Below, piece after piece: positions 1 through 54,322 of a DNA stretch of 54,322 bases. How positions within the stretch are numbered: the first letter of the stretch is position 1; every line of letters starts with the position of its first letter. A program made the translations under genes and the position numbers. The notes below the pieces were generated by a model, which had not been told where the DNA came from, ran no database searches, and saw only the letters and a program-made list of their open reading frames with translations. The stretch comes from Blastocatellia bacterium (GTDB taxonomy: Bacteria > Acidobacteriota > Blastocatellia > HR10 > J050): positions 1 through 54,322 of the forward strand of contig JANWZE010000044.1 of NCBI GenBank assembly GCA_025054955.1, written 5' to 3'.

Positions 1-238
1 CGTCGCGCCCTTGGGGCTTGCCGCCGCAGTCCAAAACGCATGCTCCTCTAAAAAACCCTTTTCATTCTTCGTGGCGTGCGATAGCACATGGGCGATTCCC
101 TTGTCTGCAAGCAATCTGTGGAGGCGTGACTGAAGGAGCCAGTATCCCTTTGGCATGCGCCTGTTGTGAAATGCTCGATTCGCCCTTGCATGAGCGCGTG
201 GAATGCGTATGATTGCTGGCGGCAGAGAGTGGCCTTGA
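1..238. other. Intergenic leader with dispersed-repeat fragment
   Basis: No convincing gene is visible here. Short open frames exist on both strands, but they have no recognisable domain and no ribosome site. The first 36 bases are GC-rich and self-complementary and look like the edge of an intergenic repeat that continues outside the window. Positions 63-100, read on the reverse strand, resemble positions 40688-40725 (about 30 of the first 35 bases agree by eye), so part of this gap belongs to a dispersed repeat family. Confidence 0.5.
63..100 (-). repeat. Dispersed intergenic repeat, family B copy 1
   Basis: Read on the reverse strand this segment starts GGGAATCGCCCATGTGCTAT and ends in GCCACGAAGAATGA. 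The same order of blocks, with a few substitutions, occurs on the forward strand at 40688-40725, and its tail recurs at 40796-40812. It contains a small palindrome (GTGC-TATC-GCAC). No coding function is evident. Confidence 0.55.
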
Positions 239-2368
239 ATGAAACGCCCGTTCGATTACATCTTCAAACCCAGGTCTGTCGCCGTCATTGGGGCATCTCG
301 TCAACCGTTCTCTATCGGGCAACGAATTGTGCAGAACATATTGGAGAGTGGGTTTCGTGGCGATGTGTTTCTTGTCAATCCGCATGCCGATATGATTGGG
401 TCGCTGCGCTGTTATCCAAATCTGGAAGCTGTGCCCGGTGATGTTGACCTAGCTGTGATCGTCGTCCCTCAGCAGGCGGTTTTATCGGTCATTGACGAAT
501 GTATCGCCAAACCGGTTGGCGCAGTGGTCGTCATCTCCGCTGGTTTTGGAGAGGCGGGGCGGGCTGGGGCAAAACTGGAACAGGAACTCGTTCACAGGGT
601 GCGAGCCGGCGACCTGCGCCTGGTGGGGCCTAACTCTATGGGCATTATGAACGCCGTGTCGGATGTACGCTTGAATGCCTCGTTGGGGCCACTCCCAGCG
701 TGGGCTGACCGGATTGCGTTGGTTTGTCAATCGGGGGCGTTGGGCTTCGTGGTGTTGAATATGATCCAGCGACTGGGACTGGGCTTATCCATGTTCGCCT
801 CGCTGGGTAACATGAGTGACCTGTCCACTGATGACCTGCTTGAGTACTGGGCTGATGAGCAGCATACGAATGTCATCCTGATGTATGTAGACTCATTTGG
901 CGACGTGCGACGGTTCACGCAACTAGCGCGGCGCGTCAGCCGGCGAAAGCCGATCGTTGCTCTAAAGACTAGCGGTTCATTGCCATCGGCGCCAACAAGT
1001 GATCCAACGAGGCCAACCCGCTCTGAACTGATGATCTCCACCGATAGCCTGTTCCAACAGTGTGGTCTGTTGCGGGCTGGTTCAGCCGAAGAGCTATTGG
1101 ATTTTGCCTTGGCTTTCAGCCATTGCGCCGCGGCGCAGGGCAGTCGTGTCGCTGTGATTAGCAACGATCGCGGTTTGACCACGCTGGTCGTGGATGCTTG
1201 CGTTCACCTCGGACTGAGCATCGCCCGACTGTCGGCCAAAACGATTACGGCGCTGAAAGCTGCGCTGCCCGACGACATAACGGTTAGCAATCCCGTGAAT
1301 CTGACTGCGAACGCCAGCGCAGAGACGTATCGCCTTGCGCTCGACACAGTGTTGGCTGATGGGCGGGTTGATGCTGCGCTTGTTCTGCTAGTGCCCGCCG
1401 CTGCGTTGACGTCGCAGGCCACAGTGGACGCTGTTGTGCCGTTGCTGCGGCAGTATGACAAGCCGGTGTTATGCGTCGTGACGACCACTGAAGAGTCCTT
1501 ACGAGCCTTGCGTGAGCGAGCGCGTGGGTTGTTGCCAATCTACCCGTTACCAGAATCGGCGGCGCGCGCCCTGGGAGCGCTGATTGATTATCATCGCTTG
1601 CAACAACGCCCGGAGGGCGAGCTGCGGCGCTTCGACGTTGATGTGAGCCTTCCGCAGGCCATTCTCAAGCGTGCGCGCGACGAAGGACGGCTGGCGCTGA
1701 ACTTGGCCGAGGCGCTCCGCCTGATTGACGCTTACGGCATTCCTACCTGCGCATTCAACTTCGCAGCGACGCTCGATGAGGCGGTCGCTCATGCGCATGA
1801 GATCGGTTATCCCGTCGTGTTGAAATTGATCGCTCAACAGCTGCTGCACAAATCGGACGTCGGCGGCGTGATCCTCGACATTCGCAACGATGACGAATTG
1901 ACGCGCAGTTACGCGAGCTTGATGGAACGCGCCGAGCGGCATGGCATTGCCGACCAGGTTGAAGGCGTCATGATCCAGCAGATGGTGCGCGGCGGGCGCG
2001 AGGTCATTATCGGCATGGTGCACGATGCGACGTTCGGCCCACTAATCACGTTCGGCCTGAACAGTGCTGACAATGAAACGCCCAGAGACATCAGCGCGCG
2101 CGTCTGGCCGCTCACCGACCTGGATGCAACCGAGCTCATTAAATCGCTTCGCGGTTACCCGATGCTGCAAGGAACCAAAGATCACGATCCGATTGACTTC
2201 GTCCTTGTGGAAGAAGCGCTGTTGCGTGTCTCCCAACTGGTCGAGGATTTTCCGGCCATTGCTGAACTGAGCATCAACCCGTTCATAGCCGGCTACAAGC
2301 CGGATACATCCAAAGCGGTTGATGTCAAAATCACCCTCTTCTCGGAAGCGTCAATTGAGACCAGTTGA
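239..2368 (+). CDS. Acyl-CoA synthetase (NDP-forming) homologue, probably catalytically altered
   Basis: A 709-residue protein with the architecture of ADP/NDP-forming acetyl-CoA synthetases: an N-terminal CoA-binding Rossmann domain (VAVIGAS at 14-20), succinyl-CoA-ligase-like flavodoxin domains (GPNSMGI at 130-136, QSGALG at 164-169), and a C-terminal ATP-grasp domain containing LLHKSDVGGV. Family enzymes interconvert acyl-CoA, ADP and Pi with acid, CoA and ATP through a phosphohistidine carried in a SHTG-like loop. Here the equivalent region (about residues 240-265) reads ALKTSGSLPSAPTSDPTRPT and has no histidine. The usual glycine-rich FGLGG...E motif of the ATP-grasp part reads FGLNSADNET instead. 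The protein has no GNAT domain, although the same loss of the histidine is seen in Pat-type lysine acetyltransferases. It may bind CoA or acyl-CoA without full catalysis. The next gene is convergent. Confidence 0.8.
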   Translation: MKRPFDYIFKPRSVAVIGASRQPFSIGQRIVQNILESGFRGDVFLVNPHADMIGSLRCYPNLEAVPGDVDLAVIVVPQQAVLSVIDECIAKPVGAVVVISAGFGEAGRAGAKLEQELVHRVRAGDLRLVGPNSMGIMNAVSDVRLNASLGPLPAWADRIALVCQSGALGFVVLNMIQRLGLGLSMFASLGNMSDLSTDDLLEYWADEQHTNVILMYVDSFGDVRRFTQLARRVSRRKPIVALKTSGSLPSAPTSDPTRPTRSELMISTDSLFQQCGLLRAGSAEELLDFALAFSHCAAAQGSRVAVISNDRGLTTLVVDACVHLGLSIARLSAKTITALKAALPDDITVSNPVNLTANASAETYRLALDTVLADGRVDAALVLLVPAAALTSQATVDAVVPLLRQYDKPVLCVVTTTEESLRALRERARGLLPIYPLPESAARALGALIDYHRLQQRPEGELRRFDVDVSLPQAILKRARDEGRLALNLAEALRLIDAYGIPTCAFNFAATLDEAVAHAHEIGYPVVLKLIAQQLLHKSDVGGVILDIRNDDELTRSYASLMERAERHGIADQVEGVMIQQMVRGGREVIIGMVHDATFGPLITFGLNSADNETPRDISARVWPLTDLDATELIKSLRGYPMLQGTKDHDPIDFVLVEEALLRVSQLVEDFPAIAELSINPFIAGYKPDTSKAVDVKITLFSEASIETS

Positions 2369-2386
2369 TTTGAACATCACTTCAAG
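2366..2386 (+). repeat. 21-bp direct repeat, copy outside aroDE
   Basis: This 21-bp segment starts with the TGA stop of the acyl-CoA synthetase homologue and is identical to 2438-2458, which lies inside the 3' end of the convergent aroD-aroE gene. The offset is 72 bp. It appears to be a stray copy of the aroD-aroE tail placed against the end of its neighbour. Confidence 0.85.
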
Positions 2387-2422
2387 CAACAGGCCATGAG
2401 TCTCGCGCATGTACCATCTTTG

Positions 2423-3946
2423 TCAGTGGAGGCCGACTGATTTGAACATCACTTCAAGAGGGGCCGTCTGATTGGTCCATAGCTCCCATTGTTGCGCTGC
2501 CTGATACACAAGCATTTCGACGCCGCCGATCACCGCGCAGCCGGCAGCGCGCGCTGCCTCAAGCAGCGGTGTTTCGTCACGACGAGCGACCAGATCAAAC
2601 ACAACCGTGCCGGGTATTAGCAAGTCGGTTGGCACTGGCGTGACCGGGTCGGCATCTTGCATGCCGACCGGCGTGGTGTTAATCAACACATCATGCGGGT
2701 AGCGCGCCAACGCGCTTAGCGTATCAACCGAGGCATTGAATTGTCTGGCTACATCGGCAGCTTTTGGCACGTCTCGCGCTAACACGGTGACGCGCGCTCC
2801 TTCCCGCTGTAATCCAAAGCAGACGGCGCGGGCAGCGCCGCCGGCGCCAAGCACAACGACGCGGGCGTCTCTGAGCTGGATACGTTGTCGCAATGGACGC
2901 ATCGCTCCTTCAACATCGGTGTTGTAGCCGATGATCCTTTCGCCATCCATCACCAACGTGTTGAGCGCGCCCACCTGCTCGGCCACTGGATCAAGTGCGT
3001 CAACGAATCGGATCGCTTCGACCTTATGCGGGATGGTCACGCTCAGTCCGCGCAGATGCCAATTCATGCGCCGTGTGGAGCGCCTGACGAAATCGCGCAT
3101 GAATGCCGACAGGTCGGTCACCTGTAGTGGCAGATACACCCAGTTCAACGAGCGGTGCTGATACGCCGTGTTATGGAGCAGCGGCGACAACGAATGTTGT
3201 ACGGCATTGCCGATGACGCCAGCGATGTTCACATCCTGATCTATCTGGCGCACACGAAACAGATGGATCAACTGTTCAGCCGTCAGTTGGCCGGGAGCAG
3301 TTGCTTCGTGCTCGGTTAAGGCGCCGAAGGTGAGCAGGCCTCCCCACGCCGGCGAGAGAATCCGACTCATGAATCCAGCTTCGCCCATCGTCAAGGCAAT
3401 CAGCGGGCGATGATCCTGAATCGCTCGAGCGAGCACATCAAACAGCCGCAGATTGTCGGAGATCACCTGCGCGTGCGTGGCAATTTTCAGCACTGCGGCA
3501 GGCGTTGCCGCCAACTGTTCATAGACGAGCGACAGCGGCTGCGGCGTCTCGGTGAAGTTATGGTACGAGGCAATCACGCGGTCCCACGGGACAGGCTCGC
3601 CGGAGGATTGAAACCACCGCGCCAATTGCAGGTCAAGATCAAAATAAACGCGATCAACATTGGTCAGTGAAAACAGCGCCCGCCAACAAGCCACTTGATC
3701 CTCAAACGGTGGCACCTGCTCAGGCTGGCGGGTGAACGCCGGATGGTAGGTCAGAATGATCGGTCGCGTCGTCGCATTCACGAGCGGCCTCACGCTGTAG
3801 ACGGGGTCGGCTGGTGAAAAATCCGCCATGTAATCCAGGCGGAATTCAATCACATCGCCCAGCCGTTCAGCCTCGGCCACGCGACGCAGCGCCTCACTGA
3901 GCGTCGGCGCCACCACAGGAATTGCAATGGCTCTCGGCGGCAACAT
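2423..3946 (-). CDS. aroDE: Bifunctional type I 3-dehydroquinate dehydratase / shikimate dehydrogenase
   Basis: A 507-residue fusion catalysing two consecutive shikimate-pathway steps: dehydration of 3-dehydroquinate, then NADPH-dependent reduction of 3-dehydroshikimate. The N-terminal half (about 1-225) is a class I dehydratase: EFRLD near residue 34, the catalytic His in ASYHNF, the Schiff-base Lys in AVLKIA and the Arg in SRILSPAWGG. The C-terminal half has the shikimate dehydrogenase substrate motif HSLSPLLHN, the catalytic Lys in VTIPHKV, the Asp in NTD, the nucleotide-binding GAGGAARA and the terminal GGVEMLVYQAA. Both active sites look complete. AroD-AroE fusions are known in plants and several bacterial phyla. 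It is convergent with the acyl-CoA synthetase homologue and divergent from the TonB receptor. Part of its 3' end (2438-2458) is duplicated 72 bp further on. Confidence 0.93.
   Translation of the reverse strand: MLPPRAIAIPVVAPTLSEALRRVAEAERLGDVIEFRLDYMADFSPADPVYSVRPLVNATTRPIILTYHPAFTRQPEQVPPFEDQVACWRALFSLTNVDRVYFDLDLQLARWFQSSGEPVPWDRVIASYHNFTETPQPLSLVYEQLAATPAAVLKIATHAQVISDNLRLFDVLARAIQDHRPLIALTMGEAGFMSRILSPAWGGLLTFGALTEHEATAPGQLTAEQLIHLFRVRQIDQDVNIAGVIGNAVQHSLSPLLHNTAYQHRSLNWVYLPLQVTDLSAFMRDFVRRSTRRMNWHLRGLSVTIPHKVEAIRFVDALDPVAEQVGALNTLVMDGERIIGYNTDVEGAMRPLRQRIQLRDARVVVLGAGGAARAVCFGLQREGARVTVLARDVPKAADVARQFNASVDTLSALARYPHDVLINTTPVGMQDADPVTPVPTDLLIPGTVVFDLVARRDETPLLEAARAAGCAVIGGVEMLVYQAAQQWELWTNQTAPLEVMFKSVGLH
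2438..2458 (+). repeat. 21-bp direct repeat, copy inside aroDE 3' end
   Basis: Identical to 2366-2386. On the reverse strand it encodes the LEVMFKS stretch, seven of the last eleven residues of AroD-AroE. This is the probable parent copy because it lies in an intact reading frame. Confidence 0.85.
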
Positions 3947-4148
3947 CAGCGCGAGATTCTACCAGAAACAACACGGCTATCAAGGCAGCAGTTTACAGTC
4001 GCTTCTGCGCGTTGGCCGGCGTGCCGATTAGCTGAGAAGCAGCTTGACAGTGTCAGACAAGCCCCAGGCGCGTGAATATAGAAGAAGCTTCTGAGGGCAT
4101 GATGCGGGCCGCGCTACCATCAGTAACGAAGGCGGGTGAAAATTCTCG

Positions 4149-4177
4149 TTGACCGTCTTGGCTGCTTATGTTATATA
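4149..4177 (+). promoter_or_regulatory. Sigma-70-type promoter of the TonB/TPR/CRTAC1 cluster
   Basis: TTGACC at 4149-4154, a 17-nt spacer, then TATATA at 4172-4177 make a near-consensus housekeeping promoter. Transcription would start near 4184, about 54 nt before the TonB receptor ATG at 4238. An AGGGAGG ribosome site lies at 4223-4229 with 8 nt spacing. The gap 3947-4182 otherwise shows only a short palindrome TGACA-G-TGTCA near 4045-4055 and no gene. Confidence 0.65.
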
Positions 4178-4237
4178 AGTCACGCCTCTGTGGAAGCGGT
4201 GAATCCAAATCGCTCATGAGCTAGGGAGGATCGAGTT

Positions 4238-7200
4238 ATGATCGCGCGCGCAAGCGTATGGTTGGGAGGATGGCTTGCTGTTGTGTGCATGGTCGTCTCA
4301 GCGACGGCCTTGGCCGCGCAAACGCAGCGAGCCACGGTCACCGGCGTGGTGACAGACGAAACCGGCGCAGTCGTCCCCGATGCGGAAGTCACGATTACCA
4401 ATCTCAGCACGAACGTGAGCCGGAGCACCATGACCGATGGTGAGGGACGCTACCAGTTCCCCTCGTTGTTGGACCCCGGTGTCTATCAGTTGAAAGTGTC
4501 ACGCGAAGGGTTCCAGACGGCGTTGACGCAGCAGCTCGAGCTGCGCATTGGCGACGTTCGCTCGGTGAATGTTACCTTGAAGGTCGGGTCTGTGGCCGAA
4601 GAGATCACGGTCACGGCGCAGGTGCCGCTGGTCGAGACGGAGACAAGCGTGCGTGGCGATGTGATCATCGGGCGACAGATCACCGAGTTGCCGCTCAATG
4701 GCCGGAATTTCACCTCGTTTGCTACGCTCATTCCCGGTGTGAGTCGGGCGGTCGTCGGCGCATTGACAGATGCCTCGGCATTTCAGGGATCGGTCAGCGG
4801 CTTGTCTGAAGGTTCGACCGAAGCAGCCCGTTTCAGCCGCTCGTTAGGCTCTTCGATTTCAGCCAATGGATTGCGACCGCAGAACAATAACTGGTCTATT
4901 GATGGCGTGGATAACAACGAGCCGCAATACGGGCAAATCGGCATTTTCCCGCCGCCGGACGCGATTCAAGAATTCAAGGTGGAAACCAGTGTGCCGCAGG
5001 CGGAGGTCGGACGCGCTGGCGGCGCGGTCATCAACGCAAACTTCAAATCCGGCGGCAATGAAATTCACGGATCGGTTTACTACTTCGGTCGCAACGACGT
5101 GCTAGACGCCCGTCCGGTGTTTTCCCGATTGCAAGGTGGCGGACCATTCCGATTACCACCCAAGCCGCCGCGCCGCGAGCATGAGTATGGCTTCACATTG
5201 AGCGGCCCGATCATTAAGAACAGGGTGTTCTACTTCGGCGACTATCAAGGTCAACGCAACAAGTTTCCGTTTGAGCGCGGCAGTCCGTTCACCAGCGTGC
5301 CGACGATGAAGACGCGCATGGGCGATTTCTCAGAATTCCTCGGCCCCGGTCGCGATGGACGATTGGGCACCGACGATGATACGGGCGTGGTGTTCGATCC
5401 TAACTCAGGCGATCCCTTTCCTGGCAATATCATCCCTCGGCGACTGCTGGACCCGGTGGCCGTCAATTACCTGTCATATTTCGATCCGCCCAATGCGCCG
5501 GGCGTCGCCAATAACTTCCTGAAGTTCCGCCGCATCAATGAAAAGATTGACCAGTTTGATGTGCGAATGGACATTGCCTGGAGCGAGAAACAGACCATCT
5601 TCGGGCGGTTCAGTTTCAACGATCAATTTCGCTCGCGCGATAGTTTCTTCACCAGGTTGCCCGCCGGCTTTGGCGCCGGCGAAGAAACCGGCGCGACACG
5701 TCAGGTGGCGTTTGGTGACACCTACACATTTTCGCCGAGCGTGATTAACGATTTTCGCTTTGGATTCACTCGCATCGAGATCGGCATTTTGGAATGCGGC
5801 ATTGGCGGGCGTTGTGGGGTCAGTCCCACTGTCTCTAAAGACATTGGGATTCCCAATGTCAATTTGGGCGATAAGTTGACCGAGGGCGGCATGGGCATCG
5901 GCACAGGTGGCCTTGGCTTCATCGAGTTCACTGGCGATGGCGGTCCGTTCCTTGTGCCGTCGAACAACACTTATTTCTCTGATAAAGTGTCGGTCATTAA
6001 AGGCGCTCATTCGATCAAATTCGGTGGTGAAGTTCGATTGCGTCAGATTCATCCATTTGACGGCGGACGCACCGGCCCAGCCAAAGGCTTCATGGGCGCC
6101 AACGACGGCGGAACCGGCAATGCGCAAGCTGGCCTGCTGTTGGGCGTGATGAACTTCTCGGCGCGCCCGCAGGTCAATGGACCGTTTTCGTTGACCTCTT
6201 CCGAATGGGGTGTCTTTATTCAAGATGATTGGAAAGTCTCACCCGATCTGACCTTCAATATCGGTCTGCGGTATGATTTCTTCCGTCCGCAAGTGGAGCG
6301 CTTCAATCGCATTGGGAATTATGATCTGGCCACCGGCACCGTGCGCGTCGCCACAAGCAATGACCGCGATCTGGTCAACTCTGATAAAAACAATTTTGGG
6401 CCGCGATTTGGCTTTGCCTATGCCTTTGGCCCGAATCGCAAATTCGCCTTACGTGGCGGCTACGGGCTGCTCTATGCGCTGGATGCGGCCGAGTTTCCGC
6501 CGTTAACATTTAATCCGCCCAATGTGCCGCCAGCGTTCATCGGCGGAACGCATCCGGTGACTGGGCGGCCAATTACACTCAGTACCGGTCCGCCGGTATT
6601 CCCCGGTGGTAGCGATCCGCAAAACTTAGACCCTACGGTGACCTATCGTCAGATTGATCCAAACCGGCGCGATAGTTATGTCCATCAATATAACCTAACT
6701 GTGCAATGGGAATTCGCGTCCAATTGGGTGCTGGATGTGGGCTATGTCGGAACGCGCGGGCTGAAATTGCAGGCTGTGCGCAACCTTGGTCTGAACCGTG
6801 GTCTGGGCGTCGCGTTGAATCGCGCCGGTCGGTTCCTCAACGGCGTGAAGGCTTATGAAAACCGCGCGCAATCGGCATACGATTCGTTGCAAGTCCGTCT
6901 CGAGAAACGGTTCTCCTACGGCCTCGGCAGCATTACCTCATACACATGGGGGCACAGCATTGACAACTCGACTGGCGACTTTGGCGCGATTGGCGAAGCG
7001 CGTGGTGAATTTGGCGGTCCTGTCAATCCGCTCAATGAGCGACTGGAGCGCGGCAATTCTGGATTTGATTACCGCCATCGGTTCACATCAGCGGTCATCT
7101 ATGATCTACCGTTCGGCAGTGGGCGACCGTTCCTCAATAACCTGGACGCAGTGACCGACCGCATCATCGGCGGTTGGCAGGTCAACTTCATCGTGCTTGG

Positions 7201-7642
7201 ACAATCGGGTCAGCCGTTCACCCCCACGGTAGCCGACAGTAGCGTGCGCCCAGACTTGGTTGGCGATCCGAGACCGACGGCCGCTGATCGCGCTGCTGGC
7301 CGTTCATTCAATCCAAGCGCCTTCCGTCCTCCCAGCCGATCAGTGAGAAATTTCGCCGGACGATCCATCACCTTCGGCACGGCCGGACGCAACATCCTGC
7401 GGGGACCGAACCGGTTTAACACCGATTTCTCACTCTTCAAGAATACGCGCATCACCGAAGGCATCAATCTGCAGTTCGGTATCGAATTTTTCAACCTATT
7501 CAATAATGTCCAACTGGTGCTGCCCAACGCCGGCATCAACTTCAACAGCGATGGGTCCGTCAACTTTTCAAACAACGTTGGGCAGACGTTCAATGCGTAC
7601 CCGCAACGGCAAGGGCAATTTCGCTTGAAATTGCTGTTTTAG
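4238..7642 (+). CDS. TonB-dependent receptor with carboxypeptidase-regulatory-like domain
   Basis: An 1134-residue outer-membrane protein. A signal peptide (residues 1 to about 27, hydrophobic core WLAVVCMVVSATALA, cut near AAQ) is followed by a carboxypeptidase-regulatory-like beta-sandwich at about 32-115 (VTGVVTDETGAVVPDAEVTI), a plug domain (ELPLNGRNF, NNNWSIDGVDNNEP) and a long beta-barrel ending in a C-terminal Phe (FRLKLLF), as usual for outer-membrane barrels. This Oar/Cna-B-like receptor type is abundant in Acidobacteriota. Its substrate cannot be read from sequence; peptides, oligosaccharides or protein export have been suggested for relatives. The start is fixed by the AGGGAGG site 8 nt upstream. 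It is the first gene of a forward cluster that continues with TPR and CRTAC1-like proteins. Confidence 0.92.
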   Translation: MIARASVWLGGWLAVVCMVVSATALAAQTQRATVTGVVTDETGAVVPDAEVTITNLSTNVSRSTMTDGEGRYQFPSLLDPGVYQLKVSREGFQTALTQQLELRIGDVRSVNVTLKVGSVAEEITVTAQVPLVETETSVRGDVIIGRQITELPLNGRNFTSFATLIPGVSRAVVGALTDASAFQGSVSGLSEGSTEAARFSRSLGSSISANGLRPQNNNWSIDGVDNNEPQYGQIGIFPPPDAIQEFKVETSVPQAEVGRAGGAVINANFKSGGNEIHGSVYYFGRNDVLDARPVFSRLQGGGPFRLPPKPPRREHEYGFTLSGPIIKNRVFYFGDYQGQRNKFPFERGSPFTSVPTMKTRMGDFSEFLGPGRDGRLGTDDDTGVVFDPNSGDPFPGNIIPRRLLDPVAVNYLSYFDPPNAPGVANNFLKFRRINEKIDQFDVRMDIAWSEKQTIFGRFSFNDQFRSRDSFFTRLPAGFGAGEETGATRQVAFGDTYTFSPSVINDFRFGFTRIEIGILECGIGGRCGVSPTVSKDIGIPNVNLGDKLTEGGMGIGTGGLGFIEFTGDGGPFLVPSNNTYFSDKVSVIKGAHSIKFGGEVRLRQIHPFDGGRTGPAKGFMGANDGGTGNAQAGLLLGVMNFSARPQVNGPFSLTSSEWGVFIQDDWKVSPDLTFNIGLRYDFFRPQVERFNRIGNYDLATGTVRVATSNDRDLVNSDKNNFGPRFGFAYAFGPNRKFALRGGYGLLYALDAAEFPPLTFNPPNVPPAFIGGTHPVTGRPITLSTGPPVFPGGSDPQNLDPTVTYRQIDPNRRDSYVHQYNLTVQWEFASNWVLDVGYVGTRGLKLQAVRNLGLNRGLGVALNRAGRFLNGVKAYENRAQSAYDSLQVRLEKRFSYGLGSITSYTWGHSIDNSTGDFGAIGEARGEFGGPVNPLNERLERGNSGFDYRHRFTSAVIYDLPFGSGRPFLNNLDAVTDRIIGGWQVNFIVLGQSGQPFTPTVADSSVRPDLVGDPRPTAADRAAGRSFNPSAFRPPSRSVRNFAGRSITFGTAGRNILRGPNRFNTDFSLFKNTRITEGINLQFGIEFFNLFNNVQLVLPNAGINFNSDGSVNFSNNVGQTFNAYPQRQGQFRLKLLF

Positions 7643-7694
7643 TCACTCGTCGGTTGTTGAGCGTCCGTCGGAGCTAACAACCGATGTAAGGGTT

Positions 7695-9239
7695 ATGTGG
7701 CGCGTTGGGCAGTCAACAAAAATGAGTTGTTGGCTGCCCGTTGTATGTATTCTGACCATCGTTTTCGCTGGAGTCGCGCAGCCTAAACCGGCGATTCAAC
7801 CTAAGCCCGCGATTGACCTGGGCAGCGCACTGCAAGCCATTGAACGGCAGGATTACGCTACGGCTGCATCCACGCTGCGACGAGTGCTCAAGCAACATCC
7901 TCGTTTCGTGGCCGCTCACAACCTCCTTGGTTACGTTCAATTCCGTCAGCGCCGTGTCGTCGAAGCCGAACGATCATTGCAACGAGCCATCCGGTTAGCT
8001 CCCGATTATCTGCCGGCGCGTGTCAACATCGGCAACTTATACATGGAGACGGATCGGCTGAGCGAAGCGATCCTCGAATTTCAACGCGTGTTGAAGTTGG
8101 AACCAGCGCACATCGGCGCGCTGCTCAGCCTCGGATACATTCATACTCGACGCAATGAGTGGAACCAAGCGATTTCCTATCTGGAACGAGCCTACCAACT
8201 GGATCATCAGAATGAGCAAGTCTTGCTCGGATTGAGCAACGCCTATCTTGCCGATCAACGATGGGAATCAGCCCGACCGATCATCGAGCAATTGAAACAA
8301 CAAGAGCCACAAAACGCTCACCGACTCGCCCGGCTGGGCATGATCCTGGCGCAGCACAAACGCTGGGACGAGGCGCAGACTGTATTCAACCAAGGGCTTC
8401 ACCTGCAACCGACGCTCGACCAATTGCACTACGGTCTGGGCTACGTCCACCATCGGCGAGGAGAGCAAACAGAAGCCAAACAGGCTGTGCAGAAGGCCCT
8501 TGCATTGAATCCGCAACAAGCTGAGGCTTACTCCCTACTGGGCGCCATCTGTGTGGCTAGAGGCGAGCTGGCCGAAGCCTTGAGCGCCTACAAACGCAGC
8601 TTGTCGCTTCAACCGAACCAGCCTGATGTCTATGCAGCCATGGCTGAGCTCTATCTGGAGCAGCGATATTACGCGCCAGCGACAGAGGCCTTGCGACGCG
8701 CCACTCGGTTGCAGCCGGCTCGCGCCGAGCTGTTCACGCGGCTTGGCGACGTTTATCTGGCGCAAGGCAATCTGCTTCAGGCTCGCGCTGCTTACGAAAA
8801 ATCCTATGCGCTCAATCCGACAGCGCCTAACGCTAGTTTCCACGTCGGGCATACCGAATTGAAGTTGTCGCGCTATGAAGAAGCCATCAAGCATTTCGAG
8901 CGGGAACTCAAGTTGAATCCCGACCACGTTGCATCGCTGGTCGGGATGGGCCAGGCGATGGTGGCGCTTAACAATCCGGTTCAAGCGGAGCTGAGGCTTC
9001 GGCGCGCGCTCTCAATCATGCCAAATCATGTCGAGGGCTTGTATCAAGTGAGTCGGGCATTGTTGCAACAGAACCGGCCGGCTGAAGCGCTCGCCGCGCT
9101 GAAACAAGCGGCTGAACTTGCTCCGGCGGAGGCGCGCATTCATTACCAACTCTTTCTCGCTTACACGCGACTCGGCCAGAATGAGGCAGCGGCCAAGGCG
9201 CTGGAAACGTTCCGGCACCTGGAATCGTCCGGCAAGTAG
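7695..9239 (+). CDS. Secreted or membrane-anchored TPR protein 1
   Basis: A 514-residue protein with an N-terminal hydrophobic signal (CWLPVVCILTIVFAGVAQ) followed by about a dozen consecutive 34-residue tetratricopeptide repeats (for example ARVNIGNLYMETDRLSEAIL and AEAYSLLGAICVARGELAEA). TPR solenoids bind partner proteins; no enzymatic domain is present. It lies 52 nt behind the TonB receptor on the same strand and is followed by a second TPR gene, so a periplasmic or envelope scaffold role in the same pathway is inferred. The ATG at 7695 follows a weak AAGGG; an in-frame ATG at 7722 would give a shorter signal sequence and cannot be excluded. Confidence 0.85.
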   Translation: MWRVGQSTKMSCWLPVVCILTIVFAGVAQPKPAIQPKPAIDLGSALQAIERQDYATAASTLRRVLKQHPRFVAAHNLLGYVQFRQRRVVEAERSLQRAIRLAPDYLPARVNIGNLYMETDRLSEAILEFQRVLKLEPAHIGALLSLGYIHTRRNEWNQAISYLERAYQLDHQNEQVLLGLSNAYLADQRWESARPIIEQLKQQEPQNAHRLARLGMILAQHKRWDEAQTVFNQGLHLQPTLDQLHYGLGYVHHRRGEQTEAKQAVQKALALNPQQAEAYSLLGAICVARGELAEALSAYKRSLSLQPNQPDVYAAMAELYLEQRYYAPATEALRRATRLQPARAELFTRLGDVYLAQGNLLQARAAYEKSYALNPTAPNASFHVGHTELKLSRYEEAIKHFERELKLNPDHVASLVGMGQAMVALNNPVQAELRLRRALSIMPNHVEGLYQVSRALLQQNRPAEALAALKQAAELAPAEARIHYQLFLAYTRLGQNEAAAKALETFRHLESSGK

Positions 9240-9333
9240 ATTGCGCCCGGTTCATCGTCAGCAGTACAATCCGCTGCGCATGCTCAGCCGTGACGACATC
9301 ATGGGAAGAGGGACTGCTTCGGAGGGATACAGC

Positions 9334-10797
9334 GTGCATTGCGCTCACTCACGCTTGGGTATGTTGGCTTGCCGAGTGATGGCAGTCATGATCTTTCTTG
9401 TTCTGGCTGTGATGACGCTCACAGTCGGCTTCGTTTCTGCTCAAGACAACGGCAATGGCGACATCTACCGACACGCCGTTGAGCAGTTGCGTCAGAAAGA
9501 GCGCCAGTTGCTTGCGCGGTTGGAACAACAACAGAACGACGCGGCGCTCTATACCGAACTTGGTCGCGTTCGACTGGAACTGGGCAAGAGCGCCGAAGCG
9601 GTGGCTGCGCTGAAGAAAGCCATCGCGTTGGACCCGCAGCAAGCCGACGCGCGCGCTCACCTGAGCCTCTACTACTTCCAAACAGGTCGTGAAGCCGCCG
9701 GCGAGGACTTACTGAAAGCTGCCTTGATGATTGATCCGTACAATTATCTGGCCAATTACTACGCCGGCTTGCTTTATAGGCGACGCAATCAGCCGCTCCG
9801 CGCTGAGCTGTATCTCAGAAAAGCCATTCGCATTGAGCCGGGTCAACTGGCGGCCAGTCGCGAGTTGGTCAGCCTTTACGCCGAGCAAAAGCGGTTTGCT
9901 GAAGCCGAAGCGGAACTCGACCGATTGTGTAACCATGATCCCCAGAACCCGCAGATACGCTATGAACGGGCTGTCTTCTGGGCGCAAATGGGTCGGTACG
10001 CCGAAGCCGTCAAAGAATACGAACAGGTCCTTGTTCTCAATCCTGCGCTCGTGCCGGTTAAATTGGAACTGGCACTGGCGGCGTTCAGGCTCGGCGATTA
10101 TCAACGGGTCGTGGCTATGTTGAGCAATTACGAAGGCGGGTTGCGCTTGCCCGAATCGTTCTATCTACTCGGTCATAGCTTGGCTGAACTGGGTCGGTTT
10201 GATGAAGCGACGACACAATTGAAACGCGCCCTTGAGCTGAAGCCGGATTTGCACGATGCGCGCATCCAGCTCGGCCGCATCGCCATGACCAGGAGAGAAG
10301 CACACGCCGCGCGTGATGCCTTTCGGCGTGTTTTAGAAGCTCAGCCGGGCCACATCCAAGCGCGATATTTGTTGGGCATCACACTGGAATCAATCGGTGA
10401 ACTCGAACAAGCCGAGAAGGAATACATGGAACTGATCGGTCGCGCGCCGGACCGCTTTGAGGGATTTCATGGGCTGGGCGCCGTCGCGTTTCGGCGGGGA
10501 GACGATCAAACGGCTCTACAAGCACTGCACCGCGCTGTTCAATTGAATCCTCAGCACGCTGACGTGCGCATTCTGTTGGGGCGCGCACTGGCGCGTGCTG
10601 GCCAACTGGCTTCGGCCGTTGAGCAGTTCACTCAGGCGATCGCGCTGAACCCATCACGTGCCGACGCGCATTATCAACTGGCGCTGGTCTTGCAACGATT
10701 GGGTCGTCACGAAGAAGCAGCAAAGGAATTTGCTACTGTCGAGCGACTCAATGCTGAGTTTCGGCAACGCACCGGCGGCATGGAACTCCCTCGATGA
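9334..10797 (+). CDS. Secreted TPR protein 2
   Basis: A protein of about 487 residues: signal sequence (hydrophobic run VMAVMIFLVLAVMTLTVGFV, cut near VSAQ), a short charged helix, then roughly eleven TPR units (AALYTELGRVRLELGKSAEA and later repeats). I chose the GTG at 9334 because GGAGGG at 9321-9326 sits 7 nt upstream and the signal peptide then starts properly. The ATG codons at 9301 and 9361 lie in the same frame, and the frame is open back to 9118 over the end of the previous gene. The repeats differ enough from TPR protein 1 to suggest an old duplication. It precedes a CRTAC1-like gene by 19 nt, so co-transcription is likely. Confidence 0.83.
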   Translation: MHCAHSRLGMLACRVMAVMIFLVLAVMTLTVGFVSAQDNGNGDIYRHAVEQLRQKERQLLARLEQQQNDAALYTELGRVRLELGKSAEAVAALKKAIALDPQQADARAHLSLYYFQTGREAAGEDLLKAALMIDPYNYLANYYAGLLYRRRNQPLRAELYLRKAIRIEPGQLAASRELVSLYAEQKRFAEAEAELDRLCNHDPQNPQIRYERAVFWAQMGRYAEAVKEYEQVLVLNPALVPVKLELALAAFRLGDYQRVVAMLSNYEGGLRLPESFYLLGHSLAELGRFDEATTQLKRALELKPDLHDARIQLGRIAMTRREAHAARDAFRRVLEAQPGHIQARYLLGITLESIGELEQAEKEYMELIGRAPDRFEGFHGLGAVAFRRGDDQTALQALHRAVQLNPQHADVRILLGRALARAGQLASAVEQFTQAIALNPSRADAHYQLALVLQRLGRHEEAAKEFATVERLNAEFRQRTGGMELPR

Positions 10798-10816
10798 TGA
10801 GAAAAGAGCATGGGCT

Positions 10817-12547
10817 ATGATGAAACGAATAGCCAGTGGCCTCCTGCTGATCTGCCTGCTCGGCCTCAATAGCTTCAGCCAATCAACAGGGCCGCGTGTT
10901 CAATTCACAGACATCACCGATCTATCGGGCTTAGGCACGTTCCGTCACGTCGGAGGCAGCTTGGAGAAGCGGTACATTCTGGAGACAACCAGCAGCGGCG
11001 TCGCTTTGTTCGATTATGATCGCGACGGCTGGCTTGATGTCTACCTGGTTAACGGCGGCAATCTCCAGATGCTACGAGAGCAGAAGCTGGCAGCCACTCA
11101 TAAATTGTTCCGCAATCGGCGAGACGGCCGATTTGAAGATGTCACCACGAAAGCCGGTGTGGGCGGCAACGGCGCCTGGGGTCAAGGCGTCGCTGTGGCG
11201 GATGTGGACAATGATGGATGGGATGATCTGTATGTCACCAATTTCGGCCCAAACATCCTCTACCGTAATAACGGCGATGGGACGTTCACCGACGTGACAC
11301 GCAAAGCCGGTGTGGCTGACCCACGTTATTCAACTGGCGCGGCGTTCGGCGATTACGACGGCGATGGCGACTTAGACTTATTCGTCGCCAATTATGTTGA
11401 ACTCGATCTGAATAATTTGCCCGAGCACGGTGGCACAAATCCTATCGGCGCCAACTTCTGCATGTTTCGAGGCGTGCCGGTCATGTGTGGGCCGCGCGGA
11501 TTGAAAGGCGCTGGCGACACGCTCTATCAAAACAACGGCGATGGCACTTTCACTGATGTCAGCCGGAAAGCCGGCGTTGACGATGCGAAGGGGTACTACG
11601 GTTTCCAGCCCGTCTGGTGCGATTTCGACAATGATGGCGACCTAGACCTCTATGTCGCCAATGATTCCACGCCGAATTATTTCTATCAAAATAACGGCGA
11701 CGGGACATTCAAAGAAATCGGTTACCCGTCCGGCACAGCGGTCAATGAAGAAGGACGCGAACAAGCGGGCATGGGCGTCGCAGTCGGCGATTATGACGGC
11801 GACGGGTTGATGGATATATACGTCACCAACTTTTCTGATGACACCAATACGCTCTATCACAATGAAGGGCGCAATCAGTTCACCGATGTGACGTATCCCA
11901 GTGGTCATGGCGAAACTACGTTGGCCTCCCTGGGTTGGGGGACGGCCTTCTTTGACTTCGATAACGATGGTGACCTTGACCTGTTTGCCGCCAACGGTCA
12001 TGTCTACCCGCAAGTTGATAAGCATGACTTCGGGACATCATACAAGCAGCGAAACTTGCTGTTTGAGAATGTGGGGCGAGGCAGGTTTGTCGAGGTGGGG
12101 CGGCAGGCAGGGCCAGGGCTGAGCCTCATCAAATGCAGTCGCGGCGCGGCATTCGGCGACATTGACAATGACGGTGATGTGGACATCGTAATCAACAACA
12201 TAGATGACACGCCGACGGTATTGCGCAACGATGGCGGCAACAAAAACAATTGGCTGACCCTGAACTTGGTCGGCGCCAAGATGAACCGTCGCGCCGTCAA
12301 CGCGCGCGTCAGACTCCGCATCGGCCAGCGATGGCAGATGGCCGATGTGTTCAGCGGTTCCAGCTATCTTTCTCAGAATGATTTTCGTCTCCACTTCGGA
12401 TTGGGTGCAGCCAGCACAGTGGATGAGATTGAAATCCGTTGGCCAAATGGCACGCGATCAAACTTGCGCGATGTCAAACCGAATCAACTGTTGAACGTGA
12501 AGCAACCTGACGTTCAGCCCAAAGCAACCCGACGAGGCTCAGCATGA
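10817..12547 (+). CDS. CRTAC1-like FG-GAP/VCBS protein with ASPIC/UnbV domain 1
   Basis: A protein of about 576 residues with a signal peptide (MMKRIASGLLLICLLGLNSF, cut near SQS). It is built of repeated VCBS/FG-GAP blades carrying calcium-loop motifs such as DYDRDGWLDVY, DVDNDGWDDLYV, DYDGDGDLDLFV and DFDNDGDLDLYV, a probable seven-bladed beta-propeller. The C-terminus is an ASPIC/UnbV domain (NWLTLNLVG through DEIEIRWPNG). Such proteins resemble cartilage acidic protein 1 and are secreted in many bacteria; their biochemical role is not settled. Two start codons, ATG 10817 and 10820, are equivalent in effect. It overlaps the next TPR gene by 4 nt (12544-12547), which points to translational coupling. 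Confidence 0.87.
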   Translation: MMKRIASGLLLICLLGLNSFSQSTGPRVQFTDITDLSGLGTFRHVGGSLEKRYILETTSSGVALFDYDRDGWLDVYLVNGGNLQMLREQKLAATHKLFRNRRDGRFEDVTTKAGVGGNGAWGQGVAVADVDNDGWDDLYVTNFGPNILYRNNGDGTFTDVTRKAGVADPRYSTGAAFGDYDGDGDLDLFVANYVELDLNNLPEHGGTNPIGANFCMFRGVPVMCGPRGLKGAGDTLYQNNGDGTFTDVSRKAGVDDAKGYYGFQPVWCDFDNDGDLDLYVANDSTPNYFYQNNGDGTFKEIGYPSGTAVNEEGREQAGMGVAVGDYDGDGLMDIYVTNFSDDTNTLYHNEGRNQFTDVTYPSGHGETTLASLGWGTAFFDFDNDGDLDLFAANGHVYPQVDKHDFGTSYKQRNLLFENVGRGRFVEVGRQAGPGLSLIKCSRGAAFGDIDNDGDVDIVINNIDDTPTVLRNDGGNKNNWLTLNLVGAKMNRRAVNARVRLRIGQRWQMADVFSGSSYLSQNDFRLHFGLGAASTVDEIEIRWPNGTRSNLRDVKPNQLLNVKQPDVQPKATRRGSA

Positions 12548-14124
12548 GGAATCATCGTCAACGGTTGTGGCTGCTGTTCGCGCTGAGCGGGCTTCTGCTG
12601 GGCTGCGTGATCGCGTGGCGCGCCCACGCACAAGCTGACCGCGTGGAGTCGCACATCGAGCAGAGCATGGCGCTACTAGAGACCGGTGATCTCATGCAAG
12701 CTGAGCGCGCCGCTCGCGCCGCCTTGCACCTGGCTCCGCGCTCAGCCGAGGCTCACAATTTGTTAGGAATTATCCTCGATCAACAAAACCGTCATAGCGA
12801 AGCTGAACGGCAATATCAGACAGCGTTGCGCTATAACCCACGTTTCATTGATGCGCGGAATAATCTGGGCAATCTTTACCTGAAGCAGCAAAAGACTCTC
12901 CAGGCCATCGCTCAGTTTAAGCGTGTCTTGCAAGTTGACCCGCAACACCCCGCAGCCAATTACAATTTGGGACTTGTCTACCGCGAACGTGGTCAGTATG
13001 AACAGGCGCTTCAACACTTGGAACGCGCCCGTGCAAAATCGGCGGATGATCCGGCTTTGCTCTTTGCGCTGTGCGACGTTTCGTTGAAGACCAATCGTCA
13101 TGCGCAGGCGCTGCAGCTTGCTCAGCGCCTGATGGAAAAAGGCAGCGACGATGTGCGCGTGCACTTTACGCTGGGGTTGATGCTGGCTCAAAGCGGCTTG
13201 TATCAGCCGGCCGCCGAACGGTTCCGGCTTGTTGTCGAAAAACAACCACACAGCTTTGAAGCGCAATACAACCTCGGACTGGCGCTCTACAATTTGGACC
13301 AGCATGAAGCGGCGAAAAAGGCGCTCACAGCAGCGGCTGACTTGAAACCTGAGCTGGCTGAGGTGCATTATCGGCTGGGACTGGTGCTGGCCGAGATGGG
13401 CGATTCTAACGGCGCTATTGAGGAATTCAAACACGCCGTCGAACGTGATGCGCAACACGCTGACGCTCATTTTCTGATGGCCGAGGAATACTTCAAACGC
13501 GACTACGTGGCCGCAGCCGTCGCGTCTTATGAGAAAGCCGTCGCCCTCGCCCCGAATAATCCCGCCTACCTGATGCGGCTGGCCAACGCCTGCTTCAAAG
13601 TCTCTCAATATGCTCGATCCGAACAGATCTATCAGAAAGCGCTTCAGTGGAACGACGCGAAACGAGGAGAAATCTACTATCTGATCGGCTACGCTCAACG
13701 CGCGCAAGGCAAGTTCACCGAAGCAGTGGCAAACTTCCTCAAGCAAATTGCTATACAACCTGATCACGTCGAATCACTAGCCAATCTCGGCTATGCGTAC
13801 TTGCAACTTGGTCAACCTGAACAAGCCGAACCATACCTGCTGCGAACGCTCAAACTGCGGCCCATTCACGTCGAAGCGCATCTGACGTTAGGACAGGTTT
13901 ATATGCGTCAGCGCAAATTCGCCGACGCGCAACGTGTGTTGGAACGAGCCGTTGATCTGAAGCCTGATTACACACAGGCGCGGTATCAACTGTTTCTGGC
14001 CTACTCGCGCGCCGGACAGCAAGAGCTGGCCGAGAAGGAACTGGCCATATTCAAAGCGCTCGAAGAAGAAGACAAGCGCGAACGCGAGCTGCGCGAACGA
14101 CGGCAGCAGGCGGAAAAACCATGA
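12544..14124 (+). CDS. TPR protein 3, envelope-anchored
   Basis: A 526-residue protein with an N-terminal signal or membrane segment (LWLLFALSGLLLGCVIAW), about 13 TPR units (for example AEAHNLLGIILDQQNRHSEA and AHLTLGQVYMRQRKFADAQR) and a charged, probably helical C-terminal tail rich in Glu and Arg. It begins within the stop of the preceding CRTAC1-like gene (ATGA at 12544-12547) and ends within the start of the next one (ATGA at 14121-14124). That places it as the coupled middle partner of two beta-propeller proteins. A scaffold or assembly role for them is inferred, not shown. Confidence 0.87.
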   Translation: MRNHRQRLWLLFALSGLLLGCVIAWRAHAQADRVESHIEQSMALLETGDLMQAERAARAALHLAPRSAEAHNLLGIILDQQNRHSEAERQYQTALRYNPRFIDARNNLGNLYLKQQKTLQAIAQFKRVLQVDPQHPAANYNLGLVYRERGQYEQALQHLERARAKSADDPALLFALCDVSLKTNRHAQALQLAQRLMEKGSDDVRVHFTLGLMLAQSGLYQPAAERFRLVVEKQPHSFEAQYNLGLALYNLDQHEAAKKALTAAADLKPELAEVHYRLGLVLAEMGDSNGAIEEFKHAVERDAQHADAHFLMAEEYFKRDYVAAAVASYEKAVALAPNNPAYLMRLANACFKVSQYARSEQIYQKALQWNDAKRGEIYYLIGYAQRAQGKFTEAVANFLKQIAIQPDHVESLANLGYAYLQLGQPEQAEPYLLRTLKLRPIHVEAHLTLGQVYMRQRKFADAQRVLERAVDLKPDYTQARYQLFLAYSRAGQQELAEKELAIFKALEEEDKRERELRERRQQAEKP

Positions 14125-15848
14125 AGGTCAGTGGCGCGTGGTCAGTGGTCAGCGGTCAGTGGAAGGTGAGGGTCGCTGCTGTGGTGGCGATCGTTCTTAC
14201 AGTGTTGTTGTCAACTCAGGGACGACAGAAGCTGCCTCCAGCCAACAAGAAGATTCAATTCGTCGAGGTCACGGCAGCGGCCAAGATCACCTGGCGGCAC
14301 GACAACCTGGCCACACCCGAAAAGTACTTGATCGAGACAATGGGCGGCGGCGGCGCGTTTCTGGATTATGACAACGATGGCTGGTTGGACATCTATCTGG
14401 TCAATAGCGGTGAGACGCCGTTTCACAAGCCCAAGACAGCAATTCGCAATGCGCTCTATCGAAATAATCGTGACGGCACATTCAGCGACGTGACCGAGAA
14501 AGCTGGCGTGATGGGTCGCGGTTTCGGCATGGGGGCGACCGTCGCTGACTACGACAATGATGGACTGAGCGACATCTATGTGACCAACTTCGGCCCCAAC
14601 ATTCTCTATCGCAATAACGGAGACGGCACGTTCACTGACGTGACCGACAAAGCGGGCGTCGGCGATCCGCGGTGGAGCACCAGCGCCGCTTTTTTTGATT
14701 ACGACAATGATGGACGACTCGACTTGTTCGTCTGCAATTACCTTGACTGGAATTTCGACAAAAACGTCTACTGTGGCGAGAGTCGCCCCGGCTATCGCGC
14801 CTACTGTCATCCCGACGTATTCAGAGGGATTGTGAACACGCTCTATCGGAACAACGGCGATGGCACATTCACGGACGTCTCGGCCAAGACCGGTATCAGC
14901 TCGGTCGAAGGCAAAGCATTGGGCGTTGTCGCTGCCGATTACAATGATGATGGCTGGATAGACATTTACGTGGCTAACGATGCGGTGCGAAATTTCCTCT
15001 TCAAAAACGACGGTCAAGGCCGGTTCCGTGAGATTGCCTTGATGGCAGAAGTTGCCTATGGACTGAACGCCAAACCGGAATCCGGCATGGGCGTGGACTT
15101 CGGCGATTACAACGGCGATGGCAAGCTTGATCTGTTCGTCACCAACATTGATCTTGAGCCGAATCGGCTGCATCGCTATGAGGGTGACGATCGGTTTTTT
15201 GACGCGACGGTTCAGGCCGGCCTTGCAGAGATGGCCATGCTCTATAGCGGATTCGGCACGCGCTTTGTTGATTTCGACAACGACGGCGATCTCGATATTT
15301 TTGTGACTAACGGCCATCCGCTCGATAACGTGCATCTGTTCCGCGAAGGCGTCTACTACGCAGAAGAACCATTCCTGTTGGAGAATATCAACGGCGTATT
15401 CCGTAACATTGCCGACACGCTGGGAGAAGTGATGAAACGCCGCTACGCCGGTCGCGGGCTAGCATCGGGTGATTACGACAACGATGGCGACACCGACTTT
15501 CTTTTGATCAATTGCGGGCAACCGCCCGTTCTGATCCGTAACGATGGCGGCAATCGGAATAATTGGATCGGCCTCAAGCTGATCGGAGTCAAGAGCAATC
15601 GTGATGCCATCGGCGCCACTGTCATCGTCAAAGCGCAGAAGCTGACGATTTGGCGCAGCGTCAACGGCGGAGGTAGTTACTGCTCCGGCCATGACATGCG
15701 ACTGCTGGTTGGACTCGGCCAACGACAAAAAGTTGACGAGATCGAAATCCGCTGGCCCAGCGGCACGCGCGATCGTCTGCGCGCGCCACGCATCAACAGG
15801 TATGTGGAGGTGCGCGAGGGCGCGACGAATGCGGAGCAGAAAAGGTGA
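14121..15848 (+). CDS. CRTAC1-like FG-GAP/VCBS protein with ASPIC/UnbV domain 2
   Basis: A 575-residue protein, paralogous to the one at 10817. The N-terminus has a hydrophobic export signal (VAAVVAIVLTVLLS) preceded by a stretch encoded by six heptamer repeats (14127-14168). The VCBS/FG-GAP blades have acidic calcium loops (DYDNDGWLDIYLV, DYDNDGLSDIYVT, DFDNDGDLDIFVT, DYDNDGDTDFLLI). The ASPIC/UnbV C-terminus runs from NWIGLKLIG to DEIEIRWPSG. An insertion with paired cysteines (VYCGESRPGYRAYCHP) matches a Cys-containing insert (NFCMFRGVPVMCGP) in the first paralogue, so disulphides and an extracytoplasmic location are likely. It starts by 4-nt overlap with TPR protein 3 and is the last gene of the cluster. 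Confidence 0.87.
   Translation: MKVSGAWSVVSGQWKVRVAAVVAIVLTVLLSTQGRQKLPPANKKIQFVEVTAAAKITWRHDNLATPEKYLIETMGGGGAFLDYDNDGWLDIYLVNSGETPFHKPKTAIRNALYRNNRDGTFSDVTEKAGVMGRGFGMGATVADYDNDGLSDIYVTNFGPNILYRNNGDGTFTDVTDKAGVGDPRWSTSAAFFDYDNDGRLDLFVCNYLDWNFDKNVYCGESRPGYRAYCHPDVFRGIVNTLYRNNGDGTFTDVSAKTGISSVEGKALGVVAADYNDDGWIDIYVANDAVRNFLFKNDGQGRFREIALMAEVAYGLNAKPESGMGVDFGDYNGDGKLDLFVTNIDLEPNRLHRYEGDDRFFDATVQAGLAEMAMLYSGFGTRFVDFDNDGDLDIFVTNGHPLDNVHLFREGVYYAEEPFLLENINGVFRNIADTLGEVMKRRYAGRGLASGDYDNDGDTDFLLINCGQPPVLIRNDGGNRNNWIGLKLIGVKSNRDAIGATVIVKAQKLTIWRSVNGGGSYCSGHDMRLLVGLGQRQKVDEIEIRWPSGTRDRLRAPRINRYVEVREGATNAEQKR
14127..14168 (+). repeat. Heptamer tandem repeat inside a signal-peptide coding region
   Basis: Six 7-bp units: GTCAGTG, GCGCGTG, GTCAGTG, GTCAGCG, GTCAGTG, GAAGGTG. 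Three are identical. Since 7 is not a multiple of 3, the repeat is read in all three phases and encodes the segment between the start and the hydrophobic core of the second CRTAC1-like protein. It has the same period as the array at 22699-22852 but a different sequence. Confidence 0.75.
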
Positions 15849-15908
15849 TGGCTCACATGAGCCCCACTGACGAAGTCCGCTTTTTATCTGAGGAACGCAC
15901 GGTGCGAG

Positions 15909-15938
15909 TTGGCAGTGTGACACGGTCCTCAGTACAAT
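15909..15938 (+). promoter_or_regulatory. Candidate selD promoter
   Basis: TTGGCA at 15909-15914 and TACAAT at 15933-15938 are separated by 18 nt, a good housekeeping-type promoter. Transcription would start close to 15945, only about 7 nt before the selD ATG at 15952, so the leader would be very short. No strong Shine-Dalgarno sequence is visible. Confidence 0.5.
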
Positions 15939-15951
15939 CCACCGTCAGGTT

Positions 15952-17004
15952 ATGCAACAAACAGAGCAGATTCGATTGACCCAGATGAGTCATGGCGCAG
16001 GTTGAGCGTGTAAGTTGAGTCTTGCCGACCTGTCGCAGGTGCTGCGCCAGTTGACTCCATCGGATGATCCAAACATCTTAATCGGGCCGGCCACGTCCGA
16101 TGATGTCGGCGTCTACCGTCTCAACGACGACATGGCGCTGGTGATGACGACCGATTTCTTCGCGCCTGTCGTGGATGATCCATACTGGTTCGGCGCCATT
16201 GCTGCGGCTAATTCATTGAGCGATGTGTACGCTAAAGGCGTTCAACCACTGGTCGCGCTCAATCTGGTTGCGTTTCCGAGCAAGCATCTGCCGCTGGATG
16301 TCCTAACGCAGATTCTCAGGGGCGGCGCTGACAAAGCCCGTGAAGCGGGCGTCGCCATCATCGGCGGACACAGCGTTGACGACGCCGAGCCAAAGTATGG
16401 ACTGGCCGTTGTTGGTATCTGTCATCCCAGCGCGATCATTTCCAATGCCACGGCTCGTCCGGGCGATCGGTTAGTGCTGACCAAACCGCTCGGCCTCGGC
16501 ATCATCACTACCGGCATCAAGCGCCAGCTCGTTGACCAATCAACAATCCATCAAGCGACGCAGTTGATGGCGACGTTGAATAAAGCCGCAGCTCATGCGA
16601 TGGTCAACGTCGGTGTTCACGCTTCAACCGATGTGACCGGCTATGGATTGATCGGCCACCTGCGCGAGATGGTCAGCGCCAGCGGCGTCGGCGCAACTGT
16701 TCGCGCTGCTGCTGTGCCGGTGCTGCCGGCCACGTGGGAGCTGATCCCGCAGAAGGCGATACCGGGCGGCAGCCGTAACAATCACGCTTTTCTGTCAGCG
16801 TTTGTTCAATGGGACGACGGCGTGTCCGAGTCCATGCAACTGGTTCTGTGCGATGCCCAGACATCCGGCGGCCTGCTCATTGCAGTCGCTCCGGAGAAAG
16901 CAGACCAATTGGTTGAAAAGCTCGTTGCTGTTGGCGCGCCAGTGGCCGCGCTGATCGGTGAAATCACGGCTGGTCCGGCCGGCTACATCCATGTCATCCC
17001 GTGA
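15952..17004 (+). CDS. selD: Selenide, water dikinase with active-site selenocysteine (TGA recoded)
   Basis: SelD makes selenophosphate from selenide and ATP, the selenium donor for Sec-tRNA and 2-selenouridine. A conventional reading starts at TTG 16015 and loses the catalytic N-terminus. Upstream, the same frame is open to an ATG at 15952 except for one TGA at 16003-16005. Translated through it, the N-terminus reads RLTQMSHGAGUACKLSLADL, which matches the family motif GAG(C/U)GCK with Sec18, Cys20 and catalytic Lys21. Full length is then 350 residues, normal for the family. The downstream part has SDDVGVY, the TDFF segment and IIGGHS. Immediately after the TGA, ACCT-GTCGC-AGGT (16028-16040) can form a small hairpin with a G at the first loop position, about 26 nt from the TGA, consistent with a bacterial SECIS. 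The extent and recoding are strongly supported by motif; SelA, SelB and tRNA-Sec are not in this window. Confidence 0.9.
16003..16050 (+). promoter_or_regulatory. Recoded TGA and candidate bacterial SECIS hairpin of selD
   Basis: The TGA at 16003-16005 occupies the position of the catalytic Cys/Sec of SelD. Bases 16028-16032 (ACCTG) pair with 16036-16040 (CAGGT), leaving TCG, or with the last pair open a GTCGC loop. The distance from the TGA falls in the range generally seen for SelB-recognised elements. The fold was made by eye. Confidence 0.6.
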
Positions 17005-17095
17005 ACTGAGAATGGATCACAGGTGTTCCGCCTGTGATCCATGAACTGAGAATGTGGCACAGGCGTTCCCACCCGTGTTCCATGGACTGAGAATG
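17005..17095 (+). repeat. Palindromic repeat family A, tandem copies after selD
   Basis: ACTGAGAATG occurs at 17005, 17045 and 17086. Each of the first two copies is followed by a hairpin: GGATCACAGG / CCTGTGATCC (17014-17023 and 17031-17040, perfect 10-bp arms), then an imperfect one around GGCACAGGCG-TTCC (17056-17083). The third copy stops after the conserved start. The unit is about 40 bp and begins directly after the selD stop, so it could act as a terminator between the convergent selD and thpR. Further copies lie at 27664-27695 and 40819-40850. The rest of the gap up to 17233 has no clear gene. Confidence 0.85.
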
Positions 17096-17233
17096 TGACA
17101 ATTGCTATAGGAGAGACCCTGCTCAGTTGCCTGTGGCCGATTCTCTAGGTGAGTTTGGCCAATCCACAACCCGCGTTCCGCAATTCGTAATCGGCATAGC
17201 TCGAGCAGATCACCGTCTTCTACGACCCCCTCA

Positions 17234-17845
17234 TCAAACAATGCCGGTGCCGGCATCGCCCGGACTGGACTTTTCTCCCAGCGCGACGACGTGCAGCGGC
17301 GTGTAAACGGCGCCGGTTGGTTTCAGCTCGCTTTGCATCACCGTGATGTGGTCAACGAGGAACGGCGAGGCGGAAAACGCGAGATGCAGAAAAGCCTGCG
17401 TCAGGTCCTTGGGTTTTCGATACGGTCGAACACGCCCGATCGTCAAGTGTGGTTGAAAGCGGCGTTGCTCTTTGGGGAATCCCAGTGATTCTAGAGCCGA
17501 CTCAACGGCTGCCTGCAGAGCCGGCAATTGGCCTGTTTCATCGTTGATGCCCAGCCAGAAGACGCGCGGATGTTTGGTGGTGGGGAACACGCCCTGACCA
17601 TGCGGCGTTAGCCAGAACGGCGAATATGCTGTAGCCACATTGTTGACTTGCGCGATAATGTCCGGCAGTCGCTGTTGCTCAACATCGCCGAGGAATTTCA
17701 GTGTCAGGTGAATGTTTTGTGGGCGAACCCAACTGACGTGAGCTTTATGCATTTTGAACTGCTCTTGAATGGCTGCAATTGCTGCTTTCAGTTCGTCAGG
17801 TAATTCAATGCAAATGAATGTGCGAATCAAGGTCGCGTCGGTCAT
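17234..17845 (-). CDS. thpR: RNA 2',3'-cyclic phosphodiesterase (LigT/2H family)
   Basis: A 203-residue 2H phosphoesterase. The two catalytic HxTx signatures are HLTL (46-49, in NIHLTLKFLG) and HLTI (133-136, in QPHLTIGRVR), as in ThpR/LigT proteins, which open 2',3'-cyclic phosphates on RNA ends and can ligate some tRNA halves in vitro. Length is as expected (about 180-200). It is the last gene of the cdaA-cdaR-glmM operon, 5 nt downstream of the phosphodiesterase-like gene. It faces selD, from which it is separated by palindromic repeats. A link to c-di-AMP is not implied by the family and would be inference only. Confidence 0.9.
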   Translation of the reverse strand: MTDATLIRTFICIELPDELKAAIAAIQEQFKMHKAHVSWVRPQNIHLTLKFLGDVEQQRLPDIIAQVNNVATAYSPFWLTPHGQGVFPTTKHPRVFWLGINDETGQLPALQAAVESALESLGFPKEQRRFQPHLTIGRVRPYRKPKDLTQAFLHLAFSASPFLVDHITVMQSELKPTGAVYTPLHVVALGEKSSPGDAGTGIV

Positions 17846-17850
17846 GGCTG

Positions 17851-19311
17851 TTACTTGGCAGCAGTTTGGGTCTCAGCTTGCTTGGACGGTTGCGCAAGAA
17901 CTTTGGTGATCGGTTGACTGTATGCCGGCGGTTGGAATGGGATATTCAGGATGCGAGCAAGCGTAGGAGCAATATCGGTCATCTGGACAAATTCCAGCGA
18001 AGTACGTTGAATGCCGCGACCCCATAGGATCAAGCTGGCGTACATTTCAGGCCGTTCAGGCAGGAATCCGTGATTGCCGCGTTTCTTCTCTGGAGCCGGT
18101 TGAATCACCGGTTCTTTGAAGCTGTTGGTGATGGCGTAGAAGTTCGATGGTTCCAGAAAGAACGTGGCGCGTGGATTGGCGCCGAGTTGATCCAATTCGT
18201 CTCGTTGCAGAATCCGACGCAGCGGCGCTTCGGGGCCTTTGGTGTAAGGTTCAAACGCAGCCCAGACACGATTGGCCACCGATGCGTCGTTCGGATTTTT
18301 TAGATAGATGGCCGCCGACGCGCCACTGGGATGAACAGCGGCGTCCCAACTGATCACCTGGCCTTGCGCGTTGAGGCGAATCAGGCCGGCTTGAGCCAAC
18401 ACCGCGCCTGCATGAAACTCTTTGTCAATGCGCATGAATCCGTGATCGGAGACAATAGCGACGGTCGTGGAAGCTTCAATTCCGGCGCGGCGAATCGCCT
18501 CCAGGATACGACCGATAGCTGCGTCAGCCCGTTCCGTTGCTTCAAAGCCACGAGCTGAATAGGGACCGGCTTCATGCTGCGCCTGATCCAGGTCAATCAG
18601 ATGAACCATCAAGAAATTCGGCTTGAATCGCTCGATCATGTACACAGCCGCATCCACTGTGAACTCGTCGTAGGGCGCATAGTCATTGGGGGTTCGATTG
18701 GAGGCGCGCAGGATGTCATCAATGAGACCGGGCGTCGAGCGATCTCGCATCGTCTGCGAAATGAGCTTGAACGGACCGGTTGCGTCCCACACTTCGGGAA
18801 TGTGCCAATCAATCCCTTGAGCGCCAACGGTGACCGGCCAGATAGCGCAGGCCACGCTCAAGCCGGCTTTCTTGGCAGCCATCCACAGCGTCTCCGTCCG
18901 AATAAACGAGGCTTCCCAGAGCCAACGGCCTGTCGGCGGTTGAGTCGGTTCGTCAAAGACAGTGTTCGTCCAAACGCCGTGATCAGCCGGTCGAGCGCCG
19001 GTCACCAACGTGGTGTGAGACGGGAACGTGACAGTCGGATAAACGCCGATGACGCCTTCAGCGCATGCTCCCTCGCGGCACAACCGGCGCATATTGGGTA
19101 AGCGTAATCCTAAACGGTCGGGGCGATTGTAATAATCCGGCACCAGACCATCAATCGAAATCAAGATCAGATACGGTCGCTCTGAAACCGCTGTCTGAGC
19201 GGAGACAAGCCGGCTGGAATCCCAACCAGAAAAGAGAAGAATCAGCAGCATCCATGCCAATGCGACTTTCCATCGGTGCACGAGTAGAAGAATGTCGGCT
19301 CGCTTTTTCAT
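17851..19311 (-). CDS. Exported alkaline-phosphatase-superfamily phosphodiesterase (NPP-like)
   Basis: A 486-residue protein with an N-terminal signal (VALAWMLLILLFSGW) followed by a type I phosphodiesterase / nucleotide pyrophosphatase domain. Visible metal and nucleophile residues are ISIDGLVPDY (first Asp), TVTFPSHTTLVTG (nucleophile Thr region), HLIDLDQAQHEAG (Asp and His), VSDHGF (Asp-His) and NHGFLPE (final His). These belong to ectonucleotide pyrophosphatase/phosphodiesterases, which act on phosphodiester or phosphonate bonds outside the cytoplasm; the substrate is unknown. It starts 3 nt after glmM ends, so it is part of the same operon. Confidence 0.88.
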   Translation of the reverse strand: MKKRADILLLVHRWKVALAWMLLILLFSGWDSSRLVSAQTAVSERPYLILISIDGLVPDYYNRPDRLGLRLPNMRRLCREGACAEGVIGVYPTVTFPSHTTLVTGARPADHGVWTNTVFDEPTQPPTGRWLWEASFIRTETLWMAAKKAGLSVACAIWPVTVGAQGIDWHIPEVWDATGPFKLISQTMRDRSTPGLIDDILRASNRTPNDYAPYDEFTVDAAVYMIERFKPNFLMVHLIDLDQAQHEAGPYSARGFEATERADAAIGRILEAIRRAGIEASTTVAIVSDHGFMRIDKEFHAGAVLAQAGLIRLNAQGQVISWDAAVHPSGASAAIYLKNPNDASVANRVWAAFEPYTKGPEAPLRRILQRDELDQLGANPRATFFLEPSNFYAITNSFKEPVIQPAPEKKRGNHGFLPERPEMYASLILWGRGIQRTSLEFVQMTDIAPTLARILNIPFQPPAYSQPITKVLAQPSKQAETQTAAK

Positions 19312-19314
19312 AGG

Positions 19315-20655
19315 CTATCCCAAATGCTCCCGAATAGTGTTGGCCAGTTGATGGGCTAACGTGTGAACCAGGACTGGATCGTCGGCTTCGATCATGACGC
19401 GGGCTTTGTTCTCCGTGCCGGAATAACGCAGCAGCAACCGACCTCGTCCGTGCAACAGGTGCTCGATCTGCTGTTGTTCGGCGACAATGGCCGGGACCTG
19501 CTCAAACGGCGTCTTCGTTTTCACCGGCACGTTGACCAACAGTTGCGGATGCCGCGTGAAGCCACGCGAGAGTTGGTCTAGGTCGGAGCCGGTTTCCGAC
19601 ATGATGCGCAGCACTTCAATGGCTGTGATCAGTCCGTCGCCAGCCAAACTGATCTGCGGAAAAATAATGTGACCCGATTGTTCGCCGCCAAGCGACCCAT
19701 TCAGTTCGAGCAATTTTTCCAGCACATATCGGTCGCCCACCGGCGTGCGGTAGAGCGTGATCTCGTGTTGACGCAATGCTTGCTCCAATCCCCAATTGCT
19801 CATCACGGTGCCAACGACAAGGTCGCCATTGAGCCGTCCCTGCTGTTTCATCTGAGTGGCAACGATGAAGAGAATATGATCGCCGTCAAAGATGCGTCCA
19901 TCCGGTCCGACGAACAACGCGCGGTCGGCGTCGCCGTCGAAGGCGATGCCTAGATCACAGCCATGCTGGCGCACCTGCTCAGATAAGGCTTCAATGTGAA
20001 TCGTGCCACAACCCTGGTTAATGTTGACACCGTTGGGTTCCACGCCCCACGCCTGAATCTCTGCCCCTAGCGCCTGAAGGACAGTCGGCGCAATCTCGTA
20101 AGCGGCTCCGTTAGCGCAATCCAAGCCGATCCGGAGTCCACTCAGATTTACCTGATGGCCGACCTGCTTAATCAAAAAATCCATGTAGTGGCGCCGTAGC
20201 TCTTCGCCATCCTCCAGCCAGACCGTCGCTGAAGGGGTCACGGGCGCAGCCTGGCGCACATCTGCCTCAATGGCTTGCTCCAACTGATCGTCCAGTTTGG
20301 CGCCGGTCGAAGCGAATATCTTGATTCCATTATCAGGGACGGGATTGTGCGAAGCTGAGATAACCACGCCGGCGTCGAATTGTTGCGAGCGCGTCAAGTA
20401 AGCGATGCCGGGCGTCGTCATAATGCCGGCGCTGATCACATCGGCTTCCATGTCGCGCAAGGCGCGCGTGACCAGCCCTTCGATCCAGCGGCCTGATTCC
20501 CGCGTGTCGCGCCCGGTAACTACGCGCGGGGGGCGTCCGAGTCGTTCTCTCAAATGGCTTGCCAACGAACGAGCGCAGGTGTAAATGGTCGGTGGGTCGA
20601 GCGGGTATGTGCCAGGCTCACCACGAATGCCGTCTGTGCCAAACAAGGATGCCAT
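19315..20655 (-). CDS. glmM: Phosphoglucosamine mutase
   Basis: A 446-residue member of the alpha-D-phosphohexomutase family converting glucosamine-6-phosphate to glucosamine-1-phosphate for UDP-GlcNAc, peptidoglycan and LPS. The N-terminus MASLFGTDGIRGEPG is typical of GlmM. The phosphoserine loop is ISASHNPVPDNGIKIF, the metal loop FDGDADRALFV, the sugar-binding loop GEQSGHIIF and the phosphate-binding loop LLRYSGTENKARVM. Length matches E. coli GlmM (445). It lies 20 nt behind cdaR, in the widespread cdaA-cdaR-glmM order; in Firmicutes CdaR and GlmM modulate the cyclase. Confidence 0.97.
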   Translation of the reverse strand: MASLFGTDGIRGEPGTYPLDPPTIYTCARSLASHLRERLGRPPRVVTGRDTRESGRWIEGLVTRALRDMEADVISAGIMTTPGIAYLTRSQQFDAGVVISASHNPVPDNGIKIFASTGAKLDDQLEQAIEADVRQAAPVTPSATVWLEDGEELRRHYMDFLIKQVGHQVNLSGLRIGLDCANGAAYEIAPTVLQALGAEIQAWGVEPNGVNINQGCGTIHIEALSEQVRQHGCDLGIAFDGDADRALFVGPDGRIFDGDHILFIVATQMKQQGRLNGDLVVGTVMSNWGLEQALRQHEITLYRTPVGDRYVLEKLLELNGSLGGEQSGHIIFPQISLAGDGLITAIEVLRIMSETGSDLDQLSRGFTRHPQLLVNVPVKTKTPFEQVPAIVAEQQQIEHLLHGRGRLLLRYSGTENKARVMIEADDPVLVHTLAHQLANTIREHLG

Positions 20656-20675
20656 GCTGCCAGCGCCTCTCTTGC

Positions 20676-21647
20676 TTATCGAGCTGTGATCATCAGCTTC
20701 TCCGGTCGAACGGACAACACGCTAACCAGCTCGCGGTAGCGTTCGGATAATTCAACCTTCGGAGAAACTTCACGACCATCCTTTGAAAACGTCGTTGCAT
20801 CGAGTTTCACAATCATATCCTGCGGCCCCATTTTGTCAAGCAAGCTCTTGGGTCCCTTCAACGTGACGGTCACACTGGTGGCAGAAATCGCAAGATTGCG
20901 TGGCAGCGAAGGCAGCGTGATCTGAGGAAATTGCTTTTCCGCGACCTGATCCGTGCGGATGGTGAGGTTGATCTGTGACGGCGTGAGTGTCACATGCGGT
21001 CCCGGCTGTTGCAAGGAGACAGTCAGCGAAGCGTCGGTTTGAACCGGTGGGAGTGTGATCGGTTGGGTCAATACGTGCTGCACCGGGTCAATCTCGGAGG
21101 CCGGACCGCTGATATTGACCTGAGACGGATTCATCTGATACTCGGCAATCGCCAGGTGAGCGGGTAATTGTTCCAGATCAAACACGGGCTTAACGGCAAC
21201 AGACCGGCGCACGACCGATTCAACCAGCACAGGAATGTTCGGCGGATCAATCCTGAGCACTTCAGCCTCCGAGGGCAAGCGCACATGAGCTGCTCCCAGC
21301 CAAATCAAATGATTCATCGGCGACATTGCCGTCACGTCAATCACCACGCGAACGTTTGTTCGACTCAGATTGGTCACAACAGACAAAGGGCCACGCACAC
21401 GGATGTCTACCACCTTGATGGGGACAGCGGTGACCATCGTATCGGAGCGGCGATTGATGATCTCTACAGTGACGTTCTCGATGGTGCGGTCGCGCTCGCC
21501 TTGTTGCGACAGTGTGAACCACATCAGCAGAGCAATGCCCAGAGAGACCAGCTTGAGTGATTTATTCTCGGTGAAAAACCGCTCGACGGCTTCTAGCAAC
21601 ACGGAGCGCCACTCGTCCAGTTTTTGTTGCCAACTCTGCTCTGCCAT
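20676..21647 (-). CDS. cdaR: YbbR-domain regulator of diadenylate cyclase
   Basis: A protein of about 323 residues with one N-terminal transmembrane helix (LKLVSLGIALLMWFTLS) and three to four extracytoplasmic YbbR-type beta domains (repeated pattern VTVEI..., VRVVIDVTAMSP, VNISGPASEIDPVQHV, VTVTLKGPKSLLDKM). YbbR/CdaR proteins bind and tune membrane-bound CdaA. The ATG at 21647 is preferred; an in-frame GTG at 21650 directly abuts the cdaA stop. Its position between cdaA and glmM is diagnostic. Confidence 0.92.
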   Translation of the reverse strand: MAEQSWQQKLDEWRSVLLEAVERFFTENKSLKLVSLGIALLMWFTLSQQGERDRTIENVTVEIINRRSDTMVTAVPIKVVDIRVRGPLSVVTNLSRTNVRVVIDVTAMSPMNHLIWLGAAHVRLPSEAEVLRIDPPNIPVLVESVVRRSVAVKPVFDLEQLPAHLAIAEYQMNPSQVNISGPASEIDPVQHVLTQPITLPPVQTDASLTVSLQQPGPHVTLTPSQINLTIRTDQVAEKQFPQITLPSLPRNLAISATSVTVTLKGPKSLLDKMGPQDMIVKLDATTFSKDGREVSPKVELSERYRELVSVLSVRPEKLMITAR

Positions 21648-21650
21648 CAC

Positions 21651-22559
21651 CTATTTTTCAGTGCCGGAGACACGTGAGCGAAATCCTAGCCCCTTCCACA
21701 TCAGGGCGCGGTTTGTTAATGTGGTCAGGATTGGCTTTGGCATGGTGAGCGCGGACGTCTCAGCGGCCGCTTCACGCCGGTAGCGCCTTGGCGGCAACAA
21801 CACCTCGTGCAAGGCGAGACGCAACTGCGCCGCGTCCAGGTGTCGCTTAATCTCGCCGTTCATTGCCAGTGACGTGATGCCGGTTTCTTCCGATACGACC
21901 AGCGCCACGGCATCCGTATCTTCGGTAATGCCAATGGCTGCTCGGTGACGTGTGCCCAGCTCTTTGGAAAGATAAGGATTGAGCGTCAACGGCAAGAAAC
22001 AACTGGCTGCGGCGATACGGTCCTTGCGAATAATGACCGCGCCATCATGCAACGGCGCTCGCGTGTTGAAAATGGTCACCAGCAAATCGTAGGAGACGCG
22101 GGCATCCAGCCGCACGCCCGTATCCATGAAGTGTTCCAGTGAGACGTCCCGCTCAAAGACGATTAACGCTCCGATGCGCTGAGCCGACAGCGTGGTCGCC
22201 GCCAGGATGACCTCTTCAACCATGAATTCATCGCGCGACAATCGCACCTGACGAAAACCGAAGCGTTGAGGCACATATTTGCCAAATTGGATCAATGCTG
22301 AACGCAGCTCGCTCTGAAAGATCACAATGATGACGAACCCTAAGTAGAGCAGGGCATGTCGTAGCAGGAATTCAAGGCTTCGCAGCTCATATCGCACAGC
22401 AACGCTATGGATCAACCAAACGACCAGCACGCCATACACGATTTGAATTGCCCGCGTGCCCTTGATCGGTTTAAGCAGACCGTAAATGATCAGCGCCACA
22501 GCAGCCACGTCGAGCACATCTCGGTATGAAATTTGGGCAAATAACCGCGTGAAATTCAT
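21651..22559 (-). CDS. cdaA: Diadenylate cyclase, membrane-bound CdaA type
   Basis: A 302-residue protein with three N-terminal transmembrane helices (VLDVAAVALIIYGLL, AIQIVYGVLVVWLI, ALLYLGFVIIVIF) and a DAC domain carrying the catalytic DGA motif (LHDGAVIIRKDRIAA) and the RHR motif (GTRHRAAIGITEDTD). It joins two ATP into cyclic di-AMP, a messenger for potassium and osmolyte control and cell-wall balance. I start it at ATG 22559 (MNFTRLFAQISYRDV), the usual position before the first helix; the frame is open further upstream but has no family similarity there. A variable C-terminal tail follows the DAC domain. It is the first gene of a five-gene reverse operon. Confidence 0.95.
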   Translation of the reverse strand: MNFTRLFAQISYRDVLDVAAVALIIYGLLKPIKGTRAIQIVYGVLVVWLIHSVAVRYELRSLEFLLRHALLYLGFVIIVIFQSELRSALIQFGKYVPQRFGFRQVRLSRDEFMVEEVILAATTLSAQRIGALIVFERDVSLEHFMDTGVRLDARVSYDLLVTIFNTRAPLHDGAVIIRKDRIAAASCFLPLTLNPYLSKELGTRHRAAIGITEDTDAVALVVSEETGITSLAMNGEIKRHLDAAQLRLALHEVLLPPRRYRREAAAETSALTMPKPILTTLTNRALMWKGLGFRSRVSGTEK

Positions 22560-22698
22560 CACGTGCCTATTATGGCTTTGCTTAGGAGCAGAATCAAGCA
22601 TTGAACCTTTGGTTGCAACGCGAAATCCACCCACAATTGAGGAAGCGGATCAAGGATGGAAGAGGAATAATTCACGGGACCTGGCTCACGGACGGCGA

Positions 22699-22852
22699 AC
22701 CACGAACCGCGAACCCCGAACTACGAATTACGAACTACGAATCACGGATCACGAACCCCGGACCACAGATCACGGATCACAGATCACGGACCACGAACCA
22801 CGGATCACAAATCACGAATCACGAACGACGGACCCTGGACCCCGACTCACGA
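22699..22852. repeat. Array of 22 degenerate heptamers
   Basis: Twenty-two uninterrupted 7-bp units with consensus A(T/C)CACGA or A(T/C)CACGG, for example ACCACGA, ACTACGA, ATCACGG, ATCACAG, ACCCCGA. No spacer sequences are present, so it is not a CRISPR. The last unit supplies the TGA stop codon (22847-22849, reverse strand) of the site-2 protease gene. The frame is open on the forward strand but low in complexity and unlikely to be coding. Confidence 0.95.
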
Positions 22853-23974
22853 CACGAGCTTTTTATGAATTTCCAGCAAGCTAATGAAACCGACAAATTG
22901 TCCGGCATCGTCCAGCACGCCGGCACAACCGACCTGATTATCACGCAGCAGCGATTGCGCTGTGCCCAGTGGGGTGGATGGATGCAGTAGCATGTTGGCT
23001 GTTGTGGGCAGCATGACATCTTGAGCCGTCAGTGTTGACCACTGCTCCGGTGGAATCTGCCGCAATCGCTCCAGTAGGATCACGCCGATGAAACGCCGTT
23101 GTTGGCAGACAGGAAACGACGTCTGACGATGAACCGGCAGGATGTCATCCACGAGCTGTTGAATGGTCATTGCTGGTGGGATTATGGCTGATTGTTTCAT
23201 TGCGTCGGCGACGCGCAAGTGGGCTGCCTGGTGAACTGCGTTGAGGTGGCGCAGCGTTGCATGAGCGGCGTCTTTCAAGAAGACGCCGACGAACATCGCC
23301 CATGCGCCGATGAACAAGTCGGCGCTCGTCTTCCAGGTGAGCATCCAGAAGACGCCAAGCGCGATCAGAAAATAGGCGATACCTCGCCCGGCCTGTGTGA
23401 CCCATCGCGTCGCCGCAAAAAAGTCGCCATGCCGATGCCACAACCAGGCTCGCAACACGCGACCGCCATCTAAGGGGAAGCCCGGCAGCAAATTGAAGAG
23501 CGCCAGAATCAGATTGGTGAGAGCCAGATAGTTGGTCAGCAGGGCTGCCGAACGAGATGGCAGGACGTAAATGCTAAGCTGGTTTAGCACGAAAAACATC
23601 AAGCCGTGCAAAAAACTGGCCGCCGGACCGGCCACCGCAATCTTGAAATCTCCCAGCGGCGTATCAGCTTCGCGATCGAATCGCGCCAATCCGCCAAACA
23701 GGTGCAGAGTGATGTCATAAATTTTCAGTCCCTCAGCTCGCGCAAACAATGCGTGCCCCAGTTCATGACCTAGCACCGACAAAAACAGCAGCACCGTTGT
23801 CAACACACCCAAGCCCCAATGTTCGATCGTTGTTTGATAGGGAAGATGGTGTGGCAGGTAGTGAGCGGAAACGGCGTAGATATGCAATCCAAAAACGGGA
23901 AACCAACCATAGCTCAACTTGACCGGGATACCAAAAACTCGCGCGACGGTGATCGGTTTGAGTCGGATTGACAT
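22847..23974 (-). CDS. Site-2 protease family (M50) membrane protease with two CBS domains
   Basis: A 375-residue integral membrane zinc metalloprotease. The catalytic motif GHELGHALFA and the second metal motif (DGGRVLRAWLW) are both intact, spread over about six hydrophobic segments. A C-terminal pair of CBS domains follows (VADAMKQSAIIPPAMTIQQL and AQDVMLPTTANMLLHPSTPL), which in relatives bind adenine nucleotides and regulate activity. This is the SpoIVFB-like / Rip3-like architecture; the substrate, often a membrane-bound anti-sigma factor or regulator, is unknown. It is divergent from rimO, and its stop codon lies inside the adjoining heptamer array. Confidence 0.92.
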   Translation of the reverse strand: MSIRLKPITVARVFGIPVKLSYGWFPVFGLHIYAVSAHYLPHHLPYQTTIEHWGLGVLTTVLLFLSVLGHELGHALFARAEGLKIYDITLHLFGGLARFDREADTPLGDFKIAVAGPAASFLHGLMFFVLNQLSIYVLPSRSAALLTNYLALTNLILALFNLLPGFPLDGGRVLRAWLWHRHGDFFAATRWVTQAGRGIAYFLIALGVFWMLTWKTSADLFIGAWAMFVGVFLKDAAHATLRHLNAVHQAAHLRVADAMKQSAIIPPAMTIQQLVDDILPVHRQTSFPVCQQRRFIGVILLERLRQIPPEQWSTLTAQDVMLPTTANMLLHPSTPLGTAQSLLRDNQVGCAGVLDDAGQFVGFISLLEIHKKLVS

Positions 23975-24167
23975 GCAGCAAAAGTAGCATATCCGTCCCG
24001 TCTAGATAAAGGTAGACATCTTGGGGTATAGTAGGGGCTTTAGTGTCGCCGAGTGATTCTATGGCTGGGCGACCATCTTTTCACAAATGTTTGCCTACCA
24101 GCGGCTGCATTGAAGCGGTTTGCTGGAGTCGCAATCCGGTGAGAGCGATGTTTTCGGAGACCACAAC

Positions 24168-25499
24168 ATGAAGAAGATCGGGTTTGTCAGTTTGGGCTGT
24201 CCGAAGAATTTAGTGGATAGCGAAGTGATGATGGGGCTGGTCAAAGAGCGGGGATATGAGCTGACGGCTGATGAACACGAAGCAGAGATCATCGTGGTGA
24301 ATACCTGCGCGTTCATCAATCCGGCCAAGGAAGAATCAGTTGATACGATCTTAGAAATGGCTCAATTGAAACAGACCGGCCGATGTCGCAAGCTGATTGT
24401 GACAGGCTGCTTGGTTGAACGGTATCGTGATGTGTTGGTTCATGAGATGCCGGAAATTGATGCGGTGCTAGGGACGAACGAAGTTGAAGAGATTCTTCGC
24501 GCCTGTGAGGATCAAGCCAACCCAGCGCGAGCAGTTGGGCCGACGCCGTACTTGTACGATCACACGACCCCGCGCGTGCTCTCGACGCCGCGATATACCG
24601 CCTATATCAAAATTGCCGAAGGCTGCGATCACCGTTGCGACTTTTGTGTCATTCCTCGACTGCGCGGCCCGATGCGCAGTCGTCGGCCTGAATCGGTCGT
24701 TGAGGAAGCGCGCCGACTGGTCGAGCAAGGCGTGCGCGAAATTGTGCTTGTTGGGCAGGACACCACGCACTATGGCGAGGACCTGGGCCTGCGTCACGGA
24801 CTCGCAGAGTTGCTCAAACGATTGGCGCGGGTTGACGGCCTGGCCTGGGTCCGATTCATGTACGGTTATCCTCACCACATCAGCGATGAGCTGCTCGATG
24901 TCGTCGCCAGTGAAGAGACGTTGTGCAAGTACTTTGACATTCCGTTTCAGCATGTCAGCCAGAGGATTTTGCATCGCATGCAACGCGGTGGTTCACGCGC
25001 TGCGCTGGAACACTTGGTCGAACGCATTCGCCGACGCATTCCTCATGCAGCGTTGCGTACCAGCTTTATTACAGGTTACCCCGGCGAGACCGAAGAGGAG
25101 TTTCAAGAATTGCTTGATCACGTTCGACAAATCCAATTTGATCACGTCGGCGTGTTCGTCTATTCCGATGAAGAGGGCACCGGCGCCTCTGAGCATCCCG
25201 ATAAAGTGCCCCGACGAATCGCTCAGGCGCGACGCCGCATCTTGATGCAAGAACAGGCTCGCATCTCCAAGCAGAAAAATCGTCAGCTCGTCGGTCAGCG
25301 CCGACGTGTGTTATTGGAAGGGACCTCACCTGAATCTGAGTATCTGTTGCAAGGCCGGCTGGAATCGCAAGCGCCGGAGATTGACGGATGTGTGCTGATC
25401 AATGAGATGCCTGATGATTGCGCAGTTGAACCAGGCCAGTTTGTCACTGTGCAAATCACTCGCGCCTTTGCGCACGATCTCTTGGGGAGGATTGTGTGA
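24168..25499 (+). CDS. rimO: Ribosomal protein S12 (aspartate) methylthiotransferase
   Basis: A 443-residue radical-SAM methylthiotransferase that adds a methylthio group to the conserved Asp of ribosomal protein S12. The N-terminal UPF0004 domain provides Cys11, Cys47 and Cys81 for the second iron-sulphur cluster. The radical SAM motif C153-x3-C157-x2-C160 lies in EGCDHRCDFCVIP. A TRAM domain closes the protein (RRRVLLEGTSPESEYLLQGR). The start MKKIGFVSLGCPKNLVDSEV is characteristic of RimO rather than MiaB. It is followed 12 nt later by pgpA and then cinA, probably one transcript. Confidence 0.96.
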   Translation: MKKIGFVSLGCPKNLVDSEVMMGLVKERGYELTADEHEAEIIVVNTCAFINPAKEESVDTILEMAQLKQTGRCRKLIVTGCLVERYRDVLVHEMPEIDAVLGTNEVEEILRACEDQANPARAVGPTPYLYDHTTPRVLSTPRYTAYIKIAEGCDHRCDFCVIPRLRGPMRSRRPESVVEEARRLVEQGVREIVLVGQDTTHYGEDLGLRHGLAELLKRLARVDGLAWVRFMYGYPHHISDELLDVVASEETLCKYFDIPFQHVSQRILHRMQRGGSRAALEHLVERIRRRIPHAALRTSFITGYPGETEEEFQELLDHVRQIQFDHVGVFVYSDEEGTGASEHPDKVPRRIAQARRRILMQEQARISKQKNRQLVGQRRRVLLEGTSPESEYLLQGRLESQAPEIDGCVLINEMPDDCAVEPGQFVTVQITRAFAHDLLGRIV

Positions 25500-25511
25500 G
25501 TTGATAGGCGC

Positions 25512-26087
25512 ATGCAAGCGTGGTTTGTGATGAACCAACACAAGATGAGTACTGAGCGCCAGAGCGCCGGCCGCGCGGCTCATGTCGAAGAGGGGACAGA
25601 GGCGCACGCGGCTCGGTTTGCTGACGTCGTGGCGCGTTGGGTAGCGACCGGCGGCGGATTGGGGTATTCTCCAATTGCGCCGGGGACGGTCGGTTCGCTC
25701 GCCGGTGTGGCGTTGTTTTGGGCTGTCGGACGTTCTGTCACGCTCGGATGGATCACGGCAGTCGGCCTGAGCGCGCTCGGCGTATGGGCAGCCACGCGCA
25801 TGAGTCAGAGGCTCGGGCAGCATGATCCGCCATGTGTTGTGATTGATGAAATCGTCGGCCAGTTTGTGACGTTGTGGTTGGCCTGGAGCCTTGAGCCACC
25901 AACGGCGCTGTGGCTCTTCGTGGCTATCGGGTGGGCGTTATTTCGCATGTTCGATATTGTCAAGCCGCCGCCGGTGCGTCAATTGGAACGATTGAAAATC
26001 GGCCTCGGCGTGATGGCTGATGACCTGATGGCCGGCATCTACGGCGCGATTGCGTTAGTCGGCCTTCAACGCTGGTTCCTTGGGTGA
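25512..26087 (+). CDS. pgpA: Phosphatidylglycerophosphatase A
   Basis: A 191-residue membrane enzyme that dephosphorylates phosphatidylglycerol phosphate to phosphatidylglycerol. Family motifs present: GYSPIAPGTVGSL, then hydrophobic helices, VVIDEIVGQFVTLW with the metal-binding Asp-Glu, and FRMFDIVKPPPV. The N-terminal 35 residues are hydrophilic and not typical, so translation may begin at a later Met (25530 or 25545). The gene lies between rimO and cinA; the pgpA-cinA order is common in bacteria. Confidence 0.93.
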   Translation: MQAWFVMNQHKMSTERQSAGRAAHVEEGTEAHAARFADVVARWVATGGGLGYSPIAPGTVGSLAGVALFWAVGRSVTLGWITAVGLSALGVWAATRMSQRLGQHDPPCVVIDEIVGQFVTLWLAWSLEPPTALWLFVAIGWALFRMFDIVKPPPVRQLERLKIGLGVMADDLMAGIYGAIALVGLQRWFLG

Positions 26088-26094
26088 AGCGATC

Positions 26095-27345
26095 ATGGAA
26101 AAGAAACCGTTTGTCGCTGCGATTCTGGCAGTCGGCTCGGAGCTGCTGACGCCATTCCGCACGGATACGAATTCGCTTTATTTAACCGAACAATTGAATA
26201 GCCTCGGCATTGACGTCAAGCTGAAGATGGTCGTTGGCGACGAGTTGGAGCGCATTGTCGAGTGTGTGCGTGTGGCCACACAATCGGCTGACCTTATCAT
26301 CGCAACCGGCGGCCTCGGTCCGACCGAAGATGACCTGACACGCGAGGCGTTCGCTGCTGTGTTGGGGCGCAAGCTGATTCGGAGTGAAGAGCTGTTGCAA
26401 GGCCTGCGTGCACGATTCGCCAGATATGGTTTCAGGATGACGCCCAATAACGAACGGCAAGCGGACGTGATCGAGGGCGCAGAAATTTTGCCCAATGCGC
26501 GCGGCTCGGCTCCGGGCCAGTTTATTGAGGATGGCAATACCGTGATGGTTTTGTTGCCAGGACCGCCCGGCGAGATGATGACGATGTTCGAGCGCGAAGC
26601 CCTACCTCGCTTGCGCCAACGGTACCGGGGCTTTTTCATGGCTCGTCGCCAACTGCGCGTCGGCGGGCTGACTGAATCGGCAATGGATAACATGATCGCG
26701 CCGATTTACCGAGCATACAGCAATCCAACGACAACGGTTCTGTCGAGCTTGACCGGCTTGGAAGTGCATCTGACGGCGACCGGTTCAACGATGGAGGAAG
26801 CCCAGTCGTTGATCAACGAGTTATCCGCCAAGCTCGAAGAGAAGCTCGGCGCAAACGTCGTCTCCACCGATGGCGCGTCACTGGAGCAAGTCATTAAGCA
26901 GTTGTGTGTGGCGCGTGGTTACACGGTGGCGCTGGCCGAAAGCTGTACGGGCGGCCTGATTGCCAAACGATTGACCGACGTGCCAGGCAGTTCTGCCTAC
27001 TTCATCGGCGGCGTAGTGGCCTATGCCAATCAGGTCAAGGTAGAGTGGCTCGATGTCCCTGCCACGCTGATTGAAACTCACGGAGCGGTCAGCGCACAAG
27101 TCGCCGAAGCAATGGCGCAAGGCGTCCAACACAAGATGGGCGCTACCATCGGACTGGCCGTGACGGGCATCGCCGGGCCTGAAGGCGGAACAGCAGAAAA
27201 GCCCGTCGGACTGGTCTACATCGGCCTTGCGCTGAAGGATCGGGTTGAGCATAAAGAGCTGCGCATCCCCGGCGACCGCGAGCGCGTCAGAGAATTGACG
27301 ACAACATTTGCCCTGGATTGGCTTCGCCGCACGCTCATCGGTTGA
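26095..27345 (+). CDS. cinA: CinA: competence/damage-inducible protein, nicotinamide-nucleotide amidohydrolase
   Basis: A 416-residue two-domain protein. The N-terminal molybdopterin-binding-like (COG1058) domain has the motifs GSELLTPFRTDTNS and TGGLGPTEDDLTREA and acts as an ADP-ribose pyrophosphatase in relatives. The C-terminal CinA domain has ALAESCTGGLIAKRLTDVPG and GIAGPEGGTAEKPVGLVYIG, the NMN deamidase part of the pyridine-nucleotide salvage cycle. I start at ATG 26095 rather than the in-frame TTG at 26080, which overlaps the pgpA end. The spacing to pgpA is then 7 nt. Confidence 0.95.
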   Translation: MEKKPFVAAILAVGSELLTPFRTDTNSLYLTEQLNSLGIDVKLKMVVGDELERIVECVRVATQSADLIIATGGLGPTEDDLTREAFAAVLGRKLIRSEELLQGLRARFARYGFRMTPNNERQADVIEGAEILPNARGSAPGQFIEDGNTVMVLLPGPPGEMMTMFEREALPRLRQRYRGFFMARRQLRVGGLTESAMDNMIAPIYRAYSNPTTTVLSSLTGLEVHLTATGSTMEEAQSLINELSAKLEEKLGANVVSTDGASLEQVIKQLCVARGYTVALAESCTGGLIAKRLTDVPGSSAYFIGGVVAYANQVKVEWLDVPATLIETHGAVSAQVAEAMAQGVQHKMGATIGLAVTGIAGPEGGTAEKPVGLVYIGLALKDRVEHKELRIPGDRERVRELTTTFALDWLRRTLIG

Positions 27346-27663
27346 TCTCTCAACCGTTCGATCAGCTCTGGGTCGAACAACGCTGTCACGGTATATCTAT
27401 CACCCAGGTGTTAGATAAACTCAAATGAGCTAACGCGCGCTTGCGACGGCGCAGGCACGATCCTGCGAGTGAGAATGTCGGACGGAGAAAGCGCCGCCGA
27501 TGATGACCAGCACCAGCGTCGCAGTTTTCTCTTGGCAAGACCGTTCAACCTCGATTCAAACGCCGCACCACGGCTTCATTATGTGGATTGAAGATGTGAA
27601 TCATTGCTTGGTGGTTCATATCCTTCAATCCCTTTCGCTTCTGAAACAACACCTCAGAAAAAG

Positions 27664-27695
27664 GGCACAGGCAGGAATGTCTGTGCCACATTCTC
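27664..27695 (-). repeat. Palindromic repeat family A, single copy
   Basis: GGCACAGGCA (27664-27673) and TGTCTGTGCC (27678-27687) form a 10-bp hairpin with one G-U pair and a GGAA loop, followed by ACATTCTCA. Read on the reverse strand it gives TGAGAATGTGGCACAG and so on, matching the units after selD and at 40819-40850. Confidence 0.85.
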
Positions 27696-27706
27696 AAGGG
27701 ATGAAA

Positions 27707-27735
27707 TGGTCAGAATAGAAGCCTTATGTTACAAT
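27707..27735 (+). promoter_or_regulatory. Possible recF promoter giving a nearly leaderless mRNA
   Basis: TGGTCA (27707-27712), 17 nt, TACAAT (27730-27735). The predicted transcription start would fall within a few bases of the ATG at 27745, and no Shine-Dalgarno sequence precedes that ATG. This is a by-eye match only. Confidence 0.3.
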
Positions 27736-27744
27736 GCAGCCAAA

Positions 27745-28851
27745 ATGATTATTACCAAACTGCAAGCGCAGTGCTTCCGCAATATCGTGCAGGATGAATT
27801 CGAGCCGTCCAGCCGGTTAAACATCCTGTATGGCTCCAATGCGCAAGGCAAAACCAATTGGTTGGAAGCGATTCATCTGTTAGCTACAACGACGTCGTTT
27901 CGCACGGCGCGGTTGAGCGAGACGCTGTTGCATAATCAACAGGAAGCCATTCTACGGGCGCAGGTCCGGCAACATGAGTTAGAAAAGCAGTTGGCCATAC
28001 AGTTGACGCCGCGATCCAAAGCGTTATTCGTCAACGGCAAGCGTGAGCCGTCCAGCCGGTATTTGTCTCACCTGACCGTTTTCATCTGCTCGTTGGAGCA
28101 GATGAACGTCATTCGTGGCGAGCCGGAGCATCGTCGCCACTTTCTTGATCAGGGAGCGATGAGCGTGGACCCGACCTACGCGCATGTGCTGGGGACCTAC
28201 AATCGAATCATCAAACAGAAAAATCATCTGCTCCGCCAAATCGCCCAAGGAAGCCGTTCATCGTCGCTGATTGAACAACTTCACGTTTGGAATCAGCAGC
28301 TCATTCAATACGGCACGAAAATACACCACGCCAGAACCGATTACACCCAAAAGCTACAACAAGCATTGCATGGTCACCTGTTCGGACAAGAACAGATCAA
28401 TGTTCGATACAGATCATCGCTGGAAGGGCACGGTCAGTTGAACCAGTATGCTGGGTTGCTGAGCGAGCGCCTGAAGCTCAGATGGGATGCAGAGCTGGCC
28501 GTCGGCTATGCGCTGGTCGGGCCTCATCGTGACGATCTGGAAATCCGGTTTGATGGTCGCGATGTGCGTCGTTTTGCAAGCGCCGGGCAGCAGCGTAGCG
28601 CATTGTTAATACTTGATTTAGCTCGTATTTCCGTGTACAATGCCTTATCTCATGAATACCCGGTTTTCTTGGTGGATGATGTTGACGCAGAATTGGACCG
28701 ACGGCGAATTGACGTGTTACTGGATTACCTCTCCGACAAGACGCAGACATTCCTCACAACCTCCAAAAGGGAGATCGCCACGAGCTACTTTGGTCGCGCC
28801 GACGTGTTTCGGGTTGAGGATGGGCGGATAATCGTCGAGTCGAACGCCTAG
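27745..28851 (+). CDS. recF: DNA replication and repair protein RecF
   Basis: A 368-residue SMC-like ATPase that binds gapped DNA and helps load RecA through RecOR. Walker A is GSNAQGKTN (about 30-38). The C-terminal signature region is SAGQQRSALLILDLAR, followed by the Walker B motif FLVDDVDAELD. The start MIITKLQAQCFRN at 27745 is the family-typical N-terminus; an in-frame ATG at 27706 would add 13 unrelated residues. gyrB follows after 48 nt, the common recF-gyrB order, although dnaN is absent upstream. Confidence 0.95.
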   Translation: MIITKLQAQCFRNIVQDEFEPSSRLNILYGSNAQGKTNWLEAIHLLATTTSFRTARLSETLLHNQQEAILRAQVRQHELEKQLAIQLTPRSKALFVNGKREPSSRYLSHLTVFICSLEQMNVIRGEPEHRRHFLDQGAMSVDPTYAHVLGTYNRIIKQKNHLLRQIAQGSRSSSLIEQLHVWNQQLIQYGTKIHHARTDYTQKLQQALHGHLFGQEQINVRYRSSLEGHGQLNQYAGLLSERLKLRWDAELAVGYALVGPHRDDLEIRFDGRDVRRFASAGQQRSALLILDLARISVYNALSHEYPVFLVDDVDAELDRRRIDVLLDYLSDKTQTFLTTSKREIATSYFGRADVFRVEDGRIIVESNA

Positions 28852-28878
28852 CCAGTGAGCAAGCGGTCGAAAGAATGA

Positions 28879-31503
<2,625 letters not shown>

Positions 31504-31536
31504 TCTGGAGGGCGCAGAGCTTGGGCGTTTCGGCAA

Positions 31537-31574
31537 AGCAGCACGCCTTGGATGTGAGGAACCTCGATATTTGA
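31537..31574 (+). repeat. 38-bp direct repeat, copy downstream of gyrB
   Basis: Exact copy of the final 38 bp of gyrB, located in the gap before the permease gene. It is not in an extended reading frame, so it is a noncoding duplicate. Confidence 0.95.
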
Positions 31575-31717
31575 GCCCCACACGTAACCAGCTACTTCGA
31601 TAGATCAGCCGCGCCGGAGACGAACGTCTCTGGCGCGCAAATCCTTTTGACATTGCCAGCAAGCTTCGTTATCGTCTGCCCTCCAAATTTACTGCTCGGG
31701 GAGGTGGAAGATCAGTC

Positions 31718-33187
31718 ATGAGCAATCTCTTTCGAACCAAGTCGGTTGATATGATATTGGCTCAAAGCGAAGCTGGCGAACGGCATTTGAAGAAGGCGCT
31801 CGGCGCGTGGGACCTCACGGCGCTGGGCGTCGGCGCGATCATCGGCGCCGGTATTTTTGCTCTGACCGGAACGGCTGCGGCAGGCGATGCGCTGCGACCG
31901 GGCGCTGGGCCAGGCCTCATTGTGTCATTCATTATCACCGGCATCACCTGTGGCCTCTGCGCACTCTGCTATGCTGAGTTTGCCTCGCTCATTCCCATAT
32001 CTGGCAGCGCCTATACGTATGCCTATGCGACACTCGGCGAATTGATCGCGTGGATCATCGGGTGGGATTTGATCCTCGAATATGCTGTTGGCAATATCGG
32101 CGTGGCGATTAGTTGGTCTGGATACTTCATGGAGCTGCTGCGTGGCTTTGGTCTAGATGCCTCTGGGTGGCGATGGCTCACGACCAGTTACAACATAGGA
32201 CTCCAGAATCCTGAGATCGTCAGCCAAGCGCCTCACCTGTTTGGTATTCCCATCATCTTCAATCTGCCGGCATTTTTGGTGGTGATGTTGATCACCGTGT
32301 TGCTCGTCATCGGCATTAAAGAGAGCGCCCGTTTCAATGCCGTCATGGTTGTTCTCAAGCTGGTCATCCTGCTGTTTTTCATTGTCGTCGGCGCGATGTA
32401 CGTCAAACCGGATAACTGGACGCCGTTTGCGCCCAATGGTTGGTCCGGCATCATGACCGGCGCGGCGCTCGTCTTTTTCGCTTATATCGGATTTGATGCG
32501 ATCTCAACCACAGCCGAGGAAGCGCGAAATCCGCAGCGCGATTTGCCGCTTGGCATGATGGCATCGCTGGCGATTTGTACGTTGCTGTACGTTGCCACGG
32601 CCGCCGTGCTGACGGGGCTCATCCCTTACACGGAATTGAACGTGCCCGAACCATTGACCAAGGCGCTGAATCATTTGGATCTGGATTGGGCCGCAGGCAT
32701 AGTTGCATTTGGCGCCGTTGTTGCAACCACAGCCGTGCTGTTGGTCTTTCAACTCGGGCAGCCGCGCATTTTCTTCTCGATGTCCCGCGATGGGCTGCTG
32801 CCGCAGAAATTCGCTGAGGTGCACCCGCGCTATCAAACGCCGTACATGCCCACAATTTTGACGGGCGTGTTCGTCGCGGTGTTAGCCGGCGTTGCCGACA
32901 TCGCAGCGGCAGCCGACTTGACGAACATCGGCACGCTGTTCGCCTTCGTATTGGTGTGCGCTGGTGTGATTGTGTTGCGCTACAAAGACCCTGATCGTCC
33001 TCGCCCGTTTCGTTGTCCTGGGGTTCCATTTGTGCCATTGCTGGGAATCATCAGTTGTCTCTACTTGATGATCAGTTTGCCATGGGCAACGTGGGTTCGG
33101 TTTGGTGTGTGGATGGGCATCGGCCTGGCGATCTATTTCCTCTACGGCTATCGGCGCAGCCGGCTGCGTGAATCCAATGGCAGTTGA
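31718..33187 (+). CDS. Amino acid permease, APC superfamily (cationic amino acid transporter type)
   Basis: A 489-residue polytopic inner-membrane protein with about 12 hydrophobic segments. The first helix carries the APC substrate-binding signature GVGAIIGAGIFALTG. Helix 6 (FFAYIGFDAISTTAEEARNP) and the loop SMSRDGLLPQKFAEVHPRYQTPYMPT are typical of the CAT/YfnA group that imports cationic or other amino acids by proton symport. Exact substrate specificity cannot be given. A good ribosome site (GGGGAGGTGG, 31698-31707) precedes ATG 31718. The gene is convergent with the polymerase. Confidence 0.93.
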   Translation: MSNLFRTKSVDMILAQSEAGERHLKKALGAWDLTALGVGAIIGAGIFALTGTAAAGDALRPGAGPGLIVSFIITGITCGLCALCYAEFASLIPISGSAYTYAYATLGELIAWIIGWDLILEYAVGNIGVAISWSGYFMELLRGFGLDASGWRWLTTSYNIGLQNPEIVSQAPHLFGIPIIFNLPAFLVVMLITVLLVIGIKESARFNAVMVVLKLVILLFFIVVGAMYVKPDNWTPFAPNGWSGIMTGAALVFFAYIGFDAISTTAEEARNPQRDLPLGMMASLAICTLLYVATAAVLTGLIPYTELNVPEPLTKALNHLDLDWAAGIVAFGAVVATTAVLLVFQLGQPRIFFSMSRDGLLPQKFAEVHPRYQTPYMPTILTGVFVAVLAGVADIAAAADLTNIGTLFAFVLVCAGVIVLRYKDPDRPRPFRCPGVPFVPLLGIISCLYLMISLPWATWVRFGVWMGIGLAIYFLYGYRRSRLRESNGS

Positions 33188-33241
33188 GCTGTGTTGATCC
33201 AACGCTGACCGGTTTGGGCTCTGGTCGGGTTTGCGGCCTGT

Positions 33242-34981
33242 CTACTTGGTCCAATCGTGGCCGATATGGACGTCCACATGCACGGGGACGGCGCTGATGA
33301 ATTCTTGAGCGGCAGCAACCATGCGGTCATAAACCAGCTCAGCGACTTCTTGCGCGACCGTTTGGTCAACTTCGATCACCAGTTCGTCGTGAACTGAATT
33401 GACGATGTGAGCGTCAAACGGCTTCAGCGCGTCATACACAACCCGCATGGCCCGTTTGAGCATGTCAGCTTGACAGCCCTGAATCGGTGCATTTTTGCCG
33501 AGGCGTTGAACGGTGGCCACCTGCTCGCGGTCGCGCGGGTCGAAGCGAAAGTTCCATAATCGCCCTCGCGGCGTTCGACTGTGGCCGACGGCGACGGCTG
33601 TATCTGCCGCCGCTCGCAGCCACTGGGCGACGCCGCGATAAATCTCAAAGTAGCGATTCATCAGTCGCTCCGCTTCGATCACTGATGTTTGTATCTGGGC
33701 AGCCAATCCTGCCGCGCCCATGCCGTACATGAGCCCATAGTTAATCACCTTGGCAGTGGCTCGTTGCTCTTTGGTGACTTGATCAAGCGGCACGTTAAAC
33801 ATGAGACTGGCCGTCGCGCGGTGCAGGTCTACGTCCTGATGAAACGCCTCCAGCAGTTTCGGATCACGGGAAAGCTCGGCCAGAATACATAACTCGATTT
33901 GCGAATAATCAGCGACGATCAACCGCCGGCCTGGCGGCGCGCTGAAGCATGCTCGCACATCGGGTATGTTAGGAATTTGCTGAAGATTGGGATCGCTGCA
34001 GGCGAAACGCCCTGTCGGCGTGCCGATTTGACGAAAATCGGCATGAATGCGGCCGGTCACCGGATGAATATGTTCGGCCAACCGTCCATACGTGCTGAGG
34101 AATTTCTGCGCATGGCGATACTCAATGAGTTGAGCAATAACTGCATGCTCGGCGATATGGGATTCCAATTCCCATTCACGCGTGCTATGAATGGAAATCC
34201 CCAGATGGGCTAGTGCTTCTTGAACCTGCTGGGCGCTGCTCAGGTTGATGTCGGCCTCGCCAAACAAGTCTATTTGCGAGCCGGTTGCAGCGAGTGTTTG
34301 TTTGATCTCGGTCTCCAGTTGGCGGCATTTTTTCTCATAGCGGTTGACCAAGCGTTGCCATTGCTGAGCGTCCAGATGCATGCCGGCTAGCTCCATGGCG
34401 GCCGTTGGCAGCACGCAATCGAATTCCAGTTTGGCAACGTCAACGAGTTGCAGCGATTTGATCTTTTCAATCAACGCCTGTCGTAGTGGCAGCAGCACGG
34501 CAACATCTTCAGCCGCATAGTTGAGCATCGCTGGTGTCAACTGGCCCGACCAGTCGCTGGCGCGCAGTGACTTGTCTAGCTGACGATTCAAGTAGTGCGA
34601 GGCAAGTTCGGCCAAGCTGTGCCGTTGAGTCGTGTCGCCCGCGCCAATGAGTTGAGCGGCCAGCATTGTGTCGAACAGGCCGTTCAGTTCAATGCCGAAG
34701 TGATGCCGGAGCATCTTGGCATCGAATTTGGCGTTATGGAGGATTTTCGTGGGGCGTTCGGCTTCAAGCAGCAGTTTGACCGGCGCCAACGCATCGGCGG
34801 GTAACTGAAAGAGGTCAATGAGGCACACACGCTCAGGCGTCGCCAACTGCAGCAGTCTGACCCGCGCCCGGAAGGGGTCTAGCTCGGTCGTCTCGGTATC
34901 AACCGCGATCGCCCGTTGATTGGCCAGATGCTGGACCACTTCAGCGACGGCCGCAGGCGTGCTGAGCAGTTGATACGCCAT
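33242..34981 (-). CDS. Family A DNA polymerase with 3'-5' exonuclease, no 5' nuclease domain
   Basis: A protein of about 579 residues corresponding to the Klenow portion of DNA polymerase I. The N-terminal DEDD exonuclease is intact: DTET (28-31), HNAKFDAKML (Asp87) and YAAEDVAVLL. The polymerase palm and fingers are intact: motif A VADYSQIELC near 354, motif B RATAKVINYGLMYG near 407, motif C VHDELVIEV near 530. The 5'-flap nuclease domain of classical PolA (about 300 residues) is missing, and no separate flap nuclease lies beside it. ATG 34981 is preferred over GTG 34999. It follows the FmdB-like gene on the same strand, with a structured spacer between them. It could be the sole PolA of the organism or an accessory enzyme. 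Confidence 0.93.
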   Translation of the reverse strand: MAYQLLSTPAAVAEVVQHLANQRAIAVDTETTELDPFRARVRLLQLATPERVCLIDLFQLPADALAPVKLLLEAERPTKILHNAKFDAKMLRHHFGIELNGLFDTMLAAQLIGAGDTTQRHSLAELASHYLNRQLDKSLRASDWSGQLTPAMLNYAAEDVAVLLPLRQALIEKIKSLQLVDVAKLEFDCVLPTAAMELAGMHLDAQQWQRLVNRYEKKCRQLETEIKQTLAATGSQIDLFGEADINLSSAQQVQEALAHLGISIHSTREWELESHIAEHAVIAQLIEYRHAQKFLSTYGRLAEHIHPVTGRIHADFRQIGTPTGRFACSDPNLQQIPNIPDVRACFSAPPGRRLIVADYSQIELCILAELSRDPKLLEAFHQDVDLHRATASLMFNVPLDQVTKEQRATAKVINYGLMYGMGAAGLAAQIQTSVIEAERLMNRYFEIYRGVAQWLRAAADTAVAVGHSRTPRGRLWNFRFDPRDREQVATVQRLGKNAPIQGCQADMLKRAMRVVYDALKPFDAHIVNSVHDELVIEVDQTVAQEVAELVYDRMVAAAQEFISAVPVHVDVHIGHDWTK

Positions 34982-35014
34982 GATCAGCCCGTGTGCCACT
35001 CAAGCTTTCCTGTC

Positions 35015-35081
35015 GGCTTTTGGCTTAGCCAATCGGGGTCTTTGGCCTCGCGGCCCAGACCAGCGCCGCAGACCAAAAGCC
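35015..35081. other. Nested inverted repeat between fmdB-like gene and polymerase
   Basis: Outer arms GGCTTTTGG (35015-35023) and CCAAAAGCC (35073-35081) enclose a second stem GGTCT / AGACC (35037-35041 and 35057-35061), which in turn encloses GGCC-TCGC-GGCC (35044-35055). The transcript of the reverse operon would carry this compact structure just before the polymerase start. No U-run follows, so a simple intrinsic terminator is not obvious. Confidence 0.6.
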
Positions 35082-35091
35082 TAACGGAGGG

Positions 35092-35256
35092 CTAGCTCTT
35101 TTTCGACGTGATAGCATAAAACGCCGCCAGCTCTCGTTCCACCTTACTGCTTCCACATTTGGGACACTTCACCTTCTTGGTGTCGTGTTCTGCGATCGTC
35201 ATCGTCAAAGAAAATTTCTTATGGCACTTGGTGCAACGATATTCATAAACTGGCAT
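35092..35256 (-). CDS. FmdB-family zinc ribbon protein, 54 residues
   Basis: A short gene that length filters easily miss. It begins MPVYEYRCTKCHKKFSLTMT, the classic FmdB/Zn-ribbon start, and has a second knuckle KCPKCGSSKVERELAAFYA, giving C-x2-C...C-x2-C for one zinc. A GGAGG ribosome site lies about 8 nt upstream of the ATG at 35256. FmdB-type small proteins are widespread and suspected to be regulatory or nucleic-acid-binding; the function is not established. It is on the same strand as, and upstream of, the family A polymerase. Confidence 0.93.
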   Translation of the reverse strand: MPVYEYRCTKCHKKFSLTMTIAEHDTKKVKCPKCGSSKVERELAAFYAITSKKS

Positions 35257-35374
35257 AGGTGTTTGTCCTCCATACAGTGAATTAAAATGATAATTTTGAC
35301 GGGTTAATGATAGCAGATTTCATCGTTTTGGGGATACGTTGACAGGCCAGAAGGGCTGTGGTTTGATATGACGC

Positions 35375-35863
35375 ATGCAGCAACCGGACGATTACGAAAA
35401 GGTCATGGCCCGCGCGATGAAACTGTTGTCAGTGAAATCGCGCACGGTGGCTGAATTGCGCGAGAAATTATTAGCCCGGGCTGTCAGTGAGCAGGTTGTT
35501 GACCAAGTGATTGCGCAACTGAAAGCATGGCGGTATCTGGATGACGAGCAATTTGCTGCCGATTATAGTGCCTCGCGTTTGCATGAGCGACCGCTTGGCC
35601 GCCGCCGATTACGCTGGGAGTTAGCCCATAGGAAAGTTCCCCAGCCGATTATTGAGGCCGCCGTCAGTGACGCCTACCAACAATCGAGTGAAGAAGAATT
35701 GATTGACCGTGCCATTGCTAAGCGCCTTCGCGTGCGAGGCCGCCCGCGTGACCGTCAAGAAGCCAAAAGCCTATTCGATTATCTCATACGACTGGGTTTT
35801 GCGCCCGAACTTGTCCGTCGTAAGGTTGAGGCAGTCTGCCAGACGCCGCTCGATCAAGATTAA
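35375..35863 (+). CDS. recX: Regulatory protein RecX
   Basis: A 162-residue all-helical protein with the three-helix RecX repeats: AMKLLSVKSRTVAELREKLL, then VIAQLKAWRYLDDEQFAADY, the RLHERPLGRRRLRWELAHRKV region, and a last repeat (FDYLIRLGFAPELVRRKVEA). RecX binds the RecA filament and limits its activity. recA is not next to it. An in-frame ATG at 35405 with a nearby AAAAGG is an alternative start. It is convergent with lemA. Confidence 0.92.
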   Translation: MQQPDDYEKVMARAMKLLSVKSRTVAELREKLLARAVSEQVVDQVIAQLKAWRYLDDEQFAADYSASRLHERPLGRRRLRWELAHRKVPQPIIEAAVSDAYQQSSEEELIDRAIAKRLRVRGRPRDRQEAKSLFDYLIRLGFAPELVRRKVEAVCQTPLDQD

Positions 35864-35870
35864 GTCCGTC

Positions 35871-35929
35871 TGCCCGCTGAGTGCTCAACATGCTCAGCAG
35901 GGCATGGTCACTCATGAGGTTGACCATGC
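35871..35929. terminator. Paired hairpins between convergent recX and lemA
   Basis: Hairpin 1: TGCCCGCTGAG (35871-35881) pairs with CTCAGC-A-GGGCA (35893-35904) with one bulged A. Hairpin 2: GCATGGTCA (35902-35910) pairs with TGACCATGC (35921-35929). Both lie between the stops of recX and lemA and could end transcription from either side. There is no strong T-run, so the terminator call is an inference from position and structure. Confidence 0.5.
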
Positions 35930-35933
35930 GCCA

Positions 35934-36584
35934 TTAAAACTGCACAGCCGGAACCTGTTTAGCATCTTCTGTGGCCTTGAAGTAGTCTTGCTCGCGCTTG
36001 AAGCCGAATAAATTGGCCACTAGCACAGTTGGGAACCGAGAGGTTGAAACGTTATACTCTTCGACGATTTGATTGTAGACCCGGCGCTCTTGCGCGATGC
36101 GGTTTTCTGCTCCAGCCAGTTCATCCATCAGCCGGTTGAAGCTCTCGCTCGATCTCAATTGAGGGTACTGTTCGACAAGCGAGAGAACTTGTACGCTCAG
36201 TTGCCGGTCGGCCTGCACTTTTTCGGCGGGCGTTGCCGTCGGGCTGAGCAGCTTGGATCGTGCATCAGCCAGCCGGGTGAAGATTTCGCTTTCCTGTTTA
36301 GTAATGCCTTTGACGGTGGCGACCAAGTTTGGGATCAGGTCGGCACGCCGCTGCATTACATTTTCCACTTGTGACCATTGTTTGCGCACTCGTTCACGTT
36401 TGCTAACTAGGTTGTTGTAGCTCGCGCAGCTCCCCATGGCGAGCACAGCGATGGCTATAGCAGCGATGATCCAGGCAGTGCGCCGGCGCGATTGTTGCTG
36501 GGCCAGCTCCTGTTGTTGGCGATAGTACTCCTGACGGTATGGATCGCGTTGCTTTTCCGGTGCTTGATCGAATAGATCACTCAT
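35934..36584 (-). CDS. LemA family protein
   Basis: A 216-residue protein with one N-terminal membrane helix (TAWIIAAIAIAVLAMGSCAS) preceded by about 35 charged, Gln-rich cytoplasmic residues, then the LemA helical domain: YNNLVSKRERVRKQWSQVEN, VMQRRADLIPNLVATVKGI, YPQLRSSESFNRLMDELAGA, ENRIAQERRVYNQIVEEYN and the terminal FPTVLVANLFGFK. LemA proteins are membrane-anchored helical bundles of unclear function, often beside TPM-domain (YgcG) proteins; none is seen here. It is divergent from the Hfq-like gene. Confidence 0.93.
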   Translation of the reverse strand: MSDLFDQAPEKQRDPYRQEYYRQQQELAQQQSRRRTAWIIAAIAIAVLAMGSCASYNNLVSKRERVRKQWSQVENVMQRRADLIPNLVATVKGITKQESEIFTRLADARSKLLSPTATPAEKVQADRQLSVQVLSLVEQYPQLRSSESFNRLMDELAGAENRIAQERRVYNQIVEEYNVSTSRFPTVLVANLFGFKREQDYFKATEDAKQVPAVQF

Positions 36585-36949
36585 GGCGTTCCTCCATCGT
36601 TTCCTGGGCGTTGTGTGTTAATTTTCCCCTCACCATGTCGGCTCTATTATTACATGATTTGGTCATCATGCAAGGGGAACTTGCCTACCGGATGATTGGC
36701 GAGGCAGTGCTGTCAAGCCGCGCCAACGTCTGGATACCAGACGGTTGGCTGGCCAGTGCCGTCAAGCTGCACCAGCATCTGGAGCGCAGCGGGATGGCCC
36801 GCTCACCTACCAGATGAGTGCCTGAGTCGGGCCCATCGCGGCCAAATCGAAATGCCACTTGCTAACCTGAGGGTCATGAGGTAGTATTAATGCGTAATTT
36901 CTCCCCCAACAAGCTAATTGAGGGTAGAAAATAATCAGGAGGCAGTTCT
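36585..36949. other. Gap between lemA and the Hfq-like gene
   Basis: A divergent intergenic region of about 365 bases. It contains an inverted repeat (CAACGTCTGG-ATA-CCAGACGGTTG, 36724-36747) whose core recurs in the hairpin-rich stretch 37.8-38.2 kb. The only gene signal is the ribosome site AGGAGG at 36937-36942 that belongs to the next gene. Confidence 0.55.
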
Positions 36950-37459
36950 GTGAACAGACGCAGTTTGAGATCATCGTATTCGGATTACTCGACTCGGAGT
37001 GCGGATTACGCCAACCGTCGAGACTTTGATCAAACGCTCGTCCGCAGTGAGCGGGACCGACGCGACCGCGAGGAGCGCAGTAGCTCACAACGCGGGCGCA
37101 GCGGCGGCAAACGTGTACCGCCCGAGCAGACTCATGCGGAGAATTACTATTACCGCAAACAAATGGAAGCCAAGACACCCATGGCGATTGTCTTGCAAGA
37201 CGGGGAGACGATTCTCGGTAACATTGAGTGGTACGACAAGGCGTGCTTGAAGATTCATCGCAACGGCGAGCCGAATCTGCTCGTGTTCAAACACAGCATC
37301 AAATATCTCTACAAGCAAGAGAAGAAAGTTGAAGCCGCTGCTGAAGAAGATTATGCCGAAGTAGATGAAGAGACAGAGGCAGCAGAGACAGAGGAATACG
37401 AGGATGACGTTGAGCAAGATGACAGCAGCGATGAAGAGCAAGATGACGATGAGTCATAA
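36950..37459 (+). CDS. Hfq-like (Sm fold) RNA-binding protein with basic and acidic tails
   Basis: A 169-residue protein started by GTG, with AGGAGG at 36937-36942 and 7 nt spacing. Residues about 62-125 match Hfq: an N-terminal helix ([12 protein letters not shown]), Sm1 ([20 protein letters not shown]) and Sm2 ([12 protein letters not shown]), the latter equal to the YKHAIS motif of Hfq with Lys114-His115. Canonical Hfq is 70-100 residues. Here an Arg/Ser-rich basic N-terminal extension of about 60 residues and an acidic C-terminal tail of about 45 residues (Glu/Asp run) flank the core. Likely role: RNA chaperone, with the acidic tail possibly mimicking nucleic acid to drive RNA release, as proposed for Hfq C-termini. 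The core call is by motif; hexamer formation is inferred. Confidence 0.8.
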
Positions 37460-37814
37460 TCGTCGCCCTCGCTGACACTCAGCTCGATGACGACCGGAGA
37501 GCGGCTCTAGCGGAATCGTTGTTGTGAGTCGCATGTGCTGTCGGTCAGGCCTGACTCGATAGCGACCGGATGGCGACGATTCATCTCAAACCTTATTGGT
37601 TTGTTGATTGAGCGCCGAGGCTGACTGAACCAAGCAACAATCAGACAGATTCGTTTCTGGACAAACGAGCGATAATGAGTTTACTCTCTGTTGAAGTTTG
37701 GCGTCTTCAACTGAGCGGCCCCCAGAGCGGCCTTGGCAGCCGCCCACACGAGCGTAGGCCGAGGCTCACCGTCTAAGCTGGCGTTTGGCCTTTTGAACTG
37801 TGCGTGCTGCAGGA

Positions 37815-37860
37815 GCGGCGGTAGACGCCGCAAGCGGGTAGTGAGACCCGCAACGTCTGG
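37815..37860. repeat. Twin perfect hairpins plus CAACGTCTGG block
   Basis: Stem 1 has 6 bp and a 5-nt loop, stem 2 has 6 bp and a 6-nt loop; they are separated by AA and followed by CAACGTCTGG. The same decamer occurs at 36724-36733 and, inverted, at 38101 and 38171. Confidence 0.75.
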
Positions 37861-38100
37861 GAGCCGTCATCCCCTAGAGCGATTTTCAATTGCACTTAGC
37901 CGGGAGGCCTGCACCTTGCGGGCTGAGGCACGCTGGGCGTGTGTTCCCAGGGTAAGCTCGTTCGCAAACTGATCTAATGCATCGCGCCGTGAAGGGTCTC
38001 CACCGTTCCCTCACCAGCCCGTTCAAGGTGGCCAATCACAGCGCACAAACGCTTGGCCCTGGTGCGTCTGCAACGCGCCACGATTGTTTGACCTGCTGTT

Positions 38101-38249
38101 CCAGACGTTGCACGTCTGGCGACCTGCTGTTTGCGCCTGCGGCGCACGCTGAGCTTGGACGTTTTCTCTCCCAGACGTTGCACCTCTGGCTACCTTCGCA
38201 TGCGCCGCTGGCGCGGCTTAACAGAAACGAGCGTAGCACTTGGACGTAA
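38101..38249. repeat. Two diverged copies of a 70-bp unit headed by a palindrome
   Basis: CCAGACGT-TGC-ACGTCTGG (38101-38119) is a perfect palindrome; 38171-38189 is the same with one change (CACCTCTGG). Each is followed by a GC-rich inverted segment (GCGCCTGCGGCGC and GCGCCGCTGGCGC), and each unit ends in CTTGGACG (38153-38160 and 38242-38249). The heads are 70 bp apart. Confidence 0.65.
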
Positions 38250-38515
38250 TACCAATGCGCACAGAAACCGAACAGTGTTGCCTGGGGCGTTCTTGCTGGT
38301 GCGCTCCTTTGCGCCTCCCACACATGGCTTTTTTCCAGACTAGCTGGTAGAGCATCCTCCTCGGTGGCCTTTGTGGCCTCGGTGGCTTCATTTTCATCGT
38401 CGTGAGATGGGAAAGGTTGATGAATTGCAGATAGTTCTTCCAAGTTTGAGAATTTTCTTGACGTAAAAAAGACGTAAAATGAAAAACGTCAAAACATCTC
38501 CAGGAGGAAAGTCCA

Positions 38516-38605
38516 ATGAGAAAACTCTCTGTCGCGTATGTCAAGGTAGGGTTCCTTTTGACATTCTTTTTGTCGGGCGCTGTTTTTCCTCAAGCGAACT
38601 ACTAA
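38516..38605 (+). CDS. Small hydrophobic 29-residue ORF (leader peptide or remnant)
   Basis: ATG at 38516 with a strong AGGAGG site at 38502-38507 (8 nt spacing) opens a 29-codon frame ending with TAA at 38603. The peptide starts MRKLSVAYVKVGFLLTFFLS and looks like a complete signal peptide (basic start, hydrophobic core, then GAVFPQANY). It ends 26 nt before the secreted helical-repeat gene. It may be a translated leader that couples to the next gene, a tiny exported or membrane peptide, or the stub of a gene whose remainder was lost. The ribosome site is stronger than that of most genes here. Confidence 0.5.
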   Translation: MRKLSVAYVKVGFLLTFFLSGAVFPQANY

Positions 38606-38631
38606 AATACCAAGCTGGCAAGGGAGGCTGT

Positions 38632-40554
38632 ATGAACATGAACATCCGATTCTCTCTCGTGATCGCATTGCTTTTTTGGCAACAACTGGCGCCCGTGAGT
38701 GGTGTATGGCCCTGCTCTATTGGTTTGAAACAGGAGAACCAGGAGAAGGCAACGCAAGCACAGGCATCTTCGGAGAACAAAGGCACACAAGCCGGTCAAG
38801 TTGACCACGAAGCGGCCATACAAGCTATTGAACGTGAGATTGCTCAAGCTTTGAACTCACTCAACCAGCTTGTTGATGTGACAAAGGCGTTGGATGATCC
38901 CATAACCCGGATTCGAAGTTATGCATCCATTGCCGAAGTGATATGGGACTTTGACCAATCTTACGCCCGCAAGCTTTTCCGCATGGCTGTTGAGCAAACG
39001 ACATCGCTGGCCAGTCCAAAACCGAGTGAAGAGAGCCGCTCCTGCGCCCGGGCGTACACAGTGGAACAAGTCAGGCACGAAGTCATTACCAAAATCTCCA
39101 GATTGGATTTACGCTTAGCCGAGGAGTTGGTCAAAAGCGTTGCCTCGAACCAGGAACCACCAAAAGAGAGAAAAGAAACGCCGGCTGAGCCACCTTCGTC
39201 AGATGCGTTGCTCGCACACGCCATTTCCCTACTTGATCAAGACCCCCAAAAGGCTGCCGAGCTGGCGGCCTCCACATTACGCGAGGGTTTGAATTCACCG
39301 TTCATCATGTTCATGGCCTACGTAAGAAAGAAGGATGGCGCACTGGCCGATGCGCTCTTCGAGCAAGCCCTCTCCGCTACTTTAAGGCATCCCCCTCAAT
39401 GTCTTCACGAACTCGTGAGACTGGGTAGTTACACGCATCCAGAGATACCGTTTACGGCGCGCTATAACTATGGCACTGAGCCGGTCAAGGCAATGCACGT
39501 CACCGCATACCTGAACGTACTGGTGAGCGTGATTGCGTGGAATGTCCAAAGAATACTCAGCCCGGCCCCGACAAAACCCTCCGCGCCTGATTGGCTTTGT
39601 GGGCCTTGGGATTTCTTTTACACCCTCAAGGCGATTCAACCTTACGTGATGCAGTACAGTCCAGACAACGGCCCATTAGTTGAGGCGCTCATCGGCCAAC
39701 TTTCACATATCTTGTCCACAAAGGAGCAACAGGATGTCCAGCAGATGCTCACTCGCCAGTCAGCTAATCCAGAACAACGAGTCGAAGACCTGCTCCAACA
39801 AGCCGAAAAAACACTCAACCCTGAAGACCGCGACAGCCTGCTTTTCCACGCCGCCTGTGAAGCAGTCAAGGCCAATCAGTTTGATAAGGCCTGGGAGATT
39901 CTGGCTAAACTGGCAAATCTGAAGTTGAAAGCCGAAGCGTCCGACTATGTCAATTATTTGAGCGTGCAACACGCGATCAAAACCAACGACCTGGAAACAG
40001 CCCGCCGGAGCGCACTCGCGCTGACCAATCCTGAACGTTTGATCCTGGGCTTGATTGCAATTGCTCGACATCTGGGTCAGCAAAAGCAGAAAGATGCGGC
40101 GTTGGCCACGCTCAGCGAAGCCCTTATTAGAGCTAAGCAATTACCTGGCGCACCAGGAAAAGCGCGTTCGTTACTGCTCATTTCGGATACGCTCGCCTTG
40201 TTGGAGACCGACCGCGCTTTTGAAGCCTTCACTCAAGCAGCGACGGCGATGAACGAATCAAGTGGTAACATCGAGTGTCCCAGCGAAGCAAATTTCCAAA
40301 TCAACACCAAGCGGTTCGGCATGGGTCACGTCATCGCGCCAGACAATCTGATTTCAATGCTGGAGCAATTGGCCTACAGACTGACTAAAGCGGATGTTCA
40401 TCGCACAACATTTGCTGTAGCCTCGTTGCAAAAGCCGCCGCTGCGGCTAGTCACCCAGATTGCTGTGGCTCGCGGCCAACTTGAGCAAGCCAGGGAGAGA
40501 AAAGCCAAGCTTCAGCTTCCAGGTTCAAAGACGCCGGACCAAAATAAGCATTAG
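38632..40554 (+). CDS. Secreted helical-repeat protein of unknown function
   Basis: A protein of about 640 residues. A signal peptide (NIRFSLVIALLFWQQLAPVS) is followed by a Gln/Glu/Ala-rich linker and then an almost entirely alpha-helical chain of TPR- or HEAT-like pairs. Examples are RIRSYASIAEVIWDFDQSYA, ALLAHAISLLDQDPQKAAEL and a C-terminal set (RLILGLIAIARHLGQQKQKD, SLLLISDTLALLETDRAFEA). I do not recognise a named family or catalytic motif. AGGGAGG at 38621-38627 lies 4 nt before ATG 38632 and 10 nt before ATG 38638; either may be used. The longer frame back to 38479 lacks a ribosome site and overlaps the 29-codon ORF. Its codon use looks less GC-biased than that of its neighbours. Confidence 0.75.
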   Translation: MNMNIRFSLVIALLFWQQLAPVSGVWPCSIGLKQENQEKATQAQASSENKGTQAGQVDHEAAIQAIEREIAQALNSLNQLVDVTKALDDPITRIRSYASIAEVIWDFDQSYARKLFRMAVEQTTSLASPKPSEESRSCARAYTVEQVRHEVITKISRLDLRLAEELVKSVASNQEPPKERKETPAEPPSSDALLAHAISLLDQDPQKAAELAASTLREGLNSPFIMFMAYVRKKDGALADALFEQALSATLRHPPQCLHELVRLGSYTHPEIPFTARYNYGTEPVKAMHVTAYLNVLVSVIAWNVQRILSPAPTKPSAPDWLCGPWDFFYTLKAIQPYVMQYSPDNGPLVEALIGQLSHILSTKEQQDVQQMLTRQSANPEQRVEDLLQQAEKTLNPEDRDSLLFHAACEAVKANQFDKAWEILAKLANLKLKAEASDYVNYLSVQHAIKTNDLETARRSALALTNPERLILGLIAIARHLGQQKQKDAALATLSEALIRAKQLPGAPGKARSLLLISDTLALLETDRAFEAFTQAATAMNESSGNIECPSEANFQINTKRFGMGHVIAPDNLISMLEQLAYRLTKADVHRTTFAVASLQKPPLRLVTQIAVARGQLEQARERKAKLQLPGSKTPDQNKH

Positions 40555-40687
40555 CGGTCAAAGCTTCGCCCGCGACCATCACCAGCGTGAACCAAATCGC
40601 AGGGCTAGCTACCTCGCCAATATTGTCACAGGCTGAAAATTTTTCTTGATAGCAAAATAGTAGTGTCCACCTCGTATAAATTTTCCT

Positions 40688-40725
40688 GGGAATCGTCCAT
40701 GTGCTACAGCATGCCACGAAAAATC
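40688..40725 (+). repeat. Dispersed intergenic repeat, family B copy 2
   Basis: Starts GGGAATCGTCCATGTGCTAC and continues to GCCACGAAAAAT. It matches the reverse strand of 63-100 at roughly 30 of 35 positions. A shortened copy of its tail, GCCACGAAGCATGAAAA, lies at 40796-40812. Confidence 0.6.
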
Positions 40726-40818
40726 AGAATGAGGTAGCGCAAGTTGGCAACTTAGGCCGCAACTATTTTCAAAGGAACCGCCCCTACGCGATGGCTCGCC
40801 ACGAAGCATGAAAATAGA

Positions 40819-40850
40819 GCACAGGCGGGAACGCCCGTGCCACATGCTCA
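40819..40850 (-). repeat. Palindromic repeat family A, single copy
   Basis: GCACAGGCG (40819-40827), loop GGAA, CGCCCGTGC (40832-40840) form a 9-bp hairpin with one wobble pair, followed by CACATGCTCA. The reverse strand begins TGAGCATGTGGCAC, matching the conserved start TGAGAATGTGGCAC of the other copies. Confidence 0.85.
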
Positions 40851-40951
40851 AATGCGGTCAACGGTGACAATCTCCTTCCTCTGAGAAAAACACCGAAGCC
40901 CAGGTGATAATCTATTGACTCTCTCACATTGGTCTCGGCGGCTCTGTCCAT

Positions 40952-41875
40952 TCATTCGACAAACGTCAGCCAGTCGCCAGGGGCTTCTTTTTGGCCTGAC
41001 GTGATGGCGAAGAATTCTTCCTGCAAGCGTTTGGTGATGGGGCCGCGTTGACCTTTGCCAATGATAATTTTGTCAATACTGCGAATGGGGGTGATTTCCG
41101 CCGCCGTGCCGGTGAAAAAGACTTCGTCGGCGATGTAAAGCATTTCGCGGGGAATTTCTTGTTTGACGACTTCAATGCCAAGCATTCGGCAAATGTCTAC
41201 GACGGTATCGCGGGTAATGCCGGGCAAAATGGAAGCAGCAATGGGCGGCGTGTAAACAGTGCCGTTCATCACCATGAAGAGGTTTTCTCCGCTGCCTTCA
41301 CTGATATTGCCGCGCGCATCCAGCGCGATCCCTTCGGCGTAACCGTTGATGATCGCTTCCATCTTGATCAACTGCGAATTCATGTAATTGGCAGAGACTT
41401 TCGCCATTGGCGGCATTGTGTTGGAAGAGATGCGCGTCCACGTGGAGACGCAAACATCTACGCCTTGTTCCAGCGCTTCGGGTCCGAGGTACTTGCCCCA
41501 TTCCCAGCAGATGATGTAAGTCTCAATGGGGTTTGGCAAAGGATTGACACCGAACGTGCCATAGCCGCGAAAGACAATGGGGCGAAGGTAGCAGGCGCGG
41601 ACCTTGTTGACACGAACCACATCCACACAGGCCTGGCACAACTCTTCGAGGGTGTAGGGCGGCGTGCTGCGATAGATGAGACATGAGTGCAAAAGTCGCG
41701 TGATGTGCTCGCGCAGGCGGAAAATGGCCGGGCCCCTAGCCGTTTCGTAGCAGCGGATGCCCTCGAACATCGCTGATGCATAATGCACGACGTGCGACAT
41801 CACGTGAATCGTCGCTTGATCCCAATCAATGAACCGCCCATTGTGCCAGATTTTCTCTGTTGTTTTTTGCGTCAT
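40952..41875 (-). CDS. ilvE: Branched-chain amino acid aminotransferase
   Basis: A 307-residue fold-type IV PLP enzyme that transaminates leucine, isoleucine and valine with 2-oxoglutarate. Visible features: GRFIDWDQATIHVMSHVVHY at the N-terminus, the active-site region MAKVSANYMNSQLIKMEA with the PLP lysine, GIALDARGNISEGSGENLFM and the C-terminal EVFFTGTAAEITPI. Length equals that of E. coli IlvE (309). GGAGGG lies just before ATG 41875. It follows rpoC on the same strand after 86 nt containing an inverted repeat, so it may have its own promoter or be read through from the rpoBC operon. Confidence 0.96.
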   Translation of the reverse strand: MTQKTTEKIWHNGRFIDWDQATIHVMSHVVHYASAMFEGIRCYETARGPAIFRLREHITRLLHSCLIYRSTPPYTLEELCQACVDVVRVNKVRACYLRPIVFRGYGTFGVNPLPNPIETYIICWEWGKYLGPEALEQGVDVCVSTWTRISSNTMPPMAKVSANYMNSQLIKMEAIINGYAEGIALDARGNISEGSGENLFMVMNGTVYTPPIAASILPGITRDTVVDICRMLGIEVVKQEIPREMLYIADEVFFTGTAAEITPIRSIDKIIIGKGQRGPITKRLQEEFFAITSGQKEAPGDWLTFVE

Positions 41876-41896
41876 GTATCCCTCCGCGGATGGGCA

Positions 41897-41954
41897 GGGC
41901 GGTCACCGATCATGAAACTGTACAAGCCGGTCGGCGATCAGTGACCGACCGCCC
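41897..41954. terminator. Imperfect inverted repeat between rpoC and ilvE
   Basis: GGGCGGTCACCGATC (41897-41911) is nearly complementary to GATCAGTGACCGACCGCCC (41936-41954), with a four-base insertion in one arm. On the reverse strand it would form a long stem directly after the rpoC stop. No T-run follows; it may be an attenuator or a processing site. Confidence 0.45.
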
Positions 41955-41961
41955 ACTCTTA

Positions 41962-44900
41962 TTATTCTTCTGAGACTTCTTCGAATCCCATTGAGATGGC
42001 ATCGTCCACGACGGTGTGGCGGACATCACGCATTAACTCTTCCTGTTCCTCCGGGCGCATGCGGTCAACGCCGACGGCTGCCTTATCAGGTGGTAACTCA
42101 ATGTCACGATAGATGCGCATGCCCGAACCGGCCGGAATCAGGCGTCCGACGATGACATTCTCTTTGAGGCCGCGCAGGTAGTCCACACGACCACTGACAG
42201 CAGCTTCAGTGAGCACACGGGTGGTCTCCTGGAAGCTGGCTGCGCTGATGAAACTATCGGTTGAGAGACTGGCTTTGGTGATGCCCAGCAGGAGCGGCTC
42301 ACCTTGAGCCGGACGCCCGCCACTGGCGATCACCCGTTCATTCTCATCGTGGTATTGGAAGCGATCAACTTGCTCTTCTAGCAAGAAATCGGTATCGCCT
42401 ACATCTTTGATCTTGACCCATCGCAGCATCTGACGAACGATGACTTCGATGTGCTTATCATGAATCTGCACGCCTTGTTGCCGGTAGACTTCCTGCGTTT
42501 CGTTGACCAAGTATTTCTGCACTTCCTCGACGCCAAGAATGGCCAGGATGTCATGCGGATTGCGCGGGCCATCAATCAATGGGTCGCCGGCTTTGACTTC
42601 ATCGCCGTCATTGACGTTGAGGTGCACGCCACGAGGGATGTTGTATTCCCGGACCTCACCGTCGTAGCCATGGATTTGGACCTTTTGCATGCCGCGCGTA
42701 ATACCAGCTAACTTGACCCTGCCGGAAATCTCTGTCATGACCGCTGGGTCGCGTGGTTTGCGGGCCTCAAACAGTTCCACCACGCGCGGCAGGCCGCCGA
42801 CGATGTCCTTGGCTTTGGCCATTTGACGCGGGATTTTACAGATGACGTCGCCGGGGACAACGCGCACGTTCTCCTGTTCTTGAAGGTGAATGTTTTGCCA
42901 GCCCTCTTTTCCTTCTTCGCGGCGTCGGCGGCGGAACTCATCGAAGTCATTGACCATGACGATGGCGCGGACCGGCAAGTGCTGTGTCTTAATCGTCTTG
43001 CCATGCTCGTCGTGGATTTCGATGCGTGGCTGCAACTTTTCATCGAGCGACTCAATGACAAACCGGTACGCCAAGCCAGTGGCTTTGTCAATTTCTTCTT
43101 TCATTGTGACGCCTTCGATCAGGTCCTTGAAATGGACAGTGCCCGCCACATCCGAGAGAATGGAGAAGGTGTACGGGTCCCACTCAACCAACTTCTGATC
43201 AGGTTCAACGATGTCACCTTCATTCACTTTCAAGATAGCGCCGTAGATGACCGGGTAACGTTCGATTTCGCGTCCGCGCGCGTCCACAATGACGATGCTG
43301 CCATTGCGGTTCATGGCCACGATTTCGCCTTTGCGGTTGCGAATGGTGTACAAGTCATCATATCGGACTGTGCCGCCCCGTCGTGTCTCGTGCGACGATT
43401 GTTCTTTAATCGAGCCGGCCATGCCGCCAATGTGGAACGTGCGCATGGTCAACTGCGTGCCTGGCTCGCCGATGGATTGCGCTGCCAGAATACCGATTGC
43501 TTCCCCGATTTCGACCATGCGGCCGGTCGCGAGGTTACGGCCGTAGCAGGCCACACACACGCCACGACGCGCCTCACAAGTGAGCACCGAGCGAATCTTG
43601 ACGCGCTCAATGCCGCCAGCATTCTGAATTTCATTGGCCAGGTCTTCGGTGATTTCCTGATTCGCTTCGACAATGACGCGCCCGTCAATCGGGTCTACCA
43701 CGTCTTCCAGCGCAACGCGTCCGATGATGCGGTCGCGCAGCGATTCAATGATCTCACCGCCTTGGGTGATCGCTTCGGCCCAGATGCCGCGCACGGTTCC
43801 GCAGTCTTCCATGGTCACAATCACGTCTTGCGCCACATCCACCAGGCGGCGTGTCAAATATCCTGAATCGGCTGTCTTCAGGGCTGTGTCAGCCAGACCT
43901 TTGCGGGCGCCGTGCGTTGAGATGAAGTACTGCAACACATTCAGCCCTTCGCGGAAGTTGGCGCGGATCGGCGTCTCAATGATTTCGCCTGATGGTTTAT
44001 TCATCAAGCCGCGCATGCCAGCCAGTTGGCGAATTTGCTGCTTGGAGCCACGCGCGCCGGAATCAGCCATCAGGATCAATGGATTCGGCTCGCCTGTTTC
44101 TTCTTCTCTGGCAGCCATTGCTTTGAACATTTCGTTGGCCACTTTTTCGGCCACAGCCGACCAGATTTCGATCACCTTGTTGTATCGCTCGCCGCTGGTC
44201 ACCACGCCGTCTTTGACCTGTTCGTCAACCGCTAACACTTCTTTCTCAGCTTGCTCGACCAGTTTGGCTTTGGTAGCTGGAATGACCAAGTCTTCAATGC
44301 CAATGGAAATGCCCGCTTTTGTAGCGTAGAGGAATCCTAGCTCCTTGAGGCTATCCAGCATCTCGATGGTTTGCGAATGGCCCAGGCGCAAGAAGCAATA
44401 GCGCACTAACGACTGCAAGCCTGCTTTCCGCATCACGCCGTTGATATAGGGCATCTCCGCCGGCAGGTGACTGTTGAAGATGACACGCCCGACCGTCGTA
44501 TCGAGCACGCGCCCTTCCACGTCATAAACCGGCGCATTGACGATGTCCTGATCCTTGTGCTGCTGTTCCATGTCAATGAGTTTTCCGTCGTAGCGCAACT
44601 TGATCGGCGTTTGCAATTCGACGTAACCAGCATCGAGCGCCAGCATCACATCATCCATCGAAGCGAACCGCATCCCCTCGCCTTTAGCGCCGGGCTTGCG
44701 TTTGGTTAGGTAATAGCAGCCGAGCACGATGTCCTGCGTGGGGACGGCAATGGGCTGGCCGCTGGCCGGCGAGAGGATGTTGTTTGAGGCCAGCATCAGC
44801 ACGGACGCTTCAACCTGCGCTTCCGGACTCAACGGAACGTGAACGGCCATCTGATCGCCGTCAAAGTCGGCGTTGAAGGCTGTGCAAACGAGCGGGTGAA

Positions 44901-46266
44901 TCTTGATGGCTTTGCCATCCACCAGGATCGGCTCAAACGCTTGAATACCCAGCCGATGGAGCGTCGGCGCACGATTGAGCAGGATCGGATGTTCGCGCAC
45001 CACTTCGTCCAGAATGTCCCACACGACCGGGTCTTGTCGCTCGACGGCTTCTTTGGCTTGCTTGACCGTCTGCACATGGTCTTTCTGCTGGAGCTGGTAA
45101 TAAATGAATGGCTTGAACAGCTCCAGAGCCATTTGCTTGGGCAATCCACACTGATGCAATTTCAATTCCGGCCCCACCACAATGACCGAGCGCCCGGAGT
45201 AATCCACCCGTTTGCCGAGCAGGTTCTGACGGAATCGTCCTTGCTTGCCTTTGAGTGAGTCAGCCAACGATTTCAAGGGGCGACTATTGGCGCCTTTAAT
45301 CACGCGCCCGCGCCGGCCATTATCAAACAACGCGTCCACCGCTTCCTGTAGCATGCGTTTTTCGTTGCGAATGATCACTTCCGGCGCGTGCAGTTCCAAC
45401 AGCTTGGCCAAGCGGTTATTGCGATTGATGACGCGCCGATATAGATCATTCAGGTCCGATGTGGCAAACCGTCCACCATCTAGTGGCACCAGCGGACGCA
45501 GCTCAGGCGGAATCACCGGTATGACTTCCAGGATCATCCATTCCGGGCGATTGCCTGACCGGCGAAATGCTTCGACCACTTTGAGTCGTTTGGCATATTT
45601 CAGGCGTTTCTGTTGCGATGGATCACTCTTCATTTTCTCGCGCAACTCAGTGGCCAGCTCTTCCAGATCAATCTGCGTCAAGAGTTGCCGAATGGCCTCG
45701 GCGCCCATGCGCGCGACGTGCGGGCCAATTTTGTTGGGGAACTCCTGGGCCAGCCGCCGGTACTGCTCTTCGTTGAGCAGCTCTTTGTATTTGACGGGCA
45801 GTCCGATCTTGGCGATCTCCTCATCCGGCATGACGACGATGTATGACTCGAAATAGAGGACCTTCTCCAGGTCTCGCAGGGGGATGTCGAGCAATTGTCC
45901 GATGCGCGAAGGGAGGCTCTTGAAGAACCAGACATGTGAGCAGGGACTGGCCAGCTTGATGTGCCCCATCCGCTCACGACGCACTTTGCTCAGCGTCACC
46001 TCTACACCACACTTGTCACAGATGACGCCCCGATGCTTGGTGCGTTTGTATTTACCACATAAGCATTCGTAATCGTTAATCGGTCCGAAGATGCGCGCGC
46101 AGAACAAGCCATCACGTTCAGGCTTAAACGTGCGGTAGTTGATCGTCTCCGGTTTGGTCACTTCGCCATGTGACCAGGAGAGAATTTTTTCCGGCGAAGC
46201 CAATCCAACACGAATCGCTTCAAACTCGATCGTTGGTGACTGTTTATCAAAAAATCGTCGAAACAT
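41962..46266 (-). CDS. rpoC: DNA-directed RNA polymerase subunit beta-prime
   Basis: A 1434-residue catalytic subunit. The N-terminal zinc finger uses Cys68, Cys70, Cys83 and Cys86 (CLCGKYKRT...CDKCG). The active-site motif [14 protein letters not shown] is near residue 465. The bridge-helix and trigger-loop region ([39 protein letters not shown]) and the second zinc site ([17 protein letters not shown]) are intact. Length is close to E. coli RpoC (1407). GGAGGAACG precedes the ATG. It lies 89 nt behind rpoB on the same strand. Confidence 0.98.
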
Positions 46267-46355
46267 CGTTCCTCCATTAAGCCTTTGCCCGTGACCTTTG
46301 CCTCAGACGGTGAAGCGAGGCAGCAGGTCTCAATCACAGGTCAGCAGTGCCCGGA

Positions 46356-49300
46356 TCAATCGGCGGCCAATGCTTCTTCTCGATTGGCGGCTTCAAACTC
46401 CTCGTCGCGCTTGATCAGTTCGACATCAAGGCACAACCCTTGAAGCTCGCGCACCAGCACACTGAACGATTCCGGCACGCCCGGTTGAAAATCAATGTTC
46501 CCATTGACGATGCCTTCGTAAATGCGCGACCGGCCGGCCACGTCATCCGATTTGGCCGTGAGCAACTCTTGCAACGTATAAGCTGCGCCATACGCTTCCA
46601 ACGCCCAGACCTCCATCTCGCCGAATCGCTGGCCACCAAACTGCGCTTTACCGCCCAGTGGCTGTTGGGTAATCAGCGAGTAAGGGCCAATGGAGCGAGC
46701 GTGAATCTTGTCATCCACAAGGTGTGACAGCTTCATCATGTAGATGTAGCCGACCGTCACTTTCTCCTGAAATGGCTCGCCCGTCATGCCATCGTAGAGC
46801 GTGACTTTGCCCGAAGGAGGCAATCCTGCCTCCAGCAGTTTCTCGCGGATCGCCTCCTCAGTGGCGCCGTCAAACACCGGCGAAGAAAATCGTAAGCCCA
46901 GCGCGTGGCCAGCCCATCCCAGGTGTGTTTCCAGCAATTGCCCCACGTTCATCCGCGAAGGCACGCCAAGCGGATTCAGGACGATTTCGACCGGTGTCCC
47001 ATCCTCCAAGTACGGCATGTCTTCAATCGGCAGGATACGCGCGATCACACCTTTGTTGCCGTGCCGTCCGGCCATCTTGTCGCCGACCGACATCTTGCGC
47101 TTCATGGCGATGTACACCTTCACCATCTTGATCACGCCGGCAGGCAGTTCGTCGCCGCGCCGCAATTTTTCAATGCGCTCTTTGTAGAAGTGTTCCAGCA
47201 CGAGCACCTGACGGTGCGTGCGCGCCTCCATCTCTTTGATCTGAGCAGCGACGTCAACCTTGGGATTCGCTACTTGAATCTTGCGCAGCGCGTGAAATTC
47301 CATCTCATTGAGAATGTCGCGCGTCAGCTTCTCGCCTTTCTCAAGCACCTTGCGCCGATTATGAAACAGATCGGCGGCCAGCCGCTGGCCTTCCAGCAGT
47401 TCGCGGATTCGCTTGTCGCGTTCCTCTTCCAGAATGCGGATTTCGTCTTGCAGGTTGCGCCGCAGCTTATCTTCCTCAGCTTGCTCAATGGCTAGCGACC
47501 GCGCATCTTTGGTGACGCCGCGACGGGTGAAGACTTTCACGTCAATCACGGTGCCTTCGATCCCCGGCGGGCACTTGAGACTGGCATCGCGCACGTCGCC
47601 CGCTTTCTCTCCGAAAATAGCCCGCAGGAGTTTTTCTTCGGGCGTCAGTTGCGTTTCGCCTTTGGGTGTGACCTTGCCGACCAGAATTGAGCCGGGCCGG
47701 ACGTAAGCGCCGATGCGAATGATCCCGCTTTCATCCAGGTCGCGCAACATATATTCGCTGACGTTGGGAATATCCCGCGTGATGTCTTCCGGTCCCAGCT
47801 TGGTATCGCGCGCTTCAACTTCGAGCTCTTCGATATGGACTGACGTGTATGCATCTTCGCGGACGAGTTTCTCGGAGATCAGGATCGCGTCCTCAAAGTT
47901 ATAACCGCGCCAGGGCATAAACGCGACCAACACGTTCCGACCCAGCGCCAACTCCCCCTGATCTGTGCACGGCCCGTCGGCAATCACCTGACCCTTTTTG
48001 ACCCGTTGCCCAACGTGAACAATCGGTTTTTGGTTGATGCAGGTATTTTGATTGGACCGCTTGAACTTGATCAATTGGTAAATATCTGCTGTAACTTCGC
48101 GCGATAAGGCGCCGCCCCGCGTTTCCTGATCGGCGCGGATGATGATCCGCTCGGAATCCACCTTGTCTACCACGCCATCGCGTCGGGCCACGACAACAGC
48201 GCCCGAATCGCGCGCGACGACATCTTCCATCCCCGTGCCCACAATTGGCGCTTCCGGCCTGAGCAAGGGAACCGATTGGCGCTGCATGTTCGACCCCATC
48301 AGAGCGCGGTTCGCGTCGTCATGTTCGAGGAAGGGAATCAGTGAGGCCGCAACCGAGACCAGTTGCTTAGGCGAAATGTCTATGTATTGCACCTCTTCGC
48401 GCGAGGCGGTGGCAAATTCACCAGCTTTGCGCACGGGCACGCGGCTTGGCACGATGTAATTGTTCTCATCAAGTTCAATATTCGCCTGACCAATGATCGC
48501 GTGAGCTTCTTCCCACGCTGTCAGGTAAAACGGATACGGTTCGTATTCAGCCGGCTGCAACCCGTCGTGTTTCAACCGGCGATTGACTTTCTCGACCTTG
48601 TGCTGGGGAAGATGTTCATGGAGCTTGAACGGGCTATCACCGGGACTGGTGATGCGCACGTAATCAATCACACGACCATCTTCCACCTTGCGGTAGGGCG
48701 CTTGAATGAAGCCAAATTCATCAATGCGCGCATAGCAGGCCAATGAGGAAATGAGCCCGATGTTAGGCCCTTCCGGCGTCTCAATCGGACAGATGCGACC
48801 GTAGTGCGTTGGGTGCACATCTCGTACCTCGAAGCCAGCGCGCTCGCGCGATAGACCGCCCGGCCCAAGCGCTGAGAGCCGGCGTTTGTGCGTGATCTCT
48901 GACAGCGGGTTCGTTTGATCCATGAATTGACTCAGTTGGCTTGAGCCAAAGAACTCTTTGAGCGCCGCGATGACCGGTTTGGCATTGACCAAATCGCGGG
49001 GCATGGCCGTCTGCAACTCCGCATGAACCGACATCTTCTCCTTGATCGCGCGCTCCATACGAACCAGACCAATACGGAATTGGTTTTCGAGCAATTCGCC
49101 TACGGCACGCACGCGCCGATTGCCCAAATGATCGCGGTCGTCAATCTCGCCGATACCGCGATGGAGCTTGAGCAAGTACCTAACCACGTCGAAGAAATCG
49201 CTCGGCGAAAGCGTCAGATCGTCAATCCGATGGTGTTGGTCATAGCCGATCTTGATATTGAATTTGAGTCGTCCTACTTTCGAGAAGTCAAACTTGCGCG

Positions 49301-50753
49301 GATCGAAGAACATTGACTCAAACAGACGCCAGGCCGATAGCACCGTCGGCGGGTCGCCCGGTCGCATCTTGCGGTAAATCTCAACGAGCGCCTCCGCTGG
49401 CGATTTGGCGCTATCTTTTTTCAGCGTTGTGCTCAATACATGTCCAACTTCGTCGCGGTCGGGGATAAACACCTCAAATTCGCGGATGTTGTTGACAATC
49501 AGCGAAGAGACCGCTTGCGGTGTGGCAGGCGTATTGGCCTCGGCTCTGATTTCGCCGTCCGGATCAACCAAATCGGAAATGAACATCGCGCCTTCCAGGT
49601 CGCCGATGTTCAATTCAATCTCTTTGACGTCTGCCTTGAGAATCTCACGATACGCATGCGTGCTGATCTTCCGTCCGGCTTTAACGATCACCTCGCCCGT
49701 CTTCGGATTGACGATGTCCGTAGGCGTTTTCACGTCGGCGAACTTGGGCGTCGCCGATGCAGGGTTCTCTTTCCTATCCAGTTGCCAGAAAAGTTTGCCG
49801 TCACGAATACGAATGCGTTCGGTTTTGTAAAACAGGCGGAGAATCTCTTCATCCGAGTATCGAGCCGTCAGGATCGTCGTCTTGAGCAATTCGTCGTTGT
49901 CAATAGAGCGCAGGTCAACCTTGACAGGCAACCCTAGCGCGCGCAAGAAGACGCTGCCCAGAATCTTGCGTTTCTTGTCAATTCGCACATAGAGGATATT
50001 CTTGGCGTCATATTCAAACTCCACCCACGCGCCACGATTGGGGATGATTTTGCCCAGATAGCCGTGAGTGGACGGCTTCTCGAAGTAGATGCCCGGACTG
50101 CGGTGCAACTGCGAAACGATCACCCGCTCGGTGCCATTGACAATGAATGTGCCGTTTTCCGTCATCAGCGGAACGTCACCAAAGTAAACTTCTTCTTCCT
50201 TGATGTCGCGCACCGACCGGCGGCCGCTGGCTTCATCCACGTCGAACACCGTCAGGCGGAATTTGACTTTCATGGGAACGGCATACGTCATGCCCCGTTC
50301 CTGGCATTCGAGCACATCGTACTTGAGCTTGAGGCCCACCGGCTCGCTACAATTCGGGCACAGATGAAGCACGTTCTTGTTCGTCGCGCCGCAAGCGAGG
50401 CACAGCACATGATCAGACATCAACGGGTTCAGTCGTATAGTCGCCTTGCACTTCCTACATGTGGATCGAAGGTGCTCCAATCCTTCCAACTGACCGCATT
50501 TGCATTGCCAGATGCCCATTGAGTAGCTGACAAAATCCAGTTGGGCGCTGTTGCGGTAATCACTGATTGGGAAAACCGATTGGAAGACCGCTTGCAAACC
50601 CTCGTTGGGCTTGCGTTCTTCGGGCAGCAGGTCCATCTGCATGAGTTGATTGTACGATTGACGTTGAATCTCAATCAGATTAGGAATGCCGATAGCCGTC
50701 CGAATGCGAGAAAAGTCCAATCGTTGATGTCCGTTGTTTGCTTGGTGTGGCAT
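46356..50753 (-). CDS. rpoB: DNA-directed RNA polymerase subunit beta with zinc-ribbon insertion
   Basis: A 1465-residue subunit, longer than E. coli RpoB (1342). All core regions are present, including the rifampicin pocket ([30 protein letters not shown]) and the C-terminal clamp part ([20 protein letters not shown]). Between FVSYSMG (74-80) and [16 protein letters not shown] (145-160), where E. coli has only a few residues, there is an insertion of about 60 residues. It carries eight cysteines in four knuckles: C84-K-C86, C99-x2-C102, C118-x2-C121 and C132-x2-C135, which reads as two zinc ribbons. GAGGGA precedes the ATG at 50753. Confidence 0.98.
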
Positions 50754-50916
50754 AACTAGTTCCCTCTAACAGCTTGGCGGCAATCGCCGTCAAACACAAA
50801 ATGACTCAACCGACACGCCGGCTGCCTCGCTCCCGATGAGCGCCTTGCCTGCTGTGTCGTTGAGTGAATAACGAAGCTGTTCGTAACGTTGCGTGTCGGA
50901 TCAACCGGTTCGCTAT

Positions 50917-50941
50917 CAACCACCAGCCTTCAGCGTGGTTG
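50917..50941. promoter_or_regulatory. Hairpin in the rplL-rpoB gap
   Basis: CAACCAC (50917-50923) and GTGGTTG (50935-50941) form a 7-bp stem with an 11-nt loop in the 213-nt spacer between rplL and rpoB. In E. coli this spacer holds an attenuator and an RNase III site, so a similar role in setting the ribosomal protein to polymerase ratio is possible. Confidence 0.4.
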
Positions 50942-50966
50942 AAAAAGCCCGCTCGTTGCTGATGGC

Positions 50967-51365
50967 TTACTTGATTTCGACAGTAGCTCCTGCCTCAGTC
51001 AACTTCTTCTTGATTTCTTCGGCCTCTTCCTTACTAGCGCCTTCCTTAATGGGCTTTGGTAGGCTCTCTACCAAATCCTTGGCTTCCTTCAAACCGAGGT
51101 TCGTGATTTCGCGCACCACTTTAATGACGCCAATCTTCTTAGCAGCATCAATGGCCGAAAGAATGACATCGAATTCTGTCTTCTCTTCAGCCGCCGGGGC
51201 TGCCCCCGCCGCCGCGCCACCCATGCCCGGCATCATCATCGGCATGGCGGCCGCTTGTGCCGAGACACCAAATTTTTCCTCCATCATCTTGACCAGCTCA
51301 GACGCTTCCAACAGCGTCAAGTTGGCAATTTGATCAACAATCGGTTGAAGTTTTTCACTGCTCAT
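50967..51365 (-). CDS. rplL: 50S ribosomal protein L7/L12
   Basis: A 132-residue stalk protein: N-terminal dimerisation helices ([20 protein letters not shown]), an Ala/Met/Gly-rich hinge, and the globular C-terminal domain ([36 protein letters not shown]) that recruits translation factors. An AGGAG site lies upstream of the ATG at 51365. It is preceded by rplJ with a 208-nt spacer that is longer than usual and holds no gene. Confidence 0.98.
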
Positions 51366-51573
51366 GATCTTTGTTTCTCCTCGTTAGTTTCAATCCTCGC
51401 CCAAGCAATCCGCCGGGCACTACACAAGATTTCTGCTCCGAAAAAGGCATCAGACACAGATTAGCTGATGAACAGATTATCCAATCCGTGAATTTGTTAA
51501 TCGGCGCTCGCTTTTCATTGTTTCTGAGCGTCGTCACCAACGACATGGACAACTCCGCCGGTTATTCCTGTAG

Positions 51574-52110
51574 TCAGCCTTCGGCCTGAGCCTTTTGATC
51601 TCGAATCTGCGCTAACACAACCACCAGGTTGCGAATGACACCCTGCATGACATTGACCAGTCGTTGTGGCTGCGCGTTGATCAAGCCCATGATCTGGCTC
51701 ATCAACTGCGGCTTGGTCGGCAGATTGGCAATCGCTTCGATCTGGTCAAGCGCAATGGCTCGTCCTTCGATCACCGCCCCTTTGAAGCGAAACGTCGGAT
51801 TCTCTTTAGCAAATTCCGTTAACAGCTTGGCCAGCGTCGCCGGGTCATCGGGGGTCAGCGCCACCGCTGTCATGCCTTTGAATTGCTCATTCAACTGCGC
51901 TACGGGCGTGCCTTCCGCCGCTTTCTGCGCCAACCGGTTCTTAACGACGTGATACTTGATGCCCGCCTGAGCCGCGCGTAACTTGCCACGCAATTCCCAG
52001 TCTTTGGCCACTGACAACCCCTCAAACCCAACAACAAACACATGTGGCACACGACGAAATTCACTGGCTAGCAAATCAATCTGTGCCTGTTTTTCTGCTC
52101 GCGTCTTCAT
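51574..52110 (-). CDS. rplJ: 50S ribosomal protein L10
   Basis: A 178-residue protein that anchors L7/L12 dimers to the ribosome. Family segments: KTRAEKQAQIDLLASEFRRV, YHVVKNRLAQKA, TAVALTPDDPATLAKLL and the C-terminal helix binding L7/L12 (LMSQIMGLINAQPQRLVNVM). ATG 52110 is preferred because AGGAG at 52119-52123 (reverse strand) gives 8 nt spacing; the GTG at 52119 overlaps that site. It lies 15 nt behind rplA, so there is no room for the long autoregulatory leader seen before rplJ in E. coli. Confidence 0.97.
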   Translation of the reverse strand: MKTRAEKQAQIDLLASEFRRVPHVFVVGFEGLSVAKDWELRGKLRAAQAGIKYHVVKNRLAQKAAEGTPVAQLNEQFKGMTAVALTPDDPATLAKLLTEFAKENPTFRFKGAVIEGRAIALDQIEAIANLPTKPQLMSQIMGLINAQPQRLVNVMQGVIRNLVVVLAQIRDQKAQAEG

Positions 52111-52125
52111 CTTTCCCACTCCTGA

Positions 52126-52815
52126 CTAGGCCGTCAAGGCGTTCTCATCCAGTTTGATGCCTGGTCCCATCGTGGAACAGCAGTAGGCGCTTTTGATGTA
52201 GCGGCCTTTGGCCGTTGACGGCTTGGCTTTGATCACCGCCTCAAACACGGCGCGGGCGTTCTCGACCAGCTTTTGTGTGTCAAATGAAACCTTGCCAATG
52301 GGCACATGAATGCCGCCGGTCTTGTCCACGCGAAACTCCACTTTACCCGCTTTTCCTTCCTTGACGGCATTGGCCACATCCATAGTGACAGTCCCCGTCT
52401 TGGGGTTCGGCATCAAGCCGCGCGGTCCCAGCACTCGTCCCAGTGGACCGACCAATTTCATCATATCCGGTGTAGCAATCAACACGTCGAACTCCAGAAA
52501 ACCGCCTTGGATTTTCTCCACCAAGTCTTCGGCGCCGACCACGTCCGCGCCTGCTGCCTCGGCTTCTTTCAACTTTTCCCCCGAAGCAATAACGCCAACG
52601 CGCACGGTTTTGCCCAAGCCATGCGGCAACAGCACGGTCCCACGGACTAATTGATCGGCCTTGCGCGGGTCCACGTTTAGTTGCATGGTCACTTCCACCG
52701 TTTCGTCAAACTTGGCATAAGCGACCTGCTTCAACAAAGCCATGGCCTCTTCGACACTATATGCTTTGCGCGAATCAACTTTGGCCGCCGCAGCGGCATA
52801 TTTCTTTCCGCTCAT
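52126..52815 (-). CDS. rplA: 50S ribosomal protein L1
   Basis: A 229-residue two-domain L1-stalk protein that binds 23S rRNA and, in many bacteria, represses its own operon. Motifs: [39 protein letters not shown], and the signature [27 protein letters not shown] site precedes ATG 52815. It is between rplK and rplJ in the standard order. Confidence 0.98.
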
Positions 52816-52903
52816 CACAACTCTCCGGTTTGATTGTTTGTAGTCAGGCGATTGACCGCCATGCCGGACGCATCCACCAATCGATGCTCCTACAAACTAC
52901 GTG

Positions 52904-53329
52904 TTAATCAACAATCTCCAAACCCAAGCTGCGAGCTGTCCCGGCGATGATACGCGTCGCCGCTTCCAACGAGTTGGTATTCAAGTCAGGCAGCTTGATC
53001 TTGGCAATCTCCTCAAGCTGTTTGTGAGAAATTTTCCCCACCTTATCACGATTGGGTCGAGCGGAGCCTTTTTCCAGGCCAATCGCTCGCTTGATTAAAT
53101 CCGCCGCCGGCGGAGTTTTCGTGACAAACGTAAATGACCGGTCCGCATAGATGGTGATCACCACCGGCACGGTGATGTCGCCCTGCTTGGCTGTTTTTGC
53201 GTTAAACTGCTTGCAAAACTCCATGATGTTGACCCCGTGTTGGCCCAGTGCTGGCCCAACCGGCGGGGCCGGATTGGCTTTGCCTGCTGTAATCTGTAGT
53301 TTCACCTGTGCGACCACTTTCTTTGCCAT
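52904..53329 (-). CDS. rplK: 50S ribosomal protein L11
   Basis: A 141-residue protein of the GTPase-associated centre and the target region of thiopeptides. N-terminal motif [20 protein letters not shown] and C-terminal [20 protein letters not shown] are typical. The start at 53329 ([10 protein letters not shown]) gives the family length (E. coli 142) and has GAGGGA upstream; the open frame extending to 53365 has no similarity there. Confidence 0.98.
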
Positions 53330-53413
53330 ATTCCCTCTCGACGACCGACGCCGATGATATTCCATCCGCTGGCTGCCTGTAACGCCATTGAATCGGCGAG
53401 CGCCACCTCCTGC

Positions 53414-53980
53414 CTATGTCTCCTCGGTGAACGTTTCTCGCTCCACTTGCAAAAAGCTCAATTCGACCGGGGTGGTTCGCCCAAAGATCGTCACCATCAC
53501 TTTGAGCGTGCTTTTGTCCATATTGACCTCGTCCACTTTGCCCTTGAAGCCGGTAAATGGCCCGTCAATGATTTTGACCATTTCTCCGGCCAGGTAAGTG
53601 TGCTTAGGCTTTGGTTTCTCAGCCGTGAGCTTGGCATGGGATGTGATCTCTTCCACTTCTTCGTCAGTCAATGGCGTCGGATGCTGTCCCCCTACAAACC
53701 CGGTGACCTTCGGTGTATTTCTGACCGTGTGCCACGCTTTCTCGGAAATCTCGCCGAAGTCATCGGTCTTCATCTTCACCAACACATATCCGGGAAAGAT
53801 CATCTTGTCCGATTCTACCCGCTTGCCACTCTTGAGTTCGACGACTTTCTCTGTCGGGACTAAGACCTCGGTAATCTCATCCTCCATGCCTAAGGCGCGG
53901 ATGCGGTTTTGCAGGCTCTCGCACACCTTGTGCTCGTGCCCAGAGTATGTATGAATGATGAACCAGCGTTCTTCTGCCAT
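53414..53980 (-). CDS. nusG: Transcription termination/antitermination factor NusG
   Basis: A 188-residue protein: an NGN domain ([49 protein letters not shown]) and a C-terminal KOW domain ([20 protein letters not shown]). It binds RNA polymerase and connects it to Rho or to ribosomal protein S10. ATG 53980 lies directly downstream of the secE stop (53982-53984), so translational coupling with secE is likely. Confidence 0.98.
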
Positions 53981-53981
53981 G

Positions 53982-54245
53982 CTACTTTGACAAGAAATCA
54001 ATCAAGGCCCTGACCAGATAGGAAAGCACCTCATTGGTGGCCCACAGAAAATAACCGAAGAAGATGACTACCAACACTGTCACAATCGTTGTTTGGTAGA
54101 CTTCTTCGCGCGTTGGCCACGTGACCCGTTTCAGCTCCGCTTTCACATCACGGTAAAACTGGCCAATTGCCTGAACTTTCCTGGCGACGATATTAGTTGA
54201 TGACCCCTTCGGGCTCTCTTCCGTCGCCGTTATTACTTTTGCCAT
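53982..54245 (-). CDS. secE: Preprotein translocase subunit SecE
   Basis: A protein of about 87 residues with a short hydrophilic N-terminus, the conserved amphipathic helix [20 protein letters not shown] and one transmembrane helix ([20 protein letters not shown]). SecE clamps SecY in the Sec channel. ATG 54245 follows a weak AAGG; an in-frame ATG about ten codons upstream is possible. It sits between trnW and nusG, the usual position. Confidence 0.96.
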
Positions 54246-54275
54246 ATTTGCCTTCGTTTCTTTCAAGATCATCAC

Positions 54276-54322
54276 TGGCAGGGGTATCAGGATTCGAACC
54301 CGACCTTGCGGTTTTGGAGACC
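54276..54322 (-). tRNA. trnW: tRNA-Trp (CCA), 3' part, cut by the window edge
   Basis: Read on the reverse strand, the segment has the anticodon arm GGTCTCCAAAACC with anticodon CCA, a T arm with GGTTCGAATCC, and the acceptor end GATACCCCTGCCA with an encoded CCA. The 5' half lies outside the window. tRNA-Trp upstream of secE is a very common arrangement. Confidence 0.93.

Follow-up and report, generated by a model that had tools for sequence, protein, structure and literature searches.

The selD gene of this Blastocatellia bacterium almost certainly encodes a selenide, water dikinase that uses selenocysteine (Sec) as its catalytic residue, with the UGA at codon 18 read as Sec. We studied the gene in a window of 54,322 nucleotides, which is contig 44 of a 152-contig, 4.69-Mb draft bin that is 99.5% complete. 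The reading, made by sequence comparison, draws on a reading frame interrupted by a single TGA, the conservation of that TGA in relatives, the genes of the Sec machinery, a conserved and covarying hairpin downstream of the codon, and two more selenoprotein genes in the same genome. The features are listed in Table 1.

Table 1. Features of the selD locus and additional selenoprotein genes; positions are those of the window unless a locus is named.
Feature	Position	Strand	Basis
Sigma-70-like promoter, TTGGCA-18-TACAAT	15909..15938	+	Promoter scan; like arrangement in two same-family genomes
selD, Sec-containing selenide, water dikinase (predicted, 350 aa, TGA 16003 taken as Sec)	15952..17004	+	Profile match; 3u0o alignment; relatives
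In-frame TGA, predicted Sec codon, residue 18, catalytic position	16003..16005	+	Reading frame; 3u0o alignment; TGA in relatives
Truncated ORF with TTG start, expected from a standard gene call	16015..17004	+	Table-11 ORF search
Predicted bacterial SECIS hairpin, CUG-u-CGCAG-[GUG]-CUGCG-c-CAG	16030..16050	+	Predicted fold; covariation; bSECIS rules
AhpD-like selenoprotein, CFYU replacing CxxC	L166:1381-1938	+	One in-frame TGA; above TIGR01926 cut-off
Peroxiredoxin-like PF00578 selenoprotein, UVFC (UxxC)	L152:1429-2001	-	One in-frame TGA

Translation from ATG 15952 runs to a stop at TGA 17002-17004, and the only internal stop is the TGA of codon 18. A first-pass annotation of this DNA had proposed the 350-residue frame, with its TGA at the Cys/Sec position of SHGAG-U-ACK, and had suggested aligning the read-through translation with SelD families; both the translation and the alignments confirm the proposal. 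The read-through protein matches the SelD profile TIGR00476 at 386.7 bits (cut-off 125) over positions 1-310 of 311, and carries the Pfam domains AIRS and AIRS_C. It aligns over nearly its whole length, from residue 5, with 3u0o, and the TGA of SHGAG-U-ACK lines up with the Cys in that protein's SHGAGCGCK. The catalytic Cys/Sec position and the conserved Lys three residues later, both known to be essential in SelD, are in place. A table-11 ORF search, by comparison, finds TTG 16015 as the only start and yields a 329-aa product, precisely the standard call that had been predicted to lose the active site: both residue 18 and Lys 21 are absent from it. Selenoprotein genes are usually misannotated owing to their UGA codons (PMC4561486).

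Just upstream of selD (10658-15848), a TPR protein is encoded between two FG-GAP/UnbV_ASPIC proteins. At the selD stop codon begins a tandem repeat (17002-17097), made of about 2.4 copies of a 41-nt unit, TGAACTGAGAATG... Farther downstream, on the minus strand (19315-22634), lie genes for a CdaA-type diadenylate cyclase, a YbbR-domain protein, and a member of the phosphoglucomutase/phosphomannomutase family; this run looks like the usual cdaA-ybbR-glmM operon.

Could the TGA be a sequencing or assembly error for TGC or TGT in an ordinary Cys-type SelD? The window comes from a draft bin, and Cys-SelD, with TGC or TGT at the site, does occur in the same class, in family f6. We searched 58 genomes for SelD. 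Two same-family genomes (SelD 71-73% identical) and six same-order genomes (64-67% identical) each have one TGA in a frame that is otherwise open. In all eight, independent of one another and covering the site, the TGA occupies the same codon within SHGAG-U-ACK, and none has the TGC or TGT that the first-pass annotation had named as the mark of an error; one further member of the order (G003) was left out of the count because its contig ends before the site. SelD loci in the other phyla searched mostly carry TGA as well, with a minority of TGC or TGT. The codon is a UGA that stands opposite the Cys of homologues and is kept in independent genomes; together with the complete Sec machinery described below, these eight relatives practically refute a sequencing error, to which we give almost no credence.

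The rest of the genome holds what Sec decoding requires. Profile searches recovered selA (591.5 bits, cut-off 268), selB (354 bits, cut-off 242), and selC, the gene for tRNA-Sec (68.7 bits, cut-off 47), whose anticodon is TCA according to ARAGORN. The selB gene is full-length, an open frame of 645 codons, and its product has the GTPase, beta-barrel, and SelB winged-helix domains. Thus selA, selB, selC, and selD stand in one genome, as had been predicted from selD alone, and selB and tRNA-Sec, whose absence from the complete genome would have spoken against Sec decoding, are both present in the bin. The proposed search for other selenoproteins returned at least two more genes with an in-frame TGA, one AhpD-like and one peroxiredoxin-like; each TGA is followed by a SECIS-like hairpin, the loops being GGA and GGU. 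AhpD-like CxxU proteins and peroxiredoxin-like UxxC proteins of PF00578 are both on a published selenoprotein list (PMC13188914). We also sought a Sec-type formate dehydrogenase in the genome, where none of 13 matches has an internal stop (0/13), and a selenouridine synthase, for which nothing exceeded the cut-off and a single sub-threshold match spanned 22 residues.

Two other accounts of the UGA fare no better. In one, codon 18 is a true stop in a pseudogene undergoing decay, or translation begins only at the internal TTG. A mechanical gene call does yield this shorter ORF, but the protein is conserved on both sides of the TGA, and the codons before it, compared by eye with the two same-family genomes, encode a near-identical peptide with mostly synonymous differences, the pattern expected of translated sequence. 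A product lacking the N-terminus would be without its catalytic residue and Lys 21, and the genome offers selA and selB no second SelD of comparable score (next-best match, 41.8 bits); we regard this account as exceedingly improbable. Reading of the UGA by a near-cognate tRNA, with insertion of Trp, Cys, or another amino acid in place of Sec, has no specific point in its favor and can be dismissed with near certainty, given that the position is the catalytic Cys/Sec, that tRNA-Sec (anticodon UCA), selA, and selB are all encoded, and that selD itself terminates at a TGA read as a normal stop.

The first-pass annotation had pointed to a small hairpin at SECIS-like distance after the TGA. This hairpin starts 24 nt past the UGA and has a 5-bp upper stem, a 3-nt apical loop (GUG, 16039-16041) that lies 33 nt past the UGA, and a minimum free energy (MFE) of -10.9 kcal/mol. 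Bacterial SECIS (bSECIS) rules specify a loop of 3-9 nt with G in the first two loop positions, a stem of 4-16 bp, a distance of 16-37 nt from the UGA, and an MFE of at most -7.5 (PMC13188914); the hairpin agrees with all four rules, although such an energy in a single sequence is reachable by chance. Energy tests on the window alone give no signal: the z-score against dinucleotide shuffles is -0.01, and 34% of synonymous recodings give folds that are equally stable or more so. The hairpin is therefore judged by covariation instead. A search with RF00031 was uninformative, since this is presumably the eukaryotic SECIS family and it had no match in any control genome. ARAGORN also reports a "tRNA-???" at 15986-16059, over the Sec codon and the hairpin; it is without a proper anticodon, and we reject it as a chance cloverleaf.

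Covariation supports the element where its own stability does not. We scored eight hairpin pairs across 82 distinct TGA-type SelD sequences: the pairs are formed in 81% of cases, versus 30-45% in slid controls. The pair 33-43 (counted from the UGA) is Watson-Crick in 55 of the 82, and GC, TA, AT, and CG are all used; 2000 shuffles, which ignore the kinship of the sequences, gave a mean of 21 and a maximum of 33. Nucleotide 33 is the third base of codon 28 and nucleotide 43 the first base of codon 32, and the covarying codon pairs seen are GCG-CGC, GCT-AGC, GCA-TGC, GCC-GGC, and GTT-AAC. Because these codons covary, the choice of residue at position 32 (R, S, C, G, or N) appears to be under the influence of the RNA. 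Among the relatives, the nearest one (G001) has a weaker stem, and family f3, of the same order, has a stem in another register in place of this hairpin. In Cys-type SelD sequences, we looked for the same pairing preference and found none.

In the stretch scanned for promoters, the candidate listed in Table 1 is the single promoter-like site (0.4 expected). It stops 13 nt short of the ATG, so the very short leader remarked on earlier holds. The layout is common to two same-family genomes, in which, by eye, TTGGCA-17-TATAAT ends 10 nt upstream of the selD ATG. In family f3, also by eye, TTGACG-18-TAGTAT leaves a ~28-nt leader; some members have a Shine-Dalgarno-like stretch. With promoter hexamers so near the start codon, the selD mRNA of the family is likely to be nearly leaderless. 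The SECIS element would then lie within about 105 nt of the transcript's 5' end, and an initiating ribosome would reach the Sec codon very early. Such an arrangement might couple production of SelD to the supply of selenium through a feedback point that involves no 5' UTR, an idea that we consider rather unlikely.

We infer that the mechanism is ordinary SelB/SECIS decoding. A ribosome translating selD would meet the UGA at codon 18; SelB-GTP, carrying Sec-tRNA-Sec with anticodon UCA, would bind the hairpin, and Sec would be inserted in place of termination. The resulting SelD would make selenophosphate from selenide and ATP, and SelA would use the selenophosphate to make Sec-tRNA-Sec. In this manner, the product of SelD would feed the synthesis of the very aminoacyl-tRNA that its own translation consumes, such that SelD would be needed for its own synthesis.

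Sec-containing SelD is already well known: among prokaryotic selenoprotein families it is described as the second most widespread, and the Blastocatellia gene adds one more case; its importance therefore lies mainly in correct annotation. It corrects a gene call that drops the active site of a central enzyme of selenium metabolism, and it flags an ARAGORN false positive that could pass into automatic annotation. It also documents a complete-looking Sec trait, with SelD, AhpD-like, and peroxiredoxin-like selenoproteins, in an under-studied lineage of Acidobacteriota; our literature search found no paper naming both Blastocatellia and selenocysteine. Understanding of Sec decoding itself is unchanged.

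Set beside known systems, the gene is closest in kind to the Sec-SelD (SPS2; TIGR00476) of Carboxydothermus, Anaeromyxobacter, and Dehalococcoidia: the enzyme, the Sec position, and the register of the downstream hairpin are the same, protein identity is ~47-57%, and there is no mechanistic difference. The Cys-type SelD of solved structure, 3u0o, is a whole-length homologue that shares the SHGAG-x-xCK motif but has Cys at the catalytic position, where the Blastocatellia protein is predicted to have Sec. The Cys-SelD of f6 is likewise an orthologous enzyme, but its codon at the Sec position is TGC or TGT and it lacks a conserved hairpin. Family f6 (L028-L037) retains tRNA-Sec, with anticodon TCA/UCA, beside Cys-SelD, so that here SelD changed between Sec and Cys while the tRNA was kept. 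Finally, the hairpin resembles the bSECIS model (PMC13188914) in its small apical loop starting with G-U and its stem of more than 4 bp, whereas its primary sequence is that of the codons for the SelD peptide, as expected of a SECIS within a coding region.
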